Part shown: one piece after another, positions 1 to 64,000 of the stretch
How the letters are laid out: each line of letters opens with the position of its first letter
How positions within the stretch are numbered: the stretch's first letter is position 1
Source of the DNA: Cruoricaptor ignavus
GTDB taxonomy: Bacteria; Bacteroidota; Bacteroidia; Flavobacteriales; Weeksellaceae
Reading direction: 5' to 3'
NCBI RefSeq assembly: GCF_900141665.1
Contig: NZ_FQYI01000010.1
Coordinates: forward strand, 1 to 64,000
DNA length: 64,000 nucleotides
Made by a program: the position numbers and the translations under genes
The notes under the pieces: generated by a model
The model's database searches: none
What the model was told of the DNA's origin: nothing
Seen by the model: the letters and a program-made list of their open reading frames with translations, nothing else

Positions 1-83
1 TCAAACTCCAAAAACCAATAGAAATATATAAATCAGCAGCATAAAATTCAATTAAGAAACCCTTAAAAGTGGTCTAGTGAAGT

Positions 84-860
84 GTGGGTATTTCATCTAA
101 AACTTCCATTGCTTATAATAAAGAATTGTCCTCTTTGACATTTGATAAAAATAATAATTCTTATTTTCAAGCTTATGACAATTTTAGAAAAGATTCGCTT
201 AAGACTAAAGTTATTATAGATTATGAAAAAAATCAAGTAAAAGGTCCTTTAAAGATTCCTTCATCAGATCGTAATGCAAAATTTAGATCATTAATCATTA
301 AAAGGAATGCAGAGAAAGATGTTATTCAAGAGGAAACGTTTTTCACAAAGACTTTTTCCATTCGATTTCCATGTAAAATTGTTTGGAATCTTAAAAATGA
401 GAAACCTACTGAAAAAATAATGGGATATGATGTGAAAAAGGCAACTTGTAATTTTGGAGGAAGAAAATGGATAGCATTTTATACCAGCGAAATCCCAATA
501 CAAGACGGGCCATATAAATTTTCGGGATTACCTGGATTAATATTGAAAATATTAGACAGCAAAGAAGATTATATTTTTGAAATCAAAGGTATAACAAAAG
601 AAGTCAATAACTTAAAATATAGGAATTTTGGTAATGGTAAGCCGGTAGAACTTTCCCCAGTTAGATGGGAAACTTTTTTAAAAAAATATAAAGAGCAACC
701 ATCTATGATCTTAGAAAATCTTAATACAACCCAAACCACTTATGTAATTAACGGAAAAGATGTTTCAAGTCGTGACGTAAAAGACGAATATAATAAAAAG
801 GAATGGCTGGCATTCAAAAATTTCGAGAATCCTATTGAGGTAGAGCCTTCATGTAAATAA
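84..860 (+). CDS. GLPGLI family protein, 5'-truncated
   Basis: The signature GLPGLI lies near residue 148 in the context YKFSGLPGLILKI, which defines this Bacteroidota family of secreted proteins of unknown function. Family members normally start with a signal peptide and a beta-rich N-terminal part. Here the frame opens on a weak GTG just after an in-frame stop at 78-80, and there is no hydrophobic leader. The front of the gene therefore appears to be lost, and the product is probably not exported. The DNA is AT-rich like the rest of the first 4 kb. A broken DCC-family gene follows 5 bp downstream. The family call is firm; functionality is doubtful. Confidence 0.75.
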   Translation: MGISSKTSIAYNKELSSLTFDKNNNSYFQAYDNFRKDSLKTKVIIDYEKNQVKGPLKIPSSDRNAKFRSLIIKRNAEKDVIQEETFFTKTFSIRFPCKIVWNLKNEKPTEKIMGYDVKKATCNFGGRKWIAFYTSEIPIQDGPYKFSGLPGLILKILDSKEDYIFEIKGITKEVNNLKYRNFGNGKPVELSPVRWETFLKKYKEQPSMILENLNTTQTTYVINGKDVSSRDVKDEYNKKEWLAFKNFENPIEVEPSCK

Positions 861-865
861 AAATT

Positions 866-1227
866 ATGGTTGTTGTTTTTGACAATTGGTGTAGTAGATG
901 TACTAATTTTGTAAGAGTGGTCAAAAAAATTGATTGGCTACAGTGCTTAACTTTCAAAGACTTAGAAGTATTCATGACGGTGGAATTTCCGAAGGGATAG
1001 ATATTGAACTGGCAAAAAGGGAAATGGCGTCTTATGATGGAAGATGGAAATATGGGTTTAATACTATTTATAGAATTGTATTACGAATTCCAATTCTTTG
1101 GTTTTTCGTACCGTTGTTCTGGCTCTTAAAGTTTTCAAATCTTGGAGAATTTATTTACCTGCAACTAGCGGTTAGAAGAAAGATAATCCCACTTCATTGC
1201 AGTGATAACTCCTGCACTAATAAATAG
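866..1227 (+). pseudogene. DCC-family (DUF393-like) thiol-disulfide oxidoreductase, frameshifted
   Basis: Starting at ATG 866 the frame encodes a short protein with the DCC-family start: an acidic beta strand, then CxxC (WCSRC), then a basic helix ending in KKIDWL. That frame stops after about 45 residues. The rest of the family profile continues in the frame that ends at 1227: a GxD region, then WKYGF, then hydrophobic IPILWFF and LLKFSNLG, then a basic AVRRKIIPLHC. One lost base near 950-965 explains the switch and would rejoin KDL to RS. These proteins are thought to be small thiol-disulfide proteins, often linked to membrane partners. Sequencing error is possible, but the neighbours are also decayed. 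Confidence 0.7.
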
Positions 1228-1339
1228 TTTTAGTAATCTGTCCTAATTTATAAATTACGACCTATAACACTTGTAAATTAGGACATTTCAATAAGATACT
1301 TACCTCCTCTAAATAGAAAATCACAAGGTGGGTAATTGT

Positions 1340-1690
1340 GATACCGGTTTTCCAAAAAGAGGGATAAAATAAATACAAATGCAATTGCTTAAGCTGGATA
1401 TTTGAGATACAGCTTCAGTTTAAAGATGGGTAAAAAAGACACTGGTAAAATCAAAAGCTGCGTCATTTAGATGCAGGTTTCCCACAAGGTGTGTAAAAGA
1501 TACAGATTAATGACCTAATTAAAACAGCAATAACATGATTCTCAACTTACATACATGAGATTGAACTTTTTCCAAAGATGAGCAAAAAAGATACGGGAAA
1601 AATCAAAACCTGCTTATTTCAGATACAACCACTTCTAAAAGCTGCATAAAAAAGATACAGCTTCATCACAGACTTGTGTAAAAAAGTCCT
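1340..1690. repeat. Degenerate ~32-bp periodic array with phased A-tracts
   Basis: About eleven imperfect units follow each other at 1340, 1372, 1406, 1438, 1470, 1499, 1531, 1559, 1590, 1622 and 1654, most exactly 32 bp apart. A typical unit starts with GATAC, has a TTC or AAA core, then TGnGT, and ends in AAAAA(A). GATAC is exact in six units. Units at 1438 and 1590 match at about 24 of 32 positions, so there is also a longer repeat of about 152 bp. The period is not a multiple of three and no long frame crosses it, so it is not coding. It is close to three helical turns, so the A-tracts fall on one face of the DNA. Function unknown. Confidence 0.65.
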
Positions 1691-1796
1691 ACCCAATAAA
1701 ATTTCATCGTTATTTTTTCTCTTTATAAGCAAAAACCACATAAAACAGATGCTAAAAGTAAACCTTATGTCCTTTTAAACCTCTGAAAATGAGTTT

Positions 1797-1872
1797 GGCA
1801 AGATGTGTCTTTGTGCCCACGAACTTTTTCAAGTTTTGCGACAAAGACCCTCTTGCCTTTTCTGCGAAAAGG
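1797..1872. repeat. Nested inverted repeats (two hairpins)
   Basis: GGCAAGA (1797-1803) pairs with TCTTGCC (1851-1857), and inside it TCTTTGT (1808-1814) pairs with ACAAAGA (1841-1847). A second hairpin follows directly: CCTTTT (1856-1861) with AAAAGG (1867-1872). In addition GAGTTTGGCA (1791-1800) is the inverse of TGCCAAACTC (1925-1934). Such compact palindromes are common at ends, recombination sites or transfer origins of mobile elements. They also argue that the open frame running through here is not coding. Role inferred only from position next to an excisionase-like gene. Confidence 0.55.
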
Positions 1873-1923
1873 GTGAAAAACTTCGGAACTCAGTTTTTAT
1901 TTTGCAGAAAATTTAGATTTAAG

Positions 1924-2304
1924 ATGCCAAACTCATCCAAACTAAAAGTTTTTAAGCCAACTAATATTCCAAATTCATCCAGAACATTCTTTTTTAAGCC
2001 AACGCCGGAAAACACTATTGTTTTTATTAGATTTCTACTTCAATTTTGCAGTACAGTCAACATACTTACAAAAGAAGATTTTGAAATATTCAAAGAAGAA
2101 TTGTTCGCAGAACTTCGAGAGATGCTTTCTGCCTCAGAAAAGAAAGAAAAACGATGGCTTCGCTCCAGTGAAGTCAAAAAGCTTTTGAATATTTCCTCCG
2201 GTACTCTCCAGAATTTAAGAATTAACGGAACAATAAAATATTCCAAAGTAGGAGGGACATTGTTCTATGATTATCAAGATATTGAAAAACTCTTCAAACA
2301 ATAG
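1924..2304 (+). CDS. Excisionase-like helix-turn-helix protein (HTH_17)
   Basis: The conserved part begins near position 2060 with ILTKEDFEIFKEELF, followed by a charged helix and then the MerR/excisionase-type DNA-binding region: WLRSSEVKKLLNISSGTLQNLR, a winged turn, and YDYQDIEKLF. Such proteins of about 85-95 residues are typical of Bacteroidota mobile and conjugative elements, where they act as small regulators or excisionase-like factors. The start is uncertain: no ATG lies near the family's usual start, and the only in-frame ATGs are at 1924 and 1789, inside repeat-rich DNA. The true start codon may be lost or non-standard. A frameshifted partner regulator follows 21 bp downstream. Confidence 0.6.
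   Translation: MPNSSKLKVFKPTNIPNSSRTFFFKPTPENTIVFIRFLLQFCSTVNILTKEDFEIFKEELFAELREMLSASEKKEKRWLRSSEVKKLLNISSGTLQNLRINGTIKYSKVGGTLFYDYQDIEKLFKQ
1927..2003. repeat. Imperfect 42-bp tandem repeat, two copies
   Basis: Two 35-bp segments, 1927-1961 and 1969-2003, are about 75% alike and lie 42 bp apart. Both begin CCAAA(C/T)TCATCCA and end TTTTTAAGCCAAC. The repeat lies between the nested hairpins and the HTH coding region, in what appears to be untranslated DNA. Confidence 0.55.
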
Positions 2305-2325
2305 AAAAAAACAAACACACAAACG

Positions 2326-2624
2326 ATGAACAAAAATGAAATCTACCTTAGACATCTCACGAACTTTTATGACAGAATAATGATTTGCTGAATCCCACTC
2401 ATATCAGCCTCTATCTTGCTATTTTCCAGTTTTGGAATGTTAATCAGTTCAAAAATCCGATTTATGTTTCCAGAAATGAATTAATGAAACTCAGCAAAAT
2501 ATCTTCGTATACCACTTATCATAAATGCATCAAGGATTTAGAAGCAACGGGCTTAATTGAGTATTTCCCTTCTTATAATCCATCCAAAGGAACGATGATT
2601 AATGTGAGTGTATCTGAAAAGTAA
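2326..2624 (+). pseudogene. Mobile-element regulator fragment, frameshifted and C-terminally short
   Basis: ATG 2326 opens a frame reading MNKNEIYLRHLTNFYDR that stops at 2389. The continuation, LNPTHISLYLAIFQFWN then a winged-helix region with RNELMKLSKIS and TYHKCIKDLEATGLIEYFPS, lies in another frame and ends at 2624. One missing base after about 2387 accounts for the break. Flavobacterial elements often carry this gene directly after the small HTH_17 gene, usually as a longer protein (from memory of the family). Here the C-terminal part after NPSKGT is missing too. It is probably inactive. Confidence 0.55.
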
Positions 2625-2659
2625 AAAACGCACCATGAAAACGCATTTTATTTTAAATA

Positions 2660-2691
2660 TTGCACTTTTATAGTGCGAATTTATATCTTTG
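2660..2691 (+). promoter_or_regulatory. Promoter with operator-like palindrome for the DUF4143 ATPase
   Basis: TATCTTTG at 2684-2691 is an exact flavobacterial -7 box (TAnnTTTG), with TTG at 2660-2662 about 21 bp upstream as the -33 element. The inverted repeat GCACT-TTTAT-AGTGC (2662-2676) fills the spacer, where a bound repressor would block RNA polymerase. The ATG of the ATPase follows at 2705. Confidence 0.6.
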
Positions 2692-2704
2692 TAAAAAAAA
2701 TAGA

Positions 2705-3874
2705 ATGGAAAAACTTTGGGAATATTTCCATAAAATATTGAAAGAAACTGATTCTGCCGCATTTCGTTATATTTACAAAGACATCAATTGGGAGAACAGG
2801 ATGGTTGGTATTACAGGACCGCGAGGAGTTGGCAAAACAACTATGGTTCTGCAACACATAAAGCAAACCCTCAACCTTAATGAAACCCTGTATGTAACTG
2901 CGGAAGATTTTTATTTTGCTGACAACAAACTTTTAGACCTTGCCGCTGAATTTGTAAAACAAGGAGGAAAATACCTCTTCATTGATGAAATTCATAAATA
3001 CAAGGACTGGTCGAAAGAACTTAAACTCATTTACGATTATCATAAAAATTTAAAAATAGTGTTTACAGGCTCCTCTGTTTTAGATATTAAAAAAGGAGCG
3101 GCAGACCTTAGCAGGAGAGCTGTGATGTATCATCTGCAAGGATTATCTTTCAGAGAGTATTTGCAGATATTTCACAACATAGCAGCAGATGTTTATACTT
3201 TACCAGAAGTTTTGGATCATAAAGTTGAGATTCCTGATATAGAACATCCATTGCCTCTATTTCAGGATTATTTGAAGAAAGGCTATTATCCATTTGCACT
3301 GGATGGAGATTTTGAAATTCGCCTTCGGCAGATCATAAACCAGACATTGGAAAGCGATATTCCCATTTATGCAGAAATGAATACGGCAACGGGAAGGAAA
3401 TTAAAGCAACTTTTAGCCATTATCTCAAAGAGTGTTCCTTTTAAACCAAATTTCAGCAGCATTGCCACCGCACTTTCAGCAAGCAGAAATAATATTGCCG
3501 ATTACTGCCTGTACATCGAGGAAGCAGGAATGATAAGCCAACTGCGAAGCCATACAGGAGGTATAAAAGAATTGGGGAAAGTAGAGAAGATTTATCTGGA
3601 TAATACCAACCTCATCTATAATTTAGCAGAAGATACTCCAAATATTGGGAATATTAGGGAAACCTTCTTTTTAAACCAAATGAGGATCAACCACTTAGTG
3701 ACTTCGTCTAATTTTGGAGATTTCAGAATAGATAATATCGATTTTGAAATCGGTGGGAAAAATAAAACTCAGAAACAAGTATTAAACGCTGAAAAGGGAT
3801 TTGTGGTAAAAGATGATATAGAATTTGGATATAGAAACAACATTCCTCTTTGGCAATTTGGAATGTTGTATTAG
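2705..3874 (+). CDS. AAA+ ATPase with DUF4143 C-terminal domain
   Basis: The N-terminal half is an AAA ATPase: Walker A GPRGVGKTT near residue 38, Walker B YLFIDEIH near 94, sensor-1 VFTGSS near 122. The second half is DUF4143, ending in a PD-(D/E)XK-like pattern (DFEIGGKNK). The family is widespread in bacteria and archaea and its cellular role is poorly known. I chose ATG 2705 (MEKLWEYF) because it follows a good promoter; an in-frame extension upstream would have to cross that promoter. At about 389 residues it is full length, the only clearly intact gene in the island remnant. It is flanked by decayed element genes on the left and the tRNA-derived repeat on the right, so it may be cargo. 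Confidence 0.85.
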   Translation: MEKLWEYFHKILKETDSAAFRYIYKDINWENRMVGITGPRGVGKTTMVLQHIKQTLNLNETLYVTAEDFYFADNKLLDLAAEFVKQGGKYLFIDEIHKYKDWSKELKLIYDYHKNLKIVFTGSSVLDIKKGAADLSRRAVMYHLQGLSFREYLQIFHNIAADVYTLPEVLDHKVEIPDIEHPLPLFQDYLKKGYYPFALDGDFEIRLRQIINQTLESDIPIYAEMNTATGRKLKQLLAIISKSVPFKPNFSSIATALSASRNNIADYCLYIEEAGMISQLRSHTGGIKELGKVEKIYLDNTNLIYNLAEDTPNIGNIRETFFLNQMRINHLVTSSNFGDFRIDNIDFEIGGKNKTQKQVLNAEKGFVVKDDIEFGYRNNIPLWQFGMLY

Positions 3875-4131
3875 TAAAAACTTAAGTTTAAGGCACTCAA
3901 AGAATCTTATTTATGAATAATATTTGAAAATTAAGATCCTAAACATTAGTATGTTACAATTTAATTTCTAATCATATAAGAAAAACTATTGTAGAATAAA
4001 GAAAAAGGGTTAAATTTGCACCCATAAGATTTAGAAAATCGTAAACAAATTACGGAGGGGTCAGATTCGGATACCATAAAAATAAAGCTTTCAAAAAGCT
4101 GAATAATAAAGGAAATATTTGAAGTCATTGA
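3875..4131. other. Non-coding AT-rich end of the island
   Basis: No convincing coding frame is seen on either strand. The stretch contains a possible rightward promoter (3989-4018) and a small hairpin formed by AGCTTT and AAAGCT near 4087-4100. It ends at a copy of the 3' end of tRNA-Asp. Confidence 0.5.
3989..4018 (+). promoter_or_regulatory. Possible promoter reading toward tRNA-Asp
   Basis: TAAATTTG (4011-4018) matches the TAnnTTTG -7 box, and TTG at 3989-3991 lies 19 bp upstream. No gene starts between it and the tRNA about 165 bp downstream, so it could drive a tRNA transcript from inside the putative element. In AT-rich DNA such matches can arise by chance. Confidence 0.35.
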
Positions 4132-4148
4132 AGTCCCGTCCGGATCGC
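4132..4148 (+). repeat. Attachment-site-like copy of the tRNA-Asp 3' end
   Basis: The 17 bases agtcccgtccggatcgc are identical to 4242-4258, the 3' end of the intact tRNA-Asp gene and one following base. The sequence just to the left does not fold as a tRNA. Duplicated tRNA 3' ends mark integration by tyrosine recombinases. Because the copy lies 5' of the intact tRNA, the simplest model is that an element entered an upstream tandem tRNA-Asp gene and this is its right junction, with 4149-4183 as the old spacer. Confidence 0.6.
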
Positions 4149-4183
4149 AGAAGTTTTTCAATTTTCTTTTTCTTAAAAAAATT

Positions 4184-4257
4184 GATCCGGTAGTTCAGCT
4201 GGTTAGAATGCCGCCCTGTCACGGCGGAGGTCGCGGGTTCGAGTCCCGTCCGGATCG
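4184..4257 (+). tRNA. tRNA-Asp (GTC)
   Basis: A full cloverleaf is present. The acceptor stem is GATCCGG with CCGGATC, the D arm GTTC/GAAT, the anticodon stem CCGCC/GGCGG around loop CTGTCAC (anticodon GTC at 4218-4220), and the T arm GCGGG-TTCGAGT-CCCGT. The discriminator base is G and CCA is not encoded. It lies at the border between the decayed AT-rich segment and core genes. Confidence 0.97.
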
Positions 4258-4268
4258 CGAAAAACAAT

Positions 4269-4295
4269 CCCGAGGATTTCCTTGGGTTTTTTTTT
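4269..4295 (+). terminator. Rho-independent terminator after tRNA-Asp
   Basis: Stem CCCGAGG-ATTT-CCTTGGG is followed by nine T residues. It lies 12 bp after the tRNA. Confidence 0.85.
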
Positions 4296-4297
4296 GC

Positions 4298-4327
4298 AAA
4301 AAAAATGCAGGAACAAAATCCTGCATT
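4298..4327 (-). terminator. Terminator of trxA
   Basis: AATGCAGGA (4304-4312) pairs with TCCTGCATT (4319-4327). On the minus strand the stem is followed by a run of eight U residues (A-run at 4298-4305). Confidence 0.85.
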
Positions 4328-4345
4328 ACTATCCTATCTTAAAAA

Positions 4346-4660
4346 TTATAGCTGAGCCTGTAGCTTTTCGGTGATCTGTTCTTTAGGAACCACCCCTACA
4401 ATTTTATCCACCACTTCCCCGTTTTTGAAAATCAGAACGGTAGGGATGCTGCGGATTCCGTATCTCGAGGAAACTTCCTGGTTGTTATCAACATCTACCT
4501 TGCCTACGAGCGCCCTCCCTTCGAAATCGTCCGCTACTTCCTCGATGATTGGCGCCAGCATTCTGCAGGGTGCGCACCACGCCGCCCAAAAGTCTACCAA
4601 TACGGGCTTGTCAGAGTTTAATACCTCATCAAACGAATTGTCTGTAATTTCTAATGCCAT
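4346..4660 (-). CDS. trxA: Thioredoxin
   Basis: At 104 residues this has the usual size of a bacterial thioredoxin 1. The redox site is WCAPC, with Cys29 and Cys32, inside VDFWAAWCAPCR, and the cis-proline turn reads RSIPTVLIF. It has no signal peptide, so it acts in the cytoplasm, reducing disulfides in ribonucleotide reductase, peroxiredoxins and, probably, the arsenate reductase encoded at 50092-50526. It lies 54 bp after the cysteine desulfurase gene on the same strand and ends in its own terminator. Confidence 0.97.
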   Translation of the reverse strand: MALEITDNSFDEVLNSDKPVLVDFWAAWCAPCRMLAPIIEEVADDFEGRALVGKVDVDNNQEVSSRYGIRSIPTVLIFKNGEVVDKIVGVVPKEQITEKLQAQL

Positions 4661-4714
4661 TTTTTTTAATTTTTAAACTTTCTTATTTATAGAAAAATTC
4701 ATACCAAATAAAAA

Positions 4715-5869
4715 TCAGGAGTTCCCTGGCTTTTCATCATAGAGTTCTTTCAACGCAGATGCCAATCTGTCAATATCTTCCGCGGTGGTTTGGTGACTAA
4801 ATGACACACGCAGCGGCGTGCAGTGCTCCATTTCGTAGGCATCCAGGATAGAAAGCATCACCATAGATGGCTTGCCGGCGCCGGAGGAGCACGCGCTTCC
4901 CTGCGATACTGCGATACCCTTCATATCCAGCTGAAGCCCAATTAACGGGTTGCTGAAAGGCAGCAGCACGCTGAGTACCGTGTAAAGGCTGTGGCTTTCA
5001 GCAGAATGTCCGTTGAATTTTATGCCGGGAATAGCTTCACGAAGGCGGGAAATGGCGTATTCTTTAATTTCCGAAATTTTCTTCTGGTATTCGGGTAAAT
5101 TTTCCATAGAAATTTCCATCGCTTTGCCCAGACCCACGATGCCGCAGACATTTTCCGTACCGGCACGAAGCTCGCGCTCTTGCGAGCCACCGTAAAACAT
5201 TGGCTTCAGGCGGGAATTTTTTCGGATAAAGGCAAATCCTGCACCTTTTGGTCCGTGGAATTTATGCGCAGAGCAGGAAGCGAAATCAATATTAATTTCT
5301 GAAAAATCCAAATCAAGATGCCCTATAGTCTGCACCGTATCGGAGTGGAACAGCGCGGAATGCTCAGCGCAAATATCTCCTACCTTTTTGATATCCAGTA
5401 GGTTGCCAATCTCGTTGTTGGCATGCATCAGAGAAACCAGGGTTTTCTTTTCGGAATTTTTCAGCGCTTCCTCCAGTTGTACCAATGGGATGTCGCCCAT
5501 CCTATCAGGCTTTAGATATACTACTTCCACATTGCGCCGCGCCTTCATATCCCGGATGGTTTCCGCCACGCATTTATGCTCCATCGGGGATGTTATTATC
5601 CTTTCCACTCCCAGGTGCTCCACGCAGCCGCGGATGATCATATTGTTGGATTCCGTGCCGCAGGAAGTAAAGATTATTTCGCCCGGCTGCACCTTGAGGT
5701 AATCTGCCACCTGTCTGCGCACGCCTTCTATCAGGGCTTTTGCTTCCTGGCCTATGCTGTGCGTGGAGGAAGGATTGCCGTAGCTGAGGCGCATAGCCTC
5801 CACCATCGTGTCGATAACTTTCTCGTCCAGCGGCGTGGTAGCCGCATTATCGAGATATACTTTGCTCAT
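4715..5869 (-). CDS. Cysteine desulfurase (NifS/IscS class)
   Basis: This class V PLP aminotransferase removes sulfur from L-cysteine as an enzyme persulfide for Fe-S cluster assembly or thio-modifications. It has the family start VYLDNAATTP, the PLP lysine in SAHKFHGPKG (Lys203 when counted from MSKVYL), and the active-site cysteine in SQGSACSSG (Cys327). I used ATG 5869; a TTG four codons earlier is a weaker choice. The length, 384 residues, fits the NifS/IscS group rather than SufS. No scaffold gene (iscU, sufBCD) is adjacent, so its partner is not evident here. Confidence 0.93.
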   Translation of the reverse strand: MSKVYLDNAATTPLDEKVIDTMVEAMRLSYGNPSSTHSIGQEAKALIEGVRRQVADYLKVQPGEIIFTSCGTESNNMIIRGCVEHLGVERIITSPMEHKCVAETIRDMKARRNVEVVYLKPDRMGDIPLVQLEEALKNSEKKTLVSLMHANNEIGNLLDIKKVGDICAEHSALFHSDTVQTIGHLDLDFSEINIDFASCSAHKFHGPKGAGFAFIRKNSRLKPMFYGGSQERELRAGTENVCGIVGLGKAMEISMENLPEYQKKISEIKEYAISRLREAIPGIKFNGHSAESHSLYTVLSVLLPFSNPLIGLQLDMKGIAVSQGSACSSGAGKPSMVMLSILDAYEMEHCTPLRVSFSHQTTAEDIDRLASALKELYDEKPGNS

Positions 5870-5921
5870 TTTAATATTCAAAGGTTCAAAATTACGGATT
5901 ATTCTAAAATCACAAAGATGG

Positions 5922-7562
5922 CTACCGATAGCGGATAATATATTTGCCGAATTCCTTCTCCTGGGGAAGCTCCGCCAGAATCCAGCCGTGCTCTTCGGGA
6001 ATTTTTTCCCTTTTCAAATGGATGAATACGCAATCGCCGCCCAGTAGGCTTCTCACTTGCTGCTGCCCTTCCGGGGTATTGATATCAAGCAGAGAATCCT
6101 TCCACGAATCATCCGGCTGGAAGCGCGTCTCCCGATTTAGTGTGTAATTTTCATATTTAATGCTGTAGATCTGTTTTTTCAATTCAAATGCAACCGAGTT
6201 GTACACGCGGTTCCAGGCGAGCACGCTGCTGTGAGGCTTCTCTTTTTTAATGAATTCGCTAACCGGTTTGGGGCTTCCGATTTCGGTTTCTATCTGGGAA
6301 AGATAATTTGTGGACAGCGGAATAATGATGAGTGGCAGAAAAAGCATCAGCAAAGAAATGCTGATTTTTTTTTGAAGAAATAATTTTAACGCCACCGCAA
6401 GAAAAATTCCTGCGAAAACCAACCAAGCAATCATCTGGACATTTACCGTAAAATTTAAATTTGGAATGGCATTAGAAGAAAGCAAGATAAGCCCTAAATA
6501 CAGCAAAAGTGCAAACGCGGCATTGAAAACGAAAACACGGGAGAGGCTTTTGCTACCCATCTCCGAAAAAATTTTACCAAGACAAACCGCGATAAACGGG
6601 GAGACGGAAAGTATGTAAAGCACGAGCTTGGAACTGCTCAGTGAAAAGATTATCAAAGGCAAAAGTACGGTGAAAAAACCCAGGCGGTTGGCTTCTGAAG
6701 GTTTTTTTCTCACATTAAAAATCCAGTGCAGCAAAAGCCCCAGGCAGGGGAAAATTAGCAGCGGCAGGAAGGCAAAGTAATACCAAAACGGCTCGCTGCG
6801 CTTCAGGGAGTCCGCATTGGAAACCCTGTCTATAAACTGCTCCCGGATGAAAAAATTATAAAACTCCGGCGACTGGCGTATAAGATACAGGAACCACGAC
6901 CCGCCGACCGCCGCGGCGAGAATGCCGCAAAATACAACCGCCAGCCAATGCCTGCGCCAAAGATCGGGCGCCGGGAAAGCCTTGTTCACGGGATACAGCG
7001 CACAGACCGGGACAATGAACGCAAACGGGCCTTTCGTCAACACGCCCAAGCCTAGCGAAACGGAAGCCGCCAGCAGCCACGGTATCCTGTGGCTTTTTCT
7101 GTAAAGCGCATAAAAATAAACCGTAAGCAGGGTAAAGGTGTTCAGGTAGGCATCCGTGGTAAGGTTTCGGATGGACATCAGCACCAGCGGCAGCGATGCA
7201 TAGCAGATCGCCGATAGCAGCGCCGTATCTCTCTCCTTAAACAAGAGTTCCGAAAGTTTATATACGATGAAAATCTGGAGGAGGAAAGCCAGTTGTAAAG
7301 GAAATCTTGCCGAAAATTCAGAGATACCGAATATTTTATAACTCAGCATCGTAATCCAGTAAGTCATCGGAGGCTTATCAAAATGAAGAATCCCTAGGTA
7401 CCGCGGATAAATCCAGTCGCCTGCTTCCAGCATCTCGCGGGGGATTTCCGCGTATCGCGCCTCACTCGTTTCCGTAACGCCCCACCCCCCAAGGTGGTAG
7501 AGCGACGCCGCGAAAACCAGCAGCAGGAGGAACCAGAAAAACTTTTCACCTTTTAATTCCAT
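5922..7562 (-). CDS. ArnT/PMT-like glycosyltransferase (GT-C fold)
   Basis: This is a polytopic membrane protein of 546 residues with about a dozen hydrophobic segments. The first periplasmic loop holds the GT39/GT83 catalytic signature VTETSEARYAEIPREML near residue 30, followed by HFDKPPMTYWI. Enzymes of this type move a sugar from a polyprenyl-phosphate carrier onto lipid A, protein or another envelope acceptor. The acceptor cannot be told from sequence. The soluble C-terminal part after about residue 430 is typical. It is transcribed leftward, 40 bp upstream of the cysteine desulfurase gene, and lies just downstream of the terminator of the OmpA-like gene, so it has its own start. Confidence 0.85.
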   Translation of the reverse strand: MELKGEKFFWFLLLLVFAASLYHLGGWGVTETSEARYAEIPREMLEAGDWIYPRYLGILHFDKPPMTYWITMLSYKIFGISEFSARFPLQLAFLLQIFIVYKLSELLFKERDTALLSAICYASLPLVLMSIRNLTTDAYLNTFTLLTVYFYALYRKSHRIPWLLAASVSLGLGVLTKGPFAFIVPVCALYPVNKAFPAPDLWRRHWLAVVFCGILAAAVGGSWFLYLIRQSPEFYNFFIREQFIDRVSNADSLKRSEPFWYYFAFLPLLIFPCLGLLLHWIFNVRKKPSEANRLGFFTVLLPLIIFSLSSSKLVLYILSVSPFIAVCLGKIFSEMGSKSLSRVFVFNAAFALLLYLGLILLSSNAIPNLNFTVNVQMIAWLVFAGIFLAVALKLFLQKKISISLLMLFLPLIIIPLSTNYLSQIETEIGSPKPVSEFIKKEKPHSSVLAWNRVYNSVAFELKKQIYSIKYENYTLNRETRFQPDDSWKDSLLDINTPEGQQQVRSLLGGDCVFIHLKREKIPEEHGWILAELPQEKEFGKYIIRYR

Positions 7563-7593
7563 AATTGAGTTTTAAACAAAAATAAGGTTTTAA

Positions 7594-7620
7594 ACAAAAA
7601 AACCACCCTTTCGGGTGGCT
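7594..7620 (-). terminator. Terminator of the OmpA-like lipoprotein gene
   Basis: CCACCC-TTTC-GGGTGG (7603-7618) is a strong hairpin. On the minus strand it is followed by an uninterrupted U run (A-run at about 7595-7602). Confidence 0.85.
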
Positions 7621-7638
7621 GACTATACTTGAAAAAAA

Positions 7639-8328
7639 CTATTGCCCTTGCCGAGCGTCTTGAATCATCTTCTCGTTTGCGGTAATAGCAAATTCTACGC
7701 GGCGGTTCTTCGCGCGGCCGTCCTCGGTATCGTTGCTCGCGATAGGCTCAGACATCCCGAGGCCTTTTGAAGTAAGGCGGCTGGATGAAACGCCCTGAGA
7801 AACCAGATAATTTTTTACTGAATTCGCCCTGCGCTCGGAAAGTCCTTGGTTGTACGCTGCCTTGCCCTTGCCATCAGTATGGCCATAGATGCTGATGTTG
7901 GTATCAGGGTTATTTTTCATCACTTCCGCCAGGCGGTCTAGGTTCGTCTTCGCAGCCGTGCTTAGCTCCGCAGAATCAAAGCCGAAATTTACCATATTCT
8001 CCTTCATCGTCACGCGGATTCCCTCTCCCACTCTCTCCACCTCTGCGCCCGGCAGCGTCTGCTCTATCTCGCGTGCCTGCTTATCCATCTTATCTCCAAT
8101 CACATTTCCTGCCGCACCTCCGATGATACCTCCAAGAACGGCACCGGCAGCACCATTGCGCCCTTTGCCAACATTGTTGCCCAGGATGCCGCCGATCACA
8201 GCGCCGGAAGTCGCCCCTACCACGGTGCCGCGCTGCTGATGATTAGAATTTTGGACGGATTCGCAACTGGTGAGTACCAATGCAGAACCTAGAAATAAAG
8301 CCGCTATTTTATTATTAAATTTCTTCAT
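7639..8328 (-). CDS. OmpA-family peptidoglycan-binding lipoprotein with glycine zipper
   Basis: A lipoprotein signal ends at LVLTSC (Cys22). Residues 35-80 form a glycine-zipper segment rich in GxxxG (GAVIGGILGNNVG, GAVLGGIIGGAAG), likely to sit in or on the membrane. Residues 105-220 form the OmpA C-terminal domain with GHTDGKGKAAYNQGLSERRA and a final NRRVEF, which binds diaminopimelate in peptidoglycan. Together they suggest a Pal/YiaD-like anchor between outer membrane and cell wall. The gene starts 2 bp after the lipocalin-like lipoprotein gene, so the two are probably co-transcribed; a terminator follows. Confidence 0.93.
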   Translation of the reverse strand: MKKFNNKIAALFLGSALVLTSCESVQNSNHQQRGTVVGATSGAVIGGILGNNVGKGRNGAAGAVLGGIIGGAAGNVIGDKMDKQAREIEQTLPGAEVERVGEGIRVTMKENMVNFGFDSAELSTAAKTNLDRLAEVMKNNPDTNISIYGHTDGKGKAAYNQGLSERRANSVKNYLVSQGVSSSRLTSKGLGMSEPIASNDTEDGRAKNRRVEFAITANEKMIQDARQGQ

Positions 8329-8330
8329 TT

Positions 8331-8813
8331 TTAGTTAATTTTTTGAAAGTTATAAGTTACTTTAATCATTCTACCTTCAAACGGTACATTTTGCTCCAGC
8401 GCGAAGGTGTTTTCAGTCCTTCCCACGAGATTAAGCGCATAGCCCGCAGTCTGGTTTTTATCCTTCATATCTGGATAGACTTTTTTAAACTGAAACTGAC
8501 TGCCGTTCTTCACCTCCCACCGGAAATCCTGCGTCACGGAAGGGCAGCCTGCGCCCCCGTTGAGAGTATAGGAACCCGTATAATTGTTCGGGACAAGGTG
8601 CCACACGCTTCCCTCAAAGCATTTTGCGTCGGCATTTTCATCAAAAGGTTTTATCCTGAAATTTTGAGGATAATTAACGCTTGTCAGCTGCCAGTCCCCT
8701 TTCATTTTTAGATAATCCGCACGGTTTTGCTGTGCTACTTTTGCATTGGAAGCAGAATTACAAGAAGCCAGGATCCCTCCGGCCAGTACAGCTCCAAAAA
8801 TTATTTTTTTCAT
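8331..8813 (-). CDS. Lipocalin-family lipoprotein
   Basis: This 160-residue protein has a lipoprotein signal ending in GILASC (Cys18). The mature part starts with a GDWQLTSVNYP strand typical of the lipocalin-like domain of Bacteroidota, followed by alternating beta strands and two cysteines (FEGSVW region and GAGCPS) that may form a disulfide. It is probably anchored in the outer membrane or its inner face. No ligand is known. It forms a tight pair with the OmpA-like gene downstream. Confidence 0.75.
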   Translation of the reverse strand: MKKIIFGAVLAGGILASCNSASNAKVAQQNRADYLKMKGDWQLTSVNYPQNFRIKPFDENADAKCFEGSVWHLVPNNYTGSYTLNGGAGCPSVTQDFRWEVKNGSQFQFKKVYPDMKDKNQTAGYALNLVGRTENTFALEQNVPFEGRMIKVTYNFQKIN

Positions 8814-8871
8814 TTTAAAATTATTTTTTTTGAATAAATATAAAAATTATGCCAAACCTGCTTGGATGGCG

Positions 8872-10608
8872 CTATTTTCTTTTGGCAGATGACGCGGGAG
8901 CGTTTTTCTTTGCCGGCTGCTGAGAGCGCACTGCACGGGTAGCAGCCGCCTTGGGGGCATCCATCTTCCCGGCTGAATAGTATTTGTTGAAGGCGTACTC
9001 CGCAGCCTTACCCAAATCTATCACGCCTCCCGCCTCGGAAATGAGGCTGAAGCGGTTGTTAGTGTTGCTTTTTATCATCGCATTCACATCGGATTTATTG
9101 GCTGTCATTACGAAAGATTCGATGATCTGCTGTGGCGTGAGCCCGGGCATATAGGCAAGCAGCACTGCCGCCGCACCGGCGACCACGGGGGACGCCATCG
9201 AGGTACCCTGGAGGTATTCGTACTTGGCATCCGGCACGGTAGAGTACATTTCCGAGCCCGGCGCAAACACATTGACAAACTTTCTGTTGTAATTGGAAAA
9301 ATCTGCGCGGAGCATTTCGTTATTATTGGTGCTGGCTCCTACTACTATCATATTGGTAATGAATGGCTTAGCATCCGTACTGCTTCGGTAATTGGTAGGG
9401 AAGTACTCTGCTTCTGCAAGATCTTCGTTTTCATTGCCGGCTGCCTTCACGAGTAATACGCCTTTGTCTTCCGCGTATTTAAAGGCATCCCAGACATACT
9501 TCTTCCCTGGGGAGACTGGTTTTCCAAAGCTCATATTCAGGATTTTAGCGCCGTTATCCACCGCATAGCGTATGGCATTTGCCACATCTTTATCGCGCTC
9601 ATCCCCGTCCGGCACGGCGCGCACCGTCATTATTTTTGCTACTTTGTATGCTACCCCGTATTGAATTTCCTTAGCATGCGGATATCCGGCGATAATGCCC
9701 GCCACATGCGTGCCGTGCTGCGCATCCGGCCCTTCGTAGTGGTTGTTTCCGTAATTTTTATGGGAATAATCATAAGGATCATCCCCTACCAGCTCCGCAC
9801 GGGGATCGAAGTCCAGGTTGTACTGTTTCGTTGCCTGAGGTTCATAATAATCCAGCGCCTGTTTCATTTCCTTGTTCATCAGGCGCTCCACCTCCGCCGC
9901 CGGTTTTCCTGCGAAGTTGGGATCAGAAGAAATACCTGCGAGCACGCTTGCCGCCATAGCCTGCTGCTGTGTCGTAGGCCTTATGGTTTTAATGGTTTCC
10001 TGTGTCAGCGGTCTGCCGTTCAGCAGGGAAATCATAGTGGGCACCAGTTCCTGGATCATTTTGTACTGGTTGTAGTTCTGCTGTGCCTCGATGTTTTTTT
10101 TTGTGAAAATCTCTTTCGAAGTCATGTACATTTTGAATTCCTCAGGCATATTCGCCTGGTTGGCTTTGTTCTGTGCAGAATTCGCACCCTCGAAAACAGG
10201 CTTGTACTTTTTCACGATGCGGGTCACTTCCATATTATCCACCTTTACATCGCCGCCTTTTCCGCCAAGGAAATTCCATCCGTGGATGTCATCCACATAG
10301 CCGTTGCCATCATCGTCAATGCCGTTGTTCGGGATTTCGTTCGGGTTTTTCCACATGTTTTTTACCAGCCCCGGGTGGTCTACCTCTACCCCGCTGTCCA
10401 GCACGGCTACTACGACTGTCTTTGGCTTAATGCCTTTGGATTCAAAGAACTTATAAGCGTTTTGGGTATTGACCCCATAGACATTGGTGGAGGCAAAGTC
10501 TTTATGATACCAAGTCATCAAATCTTTGTCCTGCATAGGATCCGCCACTCCCTGAGCGCTGAAAAGCAGCCCGGAAAAAGCAGCTGCTGCAATTAATATT
10601 TTTTTCAT
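8872..10608 (-). CDS. Subtilisin-like S8 serine protease, secreted
   Basis: A signal peptide (residues 1-19) precedes a peptidase S8 domain with the full triad: Asp71 in VAVLDSGVEVDHPG, His298 in HGTHVAG and Ser470 in GTSMASPVV. The gap of more than 200 residues between Asp and His is unusual for subtilisins and holds a helical insert (about 120-290), a form I associate with Bacteroidota S8 enzymes. The C-terminal 40 residues are Ala/Lys-rich and end in AKRK, with no type IX sorting domain visible, so it is probably periplasmic or released. The gene begins directly after the stop of the WbqC-family gene and is likely co-transcribed with it. Confidence 0.93.
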   Translation of the reverse strand: MKKILIAAAAFSGLLFSAQGVADPMQDKDLMTWYHKDFASTNVYGVNTQNAYKFFESKGIKPKTVVVAVLDSGVEVDHPGLVKNMWKNPNEIPNNGIDDDGNGYVDDIHGWNFLGGKGGDVKVDNMEVTRIVKKYKPVFEGANSAQNKANQANMPEEFKMYMTSKEIFTKKNIEAQQNYNQYKMIQELVPTMISLLNGRPLTQETIKTIRPTTQQQAMAASVLAGISSDPNFAGKPAAEVERLMNKEMKQALDYYEPQATKQYNLDFDPRAELVGDDPYDYSHKNYGNNHYEGPDAQHGTHVAGIIAGYPHAKEIQYGVAYKVAKIMTVRAVPDGDERDKDVANAIRYAVDNGAKILNMSFGKPVSPGKKYVWDAFKYAEDKGVLLVKAAGNENEDLAEAEYFPTNYRSSTDAKPFITNMIVVGASTNNNEMLRADFSNYNRKFVNVFAPGSEMYSTVPDAKYEYLQGTSMASPVVAGAAAVLLAYMPGLTPQQIIESFVMTANKSDVNAMIKSNTNNRFSLISEAGGVIDLGKAAEYAFNKYYSAGKMDAPKAAATRAVRSQQPAKKNAPASSAKRK

Positions 10609-11220
10609 TTATCGGATGTTAAAATTTTCAATATAAGCCAAAGCGCCTGGGCCTTCGTTACAGATTAAATCCACCACCGAAAGATCCGGCAAGAATCCGA
10701 ACCGATCCCCAAATACTTGGTAATAATGCGGCGCTATCGGATTTTCTGGATTTTTTGCTGAAAACCTCAGCCTGAAATCTTGCCCTGGAAAATCTTTGGA
10801 ATATGCGCTATTCAAAGAGTATGCCTTTTCCGTTTTCAGGATTTTTTGGATGATGCCAATCCCGTTCAGGTTGAAATCCATCAGTGAATCTGTCTCAAAG
10901 TCGAAAACTTCCGCCAGGCTGTCCTCGTAAAATTCAAAATACGGTGAGCTTTGGTAGGCAGTCTTTATCGATTTCCAGTGTAAATCCTTCCAGCGTTCGG
11001 CGTACGAAATTTCGATTTCGTGCAAGGCCCTTTTTCCCGTATGCTTTATCGGGATGATGAGCGAAAGTTTTCCGTTGGCGCCGTAGATATTGGCTCGGTT
11101 GCGGTAGGTTTGTTTCGGGAAATTTTCGAACCGTTCGAAGGTTATTTTATTATCATTATCCAAAAAAACCTTCCACCAGGAAACCGGCGGAAGATAGAAG
11201 ATGGGGAGTAATGATTCCAT
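10609..11220 (-). CDS. WbqC family protein
   Basis: This 203-residue protein matches the WbqC-like family: LPIFYLPPVSWW at the start, a conserved YGANGKLSLIIPIKH block, ERWKDLHWKSIKTAYQSSPYFEFY, and a C-terminal YYQVFGDRFGFLPDLSVVDLICNEG. The family is linked to O-antigen or surface polysaccharide clusters, but its activity is not established. There is no signal peptide, so it is cytosolic. The S8 protease gene follows with no gap. Confidence 0.9.
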   Translation of the reverse strand: MESLLPIFYLPPVSWWKVFLDNDNKITFERFENFPKQTYRNRANIYGANGKLSLIIPIKHTGKRALHEIEISYAERWKDLHWKSIKTAYQSSPYFEFYEDSLAEVFDFETDSLMDFNLNGIGIIQKILKTEKAYSLNSAYSKDFPGQDFRLRFSAKNPENPIAPHYYQVFGDRFGFLPDLSVVDLICNEGPGALAYIENFNIR

Positions 11221-11293
11221 ATATTAAAATATCAGATTTTTAATTATTCAAAAATATTGCTTTCTCTTTAAATTTATTTCAAATTTAAGAAAA

Positions 11294-11315
11294 ATCAGTT
11301 TGTTTCAAAACTGAT
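11294..11315. promoter_or_regulatory. Inverted repeat between divergent genes
   Basis: ATCAGTTT (11294-11301) and AAACTGAT (11308-11315) form an 8-bp inverted repeat in the spacer between the WbqC gene and the acyl-CoA dehydrogenase gene. It may be an operator; no poly-U tract follows. Confidence 0.3.
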
Positions 11316-11370
11316 AAATAATTCTCTCATAGTTTTACCGAAAATACGCACCAGGTGAGCCAGAAAATGT

Positions 11371-11378
11371 TATTTTTG
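11371..11378 (+). promoter_or_regulatory. -7 box of the acyl-CoA dehydrogenase gene
   Basis: TATTTTTG matches TAnnTTTG and lies 18 bp before ATG 11397. This rules out the upstream in-frame GTG as start. No clear -33 element. Confidence 0.5.
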
Positions 11379-11396
11379 CAAATTCAAATAATACAT

Positions 11397-12533
11397 ATGT
11401 CCGCCGAAACGCAAAACATGAAACTGATTGCCGAAACAGCGAGGGATTTCGCTGAGAAAAACATCCGCCCGTACATTATGGAATGGGATGAAAGCCAGAC
11501 TTTCCCCAAAGATCTTTTCCACAAGATGGGCGAGCTGGGCTTTATGGGCATCGTGATCCCTCAGGAGTACGGCGGCTCTGGGCTGGGCTACCAGGAGTAT
11601 GTATCCGTTCTGGACGAAATTTCCCAAGTAGATCCATCCGTCGGGCTATCCTTAGCAGCGCATAACTCCCTATGTACCAATCATATATACGAATTTGGAA
11701 ATGAAGAGCAGCGGCGTAGGTGGCTGCCGAAGCTTGCCTCCGGCGAAATCCTCGGCGCATGGGGGCTTACGGAGCACAACACCGGCTCCGACGCCGGCGG
11801 AATGAGCACCACGGCGGTGCGCGACGGCGATGATTGGGTGATAAATGGTGCGAAAAACTTCATCACGCACGCCATCTCCAGCGAGGTGGCCGTGGTAATG
11901 ACGAGAACCGGCGAGAAGGGCGAAAGGCATAATTCCACAGCATTTATTTTGGAAAAAAGTATGCCCGGTTTTTCCTCCGGGAAGAAGGAAAACAAGCTCG
12001 GGATGCGCGCCTCGGAGACAGCGGAACTGATTTTCGATAATGTCCGGGTGCCGGATTCCAGCAGGCTCGGGGAAGTGGGCGAAGGCTTTAAGCAGGCACT
12101 GAAGATTCTGGATGGCGGCAGAATATCCATCGCGGCGCTCAGCCTTGGTACGGCGCGCGGAGCTTATAAGGCGGCGTTGAAATACTCCAAAGAACGCGTA
12201 CAATTTGGCCAGCCCATCGGCCATTTCCAGGCTGTGAATTTTATGCTCGCAGATATGGCTACGGAAATTGATGCCGCGGAGCTTCTGATCCGCCGCGCGG
12301 CAGATATGAAAAACCGCGGAGAAAAAATGACGGTGGAAGGCGCGATGGCAAAACTCTTCGCCTCCGAAGCGAGCGTGCGCATTGCCAATAATTCCGTACA
12401 AATATTTGGCGGATATGGCTACACGAAGGACTTCCCAGCGGAGAAATTCTACAGAGATGCCAAGCTGAATACTATTGGGGAAGGCACTTCGGAAATTCAG
12501 AAGCTCGTGATCGGGCGGGAGATTATCAAATAA
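11397..12533 (+). CDS. Acyl-CoA dehydrogenase
   Basis: The 378-residue protein has the usual dehydrogenase layout: an N-terminal helical domain (ETARDFAEKNIRPY), the beta domain with LTEHNTGSDAGG and WVINGAKNFITH, and a C-terminal helical domain with the FAD/CoA signature GGYGYTKDFPAEKFYRDAK. The catalytic base is Glu362 in IGEGTSEIQ, the position used by short- and medium-chain enzymes. It is a soluble FAD enzyme that makes the first double bond in fatty-acid or branched-chain acyl-CoA breakdown; the chain length cannot be read from sequence. No electron-transfer flavoprotein genes lie nearby. A terminator follows directly. Confidence 0.95.
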   Translation: MSAETQNMKLIAETARDFAEKNIRPYIMEWDESQTFPKDLFHKMGELGFMGIVIPQEYGGSGLGYQEYVSVLDEISQVDPSVGLSLAAHNSLCTNHIYEFGNEEQRRRWLPKLASGEILGAWGLTEHNTGSDAGGMSTTAVRDGDDWVINGAKNFITHAISSEVAVVMTRTGEKGERHNSTAFILEKSMPGFSSGKKENKLGMRASETAELIFDNVRVPDSSRLGEVGEGFKQALKILDGGRISIAALSLGTARGAYKAALKYSKERVQFGQPIGHFQAVNFMLADMATEIDAAELLIRRAADMKNRGEKMTVEGAMAKLFASEASVRIANNSVQIFGGYGYTKDFPAEKFYRDAKLNTIGEGTSEIQKLVIGREIIK

Positions 12534-12537
12534 TTCC

Positions 12538-12559
12538 AGCACCCTTTGCGGTGCTTTTT
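12538..12559 (+). terminator. Terminator of the acyl-CoA dehydrogenase gene
   Basis: AGCACC-CTTTGC-GGTGCT followed by a T run. Confidence 0.85.
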
Positions 12560-12560
12560 C

Positions 12561-12568
12561 TATTTTTG
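12561..12568 (+). promoter_or_regulatory. -7 box upstream of the MazG-like gene
   Basis: TATTTTTG fits TAnnTTTG and lies just after a terminator and 14 bp before ATG 12583. Confidence 0.5.
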
Positions 12569-12582
12569 TGAAAACTTTAATT

Positions 12583-13050
12583 ATGGAAAAGCTGGACGCT
12601 TTAAATCAGGTGGCGGAATTTCACCGGACCTTCAATGCGCCGATCTTAGCATCGCCGCAAATTCCTGCCAAGGAGCGCTGCGAGCTTCGAGTGAGGCTCC
12701 TCCAGGAAGAGCTGGATGAACTCCAGCAAGCCATTAATAACAATGACATCGTAGAAGTTGCCGATGCGCTTTGCGATTTGCAGTATGTCCTCAGCGGTGC
12801 CGTGCTGGAATTTGGCTTGGGCGAAAAATTTCCCGCGCTTTTTGAGGAAGTTCAGCGGTCGAATATGAGCAAAGCCTGCACTACAATGCAAGAGGCTAAG
12901 GACACAATAGCCCATTACAAAACAAAGGGACAGGAGGCCTATGCCGAGGAATGCAACGGAAAAATCAATGTGCACCGCGCGGGTGACAATAAAGTCTTGA
13001 AGAGCATCAACTACTCCCCCGCCAACCTGAAAAAAATTATCGAGAACTAA
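12583..13050 (+). CDS. MazG-like nucleoside triphosphate pyrophosphohydrolase
   Basis: This is an all-alpha NTP pyrophosphatase domain of about 155 residues. The metal-binding pattern is EELDELQQAI followed after a short loop by EVADALCDLQYVL, i.e. ExxE ... ExxD. Such enzymes hydrolyse nucleoside or phosphoribosyl triphosphates to the monophosphate and pyrophosphate, often as house-cleaning. ATG 12583 is preferred over an in-frame GTG at 12568 because the promoter box covers the latter. The next gene starts 1 bp after its stop, and the third follows 3 bp later, so the three form one unit. Confidence 0.82.
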   Translation: MEKLDALNQVAEFHRTFNAPILASPQIPAKERCELRVRLLQEELDELQQAINNNDIVEVADALCDLQYVLSGAVLEFGLGEKFPALFEEVQRSNMSKACTTMQEAKDTIAHYKTKGQEAYAEECNGKINVHRAGDNKVLKSINYSPANLKKIIEN

Positions 13051-13051
13051 A

Positions 13052-13612
13052 ATGAAAAACTACATATTGCTGCTTTTTGCATTTTTTTTGCAAATTGCCT
13101 ATTCCTGCGAAAGCAAGAAGGTCGTTATCAACCGGGAAGTGGAATCCAAAAAAGACGGCCCGATGCTCCTCGGAAGACAATCGGCAGATCAGTTCCAGAA
13201 AGAGCCCTACAGCGGGTGGTTCAGTGAGGAATTTAATGAGTATCCAATCGATGACGCAGCTGTTGCCGAACTGAAAAAGCAGAAAATTTCCAGCTACCAG
13301 ATTACCGCCTTCGTGGGCACCTGGTGCGAGGATACACACCGCGAGCTCCCCCGTTTACTGAAAATCCTCGAGGCGGCAAACTACCCTAAGGAAAAGCTGA
13401 ATATTATCGCAGTGAATAGAAAGATGGAGTCCCCCAGCGGTGAGGAAGGCCTGTACAACATTAAAAAAGTACCTACGATTATTGTTAAAAAATACGGTAG
13501 AGAATTGGGCAGAATTACAGAAACGCCAAAATCCGGCTATCTGGAAAGGGATCTGGCAGAAATTCTGAGAACGGATGATGGAAATTCAGTGGGAAATATT
13601 TTCAAAAAATAG
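13052..13612 (+). CDS. Thioredoxin-fold lipoprotein with a single active-site cysteine
   Basis: An export signal (residues 1-19) ends in AYSC, so it is a likely lipoprotein, though the lipobox is poor. The thioredoxin-like region has FVGTWCEDTHRELPRL with Cys92 and a cis-proline loop KKVPTIIV. The second cysteine of CxxC is replaced (WCEDTH), as seen in a Bacteroidota thioredoxin-family subgroup. A reductase needing two cysteines is therefore unlikely; a peroxidase-like, monothiol or structural role is possible. It shares an operon with a MazG-like enzyme and a DUF4230 protein. Confidence 0.75.
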   Translation: MKNYILLLFAFFLQIAYSCESKKVVINREVESKKDGPMLLGRQSADQFQKEPYSGWFSEEFNEYPIDDAAVAELKKQKISSYQITAFVGTWCEDTHRELPRLLKILEAANYPKEKLNIIAVNRKMESPSGEEGLYNIKKVPTIIVKKYGRELGRITETPKSGYLERDLAEILRTDDGNSVGNIFKK

Positions 13613-13615
13613 CAT

Positions 13616-14221
13616 ATGGGCAAAACATTCTGGGGTTTTGTAATCGGGGCGGCGCTTACGGCATTGCTGTTCGCCTATGTGTGGAAGAAAACTTCGGCGG
13701 ATAAGCGCGAAGAGCGCAACGACACCTACATCCTCACCAACCAGATAAGCCGGATGAATAAGATGGTGGTGATGGAGCAAAACCTCACCAGCCTCCAGAA
13801 AACGAAAATCTCCAATGAGGTGCTGGGCGGGCTGCTCCCGGGGGCGGACAAGCAAATCGTAACCTTTACCAGAACCAACGCCCAAGTTTCCTATGACCTG
13901 AACAAGATGCGGATGGAGGTGGACAGCGTAAATAAAAGATTGATAATAAAAGAGCTACCGCATCCTGATATCCGCATCACACCAAGTGTGGAAATCCAGA
14001 GCATGGATGATTCCTTTTTTTACAGAATCAACGAAAAGGACTTGAAAAAAATTACCGAAAATGCCAAACAAAATGCCGTAAAGCAGGTAAACCAGGAGAA
14101 TCTGAGAGCAGAAGGCAGAAAGCAACTTCAGCAGAATTTGGAGCAAATCTTTGTTTTGGCTAGAGCCCTCAACTATGAGATTGTAGATGAAACAAAACAA
14201 CTATCTCCGGCAGATTTTTAA
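13616..14221 (+). CDS. DUF4230 domain-containing membrane-anchored protein
   Basis: One N-terminal hydrophobic segment (about residues 5-23, GFVIGAALTALLFAYVW) anchors a 175-residue soluble part outside the cytoplasm. That part matches DUF4230: an early region of short strands, a hydrophilic middle with DKQIVTFTRTNAQVSYDLNKMR, and long C-terminal helices ending in EIVDETKQ. The function of the family is unknown. It starts 3 bp after the thioredoxin-like gene. Confidence 0.8.
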   Translation: MGKTFWGFVIGAALTALLFAYVWKKTSADKREERNDTYILTNQISRMNKMVVMEQNLTSLQKTKISNEVLGGLLPGADKQIVTFTRTNAQVSYDLNKMRMEVDSVNKRLIIKELPHPDIRITPSVEIQSMDDSFFYRINEKDLKKITENAKQNAVKQVNQENLRAEGRKQLQQNLEQIFVLARALNYEIVDETKQLSPADF

Positions 14222-14315
14222 AATCATTCGTTAAAAAAATCATAAATCTCACAAATCGTGTCAGTTTGTCATATTTTTTGATAGTTAAATTTAAACCAAA
14301 CTTAAAACTATCATT

Positions 14316-14837
14316 ATGGCATTTACAGTAATTGGGCACTTTACCAACACAGAAGAGGCTGAAAAAGCAATTCAAAATCTCGCTGCAGCCGGCTTTTCGC
14401 AAAACGATTTTTTTCTGTCAAAATACAATGTATCGGGTGTGCAGGCTTCGGAGTACGATTTTGACGACGATGAAAGGACTGCCGGTTTCTGGAACCATCT
14501 TTTCGGCGAAAATGAAGACAGGATGAGGCACAGCTATGCGGCATCCAGAAGCAATGTGGTAACGGTTTATGTAGACAATCAGGCGCGTGCAGAAGAAGCG
14601 CGGAACATCTTGGACGATGCCGGTGCGGCAGATATGGATGAGCTTTCCAAGGGCTACAGAAAGCCGGCGGTCACCGGAAATGACGAATACCCAATTTCCG
14701 AAGAAAAGCGCGCAAGAATCCTCAGCAAAGCAAGAAACGATGTGTATTTACTTGATCCCGAGCGGAATTATAATTTGAGGAACCGCGGAGAAATGGACAG
14801 CACAATGGACGCAATGGGCGGCGCCGACCGCGTGTGA
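14316..14837 (+). CDS. General stress protein 17M-like
   Basis: The first 100 residues match the 17M-type domain: VIGHFTNTEEAEKAIQNLAAAGF, a variable acidic linker, and a second half-repeat ending in VTVYVDNQARAEEARNILDDAGA. The C-terminal 60 residues are hydrophilic and look disordered. In other bacteria the domain occurs in proteins induced by general stress; its biochemistry is unknown. The product is cytosolic. The gene is monocistronic, with a 94-bp upstream spacer and a terminator after it. Confidence 0.75.
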   Translation: MAFTVIGHFTNTEEAEKAIQNLAAAGFSQNDFFLSKYNVSGVQASEYDFDDDERTAGFWNHLFGENEDRMRHSYAASRSNVVTVYVDNQARAEEARNILDDAGAADMDELSKGYRKPAVTGNDEYPISEEKRARILSKARNDVYLLDPERNYNLRNRGEMDSTMDAMGGADRV

Positions 14838-14857
14838 TAATCAAACAATGTTAAATT

Positions 14858-14881
14858 ACCGGTTTTTCGCCGGTTTTTTTA
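14858..14881 (+). terminator. Terminator of the stress protein gene
   Basis: ACCGG (14858-14862) pairs with CCGGT (14870-14874), followed by a T run. Confidence 0.85.
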
Positions 14882-14939
14882 ATTTTTAATACTATTTGGC
14901 TTTAAAATTGATAGTCAAATTCCTGAAATACTCACACTA

Positions 14940-15476
14940 ATGAAACTAGAAAATAAGAAAATAGCCATCCTTGCTACCAATGGTTATGAGAGAAGCGAAC
15001 TGGAGAAACCTATGGAAGCCCTGAAAAATGCAGGAGCCACTGTAGAAATCATCTCATTAAAGAAAGGGGAAATTAAGGGTATGGAAAACGATTCTGAATG
15101 GTCGGGCTCCGTAAAGGTAGATGATACCGTTGCCCACGCGGATGCTGCGGATTACGATGCCCTGGTACTGCCGGGCGGAGTCTTGAACCCGGATGCCCTC
15201 CGCGGAGACGAGGATGCGGTAGCCTTCGTGAAAGATTTTTTTATGGAAAACAAACCGGTAGCGTCCATCTGCCACGGACCGCAGCTGCTCATAGAGGCAG
15301 AAGTTGTTTCCGGCAGAACGCTCACCTCCGTATCCATTATATCCAAGGATCTTAAAAATGCCGGCGCCAACTGGGTGGATGAGCAAGTGGTAACCGAGGG
15401 GAACCTCACTACCAGCAGAACCCCTGATGATCTGGATGCTTTTAATGAGCGGATAATCGAAGAGTTTTCCAAATAA
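14940..15476 (+). CDS. DJ-1/PfpI-family class I glutamine amidotransferase-like protein
   Basis: At 178 residues it fits the single-domain DJ-1/PfpI (YhbO/YraA) group. It starts KKIAILATNGYERSELEKP, has the conserved acidic residue in the ELEKP region and the nucleophile elbow ASICHGPQLL with the catalytic cysteine. Members have been described as stress-induced proteases or protein/nucleotide deglycases; the exact activity is debated. It is cytosolic. The next gene begins 6 bp downstream, so the pair is probably co-transcribed. Confidence 0.92.
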   Translation: MKLENKKIAILATNGYERSELEKPMEALKNAGATVEIISLKKGEIKGMENDSEWSGSVKVDDTVAHADAADYDALVLPGGVLNPDALRGDEDAVAFVKDFFMENKPVASICHGPQLLIEAEVVSGRTLTSVSIISKDLKNAGANWVDEQVVTEGNLTTSRTPDDLDAFNERIIEEFSK

Positions 15477-15482
15477 TCGTTT

Positions 15483-16076
15483 ATGAATCCGGACAACCTA
15501 ATTCCAGAACAAAGGACTGGCGGATATAGCGATACGGTTTCCAGCGAAAAATTTGACAGTTCTCTGCAGGCGCAGCATCATTTTTCCTTGGTAAAGCACC
15601 GCTTCTTTGATATAAAAAACTGGAGCGAGTATGCTAAGGTACCGGGGGCAGAATTCCAGCTTTATAACGCTGCCGCCGCAGAAGCCGATGGCAAACCACA
15701 AGTAGGATACTATTTCCGGATCACGATGCCGTTTCCTAAAAATCCTGCAGGACAGGAAAGTGACTGGGTTCAGGTGGAGGAGATTCAAGAAGGAGAAAAT
15801 TTCGCCGCAATGCGCGTCCGCCCCGTTCACTCGCCATTGGGTAGCGAGACTGAGGAAACGCATTTTTTTCAGGACGAGGCTACCTCCACATTTATCGTAA
15901 AATGTGTAGCGGATGAGGTATTTGCCGAGGTGCACGGCAGAAATGAAAAGCCGAACATTAGCGCGGAATACGGCATTATTGAAAATATCAGGAACGCTGC
16001 TGTGGCAATAGGTGGAATGCTTTTCGGGAGTAAATTCCAGTGGAAATCCCTTACCGCCGGCCTGGTAGAAAAATAA
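15483..16076 (+). CDS. Hypothetical protein, possibly SRPBCC-like
   Basis: I do not recognise this 197-residue protein with certainty. It has no signal peptide. The central part alternates beta strands (VGYYFRITMPFP, DWVQVEEIQ, FAAMRVRPVHSP, TSTFIVKCVAD) and the C-terminus is a helix ending in GSKFQWKSLTAGLVEK, which is compatible with a helix-grip (SRPBCC) fold. It lies 6 bp after the DJ-1/PfpI gene and before a terminator, so a linked stress role is possible but not shown. Confidence 0.6.
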   Translation: MNPDNLIPEQRTGGYSDTVSSEKFDSSLQAQHHFSLVKHRFFDIKNWSEYAKVPGAEFQLYNAAAAEADGKPQVGYYFRITMPFPKNPAGQESDWVQVEEIQEGENFAAMRVRPVHSPLGSETEETHFFQDEATSTFIVKCVADEVFAEVHGRNEKPNISAEYGIIENIRNAAVAIGGMLFGSKFQWKSLTAGLVEK

Positions 16077-16101
16077 CTATAAATTTAATAATTATAACAT
16101 T

Positions 16102-16123
16102 GCGCCTCTCTCGGCGCTTTTTT
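16102..16123 (+). terminator. Terminator after the hypothetical gene
   Basis: GCGCC-TCTCTC-GGCGC followed by a T run. Confidence 0.85.
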
Positions 16124-16134
16124 ATTTTACATTG

Positions 16135-16821
16135 ATGAAAAAACTTGTTGTATTATCCGGAGCGGGAATATCGGCGGAAAGCGGGATCTCTACATTCCGG
16201 GATGCAAATGGCCTCTGGGAAAACCACCGCATAGAGGATGTGGCCTCCCCAGAAGGGTTTGCCCGGGATCCTGGGCTTGTGCTGAATTTTTACAATATAC
16301 GGCGCAGGCAGCTGCACACTGTAAAGCCCAACGAGGCGCATTATATTTTAGCAGAGCTTGAAAGATTTTTTGATGTAAATATCATCACCCAGAATGTGGA
16401 CGACCTGCACGAGCGCGCCGGCTCCTCCAATGTTCTGCACCTCCACGGTGAACTGCTAAAAGCCAGACCTGTAAACTCAGATACAATCATTCCGTGGGAA
16501 GGGGACATTCTTCCTGGCGATACGGATGCGGAGGGGAATCAGCTGCGGCCGCATATCGTTTGGTTCGGCGAGATGGTACCCGCGATGGAGGAGGCAGAAC
16601 GCTTGGCTTCCGGCGCTGATATTTTCCTGGTCATCGGTACCTCTATGCAGGTGTATCCGGCGGCGGGCCTCATCCACTGCGTACCGCCAGGTTGTGAGAT
16701 CTTTGTAATCGACCCTAATCTTGAGCACCAGTTTACAAGATTTGAAAACTGCTTCCGCTGCGGCGCCAGCCAGGGAATGCACCGTCTAAAAGAGCGTCTT
16801 TTATCTGAATTACAACTTTAA
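16135..16821 (+). CDS. Sir2-family NAD-dependent deacylase, zinc-less SIRT5-like
   Basis: This 228-residue sirtuin has the NAD motifs GAGISAESGIS (9-19), TQNVDDLHERAG (84-96) and catalytic His104 in HLHGE. Tyr53 and Arg56 (FYNIRR) are the YxxR pair that selects succinyl- and malonyl-lysine in SIRT5/CobB, so desuccinylase activity is likely. The four zinc-binding cysteines are absent; the loop instead runs through PWEGDILPGD. It is cytosolic. ATG 16135 is used rather than the preceding TTG. It is followed by an envelope deacetylase gene with its own promoter box. Confidence 0.93.
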   Translation: MKKLVVLSGAGISAESGISTFRDANGLWENHRIEDVASPEGFARDPGLVLNFYNIRRRQLHTVKPNEAHYILAELERFFDVNIITQNVDDLHERAGSSNVLHLHGELLKARPVNSDTIIPWEGDILPGDTDAEGNQLRPHIVWFGEMVPAMEEAERLASGADIFLVIGTSMQVYPAAGLIHCVPPGCEIFVIDPNLEHQFTRFENCFRCGASQGMHRLKERLLSELQL

Positions 16822-16838
16822 ATCTTTGTTTAAAAGTT

Positions 16839-16846
16839 TATATTTG
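16839..16846 (+). promoter_or_regulatory. -7 box of the polysaccharide deacetylase gene
   Basis: TATATTTG matches TAnnTTTG and lies 20 bp before ATG 16867. Confidence 0.5.
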
Positions 16847-16866
16847 CAGAAAATTTTTCTTTAAAA

Positions 16867-17742
16867 ATGAATGTAAAAAGCATTTGGGCAAGGCAGATAG
16901 TGGCAGCAATTACAGCGTTTGCCTTGTTGCTTTTTTCCTGTTCTAAAAAAAATGAGGCTCCAGTAGCGCAGACTGAGGCAACGGCTGACAGTATAATAAT
17001 AGAAGAAGACACCATCCCGAAGCCAACCATTTACATCACTTTTGATGACGGGCCGAACGAGGGCACCAAAAACCTTTTGCGCGTTATCAACGAAGTTAAT
17101 GTCCCGATGACAGCTTTCGTAATCGGTAAGAATATTTATGCTAACGAGCATCTGAACAGCCTGTACCGCCAGTTGGTAGACAACCCGTACATCGAGGTGG
17201 CCAACCACAGCTACACGCACGCCAACGGCCGGTACAAAAAGTTTTACCAAAATCCCGAAAATGTTCGCGCAGATTTCAACCGTACGCGGGACAGCATTCG
17301 CACGAATATAGACCTGGCAAGGATGCCGGGCAGAAACATCTGGCGATGCGGCGACCTGAAATTTACAGATTTAAAGGCTTCTGCCGCTGCGGGCGACCTG
17401 CTGCAGGATGCTGGCTACCGCGTGGTAGGCTGGGATATGGAATGGGGCGCCACGAAGAAGATGCACCTCGCGGGCAGCCACGAAAAAAAACTGGAAGAAG
17501 TGGAGCATTATTTCGAAACGGGCGGCGGCAAGCGCCCTGGTCACCTTATCCTTCTCTCCCACGACCAGTACCTTACGGATGAGGATTCCGTGAGGGAGCT
17601 TACAGCATTCATTACCAAGCTGAAGGAAAGTGGGAAGTACCGTTTCAAAAAATTATCAGAATACCCATTCAATACCGCCGATTACAAACCCCTTTCAAAG
17701 CCTCATGCAGACTCAGCAAAACTACAGACAACTCATCTCTGA
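16867..17742 (+). CDS. Polysaccharide deacetylase (NodB) lipoprotein
   Basis: A lipoprotein signal ends at LLLFSC (Cys25). The NodB catalytic domain follows: TFDDGP with Asp60 and Asp61, then the metal-binding HSYTH (His114, His118), then a late LLSHDQ motif. These carbohydrate esterase family 4 enzymes remove acetyl groups from N-acetylglucosamine in peptidoglycan, chitin-like or biofilm polymers in the periplasm or at the surface. The substrate is not evident. The last 38 bp overlap the start of the PLP-homeostasis gene, so the two are transcribed together. Confidence 0.9.
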   Translation: MNVKSIWARQIVAAITAFALLLFSCSKKNEAPVAQTEATADSIIIEEDTIPKPTIYITFDDGPNEGTKNLLRVINEVNVPMTAFVIGKNIYANEHLNSLYRQLVDNPYIEVANHSYTHANGRYKKFYQNPENVRADFNRTRDSIRTNIDLARMPGRNIWRCGDLKFTDLKASAAAGDLLQDAGYRVVGWDMEWGATKKMHLAGSHEKKLEEVEHYFETGGGKRPGHLILLSHDQYLTDEDSVRELTAFITKLKESGKYRFKKLSEYPFNTADYKPLSKPHADSAKLQTTHL

Positions 17743-18364
17743 AATTCCTGCAAATGTACAGCTGGTAGCAGTCTCCAAAACCCACCCTGCAGAGGCTGTG
17801 AGGGAGATTTACGATTTAGGGCACAGGGTGTTCGGTGAAAATAAGGTGCAGGAGCTCCTGGAGAAATACGAAATCCTGCCGAAAGACATCCGCTGGCATC
17901 TTATCGGCCATCTGCAGAGTAACAAGGTGAAATACATCGCGGATTTTATTGATGTAATCGAGAGTGTAGATTCGGAAAAGCTGCTTCTGGAAATTGATAA
18001 GCAGGCAGAAAAACACCAGCGGAAGATTAAAATTTTGCTGCAGGTCAAAATCGCGGAAGAGGATACAAAATTCGGCTTGCAGGCTGATGAAGCCAGGGAG
18101 CTTTTCCGCAAATGGAGCTCAGGAAATTATCCAAATGTGGAGATTATCGGCCTGATGGGGATGGCATCGTTTACGGAAGACGAAAATAAGGTACGCCGGG
18201 AATTTTCCGCATTAAAAAATTTATACAATGAATTTTCTGCGCAGGAAAACCTAAGCACCCTGTCCATGGGAATGAGCGGCGATTGGAAGATTGCCGTGGA
18301 TTGCGGTTCCAACTCGGTGCGCATCGGTTCGTCGATTTTTGGAGAACGAATTTATAAAAATTAA
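17705..18364 (+). CDS. YggS/PROSC-family PLP homeostasis protein
   Basis: This 219-residue single-domain alanine-racemase-fold protein has the PLP lysine in VAVSKTHP (Lys25), HLIGHLQSNK, the phosphate-binding LSMGMSGD and the C-terminal VRIGSSIFG. Members bind PLP and buffer its cellular level, but are not racemases. The chosen ATG 17705 lies inside the upstream deacetylase gene; the family start (QQNYRQLISEIP) supports it over a longer frame from 17630. Cytosolic. Confidence 0.93.
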   Translation: MQTQQNYRQLISEIPANVQLVAVSKTHPAEAVREIYDLGHRVFGENKVQELLEKYEILPKDIRWHLIGHLQSNKVKYIADFIDVIESVDSEKLLLEIDKQAEKHQRKIKILLQVKIAEEDTKFGLQADEARELFRKWSSGNYPNVEIIGLMGMASFTEDENKVRREFSALKNLYNEFSAQENLSTLSMGMSGDWKIAVDCGSNSVRIGSSIFGERIYKN

Positions 18365-18417
18365 ACGCCGATATTCCGGGGAATGATTTTTGCTTAAACA
18401 ATCAAAATCCTAAAATT

Positions 18418-19602
18418 ATGCAGAAGATTTTGATTGTTGAAGATGAAAAAGCCATTTCCGGCGTACTCGAAAGCATCCTTTCGGATGAGCTTCCCGAATA
18501 TGAATTTGATACCGCAGAGGATGGGCTGGAAGGTTTGAAAGCCATTGAGAAAAATGAATATGCCTTAGTAATTTCCGACATCAAAATGCCGAAACTCTCC
18601 GGCACAGAACTCCTCAGCCAGGCTCTGCAGATGAAGCCAGAAACTACTTTTATAATGATTTCCGGCCACGCAGATATTGATACGGCAGTCGGCAGCCTAC
18701 GAGATGGCGCGTATGATTTCATCCAGAAGCCGATAGATATTAACCGACTGATCACCAGCGTTAAAAATGCAATTGACAAAGAAAAATTATCTAAGGAAAA
18801 CCAGAAATTGCAAAGTGAAAACAGCACGCTGAAGAAAAAGGTAAGCAAAAAGTACCAAATGATCGGCGAAAGTGATGCACTGAAAAAAATCCACGAAATG
18901 GTGGACAAAGTTGCGCAATCCGATGCGCGCGTGCTCATTACCGGGCCAAACGGCGCCGGCAAAGAATTGGTGGCGCACGCGCTTCACGAAAAAAGCGAGC
19001 GCAGCAAAGGCCCGATGGTGGAGGTAAACTGTGCCGCGATTCCGTCAGAACTGATCGAATCTGAATTATTTGGACATGTAAAAGGATCGTTTACCGGAGC
19101 CATTAAAGATAAGCAGGGAAAATTTGAGCAGGCGAATAACGGTACCATATTCCTCGATGAAATTGGTGATATGAGCCTCATTGCCCAGGCGAAGGTGCTC
19201 CGCGCGCTTCAGGAAAACAAAGTTTCACCCGTCGGAAGCGATAAAGAAATAAAGGTGGATGTGCGGGTGCTCGCTGCTACCAACAAGAATATGCAGGAGG
19301 AAATCGCCGCCGGAAGGTTTCGGGAAGACCTTTACCACCGCCTTTCCGTGATTGAAATCTATGTACCCCCACTAGATGAGCGGAAAGAAGACATCAAATT
19401 ACTGGTGGAGCACTTTGCAAAACTTATTGCTGATGAACACGGTACGGCATCGAAAAAATTTGATGATGCGGCAATATCGGCACTGGAGGAGTTCAGCTGG
19501 ACAGGAAATATCCGCGAGCTGCGGAATGTGGTGGAGCGCCTGATAATCCTCGGCGGTACTACCGTTACAGCAGAGGATGTGGCGAGTTTTGTACGGAAAT
19601 AG
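18418..19602 (+). CDS. NtrC-type response regulator without a DNA-binding domain
   Basis: Residues 1-120 form a receiver domain with phospho-acceptor Asp54 (VISDIKMP). After a coiled linker (about 125-145) comes the sigma-54 AAA+ domain: Walker A GPNGAGKE instead of the usual GESGTGKE, the sigma-54 loop GSFTGA, Walker B GTIFLDEIGDM, and the WTGNIRELRNVVER R-finger region. The protein ends right after that at 394 residues, so the C-terminal Fis-type helix-turn-helix is missing. It may activate sigma-54 promoters from solution or through a partner. No histidine kinase gene is adjacent. Confidence 0.93.
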   Translation: MQKILIVEDEKAISGVLESILSDELPEYEFDTAEDGLEGLKAIEKNEYALVISDIKMPKLSGTELLSQALQMKPETTFIMISGHADIDTAVGSLRDGAYDFIQKPIDINRLITSVKNAIDKEKLSKENQKLQSENSTLKKKVSKKYQMIGESDALKKIHEMVDKVAQSDARVLITGPNGAGKELVAHALHEKSERSKGPMVEVNCAAIPSELIESELFGHVKGSFTGAIKDKQGKFEQANNGTIFLDEIGDMSLIAQAKVLRALQENKVSPVGSDKEIKVDVRVLAATNKNMQEEIAAGRFREDLYHRLSVIEIYVPPLDERKEDIKLLVEHFAKLIADEHGTASKKFDDAAISALEEFSWTGNIRELRNVVERLIILGGTTVTAEDVASFVRK

Positions 19603-19638
19603 TTCTGTTTTAATAAGGAAGAAACGGGAAGTTTGCGG

Positions 19639-19646
19639 TATTTTTG
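19639..19646 (+). promoter_or_regulatory. -7 box of the MATE transporter gene
   Basis: TATTTTTG fits TAnnTTTG and lies 15 bp before ATG 19662. Confidence 0.5.
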
Positions 19647-19661
19647 CTGCAAACTTTTTTT

Positions 19662-21017
19662 ATGCCTTTTTTGGAAAAAAACCTTTCCCGCCAAACTCTG
19701 AAACTTGCCCTCCCCGTGATGATAACACAACTCGGGCAGGTTTCCGTTCAGCTTTTTGACAACATCATTGTCGGAAACTTGCTGGGCTCCCAGGCACTGG
19801 CGTCCGTATCTCTGGGCAACGCAATTTTTATGATGATGTTCATCTTCGGGCTGGGTATTTCATTTGCTATCCCCCCCCTTGTTTCAGAGGCGCATTCTCA
19901 GAATAATGATGAGAGGATCAGCGCCGTGTTCCGTCACGGTTTTGTGCTAAATATGTCCGTAGGCGTACTGCTGATGATACTGATGCTCGCTGCCAGACCG
20001 CTGCTTTACCACCTAGATCAGCCGGAAGAAATCATCCCGGATACGGTACACTTTGTGAGCATTATGGCATTTAGCGTTTTGCCGTTTATGGCTTTCCAGA
20101 CTTTGCGGGAAGTTTCGGAAGGCCTGGGCTACACCGTAGGCGTTACTAAGGCTACCATTGCTGCCAACTTGGTGAATATCGCGCTGAATTATATCTTCAT
20201 CAAAGGGCTCTTCGGCTTTCCGCCGATGGGCGTGCGCGGCTCAGCATATGCCACCCTCCTCGCACGGATTTTTATGCTCGCTTTCCTGTTAATTGTAATG
20301 CTGAATCATACTTTAACAAGAAAATATCTCCGCGCATTCACCTTAAAAGCAGAAACTTTCCGAAGAAGTATGTTTTTAAATCTCTGGAAACTCGGTTTGC
20401 CTACCGCCCTTCAGATGTTTTTCGAAATCACAGCATTTTCCACCGCGGCATTTATCTGCGGGTTGGTTTCTGCCAAAGATATTGCGGCGCACCAGATTGC
20501 CCTTAGTATGGCATCTTTTACTTTTAACCTCTGCGTCGGCTTCAGCGTAGCCTCCACGATTATGGTGGGCAGGCGGTGGGGCGAGCGCAAGTACGAGGAA
20601 CTCAGAGCTGTGGGCATCAATAATTTGAAAATGGCATTTATCTTTATGATGATCTGCGCGGCATTCTTCGTGCTGGCACGCGGCACTCTGCCAACATTTT
20701 TTACCAAACCCGACGATGTGGAGGTCATTGCCTTAGCCTCCCAGCTGCTTATTTTTGCGGCCCTTTTCCAGTTGTCCGACGGGATCCAGGTTACGGCTCT
20801 GGGGGCGCTGCGAGGCGTTCAGGATGTGCGGGTGCCCAGCCTCATCACTTTTGTGGCCTATTGGGTCATTACTTTGCCCTTGGGCTACTATCTTTGCGTG
20901 TCCCGAGGGATGGGCGCTACGGGGATGTGGATTGCCTTCGTGGCCGGCCTTACTTTTTCAGCGGTGACGCTCGTGTACAGATTTTTAAAACAAACCGGGC
21001 GGTTTTTAAAACTTTAA
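19662..21017 (+). CDS. MATE-family multidrug efflux transporter
   Basis: The 451-residue protein has twelve hydrophobic segments in two related halves, as expected for NorM-type MATE carriers. Recognisable parts are LPVMITQLGQVSVQLFDNIIVG at the start of the first half and KLGLPTALQMFFEITAF at the start of the second. It sits in the inner membrane and expels cationic drugs by Na+ or H+ antiport. ATG 19662 is chosen because a promoter box lies just upstream. The GNAT-nitrilase gene follows after 18 bp and may be co-transcribed. Confidence 0.93.
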   Translation: MPFLEKNLSRQTLKLALPVMITQLGQVSVQLFDNIIVGNLLGSQALASVSLGNAIFMMMFIFGLGISFAIPPLVSEAHSQNNDERISAVFRHGFVLNMSVGVLLMILMLAARPLLYHLDQPEEIIPDTVHFVSIMAFSVLPFMAFQTLREVSEGLGYTVGVTKATIAANLVNIALNYIFIKGLFGFPPMGVRGSAYATLLARIFMLAFLLIVMLNHTLTRKYLRAFTLKAETFRRSMFLNLWKLGLPTALQMFFEITAFSTAAFICGLVSAKDIAAHQIALSMASFTFNLCVGFSVASTIMVGRRWGERKYEELRAVGINNLKMAFIFMMICAAFFVLARGTLPTFFTKPDDVEVIALASQLLIFAALFQLSDGIQVTALGALRGVQDVRVPSLITFVAYWVITLPLGYYLCVSRGMGATGMWIAFVAGLTFSAVTLVYRFLKQTGRFLKL

Positions 21018-21035
21018 TTTAAAACTAAAAATATT

Positions 21036-22541
21036 ATGCAGGTAGATATCAGAAGGCTGAATCTCAGCGATTTTGATGAGTTGATCGAGGTAATGAAGAA
21101 ATCCTACCCGGAGATGATGGACGATGTCTGGGAAAAGCGAAGCATACAGAAGCTGATCTCGATATTCCCGGATGGGCAGATCTGTGTGACGGTGGACGGG
21201 AAGGTGGCTGCGGCGTGCCTCTCCATCATCGTTCAGTACGAGCTATACGGCGACGATCATACTTATGCTGAAATTACCGGGAACTCCAGCTTCAATACCC
21301 ATTACAACTCCGGCAATGTGCTGTACGGCATCGAGATGTTTGTAGATCCGGAATACCGCTCGCTGCGGCTGGGCAGGCGCCTCTACGATGCCCGCAAGGA
21401 GCTTTGTGAAAAACTGAACCTTCGGTCGATAATCGTGGGCGGGCGCATCCCAAACTATCACAAATACAGCGCGGAAATGTCGCCAAGGCAATACATCCAC
21501 AATGTTCGCAAGCAGGAAATTTACGATCCTGTGCTTACTTTCCAGCTTTCCAATGGGTTTCAGCCCAAGCGAATTCTGAAAAATTATTTGCCGGGAGACA
21601 AGTTTTCCGGTGAAAATGCCGTTCTGCTGGAGTGGAGCAACATCTACTACAGCCGCAAGCCCAATACGATGCAGGACAGCGTAATCCGCCTCGGGCTGGT
21701 GCAGTGGCAGATGCGCCAGTTTAAAAATGTGGAGGAATTTTATGAACAGGTAGAGTTTTTCGTGGATGCGCTGGGCAGCTACAAATCGGATTTCGTGCTC
21801 TTCCCCGAATTTTTCAATACGCCTCTGCTCGCGCTTTTCAACCACCTCTCCGAGAGGGAAAGTATGCAGGAACTGGCAAAACTTACGGAGCAGATTAAGC
21901 AGAGAATCTCCGAAATGGCTATTGGCTACAATGTGAACATCATCTGCGGCAGCATGCCGTACGAGGAGGCCGGCGAGCTTTACAACATCAGCTACCTCCT
22001 GCACCGCGACGGCAAAATAGATGAGTACCGCAAAGTGCACATCACCCCGCACGAAAGGAATTACTACGGAATGAGGGGCGGCAATGAGATTAAAGTTTTC
22101 GATACGGACTGTGGGAAAATCGGTCTCGTAATCTGCTACGATGTAGAATTCCCGGAGCTTTCCCGCCTGCTGGCAGACCAGGGGATGAAGATACTCTTCG
22201 TGCCGTACCTCACCGATACGCAGAACGCCTATACCAGGGTGCGCCACTGTGCCGCGGCACGCGCGATAGAAAATGAGTGCTATGTAGCCATCTCCGGCTG
22301 CGTGGGCAACCTGCCGGGGGTGAAGAATATGGACATCCAGTATGGCCAGGCAGCGGTATTTACACCTTCGGATTTCGCTTTTCCATCCAACGCCATCAAA
22401 GGGGAAGCCACGCCGAATACGGAAATGACGCTGATTGTGGATGTGGACCTCAACTTGCTGAAGGAGCTACACCACTACGGATCCGTGCAGACGATGACTG
22501 ACCGAAGGCGGGATCTCTACGAGATCTCGCTAAGAGAATAA
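21036..22541 (+). CDS. GNAT acetyltransferase - carbon-nitrogen hydrolase fusion
   Basis: Residues 1-200 form a GNAT domain, with acetyl-CoA binding around EYRSLRLGRRLYDARKEL. Residues 215-501 form a nitrilase-superfamily domain with the full Glu-Lys-Cys triad: FPEFFNTP, EYRKVHITPHE and GLVICYDVEFPE. This fusion recurs in several bacterial phyla. The hydrolase part resembles amidase/carbamoylase members rather than true nitrilases. A combined role in making and breaking an amide, or in metabolite repair, is possible but unproven. Cytosolic; followed by a strong terminator. Confidence 0.92.
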   Translation: MQVDIRRLNLSDFDELIEVMKKSYPEMMDDVWEKRSIQKLISIFPDGQICVTVDGKVAAACLSIIVQYELYGDDHTYAEITGNSSFNTHYNSGNVLYGIEMFVDPEYRSLRLGRRLYDARKELCEKLNLRSIIVGGRIPNYHKYSAEMSPRQYIHNVRKQEIYDPVLTFQLSNGFQPKRILKNYLPGDKFSGENAVLLEWSNIYYSRKPNTMQDSVIRLGLVQWQMRQFKNVEEFYEQVEFFVDALGSYKSDFVLFPEFFNTPLLALFNHLSERESMQELAKLTEQIKQRISEMAIGYNVNIICGSMPYEEAGELYNISYLLHRDGKIDEYRKVHITPHERNYYGMRGGNEIKVFDTDCGKIGLVICYDVEFPELSRLLADQGMKILFVPYLTDTQNAYTRVRHCAAARAIENECYVAISGCVGNLPGVKNMDIQYGQAAVFTPSDFAFPSNAIKGEATPNTEMTLIVDVDLNLLKELHHYGSVQTMTDRRRDLYEISLRE

Positions 22542-22548
22542 TAAAACG

Positions 22549-22580
22549 AATCCGCCGGCTGCGTTTCCGGCGGATTTTTT
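22549..22580 (+). terminator. Terminator after the GNAT-nitrilase gene
   Basis: AATCCGCCGG (22549-22558) pairs with CCGGCGGATT (22567-22576), followed by T residues. It lies between convergent genes. Confidence 0.85.
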
Positions 22581-22582
22581 CA

Positions 22583-24802
22583 TTAAAGTTTAAACTCAAG
22601 CTTAGCGTTAAAGAAACGACCCGTGAGCCGAACTGGCACGCCGTAGATTGAGCTACTCGTCACATCGCTCACCCATTGATTTGCCACGGTATTGTTGATG
22701 TTAAACGCGTTGAAAACCTGCACGCCAAGCGAAAGCTCTTTAAAATTTCCCCAGAAATTCCCAGAAGCTTTGAAATCTTTCTGGTCAATGAAAATTTTCG
22801 ACAAACCGATATCCACCCTTTTGTAAGCCGGCAGGGTTTTCTGGTAACCATACGGCGCGTAAGGATTCGGCTGATTCGTTACCGGATCAATGCTGATAGG
22901 CGCACCGGTCGGGAGTCCGCTGCCGTAGGTCAGTGTAAGGTTTACACGCATACTTGGGAATACCGGCATATAATCCTGATAGAACATCGAGAAGCGGAAA
23001 CGCTGGTCCGTAGGCCTTGGGATATTTCCCCTGTCGTCAATATTTTCGTAAGCCCTGGCATAACTTGCTGAAATCCAAGAATCTACACCAGGAACAAATT
23101 CACCGAAAAGCCGTGCATCAATTCCGTAGGCATAGCCTTTCGAATTATTTTCACCGAAATATCTGGTGCGAACATTGTCCACATAATACGGAATCAGCTT
23201 GTTCAGATTTTTGTAATAAGCCTCGGTCGTCAGCTTAAAAGGCCGCTGAAACATTGAGAATTCATAGTCATTACCCAGGATAATCTGCAGAGATTGCTGC
23301 GCCTTGATATTCGGATTGAAGCTGCCATCCAGCGCCTTGATTTCCTTGTAAAACGGCGCCTGATAATACAAACCGCCAGCAATCCGGAAGAGCATATCTG
23401 CATTCCAGTCCGGCTTTATCGCAAACTGAACCCTTGGGCTCACCAAGGTTTCGCCGTTGTAAGACCAATGCTGCGCACGAACGCCAGCATTGATGAACAC
23501 GCGGTTTCTATCCCACATCATTTTCTTGGAAAACTGCGCATAGCCGGAAATTCTGCTTGGTGAGATGTCGTTTTGCCCGCTGATTAAATAGCGCAGCTTC
23601 AGATCACCATCGTTTATGGGGAAAGGATTATCCATATCTCTTTGTGATGTATATCCCAGATAATCAATCAGTTGCCATTCATTTGTAAGGTCTTCGATTT
23701 TCTCCTTCTCGAATTTTACACCCACTTCAAAATCCGTGTTTACATTTGGTGAAAACCGTGTTCTTAGCTGGCTTCCGAAGGTGCGGATGAAGAGGTCGTT
23801 TCTTGCGTGGTCAATCTGTCCGCCGGCATCATACGAAGGCAAGGGTTCGCCGGAAACAGGGTCGAAAGTTTGCAGCATATAGCCGGAAGCTAGGCTGTAA
23901 TACTCTCTCTCGCGATTTTGATAGGCAAAATTATCAAGCGTTACGCGCCAATTTCTATTCGGCTTAAAGTTCACGCTCAGCGTTCCCATCATATTTTTGT
24001 AGCGGTCGTCCTCCCTACCGTTGTAGAAAACCGTCAAACGAATGGGCTGAAGTGCCGTTCCAAAATCGATGTCCTTTTGCTTCGGCACCATCTCATAATC
24101 ATTCTTCGAGTAAAAACCGAGGAAAGAAATATCCAGTTTTGGATGCGCCGCATAATTCAGGTAAGATTGCACATCGATGTAAGTAGGGTTGAAATCCGTA
24201 TCCTCATTCAGCGTGTTCAGCACAAGGTTTGTATTCCTGTATCTTCCTGAAACTAAGGCTGTTAGCTTTTTATCCTTCGTTGCAAAACCACCAGTCAATC
24301 TTCCGCCAATCAAACTTGCTTCGCCAGAAAGTTCCATTTTCTCTGGCTGGCGATAGTAAATGTTCAGCGCGGATGACATTTTGTCACCATACCTCGCCTC
24401 AAAACCTCCCGCCGAAAAATTCACCACCGAAACCATATCAGGATTAATGATGCTCATCCCTTCCTGCATCGAATTCCGAATCAAAAACGGCCGGTAGATT
24501 TCAATGTCATTGATGTAAATCAAATTCTCGTCGTAGTTTCCGCCACGCACCATATATTGCGAGGAAAGCTCCGTGTTGGAATTTACGGAAGGCAGCGTTT
24601 TCAGCACGCCCTCTATTCCGCCCGCAGCAGAAACCACTTGCTGTGCGGCCTTTGTGGAAATACTCTGGTTGGTAAGGTCGGTATTTTTCGGCCTGCCCTT
24701 TTTCTGGAAAACAATTTCCTCTATCTGATTTTCCTTCTGCACTTCCTGCGCCAAAGCGAAAAGCGGCGCCAAAGCTGAAACGAATAAAATGAGCTTTTTC
24801 AA
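22583..24802 (-). CDS. TonB-dependent outer-membrane receptor
   Basis: A signal peptide (residues 1-19, ending ALAQ) precedes a plug domain with the sequence VLKTLPSVNSNTELSSQYMVRGGNYDENLIYINDIEI, and a long beta barrel ending in the aromatic-rich FFNAKLEFKL with C-terminal leucine. It lacks the N-terminal carboxypeptidase-like domain of SusC proteins and no susD-like gene is near, so uptake of a metal chelate, vitamin or small ligand is more likely than glycan import. The substrate cannot be named. At 739 residues it is full length. kdsA lies 27 bp upstream on the same strand. Confidence 0.9.
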   Translation of the reverse strand: MKKLILFVSALAPLFALAQEVQKENQIEEIVFQKKGRPKNTDLTNQSISTKAAQQVVSAAGGIEGVLKTLPSVNSNTELSSQYMVRGGNYDENLIYINDIEIYRPFLIRNSMQEGMSIINPDMVSVVNFSAGGFEARYGDKMSSALNIYYRQPEKMELSGEASLIGGRLTGGFATKDKKLTALVSGRYRNTNLVLNTLNEDTDFNPTYIDVQSYLNYAAHPKLDISFLGFYSKNDYEMVPKQKDIDFGTALQPIRLTVFYNGREDDRYKNMMGTLSVNFKPNRNWRVTLDNFAYQNREREYYSLASGYMLQTFDPVSGEPLPSYDAGGQIDHARNDLFIRTFGSQLRTRFSPNVNTDFEVGVKFEKEKIEDLTNEWQLIDYLGYTSQRDMDNPFPINDGDLKLRYLISGQNDISPSRISGYAQFSKKMMWDRNRVFINAGVRAQHWSYNGETLVSPRVQFAIKPDWNADMLFRIAGGLYYQAPFYKEIKALDGSFNPNIKAQQSLQIILGNDYEFSMFQRPFKLTTEAYYKNLNKLIPYYVDNVRTRYFGENNSKGYAYGIDARLFGEFVPGVDSWISASYARAYENIDDRGNIPRPTDQRFRFSMFYQDYMPVFPSMRVNLTLTYGSGLPTGAPISIDPVTNQPNPYAPYGYQKTLPAYKRVDIGLSKIFIDQKDFKASGNFWGNFKELSLGVQVFNAFNINNTVANQWVSDVTSSSIYGVPVRLTGRFFNAKLEFKL

Positions 24803-24829
24803 TGCTTGAAATTTAAGTTTTGCAAATTA

Positions 24830-25645
24830 CTAATTTTCCAGAATTGCCTGCCTGATTCTTATTAATTTTTCAAGCAGATTTTCCAGCTGATGCAGCGGCA
24901 GCATATTGGCACCGTCCGATTTTGCGCAGCTTGGCTCAGGGTGCGTTTCCAGGAAAATGCCGTCCACACCTGCTGCTATGCCAGCCTTTGCGATGGTCTC
25001 TATCAGCTCCGGTTTTCCGCCCGTAATGCCGGTATTTTGGTTGGGCTGCTGCAGAGAATGCGTGGCATCCAGAATGACCGGCGCAAACTTCTGCATCGTG
25101 GGAATTCCGCGGAAATCCACGATTAAATCGGTGTAGCCGAAGGAATTGCCGCGCTCAATTATCGCCACTTTTTCATTGCCGGAATCCCGAACTTTCTGCA
25201 CAGCAAACTGCATACTTTCCGGCGAGAGAAACTGCCCTTTCTTTATGGTGACGGCCTTTCCCGTTTTTGCAGCGGCAACCAGCAGATCCGTTTGGCGCGC
25301 CAAAAATGCGGGAATCTGCAGCACATCTACAAACTGCGCCGCCAATTCTGCGTGATGATTTTCATGAATATCCGTAGTTACAGGAATCTGAAAAGTCTGC
25401 CCTATTTTTTGCAAAATCTTCAAAGCCTTCTCATCGCCAATGCCGGTGAAGGAATCCACCCTGGATCTGTTCGCTTTTTTGAAGCTGCCTTTGAAGATGT
25501 AAGGAATTTCATATTTCTCGGAAAGCCGCACGATTTCTTCCGCAATCTTCATCGATAAAGCTTCATCTTCAATTGCGCAAGGCCCAGCAATCAGAAAAAA
25601 ATTGCGGGAATTTTTATGGCGGATATTTTCTAAATGCTGAATCAT
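24830..25645 (-). CDS. kdsA: 3-deoxy-8-phosphooctulonate synthase
   Basis: The 271-residue protein matches KDO-8-phosphate synthase: FFLIAGPCAIEDE at the start, FKGSFKKANRSR for phosphoenolpyruvate and substrate binding, VTTDIHE, a histidine in LDATHSLQQPNQ, and TGGKPELIETIAKAG. It condenses arabinose-5-phosphate with phosphoenolpyruvate in the cytosol, feeding lipopolysaccharide core synthesis. kdsB, the next known step in this window, lies about 12 kb away at 36639-37382. It begins 9 bp after the DUF2723 gene, so the two may be co-transcribed. Confidence 0.96.
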   Translation of the reverse strand: MIQHLENIRHKNSRNFFLIAGPCAIEDEALSMKIAEEIVRLSEKYEIPYIFKGSFKKANRSRVDSFTGIGDEKALKILQKIGQTFQIPVTTDIHENHHAELAAQFVDVLQIPAFLARQTDLLVAAAKTGKAVTIKKGQFLSPESMQFAVQKVRDSGNEKVAIIERGNSFGYTDLIVDFRGIPTMQKFAPVILDATHSLQQPNQNTGITGGKPELIETIAKAGIAAGVDGIFLETHPEPSCAKSDGANMLPLHQLENLLEKLIRIRQAILEN

Positions 25646-25654
25646 AAATGAAAA

Positions 25655-28600
25655 TTATTGCGTGGCACGGATTACGCGGTTGGTGATTTGCTCCAGTTTT
25701 TCATTGGCATAAGTGGAATCGTAGTCGTTCATCACCTCGAAAATATATTGGTAAAACGGCGTAATTTTCTGTACTTTTTCGGATTCCCGATAGGCTTTGT
25801 CCCTGCCCATCATCTCCAGGTCTTTTATAAATGCATTAAACCTTTTGTCCACTGGCTCTATGGAGCTCACCAGATAGGCGTAAGCCTTGTCTCGCTGTCC
25901 GAGTTTTTCATAAGCGTCCGACACTGCGGAAACTACAAGCGAATATTCAAAAGGTTTCAGCCGCATCTGCCTGGCTGCAAATCTTTGATTTTGAGGATCA
26001 AGAGATGCGTAATAGTCGTATTCTTTGAAGATGCCCTTCTTCAAATCTTCGGCTAGTTTCAGGCCTTTCGCTTCCTGTCCGGAAATGATGTAGCCGTAAA
26101 CTATCTGACTCAGGGAGCGCGGGTCGTTAAATTTATCCGAAGGGATTTCCTTTGCCGCAAGGTCCAGGATCTGCGCCGCACGCTGTGTTTCTCCTTTCAG
26201 CGCCAAAGCCTCTGCAGCGCGTGCCGCGGAGGCGCGGTAGCTAATGATGTTAGAGGTGCTGGTTTCATCGAAATGCACGGACCTGTCTTTAAAATTCCCC
26301 CATCGGAAATTCTTCACCGTACGGTAAAGATCCTCTGCATCTACCCTGCCCAGATCGCCGTTTTTATTTTCCGCTGTTCTGATCGGTACTAGGCGGTAGC
26401 TAAAGCCGTCAAACTGCAGATAATCATTAAGGTAGAATGTATTATCCTCGCTGTAGATGCCGCCTGAGGAAAAACTGATCGGGCGCCTCCAGTCAAAATT
26501 GGCGAGGATATCCAAAAGCATCAAATCATTTTTAAACATCGTTTGCTTGCCATAGTCAATCACGATTTGGTCGAGCGCTTCTGGTAGATCTGCCGCGGTG
26601 ATGATGCCTGCCTTTACTGCATTTTGCTTATTTACCGGCAAAATAAATTTTGAAACGGGGAGGATGTTGAACCTGTCATATTTCTCTTCGCCGAAGAGCA
26701 TTTTCAGGAGTTGGTCTTTATCCTCTGATTTTGTTTTAAGGAACTGTACTGCCTCCTTCACGGTCATAGAATCCTGCGTTGCAAACTTCCGAAAGCTGGC
26801 AAATGCGGTCTGCGGCATACCCTGGGCATTCATATTTTCGAAGAGCCCCTGCCAGGATTCTTTGTCCATCACATAAATCTGGTCATTGCTGCCGTCTCGG
26901 TAGTCTTCGTGTACTAGGCTGCTCGGCACGGCATCGGCGTTGTAGGTTTTCCTCCTTACCTGGTCGATGTTCCACGGTGTGGAAAGCAGCGTGAAATTCA
27001 CGACCTTCACATCATCCCGAAATCTTTCCGTTTCCTGAATTGCCCAAACGGGATAAGTATCATTATCCCCGTAAACAAACAGGATGTCATTTTTTGGCAA
27101 TGATTTTAAAACAGAGTAAGCATAATCGTAGGCTGTGTATCTTTTGCTCCTGTCGTGCGGGTTGTAGTTCTGGAAGCCCATCATAAACGGAATACCCAGT
27201 AGTAGCGCGGAAACAGCGATGGTAGCAGCGTTTTTCTTCACTTTATTTTGGGTAAACCAAAGAATCGCAGCAGCCCCCAACCCAATCCAGATGGCAAAGG
27301 CGTAGAAAGAGCCCACCATTGCATAATCTCTCTCCCTTGGCTCAAAAGGTTTCACGCTGGTGTAAAAGATGATGCCCACACTCGTTAAAATGAAGAGTGA
27401 CAAAATGGCATACCACCTTAGGAAATCTCTATTAGCCTGAAAGAAAAAGCCAATCAAGCCCAGCAGCAAAGGCAGGAAGAAGAATTTCACGGTGGAGGCA
27501 TTCCGGAATTTCGCCGGCATATTATCCTGCTTTCCGTACAATGCATTATCGATGAATGGTATGCCGGAAATCCAGTTGCCCTTCGTGTTTTCCATATTGC
27601 CTTCCAGGTCGTTTTGCCTCCCTACGAAATTCCACATCAGGTAGCGCACGAAGTAGTAGGAATTCTGGAAGGAGAAGAAATAATCCAGGTTTTGCGCTAA
27701 GCTGGGGCGCTGTACATTTATCAGGTCGTAGGGCTTCACATTGAGATAATCTTCCACCTTTATAGTGCCGTCTTCATACTTCGCCCGCAGCTCATCGTAC
27801 ATCTGTTTTGCCTCCGGGCTGTCGGCATATTCCCCGTTGAAGTTGAACTCGAAATCCGGCGCTCCGTACATGGAAATGTAGTTCGCCATCACGGATTTAT
27901 CCTCGTTGTACATCCTCGGCAGGAAGCTGGTGTGGTTTTTATTGTAAACATAGTTAAATCGATCGCCCACTACTCTGTAGCTGCCAGTTTTTTCATCTTT
28001 TTCGTAAATGTCGCCGGTTTTCGTCTGCCTGTAGCTTCCATCCTCGTTGCGCTCGATGCCCTTGGCATCCAGGTAAGCGGTGTAATTTTGCCCGTAAATC
28101 GTTGGCCAGTCGCCGTATTGTTCACGGTTGTAATAATCCAGCATCCCGATGGCGGTATCAGGATTATTCAGGTTCATCGGTGGGTTGGCATTCGCACGAA
28201 TCGGGATTACCAGCCAACACGAAAAACCGATGAGCATAAAAACTACCGACAGAACCACGGTCTGGTAAAGCCCCCTGCCGGATTTCCGCGTCCATTTTAT
28301 CAGGAAAAAGCAAAGCAGCCCGAGAAGCAAGAATGCGAGCACCGTGCCGGAGTGGAACGGCAGCCCCAGCCCGTTCACCGCGAAGATTTCCAGCCTGCCG
28401 AAAAGCGTCATTATCACAGGGAAAATACCCTTGAAAACGATGGCGAGAATCGCAAGTGTGATGAGATTTGCAATAAGGAAACTCCTCCAGCTGAACTCGT
28501 ATCTTTTGGCATAATACAGCAGGCAGATTGCCGGGATGGAAAGCATACACATCATATGCACCCCCACGGAAAGCCCTGTGACAAAGAATATCAGGATCAG

Positions 28601-29137
28601 CCAGCGCTCGTTGCCAGGCCTATCGCTCTCGCTTTCCCATTTCGTGATGAGCCAAATCATCAGCGCTATGAAAAGCGACGCCATTGAATACACCTCGCCT
28701 TCCACTGCAGAATACCAGAAGGTATCGGAAAAAGTGAAGCACAGCGCGCCTATTACCCCGGCGAGCAGTATCCAGAAATCATTTTTGGTGCTGATTTCAT
28801 CAGCGTTTTTATTAAATAAAACTCTCGCCAGGTGAGTAACCGTCCAAAAGAGAAACAAAATGGTAAACGCGCTGAAAAGTGCCGACATCGCGTTGATGAC
28901 CACCGAGTAATCAGCACCGTTCCCAAATGCAAACATACCCGCCACAGCGCCTACCAGCTGAAACAGCGCAGCACCGGGAGCGTGCGTTACCTGCAGCTTC
29001 ACGGCAGAAGAAATGTACTCCCCGCAATCCCAGAAACTGAAATTTGGTTCAATTGTTGAGAGATAAGTTACGAATGCAATGGCAAATACTGCCCAGCCAA
29101 GTGCCGTATTCCAGCGTTTATAAGTCCAGTTCTTCAT
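25655..29137 (-). CDS. DUF2723 (TMEM260/GT117-like) membrane glycosyltransferase
   Basis: This 1160-residue protein has a polytopic N-terminal part of about a dozen segments with the DUF2723 signature FWDCGEYISSAVKLQVTHAPGA near residue 35, a soluble loop with Tyr-rich sequence (about 330-500), more membrane segments, and a long soluble C-terminal region with helical repeats. Human TMEM260 shares DUF2723 and is a protein O-mannosyltransferase (CAZy GT117). Bacterial members are common in Bacteroidota, so a role in periplasmic protein or lipid glycosylation is likely but inferred. The acceptor is unknown. kdsA follows 9 bp downstream. Confidence 0.82.
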   Translation of the reverse strand: MKNWTYKRWNTALGWAVFAIAFVTYLSTIEPNFSFWDCGEYISSAVKLQVTHAPGAALFQLVGAVAGMFAFGNGADYSVVINAMSALFSAFTILFLFWTVTHLARVLFNKNADEISTKNDFWILLAGVIGALCFTFSDTFWYSAVEGEVYSMASLFIALMIWLITKWESESDRPGNERWLILIFFVTGLSVGVHMMCMLSIPAICLLYYAKRYEFSWRSFLIANLITLAILAIVFKGIFPVIMTLFGRLEIFAVNGLGLPFHSGTVLAFLLLGLLCFFLIKWTRKSGRGLYQTVVLSVVFMLIGFSCWLVIPIRANANPPMNLNNPDTAIGMLDYYNREQYGDWPTIYGQNYTAYLDAKGIERNEDGSYRQTKTGDIYEKDEKTGSYRVVGDRFNYVYNKNHTSFLPRMYNEDKSVMANYISMYGAPDFEFNFNGEYADSPEAKQMYDELRAKYEDGTIKVEDYLNVKPYDLINVQRPSLAQNLDYFFSFQNSYYFVRYLMWNFVGRQNDLEGNMENTKGNWISGIPFIDNALYGKQDNMPAKFRNASTVKFFFLPLLLGLIGFFFQANRDFLRWYAILSLFILTSVGIIFYTSVKPFEPRERDYAMVGSFYAFAIWIGLGAAAILWFTQNKVKKNAATIAVSALLLGIPFMMGFQNYNPHDRSKRYTAYDYAYSVLKSLPKNDILFVYGDNDTYPVWAIQETERFRDDVKVVNFTLLSTPWNIDQVRRKTYNADAVPSSLVHEDYRDGSNDQIYVMDKESWQGLFENMNAQGMPQTAFASFRKFATQDSMTVKEAVQFLKTKSEDKDQLLKMLFGEEKYDRFNILPVSKFILPVNKQNAVKAGIITAADLPEALDQIVIDYGKQTMFKNDLMLLDILANFDWRRPISFSSGGIYSEDNTFYLNDYLQFDGFSYRLVPIRTAENKNGDLGRVDAEDLYRTVKNFRWGNFKDRSVHFDETSTSNIISYRASAARAAEALALKGETQRAAQILDLAAKEIPSDKFNDPRSLSQIVYGYIISGQEAKGLKLAEDLKKGIFKEYDYYASLDPQNQRFAARQMRLKPFEYSLVVSAVSDAYEKLGQRDKAYAYLVSSIEPVDKRFNAFIKDLEMMGRDKAYRESEKVQKITPFYQYIFEVMNDYDSTYANEKLEQITNRVIRATQ

Positions 29138-29233
29138 AAAAAAATAAGAATGTTGCGAAATTAATGTTTTTACCCGAACTCCCGGCAGATTATGCGGCGC
29201 ATAATTTTTAATTCAGCAATTGTTAATTTTTCT

Positions 29234-29241
29234 TAATTTTG
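29234..29241 (+). promoter_or_regulatory. -7 box of the cysteine synthase gene
   Basis: TAATTTTG matches TAnnTTTG and lies 33 bp before ATG 29275. Confidence 0.5.
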
Positions 29242-29274
29242 CACGCAGTTTCTGAGAGGAAAATAGTATTAGAA

Positions 29275-30312
29275 ATGACGAATGTTTATAACAACATACT
29301 GGAACTGATCGGTTCTACCCCACTGGTTAAGCTCAACCGCGTTACTGAAGCCATTCCTGCAACGGTATATGCCAAGCTGGAATCCTACAACCCGGGGCAC
29401 TCCACAAAAGACCGAATAGCCCTCCACATCATCGAAAGTGCGGAAGAAAAAGGCTTGCTGGAGCCTGGCGCCACCATCGTAGAAACCACTTCCGGGAATA
29501 CCGGCTTTTCCGTGGCAATGGTTTCCATTATTAAAGGTTATAAATGCATACTTGCGGTCTCCGATAAAACTAAGCCGGAGAAAATCGCCTATCTGAAGGC
29601 ACTCGGCGCCAAGGTTTTCGTATGCCCGGCAAGCGTTCCCGCGGATGACCCCCGCTCTTACTACGAAGTGGCGAAGCGCATCGCTGCGGAAACGCCCAAC
29701 TCTATTTACATTAATCAGTATTTCAACGAGCTGAATATCGATGCGCATTACCGAACTACCGGCCCGGAAATCTGGGAGCAGACTAAGGGTAAAATCACGC
29801 ACATCATAGCCTGCACAGGAACTGGCGGCACGCTTTCCGGCTCGGCAAAATATCTGAAAGAAAAAAATCCTGATATAAAAGTCATCGGTGTGGATGCTGA
29901 TGGCTCCATCCTGAAAACCTATCACGAAACCGGTAAAATCGACAAAAGCGTAATACATCCATATCAAATCGAAGGCTTAGGTAAAAACCTCATTCCCAGT
30001 GCTCTTCTTTTTGATTTAGTGGATGAATTTGTAAGAGTTAACGACGAAATGTCTGCCTACCGCACCCGCGAAATCGCAATGAAAGAAGCGATAATGGGCG
30101 GCTACACCACAGGTGCCGCTGTTCAGGGGCTCCTGCAATATGCCAATTCGCACCCGTTTACGGAGTCCGATGTAGTGGTGGTTATTTTCCCTGATCATGG
30201 CTCGCGGTACATTACCAAAGTTTACAATGACCAGTGGATGGCGGAGCAGGGCTTTACCAACAACTGCATCCACAGCTATGACGAGCTTCACGCTACGGAA
30301 TTTGTGAAGTAA
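29275..30312 (+). CDS. PLP-dependent cysteine synthase family protein
   Basis: This fold-type II PLP enzyme of 345 residues has the motif LIGSTPLVKLN, the PLP lysine in GHSTKDRIA (Lys45), the TSGNTG loop and the phosphate-binding GTGGTLSG. These fit O-acetylserine sulfhydrylase or cystathionine beta-synthase catalytic domains; it has no heme domain or CBS regulatory pair. It likely makes L-cysteine from activated serine and sulfide. I chose ATG 29275 (MTNVYNNILELIG) over an upstream TTG because the longer start overlaps the promoter box. It is monocistronic. Confidence 0.9.
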   Translation: MTNVYNNILELIGSTPLVKLNRVTEAIPATVYAKLESYNPGHSTKDRIALHIIESAEEKGLLEPGATIVETTSGNTGFSVAMVSIIKGYKCILAVSDKTKPEKIAYLKALGAKVFVCPASVPADDPRSYYEVAKRIAAETPNSIYINQYFNELNIDAHYRTTGPEIWEQTKGKITHIIACTGTGGTLSGSAKYLKEKNPDIKVIGVDADGSILKTYHETGKIDKSVIHPYQIEGLGKNLIPSALLFDLVDEFVRVNDEMSAYRTREIAMKEAIMGGYTTGAAVQGLLQYANSHPFTESDVVVVIFPDHGSRYITKVYNDQWMAEQGFTNNCIHSYDELHATEFVK

Positions 30313-30486
30313 ATTCTTCTCCGCTTTTTACGCAAACGCACAAATTTTAAGTCGAAAACCATTCGAAATAAGGATTCTTTGCATATTTTTTTCATAATAA
30401 CTCAGCGCTTATGCGTGGATCATCACATCCTTTCCCCAAAATATCACATTCTGATTTTTCTCACCCAGCCTTTGTTTTAGATTTTT

Positions 30487-30494
30487 TAAATTTG
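30487..30494 (+). promoter_or_regulatory. -7 box of the alpha-oxoamine synthase gene
   Basis: TAAATTTG fits TAnnTTTG, 22 bp before ATG 30517. The 204-bp spacer before this gene shows nothing else convincing. Confidence 0.5.
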
Positions 30495-30516
30495 CAGATT
30501 ATATCTGTTTTATCTG

Positions 30517-31788
30517 ATGGACATTTTTGAACGCATAAAAGAAAATCCCGGCCCGCTCGGTCAGTTTGCGGACTACGGCGAAGGCTACTTTATATTTCCA
30601 AGACTCGAAGGCCCTATCGGCCCAAGGATGAAATTTCAGGGCAAGGAAGTCGTATTCTGGTCTGCTAATGACTATCTCGGTATGTGTAACAACCCAGAAG
30701 TTCTGGAAGCCGATGCCAAGGCTGCAGCGGAATACGGAATGTTCTACCCTATGGGCGCACGCGCGATGTCCGGCGAGACGGATGAGCATTTGGCATTGGA
30801 AAAAGAGCTGGCAGATTTCGTAAAGAAAGAATCTGCCTATGTGCTGAATTTCGGTTATCAGGGGATGGTTTCCGCGATTGATGCTTTGGTTTCTCGCCAC
30901 GATGTAATTGTGTACGACGCGGATTCTCACGCCTGCATCGTTGATGGCGTAAGGCTGCACATGGGAAAAAGCTTCACCTTCCGCCACAATGATATGGAAT
31001 CGCTGGAGAAAAATCTTGAGCGCGCAACGAAGGTAGCGGAGGCCAACGGCGGCGGAATCCTCGTAATCACAGAAGGTGTGTTCGGTATGCGCGGAATGCA
31101 GGGCAAAATCAAAGAAATTTGCGAGCTGAAAAAGAAATTTAACTTCCGGCTCCTGGTTGATGATGCCCACGGTTTCGGCACTTTGGGAAAAACAGGCGCA
31201 GGTGTCGGTGAAGAGCAGAACTGCCAAGAGCAAATCGATATTTATTTTTCTACTTTTGCAAAATCTATGGCAGGGTTTGGAGCATTCCTTGCCGGGGATG
31301 CGGAAATTATCCGCTACCTTAAGTTTAATCTGAGGTCGCAGATTTTTGCTAAATCTCTAACGATGCCGATGGTAATAGGGGCAAGAAAGCGTCTTGAGAT
31401 CCTAAAATCGCAGCCTGAAATCAAGGCTAAGCTGTGGGAAAATGTTCATAAACTTCAAAATGGGCTGAAAGAACGAGGATTTAACATCGGGCTAACCAAC
31501 ACCTGCGTAACACCTGTAATGATTGAAGGAACGCCGGTAGAGGCTACCTTACTCGTCAAAGACCTTCGCGAAAATTTCGGAATTTTCACTTCTGTAGTTG
31601 TTTATCCGGTGATTCCGAAAGGGATGATATTGCTGAGGCTGATCCCTACTGCTGCGCATACCGATGAAGAAATCAATGAAACTCTTGCGGCGTTTGAGGC
31701 ACTTCACGATAAACTTGTAAGCGGATATTACAAAGATGCCGCAGAGAAATTGCTCAAAGAAGAGAATCTTAGCTTTAAACCTATATAA
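30517..31788 (+). CDS. Alpha-oxoamine synthase, probably serine palmitoyltransferase
   Basis: This fold-type I PLP enzyme of 423 residues contains NDYLGMCNNPEV, HNDMESLE, the aspartate in LLVDDAHGFGTLG and the PLP lysine in FSTFAKSMAGFGAF. These mark the alpha-oxoamine synthase family (KBL, BioF, ALAS, SPT). Flavobacteria of this group make sphingolipids, and this form, longer than KBL or BioF, resembles the soluble bacterial serine palmitoyltransferase that condenses serine with palmitoyl-CoA. KBL-type activity cannot be excluded from sequence. Cytosolic. A terminator follows. Confidence 0.88.
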   Translation: MDIFERIKENPGPLGQFADYGEGYFIFPRLEGPIGPRMKFQGKEVVFWSANDYLGMCNNPEVLEADAKAAAEYGMFYPMGARAMSGETDEHLALEKELADFVKKESAYVLNFGYQGMVSAIDALVSRHDVIVYDADSHACIVDGVRLHMGKSFTFRHNDMESLEKNLERATKVAEANGGGILVITEGVFGMRGMQGKIKEICELKKKFNFRLLVDDAHGFGTLGKTGAGVGEEQNCQEQIDIYFSTFAKSMAGFGAFLAGDAEIIRYLKFNLRSQIFAKSLTMPMVIGARKRLEILKSQPEIKAKLWENVHKLQNGLKERGFNIGLTNTCVTPVMIEGTPVEATLLVKDLRENFGIFTSVVVYPVIPKGMILLRLIPTAAHTDEEINETLAAFEALHDKLVSGYYKDAAEKLLKEENLSFKPI

Positions 31789-31797
31789 TTCGATAAT

Positions 31798-31822
31798 AAG
31801 CACTCTTAGTGGGTGCTTTTTT
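31798..31822 (+). terminator. Terminator after the alpha-oxoamine synthase gene
   Basis: AAGCAC (31798-31803) pairs with GTGCTT (31813-31818), followed by T residues. Confidence 0.75.
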
Positions 31823-31833
31823 AATTTTTTGAA

Positions 31834-32133
31834 ATGACGGATCTTGAAAAGCGTGTGGCGGCTTTTGAAACCAGCTTTAACCATATTGATAATACATTAA
31901 AGAAATTTGAGAAGGCCCTCAGTAATCTGAAGAATGCGCAGGCCGACTTGCAAAAGCTCGAAGAATATTATTATAATGGCTGGGCAGAGGACCTGGAGGC
32001 CGACAGACGCGGAGAAATATCGAATGGTATCAAGCGTGGGATTCTTTCTGAGGATGCAATTTACAATCTGCTTGGGGAAAGCCGTTCTATTGGTGTCGAA
32101 ATGATTAAAGTAGCAATAAAAATGGTTGAGTAA
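31834..32133 (+). CDS. DUF4298 domain-containing protein
   Basis: A 99-residue cytosolic protein that is helical throughout: a long N-terminal coiled coil (residues 5-45, heptad-like) and the conserved YYYNGWAEDLEADRRGEI followed by GILSEDAIYNLL. This matches DUF4298, a small family of unknown function. It stands alone between two terminators. Confidence 0.75.
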   Translation: MTDLEKRVAAFETSFNHIDNTLKKFEKALSNLKNAQADLQKLEEYYYNGWAEDLEADRRGEISNGIKRGILSEDAIYNLLGESRSIGVEMIKVAIKMVE

Positions 32134-32151
32134 TGTACTAAATTAAATGAT

Positions 32152-32186
32152 AAAAAAATCCGGCAATTTTGTTTGCCGGATTTTTT
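32152..32186. terminator. Bidirectional terminator between DUF4298 gene and atpC
   Basis: AATCCGGCAA (32157-32166) pairs with TTGCCGGATT (32173-32182), with an A run on the left and a T run on the right, so it serves both convergent genes. Confidence 0.9.
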
Positions 32187-32200
32187 ATTTTAAAATTTGA

Positions 32201-32482
32201 TCAGTCTGCTAAAATAATACCTTTATTGTCTTTAAATTCCACCACACCGCCTTTGATGTCATAACCGAAATATTGTCCTGCGGAGCCATTTCTTTGCTCG
32301 AAATTTTTGCTGTAATCACCCACTGAACTATTATAAAGCTTAATTTCTCCTTCACTCAATGCGGAGACAATTGAGGCGTGATTATTCAGAATGTGAAACT
32401 CGCCATTGGAGCCGGGTACCTGCACTGATTTTACCTCGCCATCGAATATAACAGCTTCCGGTGTAAGTATTTTAATGTTCAT
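32201..32482 (-). CDS. atpC: F0F1 ATP synthase subunit epsilon
   Basis: The 93-residue protein is the short form of epsilon found in many Bacteroidota: the N-terminal beta-sandwich only (ILTPEAVIFDGEVKSVQVPGSNGEFHIL), without the C-terminal helical hairpin used for inhibition elsewhere. It links the rotating shaft to the c-ring. It follows atpD by 21 bp. The rest of the ATP synthase genes are not in this window, in line with the split atp arrangement of the phylum. Confidence 0.95.
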   Translation of the reverse strand: MNIKILTPEAVIFDGEVKSVQVPGSNGEFHILNNHASIVSALSEGEIKLYNSSVGDYSKNFEQRNGSAGQYFGYDIKGGVVEFKDNKGIILAD

Positions 32483-32503
32483 CTTCTATTCTTTAAGCTC
32501 ACT

Positions 32504-35025
<2,522 letters not shown>

Positions 35026-35035
<10 letters not shown>

Positions 35036-35376
35036 AGTGCTGCAAGCTGCTTCTTTGTTAGATTTTTTACAACGAGATTGTAAGAATCGTCTATCAGTTC
35101 ACGGAGAAGCTCTGCCGGCAAATCATCAACAAAAACCGAATTCCAATGCTTTTTATTCTGATGCCACCCAGGCTGAATCTGGGAATAATCTTCCCGTAGC
35201 TGCAGATTTTTCTCAGGGGTGTTTTTGAGGTTAATAAAGACCGGCTTTCTCTCAAGATCGATAAGCAAGAACATCTTACCTGAAACCTTAAATACGAGGA
35301 GGTTTCCCCCGAAAGGAAAGCTCTCTTCAGCCGCAGGTTTCAAAAGCGCGTAATCCCGGATTTCCTCGGTATTCAT
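35026..35376 (-). CDS. MmcQ/YjbR family protein
   Basis: A 116-residue single-domain protein of the YjbR (CyaY-like fold) family: ALLKPAAEESFPFGGNLLVFKVSGKMFLLIDLE near the start and the conserved PGWHQNKKHWNSV motif in the second half. Such proteins are annotated as DNA-binding by fold; the role is uncertain. It is the last gene of a long leftward run and lies 8 bp after the glutathione peroxidase gene. Confidence 0.87.
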
Positions 35377-35384
35377 TGAAAGCG

Positions 35385-35951
35385 TTAGCGTAGATGCTTC
35401 ACGATGGCATCGCTCGTTGGCTTCGTGGCACTGTTGAAGGAATCGATCAGCCGTCCGTTCTCATCAATCAAAAATTTTGTAAAATTCCAAAGAATTTTGG
35501 AATCTTTTACACCATTGAGATTTTTATCAGTTAAATACTGAAAAATCGGTGCAATATCACTTCCTTTTACGGAAACCTTGGCAGCCATTGGAAATGTGAC
35601 TCCATAGTTTTTCTGGCAAAATTCACCAATCTCTGCATTGGTACCCGGCTCCTGCGACATAAAATTATTTGCAGGGAAGCCTACTACCACCAGTCTGTCT
35701 TTATTCTCGTCGTAAAGTTTCTGCAAATCAGCATATTGCGGCGTGAAGCCGCATTTGGAAGCGGTGTTCACAATCAAGATTTTCTTTCCCTTAAAATCTG
35801 CAAAATCTATCGTGCCACCATCCAATGACTCCACTTTGTAATCATAAATTGAAGCAGGAGTGGCTGCAGCCTGCGCCGCTGATTTTTGGCTGTTAGTACA
35901 TCCTGATAAAAAAGCGCCCACAGTAAGCAGAATGATGAATAATTTTTTCAT
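35385..35951 (-). CDS. Glutathione peroxidase-family lipoprotein
   Basis: A lipoprotein signal ends at LSGC (Cys18). The thiol peroxidase domain has peroxidatic Cys67 in NTASKCGFTPQY, the FPANNF loop (usually FPCNQF), a second cysteine in GEFCQKNYG that could act as resolving residue, and the Trp in WNFTKFLI. Non-selenium enzymes of this type use thioredoxin as donor. Lipid anchoring places it in the periplasm, to remove peroxides from envelope lipids. It lies 3 bp after a LolA-like gene and is probably co-transcribed. Confidence 0.93.
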   Translation of the reverse strand: MKKLFIILLTVGAFLSGCTNSQKSAAQAAATPASIYDYKVESLDGGTIDFADFKGKKILIVNTASKCGFTPQYADLQKLYDENKDRLVVVGFPANNFMSQEPGTNAEIGEFCQKNYGVTFPMAAKVSVKGSDIAPIFQYLTDKNLNGVKDSKILWNFTKFLIDENGRLIDSFNSATKPTSDAIVKHLR

Positions 35952-35954
35952 AGC

Positions 35955-36617
35955 CTAAAACTTAAAAGTATTAGCAGGAAATTCTTTATTTATTTCTATC
36001 TTGTTGATAATCAAAACATAATTACCCTCGTTCTTCTCAGATTCAGATTCTATTCTGAACGGCATTGTATAGCTTTTCACCTTCCTGAAATCGCTGTACC
36101 GCAGGGTTTCATCGCCCTTCTGCTCCTGCACCAGCAAGTGTGTGGCGGCGTCAAAATAATACACTGCCCGCTCACGGTTTTTGCTTAGTTCTATTTTGTG
36201 GCAAATTTTATTTCCGAGCTTTTCTTTACCCAAATATTTAATTTCGTAACCCTTGAGTTTCCAATCCAGGAAATCGCTGTCGAAAGACTCCGCTTTGTAT
36301 CCCGGGTACTCCTGAATCTTATTCGCGGCATAATTCATAGCATAGCCTTTCTTCCCATCGTAGCCTTCGATTGCCACATCCTTTCCCTGCAAGGTTATGA
36401 TTGTTTTGGTTAAATTCGGCCTCTGCTGATAGATTTTCACGGGGCATTCCTCCTTAAGCCCCAGGATCGCCCTGCCCTGCAGGAGAATGGAATTTAGCGA
36501 TTTCCAGTTTTGTCGACCTCCGGTAAGCTCAATATTTTTACTGATGATTTCCTGCGCAGTCTGCGCTGTGCCGAGTGCAGACAGGAAAAATAGAATTAGC
36601 GTGAAAAAATGTTTCAT
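35955..36617 (-). CDS. LolA/outer-membrane-lipoprotein-sorting-like protein
   Basis: A signal peptide (1-18) precedes about 200 residues of alternating beta strands. The opening TAQEIISKNIELTGGRQNWKSLNSI and the later GYEIKYLGKEKLGNKICHKIEL are typical of the LolA/LppX-like fold in Bacteroidota, which holds a lipid in a half-barrel. True LolA function is not implied. It is periplasmic. It sits between kdsB and the peroxidase gene, among envelope genes. Confidence 0.65.
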   Translation of the reverse strand: MKHFFTLILFFLSALGTAQTAQEIISKNIELTGGRQNWKSLNSILLQGRAILGLKEECPVKIYQQRPNLTKTIITLQGKDVAIEGYDGKKGYAMNYAANKIQEYPGYKAESFDSDFLDWKLKGYEIKYLGKEKLGNKICHKIELSKNRERAVYYFDAATHLLVQEQKGDETLRYSDFRKVKSYTMPFRIESESEKNEGNYVLIINKIEINKEFPANTFKF

Positions 36618-36638
36618 TAAAGATGGTTTTCGGCAAAA

Positions 36639-37382
36639 TTACTTTTTTAAATGAAAACTCTGCAAAATAGCCCTGGCGCGTTCCAAATCGGCAGGCACAT
36701 CTATGCCCACGCCCACAAAATCCGTTTCCACCATCTTTATTTTCATCCCGTTTTCCAGGTAGCGCAGCGCTTCTATTTTTTCGGTTTTTTCCAATGGTGA
36801 TAATGGCAATTTGGCGAATTTCAGCAGCGCATCTTTCCGGAACGCATAAACGCCGATATGCCTAAAGTATTCAGGCTCAAGGCTTTGCTCTCGGTGAAAA
36901 GGAATGGCTGTCCGGCTAAAATACATCGCAAATCCATTTAAATCCGTGATGACTTTCACCGCATTTGGATTTTCGATTTCTTCTTTCTCGTTAATTTTTA
37001 TTTTTAACGAAGCCAGCGAAATCTCGTTTTTTTCATCCTTTTTAAAAACATCAATCAGCTGCTGCAGTGGCTCCTTTTTCAAGAAAGGCTCATCACCCTG
37101 AACATTTATAACTATCTCACAATCAATGCTTTGCACAGCTTCCGCAATTCTGTCACTCCCCGTTTCGTGAGTTCCTGTCATCACCGCTTTTCCACCGATT
37201 GAAATAATTTCGTCAAAAATAATTTCCGAATCCGTAGCCACAAAAACATCCGAGAAAAGCTCGGTTTCTACCACATTCTTATAGGTTGTGGCGATTACGG
37301 TTTTCTCGCCAAGCTTCTGCATCAGTTTTCCGGGAAACCGCGATGCATCGTACCTAGCGGGAATTACGGCAATGATTTTCAA
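36639..37382 (-). CDS. kdsB: 3-deoxy-manno-octulosonate cytidylyltransferase
   Basis: The 247-residue CMP-KDO synthetase has the nucleotide-binding start IAVIPARYDASRFPGK, a metal-binding VNVQGDEPF, and RHIGVYAFRKDAL. It activates KDO with CTP in the cytosol for lipopolysaccharide core synthesis. It starts 3 bp after the phosphosugar mutase gene, an arrangement that links sugar activation steps. Confidence 0.97.
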   Translation of the reverse strand: MKIIAVIPARYDASRFPGKLMQKLGEKTVIATTYKNVVETELFSDVFVATDSEIIFDEIISIGGKAVMTGTHETGSDRIAEAVQSIDCEIVINVQGDEPFLKKEPLQQLIDVFKKDEKNEISLASLKIKINEKEEIENPNAVKVITDLNGFAMYFSRTAIPFHREQSLEPEYFRHIGVYAFRKDALLKFAKLPLSPLEKTEKIEALRYLENGMKIKMVETDFVGVGIDVPADLERARAILQSFHLKK

Positions 37383-37385
37383 GCT

Positions 37386-39116
37386 TTAAAGATTTAGGCT
37401 GGCCCTTACCTGCTGAATTTTATTTTTCAGGTTCTCCATTTTAGTTTCATAATCAGCAATATTCTCCAGGCTGTCCTTCACGGAGACATAGAATTTTATT
37501 TTCGGTTCCGTTCCGGAAGGCCTTACGCAAACCTTCGTGCCGTCTTCTGTGTACCAGATTAACACATTGGATTTTGGAATTTCATCCATCACAGAAGTAG
37601 CGTTATTTCGGATATTTGTCGAGGTCTGTTCCTTATAATCTTCCACGATTTCCACAGGAGAGCCAGCCAATTCTTTCGGCGGATTTTCACGGAAATTCTT
37701 CATCATCAGCTGTATTTCTTCCGCACCTTCCCTGCCCTTTTTCACCACATTTATCAGGCCTTCGCTGTAAATTCCAACTTGTTTATAAATTTCAATCAGG
37801 TACTCAAACATCGATGAACCCTGCGCTTTGCAGAGCGCCGCGATTTCACAGGCTAAAAGAATTGAGCCGCAGGAATCTTTATCCCGAACGAAATCGCCGG
37901 TCATAAAACCGAAACTTTCTTCGCCGCCACACACAAATTTTTCCGTGCCTTCAGCATCGCGAATCATTTTTCCAATCCATTTAAAACCCGTCAAACCAGC
38001 CTTGCAAGTTACACCGAATTTTTCCGCAATGTCGAAGAAAATATCCGAGGTTACAATCGTAGAGCCAATGAATTCCCGGCCTGTAATCTTCCCTGATTTC
38101 TTCCATTGGTCAAGGATGTAATAGATTAAAATTGTGTTGGTCTGGTTGCCGTTCAAAAGCTGCATTTCGCCGTTCAGATTGCGCACCGCAATTCCCAGCC
38201 TGTCTCCATCAGGATCGGTACCTATCACGATATCAGCATTCGTAATTCTCGCCAAATCCATCGCCATTCCCAGCGCTGCAGGCTCTTCAGGATTCGGGCT
38301 TTCAACGGTCGGGAAATTTCCAGAAGGCACCATCTGCTCTTCCACCAAATCCACTTTTTTGAAACCAGCCTTTTCCAGCGCTCTTGGAACGGTGGCATAG
38401 GTGGTCCCGTGAATTGAGGTGAACACGATGTTCAGATTTTCGTATCCAGTTTTTTCCTTTTGGTAAAGGGAATTTTCGATGCAGGCATCTATGTAAACTT
38501 CGTCCTGTTCTTCGCCAATCCACTCAATCAGCTCATCATTTCCGTTGAAGTTAATCATCTCGTACTGAGTATCATACACCGCCTTGATGATGTTTTCATC
38601 GTGCGGCGGCACAACCTGTGCGCCATCGTTCCAGTACACTTTGTAGCCGTTGTATTCCGGTGGATTGTGGGATGCCGTAAGCACGATTCCTGCATTACAC
38701 TTCTTATTTCTAACGGTAAATGAAAGTTCTGGCGTAGGCCTGTGATTTTTAAACAGCAAAACTTTGATGCCGTTCGCTGTAAGAACATCCGTCACAATTT
38801 TCGCAAATTCCTTGGAATTATTGCGGACATCGTATGCAATGGCCACCTTGATTTCTTCGTTCGGGAACTGTTCGTGAAGATAATTGGCCAGGCCTTGCGT
38901 AGCCTGTCCCAGCGTATATTTGTTCAGCCGGTTCGTTCCCACGCCCATTATTCCGCGCATTCCGCCGGTTCCAAATTCCAGCGCACGGTAGAAGGAATCG
39001 TCCAAATCCGGCGATTTTGAGTTGATGAGCATTTCCACGGCAGTACGCGTTTCTTCGTCGAAACTTTCGCCGAGCCAAAGCTGCGCCCTTTCCAGTGATG
39101 TCAATTCATTAACCAT
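37386..39116 (-). CDS. Phospho-sugar mutase (phosphoglucomutase/phosphomannomutase)
   Basis: The 576-residue protein has the four-domain alpha-D-phosphohexomutase layout: TGGMRGIMGVGTNRLN at the start, the phosphoserine loop VLTASHNPPEYNGYKVYW, the metal loop GTDPDGDRLGIA, the sugar-binding GEESFGFM, and the phosphate-binding RPSGTEPKIKFYV. It interconverts the 1- and 6-phosphates of glucose or mannose in the cytosol. The long form resembles PgcA-type enzymes. It is followed by kdsB after 3 bp. Confidence 0.94.
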   Translation of the reverse strand: MVNELTSLERAQLWLGESFDEETRTAVEMLINSKSPDLDDSFYRALEFGTGGMRGIMGVGTNRLNKYTLGQATQGLANYLHEQFPNEEIKVAIAYDVRNNSKEFAKIVTDVLTANGIKVLLFKNHRPTPELSFTVRNKKCNAGIVLTASHNPPEYNGYKVYWNDGAQVVPPHDENIIKAVYDTQYEMINFNGNDELIEWIGEEQDEVYIDACIENSLYQKEKTGYENLNIVFTSIHGTTYATVPRALEKAGFKKVDLVEEQMVPSGNFPTVESPNPEEPAALGMAMDLARITNADIVIGTDPDGDRLGIAVRNLNGEMQLLNGNQTNTILIYYILDQWKKSGKITGREFIGSTIVTSDIFFDIAEKFGVTCKAGLTGFKWIGKMIRDAEGTEKFVCGGEESFGFMTGDFVRDKDSCGSILLACEIAALCKAQGSSMFEYLIEIYKQVGIYSEGLINVVKKGREGAEEIQLMMKNFRENPPKELAGSPVEIVEDYKEQTSTNIRNNATSVMDEIPKSNVLIWYTEDGTKVCVRPSGTEPKIKFYVSVKDSLENIADYETKMENLKNKIQQVRASLNL

Positions 39117-39130
39117 ATTTTCGTGATTTT

Positions 39131-39829
39131 TTAGTCTAAATTCTTGTTGTTCACAGTCGCCGATTTATCACTATTAAAAGCGCGAATCGGCGCATTATAA
39201 TACAGAAGTTTCGCGGTGTTCCGCACATTTCCCGTAATGGAATCCTTCACATTCACTTCTGCATATCCACCGTTTTTAAAGTCTAAATCCAAAGTTCCGA
39301 TTTGGAAATACGGCGCAATAACACTCGCAGTATCAGCAATCTGCATCGCCGATTTTTTACTGAAACCAGTGAAATTCGCCTTGCTCAAATTCTTCATCTT
39401 AATCTCGGCAAAATCCGTGTTCAGCGCACCGATAAACTTCGCCTGGTCTTTCAGTTCAATCTCAATCTGCGGACTATTCAATGCACCAGAAACATTCACT
39501 TCCACCGAATCTGCCACCGAAATTCTTCTCAGTGGATTTTTGGCATAAACCGTCACAGTATAAAAATCCACACCGGAAACTTCCCTTTTCTCACTGATAT
39601 TCAGCATATTATCTTCAACATTTATCTTCAGGTTATCCGCAAAATTCGGGTAGGTTTCCACATTCACAAAACTTGAATCGCTGCCTGCCAAAAACACGCG
39701 AAACTTTCCATTCAAATTTAGCGAATTAAAATCTTCCACGCTAATATCTTTCGCCACGATTTCACCTTTCGGCGAAATTTTTCCGCAAGAAAAAATAATC
39801 AGTAAAAAAAGGAAATGCCAGGTCTTCAT
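39131..39829 (-). CDS. Head-GIN (DUF2807) domain lipoprotein
   Basis: The start MKTWHFLFLLIIFSC is a lipoprotein-type signal. The rest is a repetitive beta-solenoid-like domain with regular strands (DFNSLNLNGKFRVFLAGSD, VEVNVSGALNSP, KANFTGFSKKS), the putative auto-transporter adhesin head-GIN family. These are secreted or surface-anchored in Bacteroidota; function unknown. Its start overlaps the end of the PIN-toxin gene by 4 bp, so translation is probably coupled. Confidence 0.8.
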   Translation of the reverse strand: MKTWHFLFLLIIFSCGKISPKGEIVAKDISVEDFNSLNLNGKFRVFLAGSDSSFVNVETYPNFADNLKINVEDNMLNISEKREVSGVDFYTVTVYAKNPLRRISVADSVEVNVSGALNSPQIEIELKDQAKFIGALNTDFAEIKMKNLSKANFTGFSKKSAMQIADTASVIAPYFQIGTLDLDFKNGGYAEVNVKDSITGNVRNTAKLLYYNAPIRAFNSDKSATVNNKNLD

Positions 39830-40242
39830 CTTCTGTTAAAAACGAAATTCAACTTTTGCGGAACATAATTCTGAAACTGCCGGTCTGAACTGATGAGCGG
39901 CATTTTATCAGCAATGGCCTGAGACACGATGAAATGGTCAATCTGATCGGAATGATTTGGTGCGATTTCTAACCTGAGGTATTGCTGAAGATGCGATTCC
40001 GAAGAATGTAAAATATTCAGGTAAAACTGCTCCTTCAAAGATTTCACCAGTGCATCCAAAGATTTATACTGCGTCATGATTTTCTTTCTTTTAAATAAAA
40101 AACCGATTTCCACAACACTTAAAGCACTGATGTATAGCGTATTAGAAAAATCAGACAAAATATTCCTGACTTCAGGCGAGAATTCATCTTCTTCACCTAA
40201 AATCATAAAAATGGCAATATTTGTATCGAGAAGATAGCGCAT
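39826..40242 (-). CDS. PIN-domain ribonuclease toxin (VapC-like)
   Basis: The 138-residue PIN domain has the four acidic positions: Asp6 in MRYLLDTNIAI, the Glu in LSVVEIGFL, Asp in DQIDHFIVSQA and Asp in PLISSDRQF. Such proteins cleave RNA (often tRNA or rRNA loops) when their antitoxin is lost. The start codon immediately follows the stop of a 54-residue Lys-rich gene, the presumed antitoxin, and the stop overlaps the head-GIN gene by 4 bp, so the pair is locked inside a core operon. Confidence 0.9.
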   Translation of the reverse strand: MRYLLDTNIAIFMILGEEDEFSPEVRNILSDFSNTLYISALSVVEIGFLFKRKKIMTQYKSLDALVKSLKEQFYLNILHSSESHLQQYLRLEIAPNHSDQIDHFIVSQAIADKMPLISSDRQFQNYVPQKLNFVFNRR

Positions 40243-40407
40243 CTATTTCAAAACCGCCCTCATATCCAGTATTTCGCCCGTTCCCTTATGCCTCAAAACA
40301 GCTTCCCAGGTTTTCGAGATTTTCTTCGGCTCTTCAGCCTTAGTTACCTGCTTTTTTGGCACTGGTTTTTTCTTTAATTTTTTGGGGGTTATATCGTTCG
40401 TTTCCAT
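40243..40407 (-). CDS. Small Lys-rich antitoxin of the PIN toxin
   Basis: A 54-residue frame from ATG 40407 to TAG 40243 ends directly before the PIN-toxin start. The N-terminal half is basic and looks disordered (PKKLKKKPVPKK). The C-terminal half, KTWEAVLRHKGTGEILD, is the kind of short segment that wraps a PIN toxin in other pairs. It has no recognisable DNA-binding domain. Identity as an antitoxin rests on size, position and the zero-gap link to the toxin gene; GT2 lies 18 bp upstream. Confidence 0.65.
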   Translation of the reverse strand: METNDITPKKLKKKPVPKKQVTKAEEPKKISKTWEAVLRHKGTGEILDMRAVLK

Positions 40408-40425
40408 TTTTCCTTTTTTACAAAT

Positions 40426-41388
40426 TTACAGAATTTCTTCCACCTGGTAATGCTTTTGGCCGCGCGAAGTTCTGATAATCAGCTCGCCCAAAAAACCGGC
40501 GATGAAAAGCAGCGTGCCCAAAATCATCATCGTAAGCGAAATGTAAAACCACGGATTTTCTGCTATCAAATTGCCGTAAATATTCTTGGCGTAAACTTCG
40601 TACAGCTTGGAAATTCCCAGCCAAAATGCCGCAAGAAAACCGATGATGAACATCAGCGTACCCACCGCACCGAAGAAATGCATCGGCCTGCCGCCGAATT
40701 TGCTCACGAACCAAAGCGTAATCAAATCCAGATAGCCGCGCACAAACCTATCGGCACCGAATTTCGAAACGCCGTAGGGCCTTGCCTGGTGCTGCACCGG
40801 TTTCTCCGTGATTTTTTTGTAGCCAGCATTCGATGCCAAAACGGGAATCCAGCGGTGAAGATCGCCGTACACATCCACCGATTTCACCACCTGATTTTTG
40901 TAGGCCTTCAGTCCGCAGTTGAAATCGTGCAGCTTCACGCCGGAAAGTCGGCGCGCTGACGCATTGAAAAGTTTGGACGGCAGATTTTTCGTCAAGGCGT
41001 TATCATAGCGTTTCTTTTTCCAACCAGAAACCAAGTCGAAATCTTCCACGGCAATCATCTGGTAGAGCTCCGGAATTTCTTCGGGAAAGTCCTGCAAATC
41101 AGCATCCATCGTAATTACCACATCTCCCTGAACCTTTTCAAATGCAGCGTGGAGCGCCTGAGATTTTCCGTAATTTCTGGAAAACTTAATGCCCCTAACC
41201 TGCGGATTCTGCACCTTAAGATTTTCGATAATTGCCCACGACAAATCCGTGCTGCCATCATCCACAAACCAAATATCGTACGGAATTTGGTTGGCACGGC
41301 ACACCTTATCCACCCTGGTGAAAAGCTCCTCCAGCGAATCCTGCTCATTCAGCAGCGGAACGATTACGGAAAGTGTTGGGTTTTTCAA
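40426..41388 (-). CDS. GT2 glycosyltransferase, DPM1/GtrB-like
   Basis: Residues 1-225 form a GT-A family 2 domain: LSVIVPLLNEQDSLEELF at the start, FVDDGSTD, the metal-binding DADLQDFPEEI and the RRLSGVKLHDFNCGLKAY region. Two hydrophobic segments at about 240-265 and 275-300 follow. This layout is typical of enzymes that make polyprenyl-phosphate sugars at the cytosolic face of the inner membrane. Its product could feed GT-C enzymes such as those at 5922-7562 or 25655-29137. It is coupled by 4 bp to an upstream PIN-toxin gene. Confidence 0.93.
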   Translation of the reverse strand: MKNPTLSVIVPLLNEQDSLEELFTRVDKVCRANQIPYDIWFVDDGSTDLSWAIIENLKVQNPQVRGIKFSRNYGKSQALHAAFEKVQGDVVITMDADLQDFPEEIPELYQMIAVEDFDLVSGWKKKRYDNALTKNLPSKLFNASARRLSGVKLHDFNCGLKAYKNQVVKSVDVYGDLHRWIPVLASNAGYKKITEKPVQHQARPYGVSKFGADRFVRGYLDLITLWFVSKFGGRPMHFFGAVGTLMFIIGFLAAFWLGISKLYEVYAKNIYGNLIAENPWFYISLTMMILGTLLFIAGFLGELIIRTSRGQKHYQVEEIL

Positions 41389-41813
41389 TTTCTCAAATTT
41401 TTATGGATAAAATCTAATGCTTCGGTTGGTGAAAAAATTTCAACTTCCGCGCCCGAAAAATCTCTTAAATTTCTTGTGACGAAGCCGCTAAGACTTTCAA
41501 TTTGCAAAGAACAAAAAATCTGAACGGCATCTTCAAAGTCCGGATAATCCGATTTCAGCGCCTGAATAACCATCCCGTTTTTCACATCTAAAACTTTGAT
41601 TAATTCTGAAAGCTCAAGCAAATTTTTCCGCACAGCTTTTTCCGGATGAATTTTCCGCATTAAATAATGTACTGTCACGAAAGAATGGCTGCTGCAAAAA
41701 AGCGCGATTTCCTTACTTTCAGCATAAGCGAAAATCTCTCGGGAAGCCTTGTAGAACGGAACTCTGCCACTCAGAAAATCTACGATGATGTTGGTATCAA
41801 GGTAAAAATTCAT
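41385..41813 (-). CDS. PIN-domain ribonuclease toxin (VapC-like)
   Basis: A second PIN domain, 142 residues: Asp in MNFYLDTNIIVDFL, the region ALFCSSHSFVTVHYL, Asp in YPDFEDAVQ and a late FVTRNLRDFSGAEVEIFSPTE. It differs from the toxin at 39826-40242 and belongs to the group that pairs with DUF6364 antitoxins. The start overlaps the antitoxin stop by 4 bp and the stop overlaps the GT2 start by 4 bp. Confidence 0.9.
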   Translation of the reverse strand: MNFYLDTNIIVDFLSGRVPFYKASREIFAYAESKEIALFCSSHSFVTVHYLMRKIHPEKAVRKNLLELSELIKVLDVKNGMVIQALKSDYPDFEDAVQIFCSLQIESLSGFVTRNLRDFSGAEVEIFSPTEALDFIHKNLRN

Positions 41814-42055
41814 AGGCCGTATTTTTCCCGATAATATTCGTCCAAAGCTTTCTTTTCATCAAAATCTTTCGGCAAGGGAAGGCTTCCTCCCAAAGTTTCA
41901 ACCTTGGATTTTCCTACGCTATCTGTTTCGGAATCAACCATTTCCTTTAAAAAATTGTTGACGATTTTGGATAAACTTTTTTGATGGCCTTTCGCAAAAA
42001 TCTTGGCTTTTTCCGCCACACTCTGTTCTATCGTCAAAGTCAGTTTGGTTGTCAT
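41810..42055 (-). CDS. DUF6364-family antitoxin
   Basis: The family start is MTTKLTLTIEQSVAEKAKIFAKGHQKSLSKIV, which resembles a ribbon-helix-helix DNA-binding segment, followed by a hydrophilic toxin-binding tail ending in DEYYREKYGL. At 81 residues from ATG 42055 it has the usual size; an in-frame ATG 10 codons upstream is less likely because the family begins at MTTK. It overlaps the PIN-toxin gene by 4 bp. It may repress its own promoter in the 36-bp gap after the DUF4199 gene. Confidence 0.85.
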   Translation of the reverse strand: MTTKLTLTIEQSVAEKAKIFAKGHQKSLSKIVNNFLKEMVDSETDSVGKSKVETLGGSLPLPKDFDEKKALDEYYREKYGL

Positions 42056-42091
42056 TTCCGTATGATTTTTACAAATATACGGCATTCTTTT

Positions 42092-42682
42092 TTATGATGG
42101 ATTTCTCGTGCGGAAAAAACTTCCGAAAAACAGCGACAGCAAAAGGTAAAACGCACAATACCCGGCAAATACATATCCGAAATTTTTCGCGGTGAAAACA
42201 TCCTCATTTTTCGCTTCCTTCGCTGCAATGCGAACTTTGGCTTCGGCATATTTCTGTTCCAGTTCCTTATCCTCCTCAGAATTTGGGATTACGATTTTTT
42301 TCGCCTTCTGGTATTCATCTTCCAAAGACTGCTTGAAACTCTCAATAAATTGATAATTAAGGAGTTGCTTCGTATCCTTGTCGATATAATTGATGTAAGC
42401 GAACATCGTGGCTGTCGTCAAAATACCGCCTACAAACATCGGCACAAATGCCCTTCCGTAGGCATCGCGAAAACTCACCTTGCGCTTCGTTCTGCCCTGA
42501 TAATATACCGAAAGAAAGGCACCCACACCTGAAATAAGCGGTGCCACAAATGCCGCCACAATCATCGTATTCCGGTAATAATTGACATCCCGAAAGAAAA
42601 TATTCAGCACGAAAAAAATGCCCGCAGTAATTATAAATATCAGAAAACCAACAACATACGGATTTCTTGCAAGCTTCATCAT
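42092..42682 (-). CDS. DUF4199 domain-containing membrane protein
   Basis: The protein of about 196 residues has four hydrophobic segments in the DUF4199 pattern: NPYVVGFLIFIITAGIFFVL, MIVAAFVAPLISGVGAFLSVYY, AFVPMFVGGILTTATMFAYIN and a C-terminal FGYVFAGYCAFYLLLSLFFGSFF, with an acidic, Lys-rich cytosolic-type loop between the last two. Function unknown. I start it at ATG 42682 (MMKLARN); a longer frame to 42802 would run through the SRP RNA gene and is not real. It heads the leftward gene run. Confidence 0.82.
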   Translation of the reverse strand: MMKLARNPYVVGFLIFIITAGIFFVLNIFFRDVNYYRNTMIVAAFVAPLISGVGAFLSVYYQGRTKRKVSFRDAYGRAFVPMFVGGILTTATMFAYINYIDKDTKQLLNYQFIESFKQSLEDEYQKAKKIVIPNSEEDKELEQKYAEAKVRIAAKEAKNEDVFTAKNFGYVFAGYCAFYLLLSLFFGSFFRTRNPS

Positions 42683-42713
42683 CTTTCTATACCCTCTCTT
42701 TTGATTTTTAAAT

Positions 42714-42744
42714 TTTGTTAAATTTCCTGAAATGCGTATCTTTG
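42714..42744 (+). promoter_or_regulatory. Promoter of the SRP RNA gene
   Basis: TTTG (42714-42717), 19 bp, TATCTTTG (42737-42744): an exact match to the flavobacterial consensus. Transcription would start at about 42749, the first base of the RNA. Confidence 0.85.
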
Positions 42745-42746
42745 CA

Positions 42747-42843
42747 GCGGCAAGTCCTACACAACCAGCTCCTGAAAATCCTCCAGGGTGGGAACGCAGC
42801 AAAGGTAATCGGTTGTAGCGGTGTGATGTAGGTCGCTTGCCAT
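42747..42843 (+). ncRNA. ffs: Signal recognition particle RNA, small bacterial type
   Basis: GGCAAG at 42749 pairs with CTTGCC ending at 42841, and the adjoining TCCTACA and CAACC segments pair with matching segments on the 3' side, forming one long hairpin. The apical region contains CTCCAGGGTGGGAACGCAGC, the Bacteroidota version of the SRP54 (Ffh)-binding symmetric loop. The RNA of about 95 nt guides membrane-protein ribosomes to FtsY. A T-rich stretch follows as terminator. Confidence 0.93.
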
Positions 42844-42852
42844 TTTTTATTT

Positions 42853-43533
42853 CTAAAGTTCGAAATGCTCGCCCAGTTCTGGCAAAGTAAATTCGATATT
42901 TCTTTCCGCAAAATGTTTTTTCGCCTCATCGTGATTGATGGTAATCGGCGGAAATGTATCGAAATGGCAACCCACAACCTTCTGCGTTTTCAGCAGTTCA
43001 GCCGCCGCAAAACTCGCCTTCTTCGCGCACATTGTGTAGTGCGAGCCCACCGGTAAAATTGCCGCCGAAATTTCTCCGAAAAGCTTCGGGAAGTATGCCA
43101 TATCAGCCGTTACACCTGTATCACCAGCAAAATAAATATTCTTCCCTTCCAAACTGAAAATGTAGCCGCAAGGCTCACCGCCGTAGCTTCCGTCCGGAAA
43201 GCTGCTGGTATGCTGCGCCGCAACCATAGAGATTTCCAGGCCGGAAAGTTTCGCGGTGCCACCAAGATTAATGTCGATGCTTTTCGGATGATTGAAATGC
43301 CCGCAAATTTCCGGCTGACCGATAACCGTGGCTTCCGGATGATGCTTCAGCACTTCTTCCACATCAGCGATGTGATCCTGATGAGCGTGCGTAATCACCA
43401 CATAATCAATCTTTTGCGCCGAAATATCGAAGCCGGATTTTTCCTTCTGAAAATTATAAAATGGATCCGTGATGATCGTAATGCCATCGTGCTCAATCAG
43501 GAAGCAATTCTGCCCAAGGAATGTGAATTTCAT
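42853..43533 (-). CDS. Metallo-beta-lactamase-fold hydrolase (UPF0173/YtkL-like)
   Basis: This 226-residue protein has the metal site THAHQDH near residue 48, an aspartate in FAGDTGVTADM and a late histidine in VGCHFDTFPPITI, all typical of the UPF0173 metal-dependent hydrolases. The start FTFLGQNCFLIEHDG is also characteristic. The substrate is unknown. It is cytosolic and convergent with the SRP RNA gene. Confidence 0.92.
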   Translation of the reverse strand: MKFTFLGQNCFLIEHDGITIITDPFYNFQKEKSGFDISAQKIDYVVITHAHQDHIADVEEVLKHHPEATVIGQPEICGHFNHPKSIDINLGGTAKLSGLEISMVAAQHTSSFPDGSYGGEPCGYIFSLEGKNIYFAGDTGVTADMAYFPKLFGEISAAILPVGSHYTMCAKKASFAAAELLKTQKVVGCHFDTFPPITINHDEAKKHFAERNIEFTLPELGEHFEL

Positions 43534-43660
43534 ATTTTTAAGATTTTAAAACCAAGATGTGAGAGCCAGGAAACAAGGCCGCAGAGCTAAATCTCAGGGC
43601 GTCGTTTTTTCTTTTTTATTATCAATATCATTTCCGAATGCCAAATTTAAAACTTCAAAC

Positions 43661-44608
43661 TTACCCAAGATTTAATCCTGCAGAAAGCAAAACCGCCATC
43701 ATCAAAGTCAATATACCTACCTGCTTCAAGTACGGATCCAGCGATCCAGGCTCTTTGATGTAGAGGATTTTGCGGCGCAAGTTCATCATCGGGAAAATTA
43801 AAATCATCACGATGAATGGGTAATATTTTCCACTTTGGAAAAAGCCCTGAAGCCCCAGCCAAACAAGGATGAGAAGCAGCGGAAGCTGCATCAGCAGCAT
43901 CTGGTACAGCATCGCATTTCGGTAGCCAATTCTCAGCGCCAGCGATTTCTTCCCGGAAACCCGGTCGCTTTCTATGTCACGCATATTATTCAGGTTCAGC
44001 ACTGCGGCGCTCATCATCCCGATGGCTGATGCAGGCAGCAAAATCTGCCACTCGAACGATTTGGTGAACAGAAAATAGCTGCCGCAAACTGATACCAGGC
44101 CGAAAAACAGGAACACCATCAAATCGCCCAAGCCTAAGTAACCATAGGGTTTTTTGCCGATGGTGTAGCCAAGTGCCGCCAGAATGCAGGCAATTCCCAA
44201 GCCGATGAAAATCCAGAAATCCCGCCCAAAATCCGGCGCGAAAGCGCGCCAAAGCAAGGCAACCGTAGCGATGAAAGAAACTGCCGACATCAGGATAACG
44301 GCGGTTCGCATCTGTTTTTCCGTCACCCTGCCAGAAGAAACCACGCGCTGTTCCGCTTCGTTGACGCGCAGCTTATCGGTGCCCTTTATGCCGTCGCCAT
44401 AGTCGTTCGCATAGTTGGAAAGGATTTGGTAAAGCAGCGTGACGAGCATTGCCAGCGCGAAAATCAGCCAGTCCCAATGCTCGCCGTTTTGGCGAAGTTT
44501 CCAGCGTGCGATGAAGCTGCCGGCAATCACGCCGCTTACAGAAAGCGGCAGCGTTCTCAGCCTTGCGGCTTGCAGCCAGGGATTTTTTTTCGTGTTATTT
44601 TTTGCCAA
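43661..44608 (-). CDS. menA: 1,4-dihydroxy-2-naphthoate polyprenyltransferase
   Basis: This UbiA-family integral membrane protein of 315 residues has about eight hydrophobic segments and the two Asp-rich motifs NYANDYGDGIKGTD and NNMRDIESD that bind the prenyl diphosphate. The start NPWLQAARLRTLPLSVSGV is a good match to MenA. It prenylates DHNA to demethylmenaquinone in the inner membrane. It is separated from menB by a HEPN/MNT pair. Confidence 0.95.
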   Translation of the reverse strand: MAKNNTKKNPWLQAARLRTLPLSVSGVIAGSFIARWKLRQNGEHWDWLIFALAMLVTLLYQILSNYANDYGDGIKGTDKLRVNEAEQRVVSSGRVTEKQMRTAVILMSAVSFIATVALLWRAFAPDFGRDFWIFIGLGIACILAALGYTIGKKPYGYLGLGDLMVFLFFGLVSVCGSYFLFTKSFEWQILLPASAIGMMSAAVLNLNNMRDIESDRVSGKKSLALRIGYRNAMLYQMLLMQLPLLLILVWLGLQGFFQSGKYYPFIVMILIFPMMNLRRKILYIKEPGSLDPYLKQVGILTLMMAVLLSAGLNLG

Positions 44609-44620
44609 AAATTTTTACTT

Positions 44621-44938
44621 TTAAAATGTTTTGCCGTTTCTTTCATACAAAACCTGCCCGCGTCTTTCGATATGGTCTTTCAGGCTGTCGCTCTGCAAGA
44701 GATGAAAAACCGAAATATCAAACAAATAAGGGAGCGAAGAATCATCAAACCTGCCCCAAAGCGCGCTGGCGGTATTATTCGTCACATTTTCGCCAAAAAG
44801 CGTGATGTCAATATCGCTGCCCTCCCTGTAATTTCCCATCGCACGGGAACCGTAGATTACGACTTTCTCTATTTCCGGAAATTTTTCAAACTCGGAATAA
44901 AGCACTTCCAGCGTGGTATCCTTCAGCCCGAATTTCAT
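44621..44938 (-). CDS. MNT-type minimal nucleotidyltransferase (antitoxin-like)
   Basis: The 105-residue protein has the polymerase-beta-like signature VVIYGSRAMGNYREGSDIDI, with GS and DxD, and little else, as in HI0073/MntA. In known HEPN/MNT pairs the nucleotidyltransferase adenylylates and so disarms the HEPN ribonuclease. It overlaps the HEPN-like gene by 4 bp and lies 12 bp before menA. Confidence 0.9.
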   Translation of the reverse strand: MKFGLKDTTLEVLYSEFEKFPEIEKVVIYGSRAMGNYREGSDIDITLFGENVTNNTASALWGRFDDSSLPYLFDISVFHLLQSDSLKDHIERRGQVLYERNGKTF

Positions 44939-45336
44939 TTCAAGGATTGCATTTTTTCAAGAAAATCTAAAAACAGTTCGTAATAACGGTTCTTAATTTT
45001 CTGCTCGATTTCTTCCACCAGACTTTCATTGTAAGTATGCACCGTGCGAATTCTGTCGTCAATCATTTTCATCCAAATTTCTCCCTCAGAAATTAATCCA
45101 AAACTGAAAGCCTGCCTCACAGCATCACGGCTTCCTGTAATTCCAGCGATACCCTGATAAGTAAGATAATCTTTCATAAGCTTCCAGGCCAATTCATATG
45201 TGAATTCAAAGCACTGAATAAGCCCCAGTTCTTCGAATTCGTTCAGCTCATCTTTTTCGAGAAATCTTGTGAGCTGCGCTACCGCACTTTCATAGTGCTC
45301 CAGCCTTTGCCTCCACCGTATATCGCCATCCATCAA
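44935..45336 (-). CDS. HI0074-family HEPN-like nucleotidyltransferase substrate-binding protein
   Basis: This 133-residue helical protein matches the HI0074 family: RLEHYESAVAQLTRFLEKD, ECFEFTYELAWKLMKDYL, a GSRDAVRQAF turn, and MIDDRIRTVHTYNES. The family is related to HEPN toxins; the RxxxxH ribonuclease motif may correspond to RIRTVH here (RTVH is close but not the classic RX4-6H). It starts 27 bp after menB, with a second ATG at 45333 also possible, and overlaps the MNT gene by 4 bp. Confidence 0.87.
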   Translation of the reverse strand: MMDGDIRWRQRLEHYESAVAQLTRFLEKDELNEFEELGLIQCFEFTYELAWKLMKDYLTYQGIAGITGSRDAVRQAFSFGLISEGEIWMKMIDDRIRTVHTYNESLVEEIEQKIKNRYYELFLDFLEKMQSLK

Positions 45337-45362
45337 TTATCGCTTATCTCTTATCAATTATC
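45332..45362. repeat. Direct repeat ATCAATTATC at the edge of the HEPN/MNT module
   Basis: ATCAATTATC occurs at 45332-45341 and 45353-45362 in the short gap between menB and the HEPN-like gene. It may be a trace of the module's insertion or simple low-complexity sequence. Confidence 0.4.
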
Positions 45363-45363
45363 A

Positions 45364-46203
45364 CTAAGAAATCCACTGATTCTCGCCGAAATCCGGTTTG
45401 CGCTTTTCCAGGAAAGCATTGCGGCCTTCCTTCGCTTCGTCCGTCATATAGGCGAGCCTCGTGGCCTCGCCCGCAAAAACCTGCTGGCCCACCATTCCAT
45501 CATCCGTCAGGTTCATCGCAAATTTCAGCATTCGTATGGAAGTCGGCGATTTTGCCAGAATTTCCTGCGCCCATTCAAAAGCCGTGTCCTCCAGCTCAGC
45601 GTGTGGGATTACCGCATTTACCATCCCCATTGCTTCGGCATCTTTGGCAGAATAATTTCTACCCAGGAAGAAGATTTCCCGCGCCTTTTTCTGCCCCACC
45701 ATTTTAGCCAGATAGGCTGAACCGTAGCCACCGTCAAAACTCGTAACATCGGCATCGGTCTGCTTGAAGATCGCGTGCTCTTCGGACGCCAGCGTCAGAT
45801 CGCACACCACATGCAGCGAATGTCCGCCGCCTACTGCCCAGCCGTTTACCACGGCAATTACAACCTTTGGCATAAAGCGGATGAGGCGCTGCACTTCCAG
45901 GATGTTCAGCCGATGCCTGCCATCATCACCCACATAGCCCTGATGCCCCCTTGCTTTCTGATCGCCGCCGCTGCAAAATGCGTGAACGCCATCCTTCGGG
46001 CTTGGGCCTTCACCAGTGAGCAAAACCACGCCGATTGACGAATCTTCGTAAGCATCGTAAAACGCCTCGTAAAGTTCCGAAGTGGTTTTCGGGCGGAAGG
46101 CATTGCGCACTTCAGGCCTATTGAAAGCGATGCGTGCCACGCCGCCACATTTTTTATAGGTAATATCATCAAATTCCCTCGCGGTTTTCCAATCTGCAGT
46201 CAT
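45364..46203 (-). CDS. menB: 1,4-dihydroxy-2-naphthoyl-CoA synthase
   Basis: This crotonase-fold enzyme of 279 residues has the oxyanion-hole segments FCSGGDQKARG and VNGWAVGGGHSLHVVCDL, and the MenB-specific TDADVTSFDGGYGSAYLA. The C-terminus GRNAFLEKRKPDF is conserved. It closes the naphthoate ring from o-succinylbenzoyl-CoA in menaquinone synthesis. It is cytosolic. Only menA of the pathway is also in the window. Confidence 0.97.
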   Translation of the reverse strand: MTADWKTAREFDDITYKKCGGVARIAFNRPEVRNAFRPKTTSELYEAFYDAYEDSSIGVVLLTGEGPSPKDGVHAFCSGGDQKARGHQGYVGDDGRHRLNILEVQRLIRFMPKVVIAVVNGWAVGGGHSLHVVCDLTLASEEHAIFKQTDADVTSFDGGYGSAYLAKMVGQKKAREIFFLGRNYSAKDAEAMGMVNAVIPHAELEDTAFEWAQEILAKSPTSIRMLKFAMNLTDDGMVGQQVFAGEATRLAYMTDEAKEGRNAFLEKRKPDFGENQWIS

Positions 46204-46292
46204 AATTTAATTTTGCGTAAAGATACGGCTTTGAGATATTTTAGAATTTTTTGCTTAAATTGGTAAGAATCTGTTCCATTCGCAACAAATAA

Positions 46293-46317
46293 AAATCCCG
46301 ACTTTCCGCCGGGATTT
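46293..46317 (-). terminator. Terminator of the baeRF-like gene
   Basis: AAATCCCG (46293-46300) pairs with CGGGATTT (46310-46317); on the minus strand a U-rich stretch follows. Confidence 0.7.
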
Positions 46318-46335
46318 AATTTCTAATTCAAAATT

Positions 46336-47418
46336 CTACCACCTCGTTTTCAGTACAATCTCACCGAGAGATTTCAGCTGATCTTGACTGGTTGATACTA
46401 CCCTGCCGCCTTTGGAAATTACTTCCCAAGCAATTAGGCTAGTAATATCGTCGATTACGCCGGGCTCTTTAGAATCCTCCTTGATTTCGAATTCTCTCTC
46501 ACCGGTCATTTTCACAGGCTGCGTAAAATCGCTGTGTACCATCAGCAGTTCACCGTTGCCATCCTTCGCCGCCAGATAAATATCCAGCAAATCGGTAATC
46601 ACTTTTCCTTCGGAAACCGCTGCCTGCAGCTCTTCTATCGCTTCCGTTCTTTCGTGCTGCATGTTCTCCTTCACGATTTCCCATGCCTGCTCTGCAAGCT
46701 GATGCGGTTTCTGCTCACCGTGGTCAATGTGCCCATAGCCAATGTAGATCTGCGGTCTTGTAGCCACTTCCTGCAGGCCGCTATAGTTGCCTTCGGTTGT
46801 TATCACCACCACCTTCAGATTTTTATCCCGTTCATTGATATAATTAACCAGCGCCTTGTCCACATCACGGTAGAATTCCTTCATCACATTATCGCCATAT
46901 TCCGCGTCGCTTTCGCGCTGCTTCGGCACATAGTGCGGATTTTCGTGGTATGGGAATGCTTCGGAATCCACTTCTTCCACCACATTTCCGTTTTCGCAAA
47001 GGAAGAGCTTCGCGCCATCCACAGCAAGCTGCAGCACCATATACCTTCTCGCCCTGTTGTACTCTATTACCAGAGGTCTCAGCGCAAAATGGTCATCGAT
47101 GTATACGGAATTTTCTGCAACTGGCCAGGTAGATTTTACGATTTCCTCCGTATCGTTGGAAATATAGATGTGCAGGCTGTCCAGCAGATAGTTGATGTCG
47201 ATTTTATCGTGCAGTGCATCCAGTTTTTCAAGAACGCCGCTCACTTCCCTGTCACTGAATTCCTCGTGGATTCTCTCCTTCGCTTCGCTGATAAGGTTCT
47301 TCAGAACGATGCCATCCTGCTGATTGTCAGGGTGTGTGCGGTGCGTATTCAGCGAAATGGTAACGCACGGGTTGTTCTCTTCTGTCGCAATTTTCTCTAA
47401 AATGCTTCTAATGCTCAT
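46336..47418 (-). CDS. Bacterial archaeo-eukaryotic release factor (baeRF)-like protein
   Basis: This 360-residue cytosolic protein resembles the baeRF families, eRF1-like proteins of bacteria. It shows VTISLNTHRTHPDNQQDGIVLKNL at the start, a middle region with VIEYNRARRYMVLQLAVDGAKLFLC and VVVITTEGNY, and a C-terminal L7Ae-like part with VITDLLDIYLAAKDGNGE. It lacks a GGQ peptidyl-hydrolysis motif as far as I can see. These proteins are thought to act in ribosome hibernation or rescue, or in stress. The assignment comes from remembered family resemblance and is moderate. Confidence 0.55.
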   Translation of the reverse strand: MSIRSILEKIATEENNPCVTISLNTHRTHPDNQQDGIVLKNLISEAKERIHEEFSDREVSGVLEKLDALHDKIDINYLLDSLHIYISNDTEEIVKSTWPVAENSVYIDDHFALRPLVIEYNRARRYMVLQLAVDGAKLFLCENGNVVEEVDSEAFPYHENPHYVPKQRESDAEYGDNVMKEFYRDVDKALVNYINERDKNLKVVVITTEGNYSGLQEVATRPQIYIGYGHIDHGEQKPHQLAEQAWEIVKENMQHERTEAIEELQAAVSEGKVITDLLDIYLAAKDGNGELLMVHSDFTQPVKMTGEREFEIKEDSKEPGVIDDITSLIAWEVISKGGRVVSTSQDQLKSLGEIVLKTRW

Positions 47419-47455
47419 TGTATAAAAAGTTTAAAAAAATATTATCTGTTTAAGT

Positions 47456-49028
47456 TTAATCAAAACCACCAAGTCTTATCGGCTCCTTTACCGAAGGCCA
47501 TTCTACAGGCTTTCCGGTTCTTGAATCTATTGGCAGTTTAATTTTTTCCGCCGATGCTTTCTCAGGGTCTTCGCTTGCCATATAGGTCATAATAGCGATG
47601 AGTGCCACATTGTTTCTTCACATCATCGAACACGATTTTATCATAGGTATCGCGTTGTGTATGCCAGGTGTAGCTGCCGTAAGACCAGCTGCTGGAAAGC
47701 AGGAAAAACGCCGGAACGCCTGCCGCTGCAAAAGAATAATGATCGCTGCCGCCGCCAAAAGGTGAGCCAGGAAACGTGTACTTAATTTCCTTGGTAATAC
47801 TTTCTGGTGCAGCATTTACCCATCTTTTCAGGTAGTCGTAAGAGTTCAGGAAGCCATTGCCGTTGATGCTTTGGATTCTTCCCGTACCGTTATCCTGATT
47901 GAACACCGCCTGAACCTTCGGCATTTTCTCTCTATGCTGCCACACGAAGCCGCGGCTTCCGTTCAGCCCCTGCTCTTCGCTGCCCCACAAACCAATCAAA
48001 ATGGTGCGTTTCGGGTTTGGGTAATACTTTTTCAGAATGCGTGCCACCTCCATCATCGTGATGGTTCCCGTGCCGTTGTCCGTAGCACCTGTGCCACCAT
48101 CCCAGGAATCCAGGTGTGCGGAAAGTATCACATACTCATCAGGCTTTTCGCTGCCCTTTATTTCGGCTACGGTATTAAAGGTCGGGGCTTTGCCGTGGTC
48201 CTTACTATTGGTTACCAGCCTTACCTTAGGCGTGGTTCCATGCTGAATCATCCTGTAGAGCTGGCCGTAATCTTCTAGCGAAATATCCATCACTGGTATT
48301 TTCTTCGTACCTGCTCCAAAAATTTTATTCACGCCAAAACCACGGCTCCAGTTGCTCCAGATAATGCCCGCTGCACCGGCTTGCTCCAGCGGTTTGTTAA
48401 TATTTCTCCAGGAATGGCCGATGTTCTCCATCGATTTATTCCAAGCAGCGTTGCGCTCGTCGGCTTCTTTTTTATACTTCGCAAAAGTTTCTGCAGAAGC
48501 CCATTCCTTCCAGTTGTACTCCGGCCTTCCGGTGGGCTGATATTGCGATGCCATCACGATTTTCCCCTTAATCGTAGGAAGCCAGGCGTTAAACTCTTCT
48601 TTGGAATTAAAGACCGGCATTGCCACCACATCTGCCGTTACGCCTTTATTTCCTGTCGCAGGGCTCCACGCCAGCTGCATACCTTCCAGAGATTTGGTAT
48701 ATGGGTAAAGCATCTCAGCATTAGAAGTGAGCCTTTCCCAGGATTTCCACTCCCCCCATTTTTCATTCCTTGCAGGGATGCCCCAGGAATTGAATTTCCG
48801 CACCGCCCAATCGTGTGCCTGCTGCATCTTGGGTGAGCCTACGAGCCTTGGCCCGATGCCATCCAGAAGTTCGTATGCCAGGGTTTCCAGTTGAGAATTA
48901 TTGTAGGTTTCCGTCATGATGTTCTGCACCATTTGCTGCTGCGAAACCTGAGCGGAAGCCATCGTAAAAACGAAGGCGGAAGCCACCGTGAAAAATTGCG
49001 ATACCATTCTCATAAACCTCAATTTCAA
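47456..49028 (-). pseudogene. M28-family zinc aminopeptidase, frameshifted near the C-terminus
   Basis: A signal peptide (1-26) precedes a PA-like insert (about 130-270) and an M28 catalytic domain with zinc ligands in LSAHLDSWDGGTGATDNGTG, LWGSEEQGLNGS, NQDNGTG and GGSDHYSF. The frame from 49028 stops at 47562 after a tail (KKQCGTH...) that does not look like the family. In another frame the usual ending continues from NNVALIAIMTYMASEDPE to EPIRLGGF and stops at 47456. One extra A in a run at 47613-47615 explains the break. The catalytic domain is complete, so some activity may survive. A sequencing error is possible. Confidence 0.8.
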
Positions 49029-49155
49029 AGGATGAAATTACGGAATTTTCGTTAAAGCCGGAAATATTTTCTGAAAATCTCTTGCCTTTTCTCCACTTTC
49101 AGTATCATCTCTTCAAATTTTTATGGATATTCTGATAGTAATAAATGCAGCCGTG

Positions 49156-50052
49156 TCAAATCAAAGATAATAAATAACCAGGTAAAGAACCGCCGAGAAC
49201 TACAAAGGCGCTGTTTAGTTTCCGGTATCGGAAGGCAATGGCGATACTTAGCACGGCAATGAGGATTGTGCGCCAATCATTGATGGTTTCTGTGCCCATT
49301 TCTATACAAACCGCGGCAATCAAAGCAACAGAGGCTACATTGACCGCGTCCAGAAAAGCGGAAAATTGCCGGGAATTCCGCAGCTTTTTTACAATGAAAC
49401 TGAGCATCGCTACAAAGACAAACGACGGCAGAAAAATCGCAAGCGTGGAAATCGCCGCTCCGCTGAAGCCGTTTATCTGATACCCAATGAATGTGACCGA
49501 CGAAAATACGGGGCCTGGCGTGAATTGCCCCACAGCAATCGCATCTATTAATTGCTGCCTGGTGAGAATTCCGGCAGAAACCAGTTCGGTATCCAGGAAG
49601 GCAAACAGTACATAGCCGCTGCCGTAAAGTATCAACCCGATTTTCAGGAAAATCCAGAAAAGCTGGGCATTAGTTGCAGAAATCTTGGCAACATTGGGAA
49701 TTTGCAACAACGCAACCGGCAGGAAATTCTTAAGAGTTTTATTATTCCCATTTTTGATGAATGCCAGGCAAAGCGCTGTGATACCCGCACCGAACATCAG
49801 GGATATCTCGCTGATTTTGAAGAGGGCTCCCACGAAAACCAGCAGCCCGATGATTTTTAACTCGGAAGTTTTCAGAGATTTTTTGGCAAGCGGAAATACG
49901 GCCGCCAAAATAATGGCGATGATTGCCGGTTTTATGCCATAGATGAACGGCAGCACTTCCGGTAGCTGCCCGAATTTTTTGTAGAGGTACGCAAAGACTC
50001 CGGTGACAAATACGGCTGGCAGAATAAAGCAAAGACCGGCTACTAAGGGCAA
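49156..50052 (-). CDS. Chromate transporter (CHR family), N-terminally truncated
   Basis: The protein has the second part of a two-domain CHR transporter: the last helices of domain 1 (LVAGLCFILPAVFVTGVFAYLYKKFG) and a full domain 2 with GSGYVLFAFLDTEL and GQFTPGPVFSSVTFIGY. The first 85-100 residues, including the FGGP motif of domain 1, are missing. The frame begins on TTG shortly after the arsC stop, with no ATG and no room for the lost part, so a deletion probably joined the two genes. It is likely inactive. Confidence 0.8.
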   Translation of the reverse strand: MPLVAGLCFILPAVFVTGVFAYLYKKFGQLPEVLPFIYGIKPAIIAIILAAVFPLAKKSLKTSELKIIGLLVFVGALFKISEISLMFGAGITALCLAFIKNGNNKTLKNFLPVALLQIPNVAKISATNAQLFWIFLKIGLILYGSGYVLFAFLDTELVSAGILTRQQLIDAIAVGQFTPGPVFSSVTFIGYQINGFSGAAISTLAIFLPSFVFVAMLSFIVKKLRNSRQFSAFLDAVNVASVALIAAVCIEMGTETINDWRTILIAVLSIAIAFRYRKLNSAFVVLGGSLPGYLLSLI

Positions 50053-50091
50053 TATTATGAAATAATTGCCTTTCCTAAGCAGGAACTCGCA

Positions 50092-50526
50092 TTAAAGATT
50101 TTCTTCCACGAAGTGGCTGCAGTAAACTTTTATCTGCTGGCGCACAGTGCTGAAGTGCTCTTTTATCTCGTCTTCGCTGCCACTTGCTTTGGCAGGGTCG
50201 GCAAAGTTCTGGTGAAATTTTTTCGCTTGTGAAGGGAATACTGGGCATCGCTCCTTTGCATTATCACAAACGGTGATCACAAAATCAAAATCCACATCAG
50301 CGTATTCATCAATGTTGTTTGAGGTATGCGCCGAAATATCTACACCGTCTTCTAACATCGTTGAAATAGCCTGTGGGTTTACACCGTGTGTTTCCACACC
50401 TGCACTGTAGATTTCCGCCTTGTCTCCTGCAAAATGTCTCAGATAGCCTTCAGCCATCTGACTTCTGCAGCTGTTACCAGTGCATAGCACTAAAATTTTC
50501 TTCTTCGCCGGTACACCTATATCCAT
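50092..50526 (-). CDS. arsC: Arsenate reductase, low-molecular-weight phosphatase type
   Basis: The 144-residue protein has the phosphatase loop LCTGNSCRSQMAEG with the nucleophilic cysteine, and the further cysteines VTVCDNAKERCPVFP used in the disulfide cascade. It reduces arsenate to arsenite with electrons from thioredoxin. It lies 17 bp after the DUF6428 gene in an arsR-led operon, and is directly followed by the truncated chromate transporter. Confidence 0.94.
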   Translation of the reverse strand: MDIGVPAKKKILVLCTGNSCRSQMAEGYLRHFAGDKAEIYSAGVETHGVNPQAISTMLEDGVDISAHTSNNIDEYADVDFDFVITVCDNAKERCPVFPSQAKKFHQNFADPAKASGSEDEIKEHFSTVRQQIKVYCSHFVEENL

Positions 50527-50543
50527 AATATGCTATTTCATTT

Positions 50544-51020
50544 TTAGCAGCAGCCGCTTCCCGGCGTGCAATTGTTGGTCTTTGAATCTTGCAATTCCGA
50601 TAGATTGATTTTTTTCTTTGCCGGTGGTATTCCGCACTTGTCCTTGGCTAAACAATCTGTCTGCAGGGCGGTTAGCAAAAAGTTACTTCCGTCGAAATCC
50701 AGGCCGTAGCAACATATAGTTTCTTGCTGATACTCTACTAGAACCTCCAGATCTTCACCTTCGTTGAAAAGCGGCTGGGCAACGGATATGATCTGCAGAA
50801 ACTTTTGCGGCTCCAGCCTATGCTCGAAATCATCTGCCGTCCAGATTTGAAAGCAGATGCTTTTATGAGTCCGTATCGTTCCGCCGCAGTCCACGAAATG
50901 CTTCGTCACCAGGCCAGCTTCTGTAATGTGAAAGTGCTGTGGCACGAGGCGTCCGTCTTCCAGCACGAAATTGAGTTGTGGTACTGTTTTCAGGATTTGT
51001 TTTAATTGGTACAGTTTCAT
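50544..51020 (-). CDS. DUF6428 family protein
   Basis: This 158-residue cytosolic protein matches DUF6428, a family that recurs in ars operons of Bacteroidota. It contains LPQLNFVLEDGRLVPQHFHITEAG, VDCGGTIR, LVEYQQETICCYGL and ends with a cysteine-rich SKTNNCTPGSGCC that could bind arsenite or another thiophilic metal. No activity is known. It lies 16 bp after arsR. Confidence 0.85.
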   Translation of the reverse strand: MKLYQLKQILKTVPQLNFVLEDGRLVPQHFHITEAGLVTKHFVDCGGTIRTHKSICFQIWTADDFEHRLEPQKFLQIISVAQPLFNEGEDLEVLVEYQQETICCYGLDFDGSNFLLTALQTDCLAKDKCGIPPAKKKINLSELQDSKTNNCTPGSGCC

Positions 51021-51036
51021 TATTAAAAAAATTTTA

Positions 51037-51369
51037 TTAGCAGCAGTTATTTTCCATTTTCGATAATTTTACAGAGACTTCTGCAAAGTATCCCTGTATC
51101 TCTTCAAGCAATTTCTCATTGATGCAATAGCATACGGCATTTCCCTCAATGTTCCCCTTGATTAATCCTGCGTTTTTAAGTTCCTTCAAATGTTGGGAAA
51201 CCGTGGGCTGAGCGAGCGGCAGACTGCTGACAATATCGCCGCAAATGCAGCTTTCCACTTCCATCAACACTTCCATAATCGCCAGCCTTGCAGGGTGCCC
51301 CAGCGCTTTAAAGATTGTTGAAATTCTGTTTTGCCTCTCGGTGTAATGTTCCGTTTTAGATGCACCCAT
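51037..51369 (-). CDS. arsR: ArsR/SmtB-family metalloregulator
   Basis: This is a 110-residue winged-helix repressor. The sensing helix carries a CxC pair (ESCICGDIVSSL), and the recognition region is QPTVSQHLKELKNAGLIKG. The C-terminus ends in NNCC. ArsR proteins leave DNA when arsenite or antimonite binds. An 18-bp inverted repeat 21-38 bp upstream of the start (51390-51407) is the likely operator, so it controls its own operon. Confidence 0.93.
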   Translation of the reverse strand: MGASKTEHYTERQNRISTIFKALGHPARLAIMEVLMEVESCICGDIVSSLPLAQPTVSQHLKELKNAGLIKGNIEGNAVCYCINEKLLEEIQGYFAEVSVKLSKMENNCC

Positions 51370-51389
51370 CTGGATTATGTTTATTTTTA

Positions 51390-51407
51390 TATTGCAATAT
51401 TACGATA
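51390..51407. promoter_or_regulatory. Putative ArsR operator
   Basis: TATTGCAATATTACGATA is an 18-bp imperfect inverted repeat (7 of 9 base pairs), in the spacer between divergent arsR and mnmE. ArsR operators are typically AT-rich inverted repeats of this size. Confidence 0.55.
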
Positions 51408-51498
51408 ATATTTTTTAACGATCTATTTTTCCAGCAAGTATTTATGAATTTTTCAATCCCAGCCTCAGCCTAATCATTAATAATAGTAAATTTACCCG

Positions 51499-52920
51499 AT
51501 GAATCAGGACACCATTTGTGCGCTGGCTACGGGAAATGCCGTGGCGGCGCTTGGCATTATCCGCATTTCCGGCAGGGATGCCATTGCCATTGCCAATAAA
51601 GTTTTCTCCGGCAAAAATCTTGAAGAAGCGGCAAGCCATACCGTGCATTACGGGTTTTTACTGGAAGAGCAAAAGCATTTCACTGAAGGCCAAAAGCCAA
51701 CGGACAAAGGCCTGCAGGCAATTGACGAAGTCCTTATCTCGATTTTCCGTGCGCCGAAGACCTTCACGGCGGAAGATGTGGTGGAAATCTCGTTCCACGG
51801 CTCTCCGTTCATCGCGAAAAGAATTCTGGAAGTTCTCGTGGAAAACGGCGCAAGGCTCGCCAAACCGGGCGAATTTACAATGCGTGCCTTCCTGAACGGC
51901 AGAATCGATTTGGCACAGGCAGAATCCGTGGCAGACCTGATTGCGTCCGAAAACGAGGCGTCCCGAAAAATGGCGCTGAACCAGCTAAAAGGCGGAATTT
52001 CCCACGAGATTTCAGACCTGCGGAACGACCTGCTGAACTTCACTTCACTCATCGAGCTGGAACTGGATTTCGCGGAAGAAGATGTGGAATTTGCCGACAG
52101 AACTGCGCTGCTATCGCTACTCAACCGAATAAAGGGCAGGCTGCACGAGCTGCTGGAAAGCTTCCGCTACGGTAATGCGGTGAAGAACGGCATAAGCGTG
52201 GCGATCATCGGGAAGCCGAATGCCGGGAAATCCACACTGCTGAACGCCCTGCTGAAAGAAGAGCGCGCCATAGTTTCCGATATTGCAGGGACGACGCGTG
52301 ACACCATTGAGGAAATCCTTCACCTGAACGGCACGGCGTTCCGCTTCATAGACACTGCTGGAATCCGCGAGACTACCGATACCATCGAGGAAATTGGCGT
52401 AAAAAAAGCCCGCGAGAAAATTGAAACGGCGGACATCCTGCTCTACCTTTTTGACGAGAGCGATTACACTGCGGCAGAAGTCGTGGATTTCATACGGGGA
52501 ATTCAACGGAAGGATTTACAGATTATCCTGCTGCAGAACAAAACAGATCTGGCGGATAATTCTTCATTTTCAGCCGAAATTACCAAAGCTTTAGTCCCGG
52601 ATTTTGCCAAGACGCTCATTAAAATTTCCGCAAAAAATCAGACGAATATTGACGAGCTTAAAAGCGAACTTTCCACATTTGTGGATAATCTGAAAACGGA
52701 GACCAGCACGGTGATTACCAATCAGCGGCACTACGAAGCCCTGCAGAAATCCCTGCAATCCATTGAAAATGTGGAGGCTGCCGTGCAGAGCAGCATCACC
52801 ACGGAACTTCTTGCCTACGAGCTTCGCAACGCCCTGGAAGCCCTCGGCGAAATATCCGGCGAGTTCACCAATGATGAAGTCTTAGGGAACATCTTTTCGA
52901 AATTTTGCATCGGGAAGTAA
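51499..52920 (+). CDS. mnmE: tRNA modification GTPase MnmE
   Basis: The 473-residue protein has the N-terminal tetrahydrofolate-binding domain (IRISGRDA, FTAEDVVEISFHGS, PGEFTMRAFLNGR), the G domain with GKPNAGKST, DIAGTTRDT, DTAGIR and NKTD, and the C-terminal FCIGK with the catalytic cysteine. With MnmG it modifies wobble uridine 34 of several tRNAs in the cytosol. It has no neighbour on its strand for about 230 bp. Confidence 0.98.
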   Translation: MNQDTICALATGNAVAALGIIRISGRDAIAIANKVFSGKNLEEAASHTVHYGFLLEEQKHFTEGQKPTDKGLQAIDEVLISIFRAPKTFTAEDVVEISFHGSPFIAKRILEVLVENGARLAKPGEFTMRAFLNGRIDLAQAESVADLIASENEASRKMALNQLKGGISHEISDLRNDLLNFTSLIELELDFAEEDVEFADRTALLSLLNRIKGRLHELLESFRYGNAVKNGISVAIIGKPNAGKSTLLNALLKEERAIVSDIAGTTRDTIEEILHLNGTAFRFIDTAGIRETTDTIEEIGVKKAREKIETADILLYLFDESDYTAAEVVDFIRGIQRKDLQIILLQNKTDLADNSSFSAEITKALVPDFAKTLIKISAKNQTNIDELKSELSTFVDNLKTETSTVITNQRHYEALQKSLQSIENVEAAVQSSITTELLAYELRNALEALGEISGEFTNDEVLGNIFSKFCIGK

Positions 52921-52930
52921 GTTAGAGAAA

Positions 52931-52959
52931 TTAAATGATTAAATGATTAAATGATTAAA
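52931..52959 (+). repeat. Tandem repeat TTAAATGA, three copies plus
   Basis: An 8-bp unit TTAAATGA is repeated three times followed by TTAAA, ten bases after the mnmE stop. Low-complexity intergenic repeats of this kind are common in flavobacteria. Confidence 0.7.
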
Positions 52960-53082
52960 ATCCAGCATTTCTTCAAGCGTTACAAAGGCTTTCGCTAAAA
53001 TTGGGGACGCAAAAGAGATGAAGGCGGCTATTTTAGAAAAAAATTTTCCGGGAAGACCTCCCAACACAAAGAAAATCAATAT

Positions 53083-53117
53083 TTTGTTTTTCAGAAAAGT
53101 AAATTTGTCTATATTTG
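53083..53117 (+). promoter_or_regulatory. Promoter of the HU gene
   Basis: TTTG (53083-53086), 23 bp, then TATATTTG (53110-53117), an exact TAnnTTTG box 31 bp before ATG 53149. Confidence 0.7.
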
Positions 53118-53148
53118 CAGTCCGAATTCTAAAATAAGCTAAAAGGAC

Positions 53149-53442
53149 ATGACTAAGGCGGAACTGGTAACAATAATTTCTGGGAAGCTCGGTACGGAAA
53201 AGAATGAAACTCAGAAAATCATTGAGGCATTCATGCAGGAGATCCGTGGTGCAATGCTAGAAGGCGATAATGTTTACCTACGCGGTTTTGGCTCATTTAT
53301 TATAAAAACAAGGGCAGCTAAAACCGGGAGAAACATTTCTAAAAATACGGCAATCGATATCCCTGCGCACAATATCCCGGCTTTTAAGCCTGCGAAATCA
53401 TTCTCGGATAAGGTGAAAGCCAAAGTTCCCGTGAAGAAATAA
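53149..53442 (+). CDS. HU-family DNA-binding protein
   Basis: The 97-residue protein has the HU/IHF layout: N-terminal helices (MTKAELVTIISGKLG), the conserved VYLRGFGSFIIK strand pair, and the DNA-arm region with RAAKTGRNISKNTAIDIPAHNIPAFKPAK. It bends and compacts chromosomal DNA. A 30-residue basic protein gene follows after 35 bp, before a common terminator, so both are in one unit with a strong promoter. Confidence 0.95.
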   Translation: MTKAELVTIISGKLGTEKNETQKIIEAFMQEIRGAMLEGDNVYLRGFGSFIIKTRAAKTGRNISKNTAIDIPAHNIPAFKPAKSFSDKVKAKVPVKK

Positions 53443-53477
53443 CTCAATTTTTTAAATCTTAAAAATAAAATATAATT

Positions 53478-53570
53478 ATGCCAAGCGGAAAGAAGAGAAA
53501 AAGACACAAGGTGGCAACGCACAAACGGAAGAAGAGAAGAAGAGCGAACAGACACAAGAAGAAGAAGTAG
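53478..53570 (+). CDS. AURKAIP1/COX24-like tiny basic protein
   Basis: A 30-residue frame, MPSGKKRKRHKVATHKRKKR and so on to a final run of lysines, contains at least 20 Lys, Arg or His residues. This matches the small COX24/AURKAIP1-type proteins annotated in Bacteroidota; the mitochondrial relative mS38 is a ribosomal protein, so a ribosomal role is likely. It is downstream of HU and followed by a strong terminator. Because of its size, automated gene finders may miss it. Confidence 0.75.
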   Translation: MPSGKKRKRHKVATHKRKKRRRANRHKKKK

Positions 53571-53586
53571 CGCTTCCGCGAAATAG

Positions 53587-53626
53587 AAAATATAGTTGGT
53601 GTTTTCCGCCGACTATATTTTATTTT
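53587..53626 (+). terminator. Terminator of the HU/COX24-like unit
   Basis: AAATATAGTTGG pairs with CCGACTATATTT, loop TGTTTTCCG, followed by a T-rich tail. Confidence 0.8.
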
Positions 53627-53646
53627 AGCAAAAATTTGCCGGGCGA

Positions 53647-55203
53647 ATGAAGAAAGAACTGATAATCTCTCAGGAAGCGCAGCGCACAGCCATAGCGCTG
53701 CTGGAGGACGGAAGGCTTTTCGAGTTTCACGAAGAGGTGGAAAAGAACGAGTTTTCCGTAGGCGATATCTATTTGGGGAAGGTGAAGAAACTGGCACCAA
53801 ACCTGAACGCTGCCTTTGTGAGCATAGGCCATGATAAGGATGCCTTCCTGCATTATCAGGACCTTGGCCCAGATTTCCTGAGCTACAGGAAGTTCATAAA
53901 AGATACCTTCGGCAAGAGGCAGCAAAGCGCAAGCCTGAAGAATTTCGAAATCCAGGCGGAAATTGATAAACGCGGAACGGTGGACAAAGTCTTGGCGAAG
54001 GACGATGTAATCTTGCTGCAAATTACGAAGGAAGCCATTTCCACGAAAGGCCCGAGAATTTCCACGCAGCTTTCACTTACAGGCCGCTACCTTATTTTGA
54101 TCCCGTTTGATGACAAAGTTTCCATCTCGAAAAAAATCCGGAATCCGGAGGACAGAGAGCGCCTGAAAACGCTGATAGAATCGATAAGGCCGGAAGGCTT
54201 CGGCGTGATAATACGCACCGTGGCGGAAGGAAAAAAGGTGGCGGAACTTCACAGCGATATGAACCACCTGATCCAAAAGTGGGATTTGATTTTTAAAAAC
54301 ATTGAAAATCAGAAGGTTCCGTCCAAAGTTTTGAGCGAAGATGAAAAAGCTTCCGCAATTTTACGGGACAATTTCAACCAGGAATTCGTTTCGGTAATCT
54401 GCGATGATGAACAGATGGTGGAAGAGATGAGAAGCTACCTGGAAATCATAGCGCCGGAAAGGAAGGACATCGTGAAGTTTTACGATTCGCACATCCCTTT
54501 GCTGGAATATTACAATGTGGAAAAGCAGCTGAAGAACAGCTTCGGCAAGCATGTGAACATCCCAAGCTCAAAGGGCGCATACCTTGTGGTGGAACACACC
54601 GAGGCACTGCATGTGATAGATGTAAATTCCGGCTCGAATATTTCTGCTGCCGGAACGAACAAGACGCACGGACTGACCGTGAACAAACTTGCGGCTACGG
54701 AAGTTGCGCGGCAGCTGAGGCTTCGGGATATGGGCGGAATCATCGTGGTGGATTTTATTGATATGACGAACCCTGAACACCGCCGCGAACTCTACGACCA
54801 CCTGAAACTCGAAATGAAGCGCGATAAGGCGCGCCACAAAATTTTGCCGCCAAGTAAATTTGGGCTGATACAAATCACGCGGCAGCGAAACCGCCCGGAA
54901 AAGCAAATCGTGACCACGGAAGAAAACCCGAACGCTTCGGGCGAAATTCTGGCACCGATAGTGATAGTCGAAAGAATGGAAGAAGCCATCCGCAATATAA
55001 TGCAGACGGAAAAAGGCAAGCTTTACCTTCACACCCATCCTTTCGTGGAAGCCTATTTGACGAAGGGCATCAACAGCATCCAAATGAAATGGTTCCTGAA
55101 ATACAGAAAATGGGTGACCATAGTGCCTAGGGATTCCTTTAAATATCTGGAATACAGGCTTTTAAACTCGAAAAAAGAAGAGCTGATTTCCTTCAGCAAT
55201 TAA
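53647..55203 (+). CDS. rng: Ribonuclease E/G family protein
   Basis: The 518-residue protein has the RNase G layout: an S1-like N-terminal domain (VGDIYLGKVKKLAPNLNAAFVSIG), the 5'-sensor region (GFGVIIRTVAEG), and the DNase I-like catalytic site with IDVNSGSN and VVDFIDM. The Zn-link cysteine pair is not obvious; the DMTNPEHRRELYDHL segment matches. It lacks the long scaffold C-terminus of RNase E. It processes rRNA and mRNA. Its last 4 bp overlap the end of the convergent cbpM gene. Confidence 0.94.
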   Translation: MKKELIISQEAQRTAIALLEDGRLFEFHEEVEKNEFSVGDIYLGKVKKLAPNLNAAFVSIGHDKDAFLHYQDLGPDFLSYRKFIKDTFGKRQQSASLKNFEIQAEIDKRGTVDKVLAKDDVILLQITKEAISTKGPRISTQLSLTGRYLILIPFDDKVSISKKIRNPEDRERLKTLIESIRPEGFGVIIRTVAEGKKVAELHSDMNHLIQKWDLIFKNIENQKVPSKVLSEDEKASAILRDNFNQEFVSVICDDEQMVEEMRSYLEIIAPERKDIVKFYDSHIPLLEYYNVEKQLKNSFGKHVNIPSSKGAYLVVEHTEALHVIDVNSGSNISAAGTNKTHGLTVNKLAATEVARQLRLRDMGGIIVVDFIDMTNPEHRRELYDHLKLEMKRDKARHKILPPSKFGLIQITRQRNRPEKQIVTTEENPNASGEILAPIVIVERMEEAIRNIMQTEKGKLYLHTHPFVEAYLTKGINSIQMKWFLKYRKWVTIVPRDSFKYLEYRLLNSKKEELISFSN

Positions 55204-55508
55204 TCTTCGTAATCTTCCGCCAAACTTTCCAGCGCAAACTGCCTGTTCGCCAGCCTGCGGTTTTCCGCCTGAAGTTCGCGCACCTTCTGCAGAAGATTAT
55301 TTACCATATCAATTCCTGGCAAGTTGATTTCCAAATCATAATGCCAATTGGCAAAGCGCTCGAACGCAGGTAGTTCTTCGTACAGGATGTATGAAATTTC
55401 GTTTTCGGTAAAGCTCTTCAGCAGGCCAAAATCCACGAGTTCATCGATGAATTTCAGCTCCACATTATAGATTTTCACTAGCTCTTCCCTTGAAATTCTG
55501 TTGCTCAT
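55200..55508 (-). CDS. cbpM: Chaperone modulator CbpM
   Basis: The 102-residue helical protein begins with a MerR-like helix-turn-helix (ISREELVKIYNVELKFIDELVDFGLL) and continues with IDMVNNLLQKVRELQAENRRL, a coiled coil. In other bacteria CbpM binds the J-domain of CbpA and inhibits it. It starts 4 bp after the dnaJ-like gene, in the arrangement expected of cbpA-cbpM. Confidence 0.9.
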   Translation of the reverse strand: MSNRISREELVKIYNVELKFIDELVDFGLLKSFTENEISYILYEELPAFERFANWHYDLEINLPGIDMVNNLLQKVRELQAENRRLANRQFALESLAEDYED

Positions 55509-55512
55509 TTCG

Positions 55513-56406
55513 TTAAGAATTTTTCAGTTGTTCAAAAAGTTCGCGCTGTTTATCCGTAAGGTTTGTCGGCAGCTTCACATCGTACGATACGAATAAATCG
55601 CCAAAATTCCCATCTTCCTTATACACCGGGAAACCTTTTCCGCGAAGCCTCACCGTAGCACCGTTTTGCGTACCAGGCTTTACTTTCAGGTTCACGGTTC
55701 CGTTCAGAGTTTCCACCTTCACATCGCCGCCAAGCACCGCTGTATAAAGGTCTATCGGCACTTTCATCCGCACATCATCACCTACCCTGTCAAAATTCGG
55801 ATCGCTGGCAATGTTGAAGGTAATGTACAAATCGCCGCTTGGTCCGCCATTTATTCCTGGCTGCCCGTAGCCTTTCAGCCTGATTTGCTGCCCGTCATAA
55901 ACGCCGGCAGGAATGGTGATGCGCACCTTTTTTCCGTTGATGTCGAAAGTTTGCTGGTGCGTAGCGGTAGCATCCCGCATATTCAGGTTGAGCTCAGCGT
56001 AGGCATCCTGCCCTTTGAATTTTCCGGAAGCGCTTCCACGGCTGCTTCTGCCGGAGAAACCGCCGCCAAACATACTTTGGAAAAACTCCGAAAAATCGCC
56101 TTCTTCAAAATTTCCGCTAAAGCCTTCAAAACCGCCACCCTGTGAAGAGCGGTACTGCTGTTGTGCTTTCTCGTACTCTTCGCCGTGCCGCCAGTTTTCG
56201 CCGTATTTATCGTACTTCGCACGGTTTTCCGGGTTGCTCAGCACTTCGTTGGCTTCGTTCAATTCCTTAAATTTCCGCTCGGCCTCTTTGTCACCAGGAT
56301 TTACATCTGGATGAAACTTCCGCGCAAGTTTGCGGTACGCCTTCTTGATTTCATCCGGTGTGGCGGTTTTCGAAACGCCCAGCGTTTTATAATAATCGAT
56401 GAACAC
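55513..56406 (-). CDS. cbpA: DnaJ/CbpA-type co-chaperone
   Basis: A J domain (1-70, HPD motif in [15 protein letters not shown]) is followed by a Gly/Phe-rich linker (about 95-130, [14 protein letters not shown]), and two C-terminal beta domains ([45 protein letters not shown]). It lacks the zinc-finger CxxCxGxG region, so it is CbpA rather than DnaJ. It stimulates DnaK. The neighbour cbpM supports the name. Confidence 0.9.
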
Positions 56407-56441
56407 TTTATATTTTGGATTTTTGTTAAAAGTTTAGGTTT

Positions 56442-56610
56442 AAACCACGGTGGCACAGCGTTTTTTTTCAATACAACTTCTAAAACACTGAGGCACAAAG
56501 TTTTTGCATTCTCGTTTTAAATTTAACTAATAAACTTCTCATTCAACGAAACACAGCGACACAGTGATTTTTTGTTTAATTTAACCTAAAACACCGAGGC
56601 ACAGAGTTTT
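56442..56610. repeat. Four imperfect ACACxGxGGCACAGxG repeats
   Basis: Similar segments begin at about 56442, 56482, 56549 and 56588: AACCACGGTGGCACAGCG, AACACTGAGGCACAAAG, AACACAGCGACACAGTG, AACACCGAGGCACAGAG, each followed by a T run. Spacing is about 40, 67 and 39 bp. They lie between the cbpA gene and the M1 peptidase gene and read as extragenic repeats. Confidence 0.7.
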
Positions 56611-56619
56611 CAGAAACCT

Positions 56620-56678
56620 TTTACTTTTTACTTGGCTCTTAAACTTTTTACTTTTGCTTTTACTTTTTCCCTGGCTCT
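56620..56678. repeat. Pyrimidine-rich low-complexity repeat
   Basis: TTACTTTTTACTTGGCTCTT and TTACTTTTTCCCTGGCTCTT-like blocks alternate in this stretch, which lies just downstream of the M1 peptidase stop. No gene or clear hairpin is seen. Confidence 0.55.
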
Positions 56679-59186
56679 TTACTTATACGCTTCAATCGCT
56701 GCATTCATCAGCTCTACCTGCCTTTGCAGGCTCTCGCTTTTCGGGTTTTTGCGCAGTGTTTCCATCTTCTTTGCCAGCCCGTCTTTCAGCATTTGGCTAA
56801 TCATCATCTTAGCCTGAGGATTATCGGAAAGCTGTCCGCTCGTCATTTTCAAAACCTTCGTTAAATTTTGCGTAGCCTTCAGGTTATCCGTCGTCATAAT
56901 CATATTGAACGCCGCTTCAGCGGAAGCACCAAGCTTCGCATCCTGAAATTTCACGAAAGGGTAAAACGCTGCAACTTGCGCTACAGCAGGCAACTGACTT
57001 TCAATTTTATTCTCAACAATCACAGGAAGCATCGCCATTATCAGTTCTTCATTGGCACCATCCAAATCCAGCTTGTCCGCCAGCGCTGCAATTTTCGCCG
57101 GCTCGATTTTGAAAAGCGCGGCAATTGAATTTCCTTTGACCGAATTGGAAACCGACTGACTGCCCTTTTCGAAAATCGGCAGGTATTTCCTGTCCTTGGT
57201 TTTTGCCAGGGCAGAAATTGCCGCCGCCTGAACTAAGGTTTTCGGGTCATTCTGCGCTAATTTTTCCACTTCGGAAAATACAGATTTATGGACGGAATTT
57301 TTTGTTAAATCCAATCCCTGCAAAGCTTTGATGCGAATTCTGAAGTTGGGATCCTTCAATGCTGCCGCAAGAATCTGTTGGGCGATCGCATCGCTGTTAT
57401 TTTCTGCTGCAAATTCCACGGCTTTCCATCGGCTCAAAAATTCCTTAGAACCCTGATACTGAACAAGATACTGCGCCGAAGTTTTCTTTTCTTCAATATC
57501 GGCAATCAATATTCCGTCGGCATTCAGATTGACTAAGGTTGGATTGCTTGCTGCCGGAATCGTGAAGCTGTTGCTGGATTTTGCATCCACCCAAACATTC
57601 TGCCGGGAAACTTTTCCGCCTTCGAAAACATCGATGGCCAAAGGAAATTGGAAGTGCGGTGTCTGCGTTTGTGAAATGTTCAGCTGCAGCTGTTTTTTCA
57701 CAGGTTCATAGCTGTAGGTGTAGCTGATTTTCGGATTACCGCTGCCGAAAAACCACTGATTGAAAAACCAGTTCAAATCCTTGCCTGAGACTTTTTCCAG
57801 CGCCAAACGAACCTGATGCGCTTCACCAGTTCCAAAGGCGTTCGCCTTCAGGTATTCCGAAATTCCGGCGAAAAACGCTTCATCGCCCAAATAATTCCGC
57901 AGCATATGAAGGATGCCGCCACCTTTGTTATAGCTTACCGCATCGAACATATCTTCCCTGCTCTTGTAATCGAAGCGCACGAGATGCTTATGGTAATTGC
58001 CAGGGCTCATCCTATAGCCACGAAGCGCAGACATCATCGTATAATCCGCCAAATCTTTACCATATTTATACTCATTCCACAGATATTCTGAATAATTTGC
58101 AAAAGATTCATTCACGGTGAGGTTACTCCAGCTTTCCGCCGTTACCAGATCGCCAAACCAATGGTGGAAAAGCTCGTGCGCTATCACATCTTCCCATCTG
58201 TTTTCATCGATCAAATCTCCTGGCTTTTGCTGAGACATCGCGCTGTGCAGCGTAGCGGTAGTGTTTTCCATCGCTCCGGATACATAATCCTGCGCCGTCA
58301 TTTGTGCATACTTTTGCCATGGATAATCGTAGTTCAGCAGCTTGGAAAAATACTCTATCATTTCAGGCGTCATCCCGAAAATCTGCTTGGCATAAGGCTC
58401 GTACTCCTTCTCCACATAATAATCCACCGGGATGTTGCGCCATTTATCGCGAACCACTGCATAATCGCCCACACCCATAAAGAACAGGTACGGTGCGTGC
58501 GGCTTATCCATCACCCAATGATCTGTGCGAAGGCTGCCGGCTTCCTTTTTTGATTCCTTCAGAACGCCGTTGGAAAGCGTGACGAATTTATCAGGCACCG
58601 TCATTATGATTTCCTGCGTGGTTTTCTGGTTCGGCTTATCAATCGTCGGGAACCAAACGGAAGAAGATTCGGTTTCACCCTGCGTCCAAATCTGCGTCAT
58701 CTTGCCCGGATCTTTACCCTGAGCGTTAATGAAGTACAGGCCCTTTGCATCGGAAATCGCTGCGCTGCCTTTCTGGGTGGTTTCGTTCGGCCGCGCTGTA
58801 TATTTTATGTAAACCGTGTAATCTTCGTTCCGGTTGAAAGTTTTGCCGAGGTTAATTTTCAGCAAATCATCGCGGTAATCGTATTTCAGAGGCTGTTTCA
58901 TGCCCCCGTTTTGCATTGCCACTTCGTGGATGAGCATCGCTTTGGCGTTCAGCACCAGTGAATCGGTTGGGTAGAAATAAGGCTTTGCCGTGAGCCATTC
59001 TTCGCCGCTCATCTGCTCTTTCTCGAAATCGAATTTCACCTTCAGCTTCGTATGCTTCAGCTCGGTAGTTTTCGTGTGAGATGCACGGTAAATACTTTCC
59101 CTGCCGGAAGTTTCCGTTTGCGCAAAGACGAAATCAGCTGCGAACACCGAGCCTAAAAGCAGCGCTGAGAAGAATATTTTTTTCAT
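56679..59186 (-). CDS. M1-family metallo-aminopeptidase
   Basis: A signal peptide (residues 1-22) precedes an 835-residue M1 peptidase with the exopeptidase motif GAMENTTATL and zinc site VIAHELFHHWFGDLVTAESWSNLTVNESFA. The C-terminal third is an armadillo-like helical region (EKLAQNDPKTLVQAAAISALAKTK). It is periplasmic or outer-membrane associated and trims N-terminal residues from peptides. Thymidylate synthase lies 18 bp upstream on the same strand. Confidence 0.95.
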   Translation of the reverse strand: MKKIFFSALLLGSVFAADFVFAQTETSGRESIYRASHTKTTELKHTKLKVKFDFEKEQMSGEEWLTAKPYFYPTDSLVLNAKAMLIHEVAMQNGGMKQPLKYDYRDDLLKINLGKTFNRNEDYTVYIKYTARPNETTQKGSAAISDAKGLYFINAQGKDPGKMTQIWTQGETESSSVWFPTIDKPNQKTTQEIIMTVPDKFVTLSNGVLKESKKEAGSLRTDHWVMDKPHAPYLFFMGVGDYAVVRDKWRNIPVDYYVEKEYEPYAKQIFGMTPEMIEYFSKLLNYDYPWQKYAQMTAQDYVSGAMENTTATLHSAMSQQKPGDLIDENRWEDVIAHELFHHWFGDLVTAESWSNLTVNESFANYSEYLWNEYKYGKDLADYTMMSALRGYRMSPGNYHKHLVRFDYKSREDMFDAVSYNKGGGILHMLRNYLGDEAFFAGISEYLKANAFGTGEAHQVRLALEKVSGKDLNWFFNQWFFGSGNPKISYTYSYEPVKKQLQLNISQTQTPHFQFPLAIDVFEGGKVSRQNVWVDAKSSNSFTIPAASNPTLVNLNADGILIADIEEKKTSAQYLVQYQGSKEFLSRWKAVEFAAENNSDAIAQQILAAALKDPNFRIRIKALQGLDLTKNSVHKSVFSEVEKLAQNDPKTLVQAAAISALAKTKDRKYLPIFEKGSQSVSNSVKGNSIAALFKIEPAKIAALADKLDLDGANEELIMAMLPVIVENKIESQLPAVAQVAAFYPFVKFQDAKLGASAEAAFNMIMTTDNLKATQNLTKVLKMTSGQLSDNPQAKMMISQMLKDGLAKKMETLRKNPKSESLQRQVELMNAAIEAYK

Positions 59187-59204
59187 AATATTTTTAATGT
59201 AAAA

Positions 59205-59999
59205 TTACACCGCTACCGGTGCTTTTATGCCGGGATGTGGATTGTAATCTTCCAGTGTGAAATCTTCATATTTAAAATCGAAAATATTTTTGATTTCCGG
59301 GTTCAGAATCATTTTTGGCAAAGGCCTTGGTTCGCGTGAAAGCTGCTTTGTTACCTGCTCAAAATGGTTGCTATAGATGTGCACATCGCCAAAAGTGTGG
59401 ATGAATTCGCCCAGGCCCAAACCGCAAACCTGAGCCACCATCATCTGCAGAAGTGCGTAGCTAGCAATGTTAAACGGCACGCCCAGAAAAACATCGGCGC
59501 TGCGCTGATAAAGCTGTAGGGAAAGCCTTCCATCAGCCACATAAAACTGGAAAAGTGCGTGGCAGGGCGCCAAAGCCATATGGGGAATTTCCGCCACATT
59601 CCATGCGGAAACGATGAGCCTGCGGGAATCCGGATTGGTTTTGATTTGCTCTACAACTTCCGAAATCTGGTCGATGGTTTTTCCATCAGCACCGCTCCAG
59701 CTTCTCCATTGTGCGCCGTAAACAGGGCCTAAATTTCCATTTTCATCAGCCCATTCATCCCAGATGGAAACGCCGTTTTCCGTGAGGTAGCCGATGTTCG
59801 TATCGCCTTTCAGGAACCATAGCAGCTCGTAAATTATGGATTTCAGGTGGACTTTTTTCGTGGTAACCAGCGGGAAGCCTTCCTCCAAATCGAACCGCAG
59901 CTGGTAGCCGAACACACTCCTTGTTCCGGTGCCTGTTCTGTCCGCTTTATCGGTGCCGTTGTCCAAGATATGCTGAAGAAGGTTGAGGTAGTTTTGCAT
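59205..59999 (-). CDS. thyA: Thymidylate synthase
   Basis: The 264-residue protein has the catalytic cysteine in [12 protein letters not shown], the phosphate-binding arginine motif [34 protein letters not shown] and the C-terminal [10 protein letters not shown]. It methylates dUMP with methylenetetrahydrofolate. It starts 32 bp after the GH13 gene stop on the same strand. Confidence 0.98.
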
Positions 60000-60031
60000 T
60001 GAAGAAGGTTGGGGTTGAGATTGAGAACAAT

Positions 60032-61444
60032 TTACTTCTTCACGAAAACCGCGAAATCGCCTTTCTGCATTGTGAAAGATTTGTTGTCGGAGAAATTCCT
60101 GCGAAAGCCGGTGAAATGGTTTTTGAATTCACCATTAATATGATCATCCAAAATTTCAAACGGGACGAAATCTTTCGACATATTTAAAACCACCAAAACT
60201 TCATCCGCACCGTTTTTCCGAAGGTAGGCAAGAATTTTATCATCGGCAGAAGTCTTAACGAAAGAAGTTTGCACCGAAGAATCACCGCCACGAAGCGCAG
60301 GATTTTTCTCCCTCAGCTCAAACAATTTTTTGTAAAATTTCGCCAGCTGAAAATCGCCAGTCCAGTTGATTGGGTCTTTCTCGAAAAACTCCAAACGCTT
60401 ATGGTTCGGCAATTCCTGCCCGGAATACATCAGCGGAATGCCATTCCAGGTTGCGGAAAAAACTGCTAATGGCAGCGCAACATCGCCGTATTTTTCGTAC
60501 TCCGTACCATTCCAGGTATTTTCATCGTGATTGGTGGTAAACCACGCTCTCATCGAACTATCGCCGATTGCTCCGTACCGCATCAGCATTTCGCGAAGTT
60601 CGTTCAGCGGCAGATTATTGTGGTAATAATCCCGCGTTTTATGCATCCAAGCCCACGAATAGCTTGCATCGAAAACCTTCCCGTACTCCGGATTTTCCAG
60701 TTCATCAAATTCGCCCAAGAAAAACAGCGGCTTCAGCGTCTCAACTTCCGGCCGCGCTTCCTCCCAGAAATCCACTTCCACCCAGCTTGCCAAATCGCAT
60801 CGGAAACCGTCGATATCCGTTTCCCGCACCCAAAACTTCATCGCATCTATCATCGCTTTCCGCATTTCAGGGTTGCCGTAGTCCAGCTCGATGATGTCAT
60901 CCATTCCGGAAGCAATTTTGAAGGTGCCGTTTTCCTTCAGGTAATATTCCGGGTGCGTTTTCGTCCAGATATGATCCCAGCCCGTATGATTGGCAACCCA
61001 ATCGATAATCACCTTAAAGCCTTGATTATGAGATACTTTCACGAGATGCTTGAAGTCTTCCAGCGTACCGAATTCCGGATTTATCGCGGTGTAATCCTGC
61101 GCTGCATAAGGGCTTCCCATCGTACCCTTTTTATTTTGCTGGGCGATGGGTGTTACGGGCATAAACCACAGCGTTTGCACGCCCATTTTCCGCAGCCTTG
61201 GCAGGTGCTCTTCAAAAGCGCGGAAAGTGCCTTCCTTAGTGTATTGGCGCACATTTACTTCGTAGATATTTCCGCTGTGCATCCAGTCTTTTGGCGTTTC
61301 TTGTTTCATAATATTTTTTTGCGAAGTGCAGGCTAAAAGTGTGGCGCCAAGCAGCACAGCGCCGGAAATTTTCAGGATTAAATTCTTTCGGTAAAATGCT
61401 AAGCTATTGTTTTTCAAATCGTTAAGTTTTTGTTTAAATTTCAT
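60032..61444 (-). CDS. GH13 alpha-amylase-family lipoprotein
   Basis: A lipoprotein signal ends in LLGATLLAC. The (beta/alpha)8 catalytic domain then has all three acidic residues of the GH13 family: nucleophile Asp in [10 protein letters not shown], acid/base Glu in FFLGEFDE, and Asp in TTNHDENTW. The lipid anchor places it at the periplasmic or outer-membrane surface, acting on alpha-glucans or maltodextrins. ATG 61444 overlaps the end of the upstream pRiA4b-like gene by 11 bp; a longer frame to 61534 is not needed. Confidence 0.9.
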
Positions 61445-61985
61445 CATCATCGTAGAATTCGTCGGAAAAATCTGCATTATCAAAATCATCATCGTCATCG
61501 AAATCTTCGCCGTAAAATTCTTCATCCAAATCAAAATCTTCAGACTTTGTTTTGTTAAGAAGTGTAGAATCTGTAGACTTTGCGGGTGCCTTCAAAGGAA
61601 CGGAGCCAAAGCGGAAAACGGTGACGGGATAATTTACAGCGGATTTTCCTTCCGCGGTGCCTATAAGCTCGCAGAAAAACTCCCATAGTTCCAGCAGGCC
61701 GTATTGGAATTGAAGTTTATCGCCCTCCTGCTGAAAAACCTCATCTATATAGACATCGGACATTATTTCCCCATCCCCTTCGTCGCTCATATCTTCCAGC
61801 GGCACGCTTTTCAGAACCGCACCGTCCTCATCAAAGAGATTGAAGACGCTAAGCTCATCGCCCTGCAGGCTAAATGCGCTCCTGATAGCCTCGTGCAGGT
61901 TCCACAAAGTTTGCTTGCCCTTTATTTCTATATCGCGGAATACATCTTCCTTTGTATCCAGAATTACCCTTACTTTATAGATCAT
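61434..61985 (-). CDS. pRiA4b ORF-3-like protein
   Basis: The 183-residue protein matches the pRiA4b ORF-3/IS1096 TnpR-passenger family: MIYKVRVILDTKEDVFRDIEIKGKQTLWNLHEAIRSAF, then a beta-rich middle (LQFQYGLLELWEF). The C-terminal 40 residues are strongly acidic, nearly all Asp and Glu, and probably disordered. Function is unknown, though members lie on plasmids and insertion sequences. No such element is seen here. It overlaps the GH13 gene by 11 bp. Confidence 0.8.
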   Translation of the reverse strand: MIYKVRVILDTKEDVFRDIEIKGKQTLWNLHEAIRSAFSLQGDELSVFNLFDEDGAVLKSVPLEDMSDEGDGEIMSDVYIDEVFQQEGDKLQFQYGLLELWEFFCELIGTAEGKSAVNYPVTVFRFGSVPLKAPAKSTDSTLLNKTKSEDFDLDEEFYGEDFDDDDDFDNADFSDEFYDDDEI

Positions 61986-62060
61986 TGCTTTTTTATTTTA
62001 CCAAACACAAAGATAATGCAAAAAAATAGGCTGAAATTTCCAAGCTTCAAAACTAAAATT

Positions 62061-63113
62061 TTAGTTTAACTGAGGGGATGCAATTTCGCCTGGGTCGGAG
62101 GCTCTATCCAGCGTAAAGGCAAATTTTGTTCCCGAAAGATACTCGCTTTCCACCGTTATATTTTCGCTGTGGGCTTCCAAAATGTGCTTTACAATGGCAA
62201 GGCCCAGGCCGGAGCCGCCCGCCCTGCGGGACCTGCTGGATTCTACTCGGTAGAACCGCTCGAAGATGCGCGGCAGGGCTTCCGGTTTTATCCCCATCCC
62301 ATTGTCTTCCACTTCTATGTAAACTTTGTTCAGCAGCGCAGTGGTTTTTACAATTATCTGCGCCTCGGAACGGTTGGAGTAGTGTATTGCATTGGAGACC
62401 AGGTTTATAAGTACCTGGGAAATTTTCTGCTTATCCGCGCTTACTGTAAGCCGGCTATCTGTTGACTTTAGGCTCAGCGCTGCCCCTTTGCTCTGGGCGT
62501 CATACTCCAGCATTTCGAAAATTTCCCTCACGAGCTGGTTGATGTCAAAAGAGGTAATGTTCAGTATGATTTCCCCCGCTTCGAAACGGTTAATCATATC
62601 CAGATCGTTTACAATATTTATAAGCCTCTCGAGCGATTTGGCTATCCTCTCGAGATACTTGTCGCGTATGGCGAGGTTTTCCACCCCGCCGTCCCGCAGG
62701 GTTTCCACATAGCCCTGAATAGAGAACAGCGGCGTCTTCAGCTCGTGTGACACATTGCCTATATATTCCTTGCGGTAGTTTTCCATCTGCTTCATGGTGT
62801 CGTTGGTCTCGTTCAGGCCGGTGATTTTCTCGGAAAGTTCCTCGAAACCTATGCGTCTTTTTTCGTCGAAAATCTTCACCGGGAGCTTATCGGCTATGCT
62901 TTTTACCTGCTTTCTGCCATAGTACCGGAAGAGCATATCTGCCCCGAAATAGTTTACCGTGAATATCATTAGCCCGCAGATGATGATGATCAGAAGCTGG
63001 TTTACATCTTTTTTGATTAAATTGCTCTGGAGGTAGTTCCAAAGGAAGACGATCAGCATGATGAGCAGGGTAACTGTCAGCGAGGTGAATAAAACGAGCT
63101 TGCCTTTGCCCAT
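62061..63113 (-). CDS. Sensor histidine kinase (PhoR-like)
   Basis: Two N-terminal transmembrane segments (about 7-28 and 40-60) and a short linker are followed by a HisKA domain (GNVSHELKTPLFSIQGYVETL, with the phospho-accepting histidine) and a HATPase domain with N-box LINLVSNAIHYS, G1 DNGMGI, F-box RFYRVESSRSRRAGGSGLGLA. There is almost no periplasmic part. It overlaps the response regulator by 1 bp (TAATG), so translation is coupled. The signal is unknown; phosphate is possible by similarity of the pair to PhoR/PhoB. Confidence 0.93.
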   Translation of the reverse strand: MGKGKLVLFTSLTVTLLIMLIVFLWNYLQSNLIKKDVNQLLIIIICGLMIFTVNYFGADMLFRYYGRKQVKSIADKLPVKIFDEKRRIGFEELSEKITGLNETNDTMKQMENYRKEYIGNVSHELKTPLFSIQGYVETLRDGGVENLAIRDKYLERIAKSLERLINIVNDLDMINRFEAGEIILNITSFDINQLVREIFEMLEYDAQSKGAALSLKSTDSRLTVSADKQKISQVLINLVSNAIHYSNRSEAQIIVKTTALLNKVYIEVEDNGMGIKPEALPRIFERFYRVESSRSRRAGGSGLGLAIVKHILEAHSENITVESEYLSGTKFAFTLDRASDPGEIASPQLN

Positions 63114-63802
63114 TACACCATAAGTTTGTAGCCTATGCCTTTAAGCGTCTGTATGGAGGAGTCGCCAAGTTTTTCTCGCAGCCTGCGCACATGGACATCT
63201 ATGGTGCGCTCTCCTACCACTACTTCATTCCCCCAAACTTTTTCCAGGATTTCTTCCCTTTTGAAAACTTTTTGGGTGTTGGTGGCCAGCAGGTAGAGCA
63301 GGTCGAATTCCTTTTTTGGTAGAAGGATCGCCTCGCTGCCCCTGGATACGCGGAAGTTTTCCCTATCTATCTGCAGCTCCCCTACCGAGAGTATCTTATC
63401 TTCCGGCATGCTGGTGGTCTGCAGCTTCAGCAGTGCATTTATTTTGGAAATAAGAACTTTTGGCTTGATGACTTTGATCACATAATCATTTGCCCCCGCC
63501 TGGTAGCCCGCAAGCTGAGAGAATTCTTCCGCGCGGGCGGATAGGAAAACGATGAGGGTGTTCCTCAGCTCCGTTTGCTGGCGCAGTTCCTTGCAGGTTT
63601 CTATACCGTCTTTGCCGGGCATCATCACATCGAGAAGTATCAGATCCGGGATCACTTCTTTGGCAAGCGAGACCCCGTCTTCCCCGTTATCTGCCATATA
63701 GACTTCGTAGCCCTCTTTTTCGAGATTATAGGACATAATTTCCAGAATATCCTGCTCATCATCTATCAGCAGGATTTTCTTTGAAAAAACCGATTCTTCC
63801 AT
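63113..63802 (-). CDS. OmpR/PhoB-family response regulator
   Basis: The receiver domain has phospho-acceptor Asp in LILLDVMMPGKDG and the Lys in YVIKVIKPK; the C-terminal winged helix has EFDLLYLLATNTQKVFKREEILEKVWG and VDVHVRRLREKLGD, i.e. the OmpR/PhoB type. It probably binds direct repeats upstream of its targets. It is upstream of and coupled to the histidine kinase. A TAATTTTG -7 box is on the minus strand at 63820-63827. Confidence 0.94.
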   Translation of the reverse strand: MEESVFSKKILLIDDEQDILEIMSYNLEKEGYEVYMADNGEDGVSLAKEVIPDLILLDVMMPGKDGIETCKELRQQTELRNTLIVFLSARAEEFSQLAGYQAGANDYVIKVIKPKVLISKINALLKLQTTSMPEDKILSVGELQIDRENFRVSRGSEAILLPKKEFDLLYLLATNTQKVFKREEILEKVWGNEVVVGERTIDVHVRRLREKLGDSSIQTLKGIGYKLMV

Positions 63803-63819
63803 GTTGATAAAACTTATCC

Positions 63820-63827
63820 CAAAATTA
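63820..63827 (-). promoter_or_regulatory. -7 box of the two-component genes
   Basis: The minus strand reads TAATTTTG (TAnnTTTG) 18 bp before the response regulator start. A -33 element is not clear. Confidence 0.4.
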
Positions 63828-63963
63828 TAAAAATGAAAATATTAAACAGCATTTTTTTACAATTTAAACCCAGATACTTTGTTAACAAATACTTAATATA
63901 AAAATGCTGCATATATCGTTTAGAAATATTTTCTTTGCACCGAAATATATTTAGTAAGGAAAT

Positions 63964-64000
63964 ATGAATATAAGATCTACAGGTATCGCTGTTGCTTTCC
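63964..64000 (+). CDS. 5' end of a gene running off the window, probably exported
   Basis: ATG 63964 opens MNIRSTGIAVAF and runs off the end of the window. The basic start followed by hydrophobic residues looks like the beginning of a signal peptide. It is divergent from the two-component genes, so it may be one of their targets. Nothing more can be said from 12 residues. Confidence 0.4.
   Translation, partial: MNIRSTGIAVAF

Follow-up and report, generated by a model that had tools for sequence, protein, structure and literature searches.

Relaxase-less integrative mobilizable elements are recognised as 'iOriT' islands, of which the SGI1-type islands are an example; in the portion of the literature account considered here (PMC11389934), these elements are characterised by an integrase with an attachment repeat, an oriT-like site without relaxase, a helper expected to act in trans and a variable cargo. 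The Cruoricaptor ignavus locus and its relatives in Weeksellaceae appear to share these traits, but differ in their Bacteroidota hosts, in the helper, expected to be an ICE of Tra type whose relaxase is MOBP-like, in an array of 32-33 bp palindromic units that flanks the oriT candidate, and in the HTH_17 gene and second small gene directly behind the latter; their mobilization is predicted from the sequence. The RHH protein PcfF binds inverted repeats and bends the oriT of pCF10 (PMC6514445). In both systems, a small dimeric accessory protein would find its inverted-repeat targets next to the relaxase site, the relaxase site being putative in the present loci; according to the part of that source covered, PcfF sites are short inverted repeats of the oriT itself, whereas the units of the Weeksellaceae loci form an array of their own, with several to about 17 members.

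In Agrobacterium, VirC1 promotes relaxosome assembly and the overdrive sequence adjoins the border, as stated in the relevant section of PMC4949242. The overdrive with VirC1/VirC2 resembles the present loci in the placement of an accessory site beside an oriT-like border, and plasmid L112 encodes, along with its relaxase, an ATPase similar to VirC1/ParA. Overdrive is not known to be a long 32-bp palindrome array, in which it differs from the Weeksellaceae array with its predicted function. The CTn341-type oriT of Bacteroides, located near the mob operon, is likewise an inverted-repeat oriT of a Bacteroidota ICE with tra genes; the excerpted text (PMC5729914) does not mention an array of the present kind, and the two sites are set side by side by description only. 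A Chryseobacterium ICE with 17-bp tRNA repeats, ICECleSHZ29, has been described in an article whose consulted part mentions oriT once and in general terms (PMC12561888). A search of the open-licence literature (titles and abstract starts) yielded no description of the site or the array; subscription journals lay mostly outside its scope, and a prior account may exist. The iOriT concept is known, and no account was found of a putative oriT with a palindrome array that would be common to ICEs and defence islands.

The array and the leader element in the C. ignavus island

The window, i.e. the whole analysed stretch of 64 kb, is the start of contig C16 of the 2.2-Mb genome. On its forward strand, positions 1326-1690 are occupied by a degenerate array of approximately 32-bp units, each consisting of an imperfect 23-bp palindrome and about 9 bp, with homologous arrays in relatives. 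The 32-bp periodicity that an earlier note had described for 1340-1690 is real: autocorrelation of 1300-1700 peaked at lag 32 (z 5.3-5.4) and lag 64 (z 4.4), both exceeding the 99th percentile (3.8-3.9) of the per-shuffle maximum (110 lags, 500 dinucleotide-preserving shuffles). Among 41 lags tried on the 870 bp that precede the leader element (see below), 32 again scored best, equalled in 1 of 100 shuffles. Instead of the eleven consecutive units originally counted, eight are clear (anchors GATAC/GACAC/GATGC at 1340, 1406, 1438, 1470, 1499, 1590, 1622 and 1654; span 1326-1662), and three are too degenerate to be placed, near 1372 and within 1500-1590 (the gap from 1499 to 1590 measures 91 bp). 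The best units are 1392-1414 and 1640-1662 (AGCTG...CAGCT); repeat pairs in the region share 67-80% identity over 52-54 nt, and a few pairs are shorter and closer together. Tandem Repeats Finder at score 30 had no entry over the array, and when the complete array served as a DNA query against 99 genomes, including that of C. ignavus, the self-match alone was returned; the unit sequences drift, so that profile and lag scans are needed instead of plain DNA searches.

The proposed non-coding nature of the array was borne out, since the longest open reading frame over 1340-1690 comprises 40 aa; a coding repeat was rejected on this ground. A CRISPR array was dismissed as before: the units are degenerate and separated by linkers of about 9 bp, without near-identical repeats and unique spacers. 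The suggested curvature by phased A-tracts fared less well, as the (crude) phasing score of the array, 59 degrees, lies between the window-wide median of 38 and the 95th percentile of 81; strong intrinsic curvature of the array itself was rejected accordingly. The best-phased 330-bp stretches of the window begin at 1601, 1551 and 1501 and overlap the array end and the leader. An imperfect inverted repeat at 1230-1294 (arms 1230-1253 and 1271-1294, 79% complementary), a possible terminator or remnant end, separates the broken DCC1-like gene from the array.

About 100 bp downstream of the array follows a conserved structured DNA element of 126 bp, hereafter the leader (1778-1903, forward strand), which is the oriT candidate; the covariance model recovered it in its own genome with E 8.9e-21 and 101.5 bits, the window leader being itself one of the 23 sequences in the model. 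Its architecture comprises a stem GCAAGA...TCTTGC with inner stems, then CCTTTT..AAAAGG, then a stem around a CGGAACT loop; in relatives, the order is a CAGAGCTCTG palindrome, GCAAGATGTGTCTTTG...TCTTGCC, a TTTTTTGCAAAAA stem and a stem closing on CGGAACT. Folded as RNA, the leader reached z -4.45 in the Chryseobacterium locus L098 and z -2.54 in the window; both-sided change was observed in 5 of 29 predicted pairs, with compensatory changes in one outer stem. Rfam searches were empty both for the window leader (E up to 1) and for those of six further loci (gathering score), and an RNA known to Rfam was rejected. Phage origin was likewise rejected, as neither window 1228-2700 nor the L098 leader stretch matched phage records. 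Two imperfect 39-bp direct repeats (1920-2000, forward strand; 74% alike) lie between the leader and the HTH_17 gene, and relatives exhibit similar TTCTTTTTTAA / ATTCCA motifs at the same site by eye.

The left part of the island (84-1227) contains as cargo a GLPGLI/Porph_ging gene (Porph_ging 1.2e-8) and a broken gene whose DCC1-like match is weak (0.00089, below cut-off). Behind the leader, all on the forward strand as is the left cargo, are located the excisionase/AlpA-like HTH_17 gene (2056-2304; frame open from 1789), in which the ATG opening the L098 frame is lost (AGTACAGTCAAC replaces ATGAGAGTAAAC); a second small gene found behind HTH_17 in relatives (2326-2624), which is winged-helix-like by eye only, has no Pfam or NCBIfam match and is apparently frameshifted; a cargo gene for an AAA_14/DUF4143 ATPase (2705-3874; AAA_14 1.5e-31, PADLOC candidate-defence model PDC-S01 4.6e-29); a 17-bp attachment repeat (attR candidate, 4132-4148) identical to the tRNA-Asp 3' end; and an intact tRNA-Asp(gtc) gene (4184-4258). 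The genome has just one further identical tRNA-Asp match, at G000:C19:380588-380662; behind it lies a seemingly complete tyrosine recombinase gene (frame open 380899-382159; Phage_integrase 381574-382068), and C19 ends at 382234. Based on the 17-bp repeat and on this tRNA-Asp/integrase pair at a contig end, the island most likely runs from C19 into C16 1-4148, which would give the order integrase, cargo, array, oriT-like element, HTH_17, second small gene, AAA_14 ATPase and attachment repeat. The array belongs to an integrative element, as had been surmised, namely an island integrated at tRNA-Asp; that it forms the recombination end of this element is contradicted by the position of the attachment repeat, approximately 2.4 kb away. 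The last ~95 bases of C19 (382140-382234, from the integrase gene end) are the reverse complement of window 1-95; this match could represent an inverted repeat, an invertible segment or an assembly artefact, and may explain the contig break.

No relative of MobC, relaxase, ParA, DUF4133 or TraG was detected in the 64-kb window, and the leader-associated relaxase family had no match at E 1e-20 in the assembled contigs of the genome, the C19-C16 junction being unassembled. The apparently frameshifted second gene, the lost HTH_17 start codon, the degenerate units and the lack of a family relaxase in the genome indicate that the window copy of the element is probably inactive or decaying. Further islands have perhaps left remnants in two places: a weak second leader match (G000:C12:27140-27262, E 6e-4), whose contig also bears tRNA-Leu and an integrase, and another HTH_17 gene (G000:C24:1845-2075) near tRNA-Phe and an integrase fragment.

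Association of the leader with relaxase and HTH_17 genes

According to the covariance model, the leader is present in 141 of 296 Weeksellaceae genomes and 20 of 33 genera; an order-wide search recovered it in 30 of 395 genomes, every one of Weeksellaceae, and outside these searches it was encountered on one Sphingobacterium plasmid. Among the matches listed (at least 150 leaders, 114 relaxase matches of E 2.2e-54 or better and 117 HTH_17 matches down to E 1.5e-20), 84 of 150 leaders had a MOBP-like relaxase within 25 kb, in all 84 cases downstream and on the same strand (0.5-2.9 kb in 69, 4-25 kb in 15), 29 had an HTH_17 gene 172-204 bp downstream, and 37 had neither; these counts exclude about 30 weaker relaxase matches, weaker HTH_17 matches and at least one in-range HTH_17 match (G012:C28), and take one relaxase gene as two pieces. 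At the level of genomes, the leader occurred in 89 of 91 with a strong relaxase match (E 1e-90 or better) versus 52 of 205 without one (Fisher p 1.6e-35; leader genomes being the above 141).

In related ICE-like loci and two conjugative-type plasmids, the leader stands upstream of mobC-relaxase-ParA-tra genes. Plasmid L112 (p1) encodes a MobC (PF05713, just over cut-off), then a relaxase and then a ParA; the relaxase matches PF03432 above cut-off, the TraI_MobP and MobP1 models below their cut-offs, and NCBIfam Bacteroid_MobB weakly (4e-36, 125 bits, under the cut-off of 400), and the ParA matches VirC1 PF07015 with 27.0 bits (cut-off 24), a similarity seen in plasmid L112 only. ParA relatives are encoded behind the relaxase in other ICE loci. 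Arrays are likewise located upstream of mobC-relaxase operons; any HTH_17 relative listed for such a contig lies several to tens of kb away. Gaps between leader and relaxase reach 14 kb; in G288, G285, G267 and G299 they amount to 11-14 kb and look as if cargo had been inserted between oriT and mobC. The leader was also found on a 9.8-kb Empedobacter tet(X) plasmid, with no annotated mob gene nearby in a gene table that may be incomplete, and inside a Salmonella IncC resistance plasmid (L114 6001-6091), where the next annotated gene, erm(F), is encoded on the opposite strand. The relaxase gaps of up to 14 kb and this opposite-strand neighbour indicate a cis-acting DNA site rather than solely an mRNA leader.

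The L114 stretch of the Salmonella plasmid resembles the Empedobacter plasmid, and the tet(X) and erm(F) plasmid stretches each contain a second, divergent leader-like sequence in opposite orientation (L113 5779 and L114 10017, both minus strand). In G215, two equal-scoring leaders lie 10.6 kb apart (C1:4544069 and 4554655) near the record end, each followed by opposite-strand recombinase genes.

Period, palindromy and drift of the arrays

A weight matrix of the unit was run over 80 named loci encoding HTH_17 relatives and 31 shorter loci; in a subset of loci it produced clusters that precede the HTH_17 match by about 0.5-1 kb; the cluster of L042 lies about 4 kb past the match. Most units in these clusters conform to ACCTGcgtaaaataga-taCAGGT, which is imperfectly palindromic over 23 bp, and neighbouring units are separated by about 9 bp. 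Spacing is mostly 32-33 bp and the unit sequence varies among elements, while period and palindromy are kept; the closeness to three helical turns remarked on for the window extends to the array type in relatives. Upstream of the 54 leaders preceded by at least 900 bases (closely related loci included), the best of 41 lags fell within 28-36 for 46, in 33 of them significantly (at most 1 of 100 shuffles as good). L100 has about 17 units by eye, the other arrays from several units upward; in L042 (9250-10100), a mixed-unit array (best lag 58) lies upstream of a leader some 4.8 kb after the HTH_17 gene.

With L095 skipped and some random stretches drawn from array-bearing loci, a significant lag of 31-35 was obtained for 16 of 19 HTH_17 loci with leader, 1 of 60 without leader and 6 of 150 random stretches; the lone array among the 60 is that of L085, which does have a leader missed by the pattern, so that the corrected count is 0 of 59. 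These proportions, together with the arrays at mobC loci, indicate that the array follows the leader and not the HTH_17 gene to which the earlier note had tied it; the expected conservation beside homologous HTH genes holds for the subset with a leader and was not seen in the rest. An array of arm-type sites for an excisionase (Xis) was rejected, as arrays follow the leader and not HTH_17 and are present at mobC loci as well.

The relaxase-bearing (ICE-type) loci comprised 52 out of 64 (three had no leader by the pattern, one of these a 100-base stretch, two a short upstream region and seven no relaxase match): the best lag was 32 or 33 in 32 of them and individually significant at 31-35 in 20, in a set that includes the duplicates L112=L161 and L119=L154, the near-identical array statistics of L145/L146/L245, and L221, which yielded no statistic. 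With only 20 of 52 significant, many ICE arrays must be weak or absent. The plasmid stretches L113, L114 and L158 carry the leader and no array by the lag test; such leader-bearing loci of both ICE and plasmid type imply that the array is not strictly required. On the Sphingobacterium plasmid pWB8 (L257 161-510), leader, relaxase and ParA are in the usual order, and AT-rich repeats with best lag 24 (without shuffle control) replace the 32-bp array. Arrays of several Chryseobacterium loci (e.g. L079, L082, L086, L087, L096 and L098) are closely similar, and locus counts therefore overstate the independent cases.

In 117 units of 22 loci, chosen by central [TC]AAAA and spacing only, the outer 5-bp arms were 59% complementary in register versus 10-27% when slid by 1-5 positions. 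The arm sequences differ by locus (ACCTG/CAGGT; AGCTG/CAGCT in the window; CCGG/CCGG; GGGG/CCCC) and are largely complementary throughout; the excess of within-locus (0.59) over cross-locus pairing (0.48, sd 0.055) is modest, about 2 sd. Near-identical units occur in the ICE L153 (33 bp, 98% lag identity) and plasmid L112 (35 bp, 88%), which suggests recent amplification or renewal of the array.

Proposed function and competing explanations

The array is best explained as an accessory portion of the oriT of an integrative mobilizable element without a relaxase of its own, i.e. an 'iOriT' island, a reading to which we assign a probability of roughly 0.75 on comparative sequence grounds. The leader is located where an oriT would be expected, and its oriT status is putative. 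In the proposed mechanism, a dimeric accessory protein from a co-resident ICE would bind the palindromes on one helix face, the foremost candidate being the MobC encoded beside the relaxase and the next a VirC1-like ParA with a partner; the bound protein would help to load the relaxase on the hairpin element, the leader, and the excised island would be nicked and moved by the ICE, from which relaxase and channel would be supplied. The array is probably of the protein-binding type presumed at the outset; HTH_17 is not the likely binder. In 18 loci, unit type correlated with MobC (Mantel r 0.28, p 0.006) and with the relaxase (r 0.415, p 0.0002); the MobC correlation is too weak for the binder to be named and, with that of the relaxase somewhat higher, MobC is not singled out and common descent could explain both. 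A further-reaching proposal, which we put forward tentatively and regard as less likely than not, is that the array serves as a tunable loading platform: a VirC1/ParA-MobC complex encoded by the helper ICE would polymerise on it and hand the relaxosome over to the secretion machine, the fast-drifting unit sequence setting which ICE can mobilize which defence island; if true, the array would constitute a helper-specificity code common to ICEs and relaxase-less defence islands of Weeksellaceae.

Arrangements of RHH proteins with ParA and repeat arrays form the classical partition layout, and Par proteins may serve conjugation as well (PMC4949242). Given this layout and the mobC-relaxase-ParA operon order, the array might be a partition or centromere-like (parS type) site for the ParA of the mob operon, serving maintenance of ICE and island instead of transfer. 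We regard this as rather unlikely, because the array accompanies the leader and relaxase module, the islands having array and leader, and because the L112 ParA has no relative in the 64-kb window or within about 1.5 kb on each side of the HTH-type leaders among L115-L144. A quite improbable interpretation takes the leader as a transcribed structured RNA (attenuator or small RNA) of mob and HTH operons and the array as the operator of its promoter: the favourable fold (z -4.45 and -2.54) and the compensatory changes in one outer stem would be in line with it, but the leader-relaxase distance varies from 0.5 to 14 kb, the next annotated gene of the Salmonella plasmid is on the other strand, and the Rfam searches described above were negative.

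The reading of the earlier note, that the adjacent HTH_17 protein binds the array in an excision or regulatory complex, could draw on the HTH_17 gene at 172-204 bp from 29 of the 150 listed leaders; yet mobC-type loci have arrays without HTH_17 in the stretch examined, leaderless HTH_17 relatives have none (1 of 60, or 0 of 59 after L085 is moved), and the attachment repeat is remote from the array, so that this explanation is largely refuted and very improbable. Least probable of all are decayed plasmid iterons or functionless AT-rich degenerate DNA, to which the low unit identity in the window, the missing Tandem Repeats Finder call and the decaying appearance of the host copy might point; cross-locus comparison already refutes this explanation, since position, period and palindromy recur across loci and the lag identities of L153 and L112 suggest recent array renewal.

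The leader provides a candidate oriT, defined by its sequence, for one family of ICEs and conjugative-type plasmids in Weeksellaceae. Its presence on islands that bear an integrase but no relaxase nearby is a candidate answer to how such islands could move. The spread of the site includes the 9.8-kb tet(X) plasmid and the Salmonella IncC resistance plasmid, and the combination of a conserved period with drifting palindromes raises the question of helper specificity.

Other HTH-type islands have the same gene order as the C. ignavus island. In the 14 genomes searched, an integrase was located 2-38 kb upstream on the same strand for 8 of 10 other HTH-type leaders, a count without chance control; the exceptions are G296, with no integrase on the contig, and G200, with one on the opposite strand. 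A tRNA-Ser or tRNA-Phe gene adjoins the integrase in four of the six retrieved stretches that contain one (G306, G211, G272 and G208; not G241 and G200). A matching 17-bp repeat bounds a 46-kb island in G272 and a 14-bp repeat is present in G211; G306 and G208 exhibited no matching attachment repeat in the stretches examined. In the islands examined, the cargo includes genes known or proposed as candidates for defence against viruses: in five of them, the genes after HTH_17 comprise type I restriction-modification systems in L098 (PADLOC) and L093 (by eye), Vsr and a C5 methylase in L100, Ssp B-C-D in G241, and BREX PglX/BrxC in G208.
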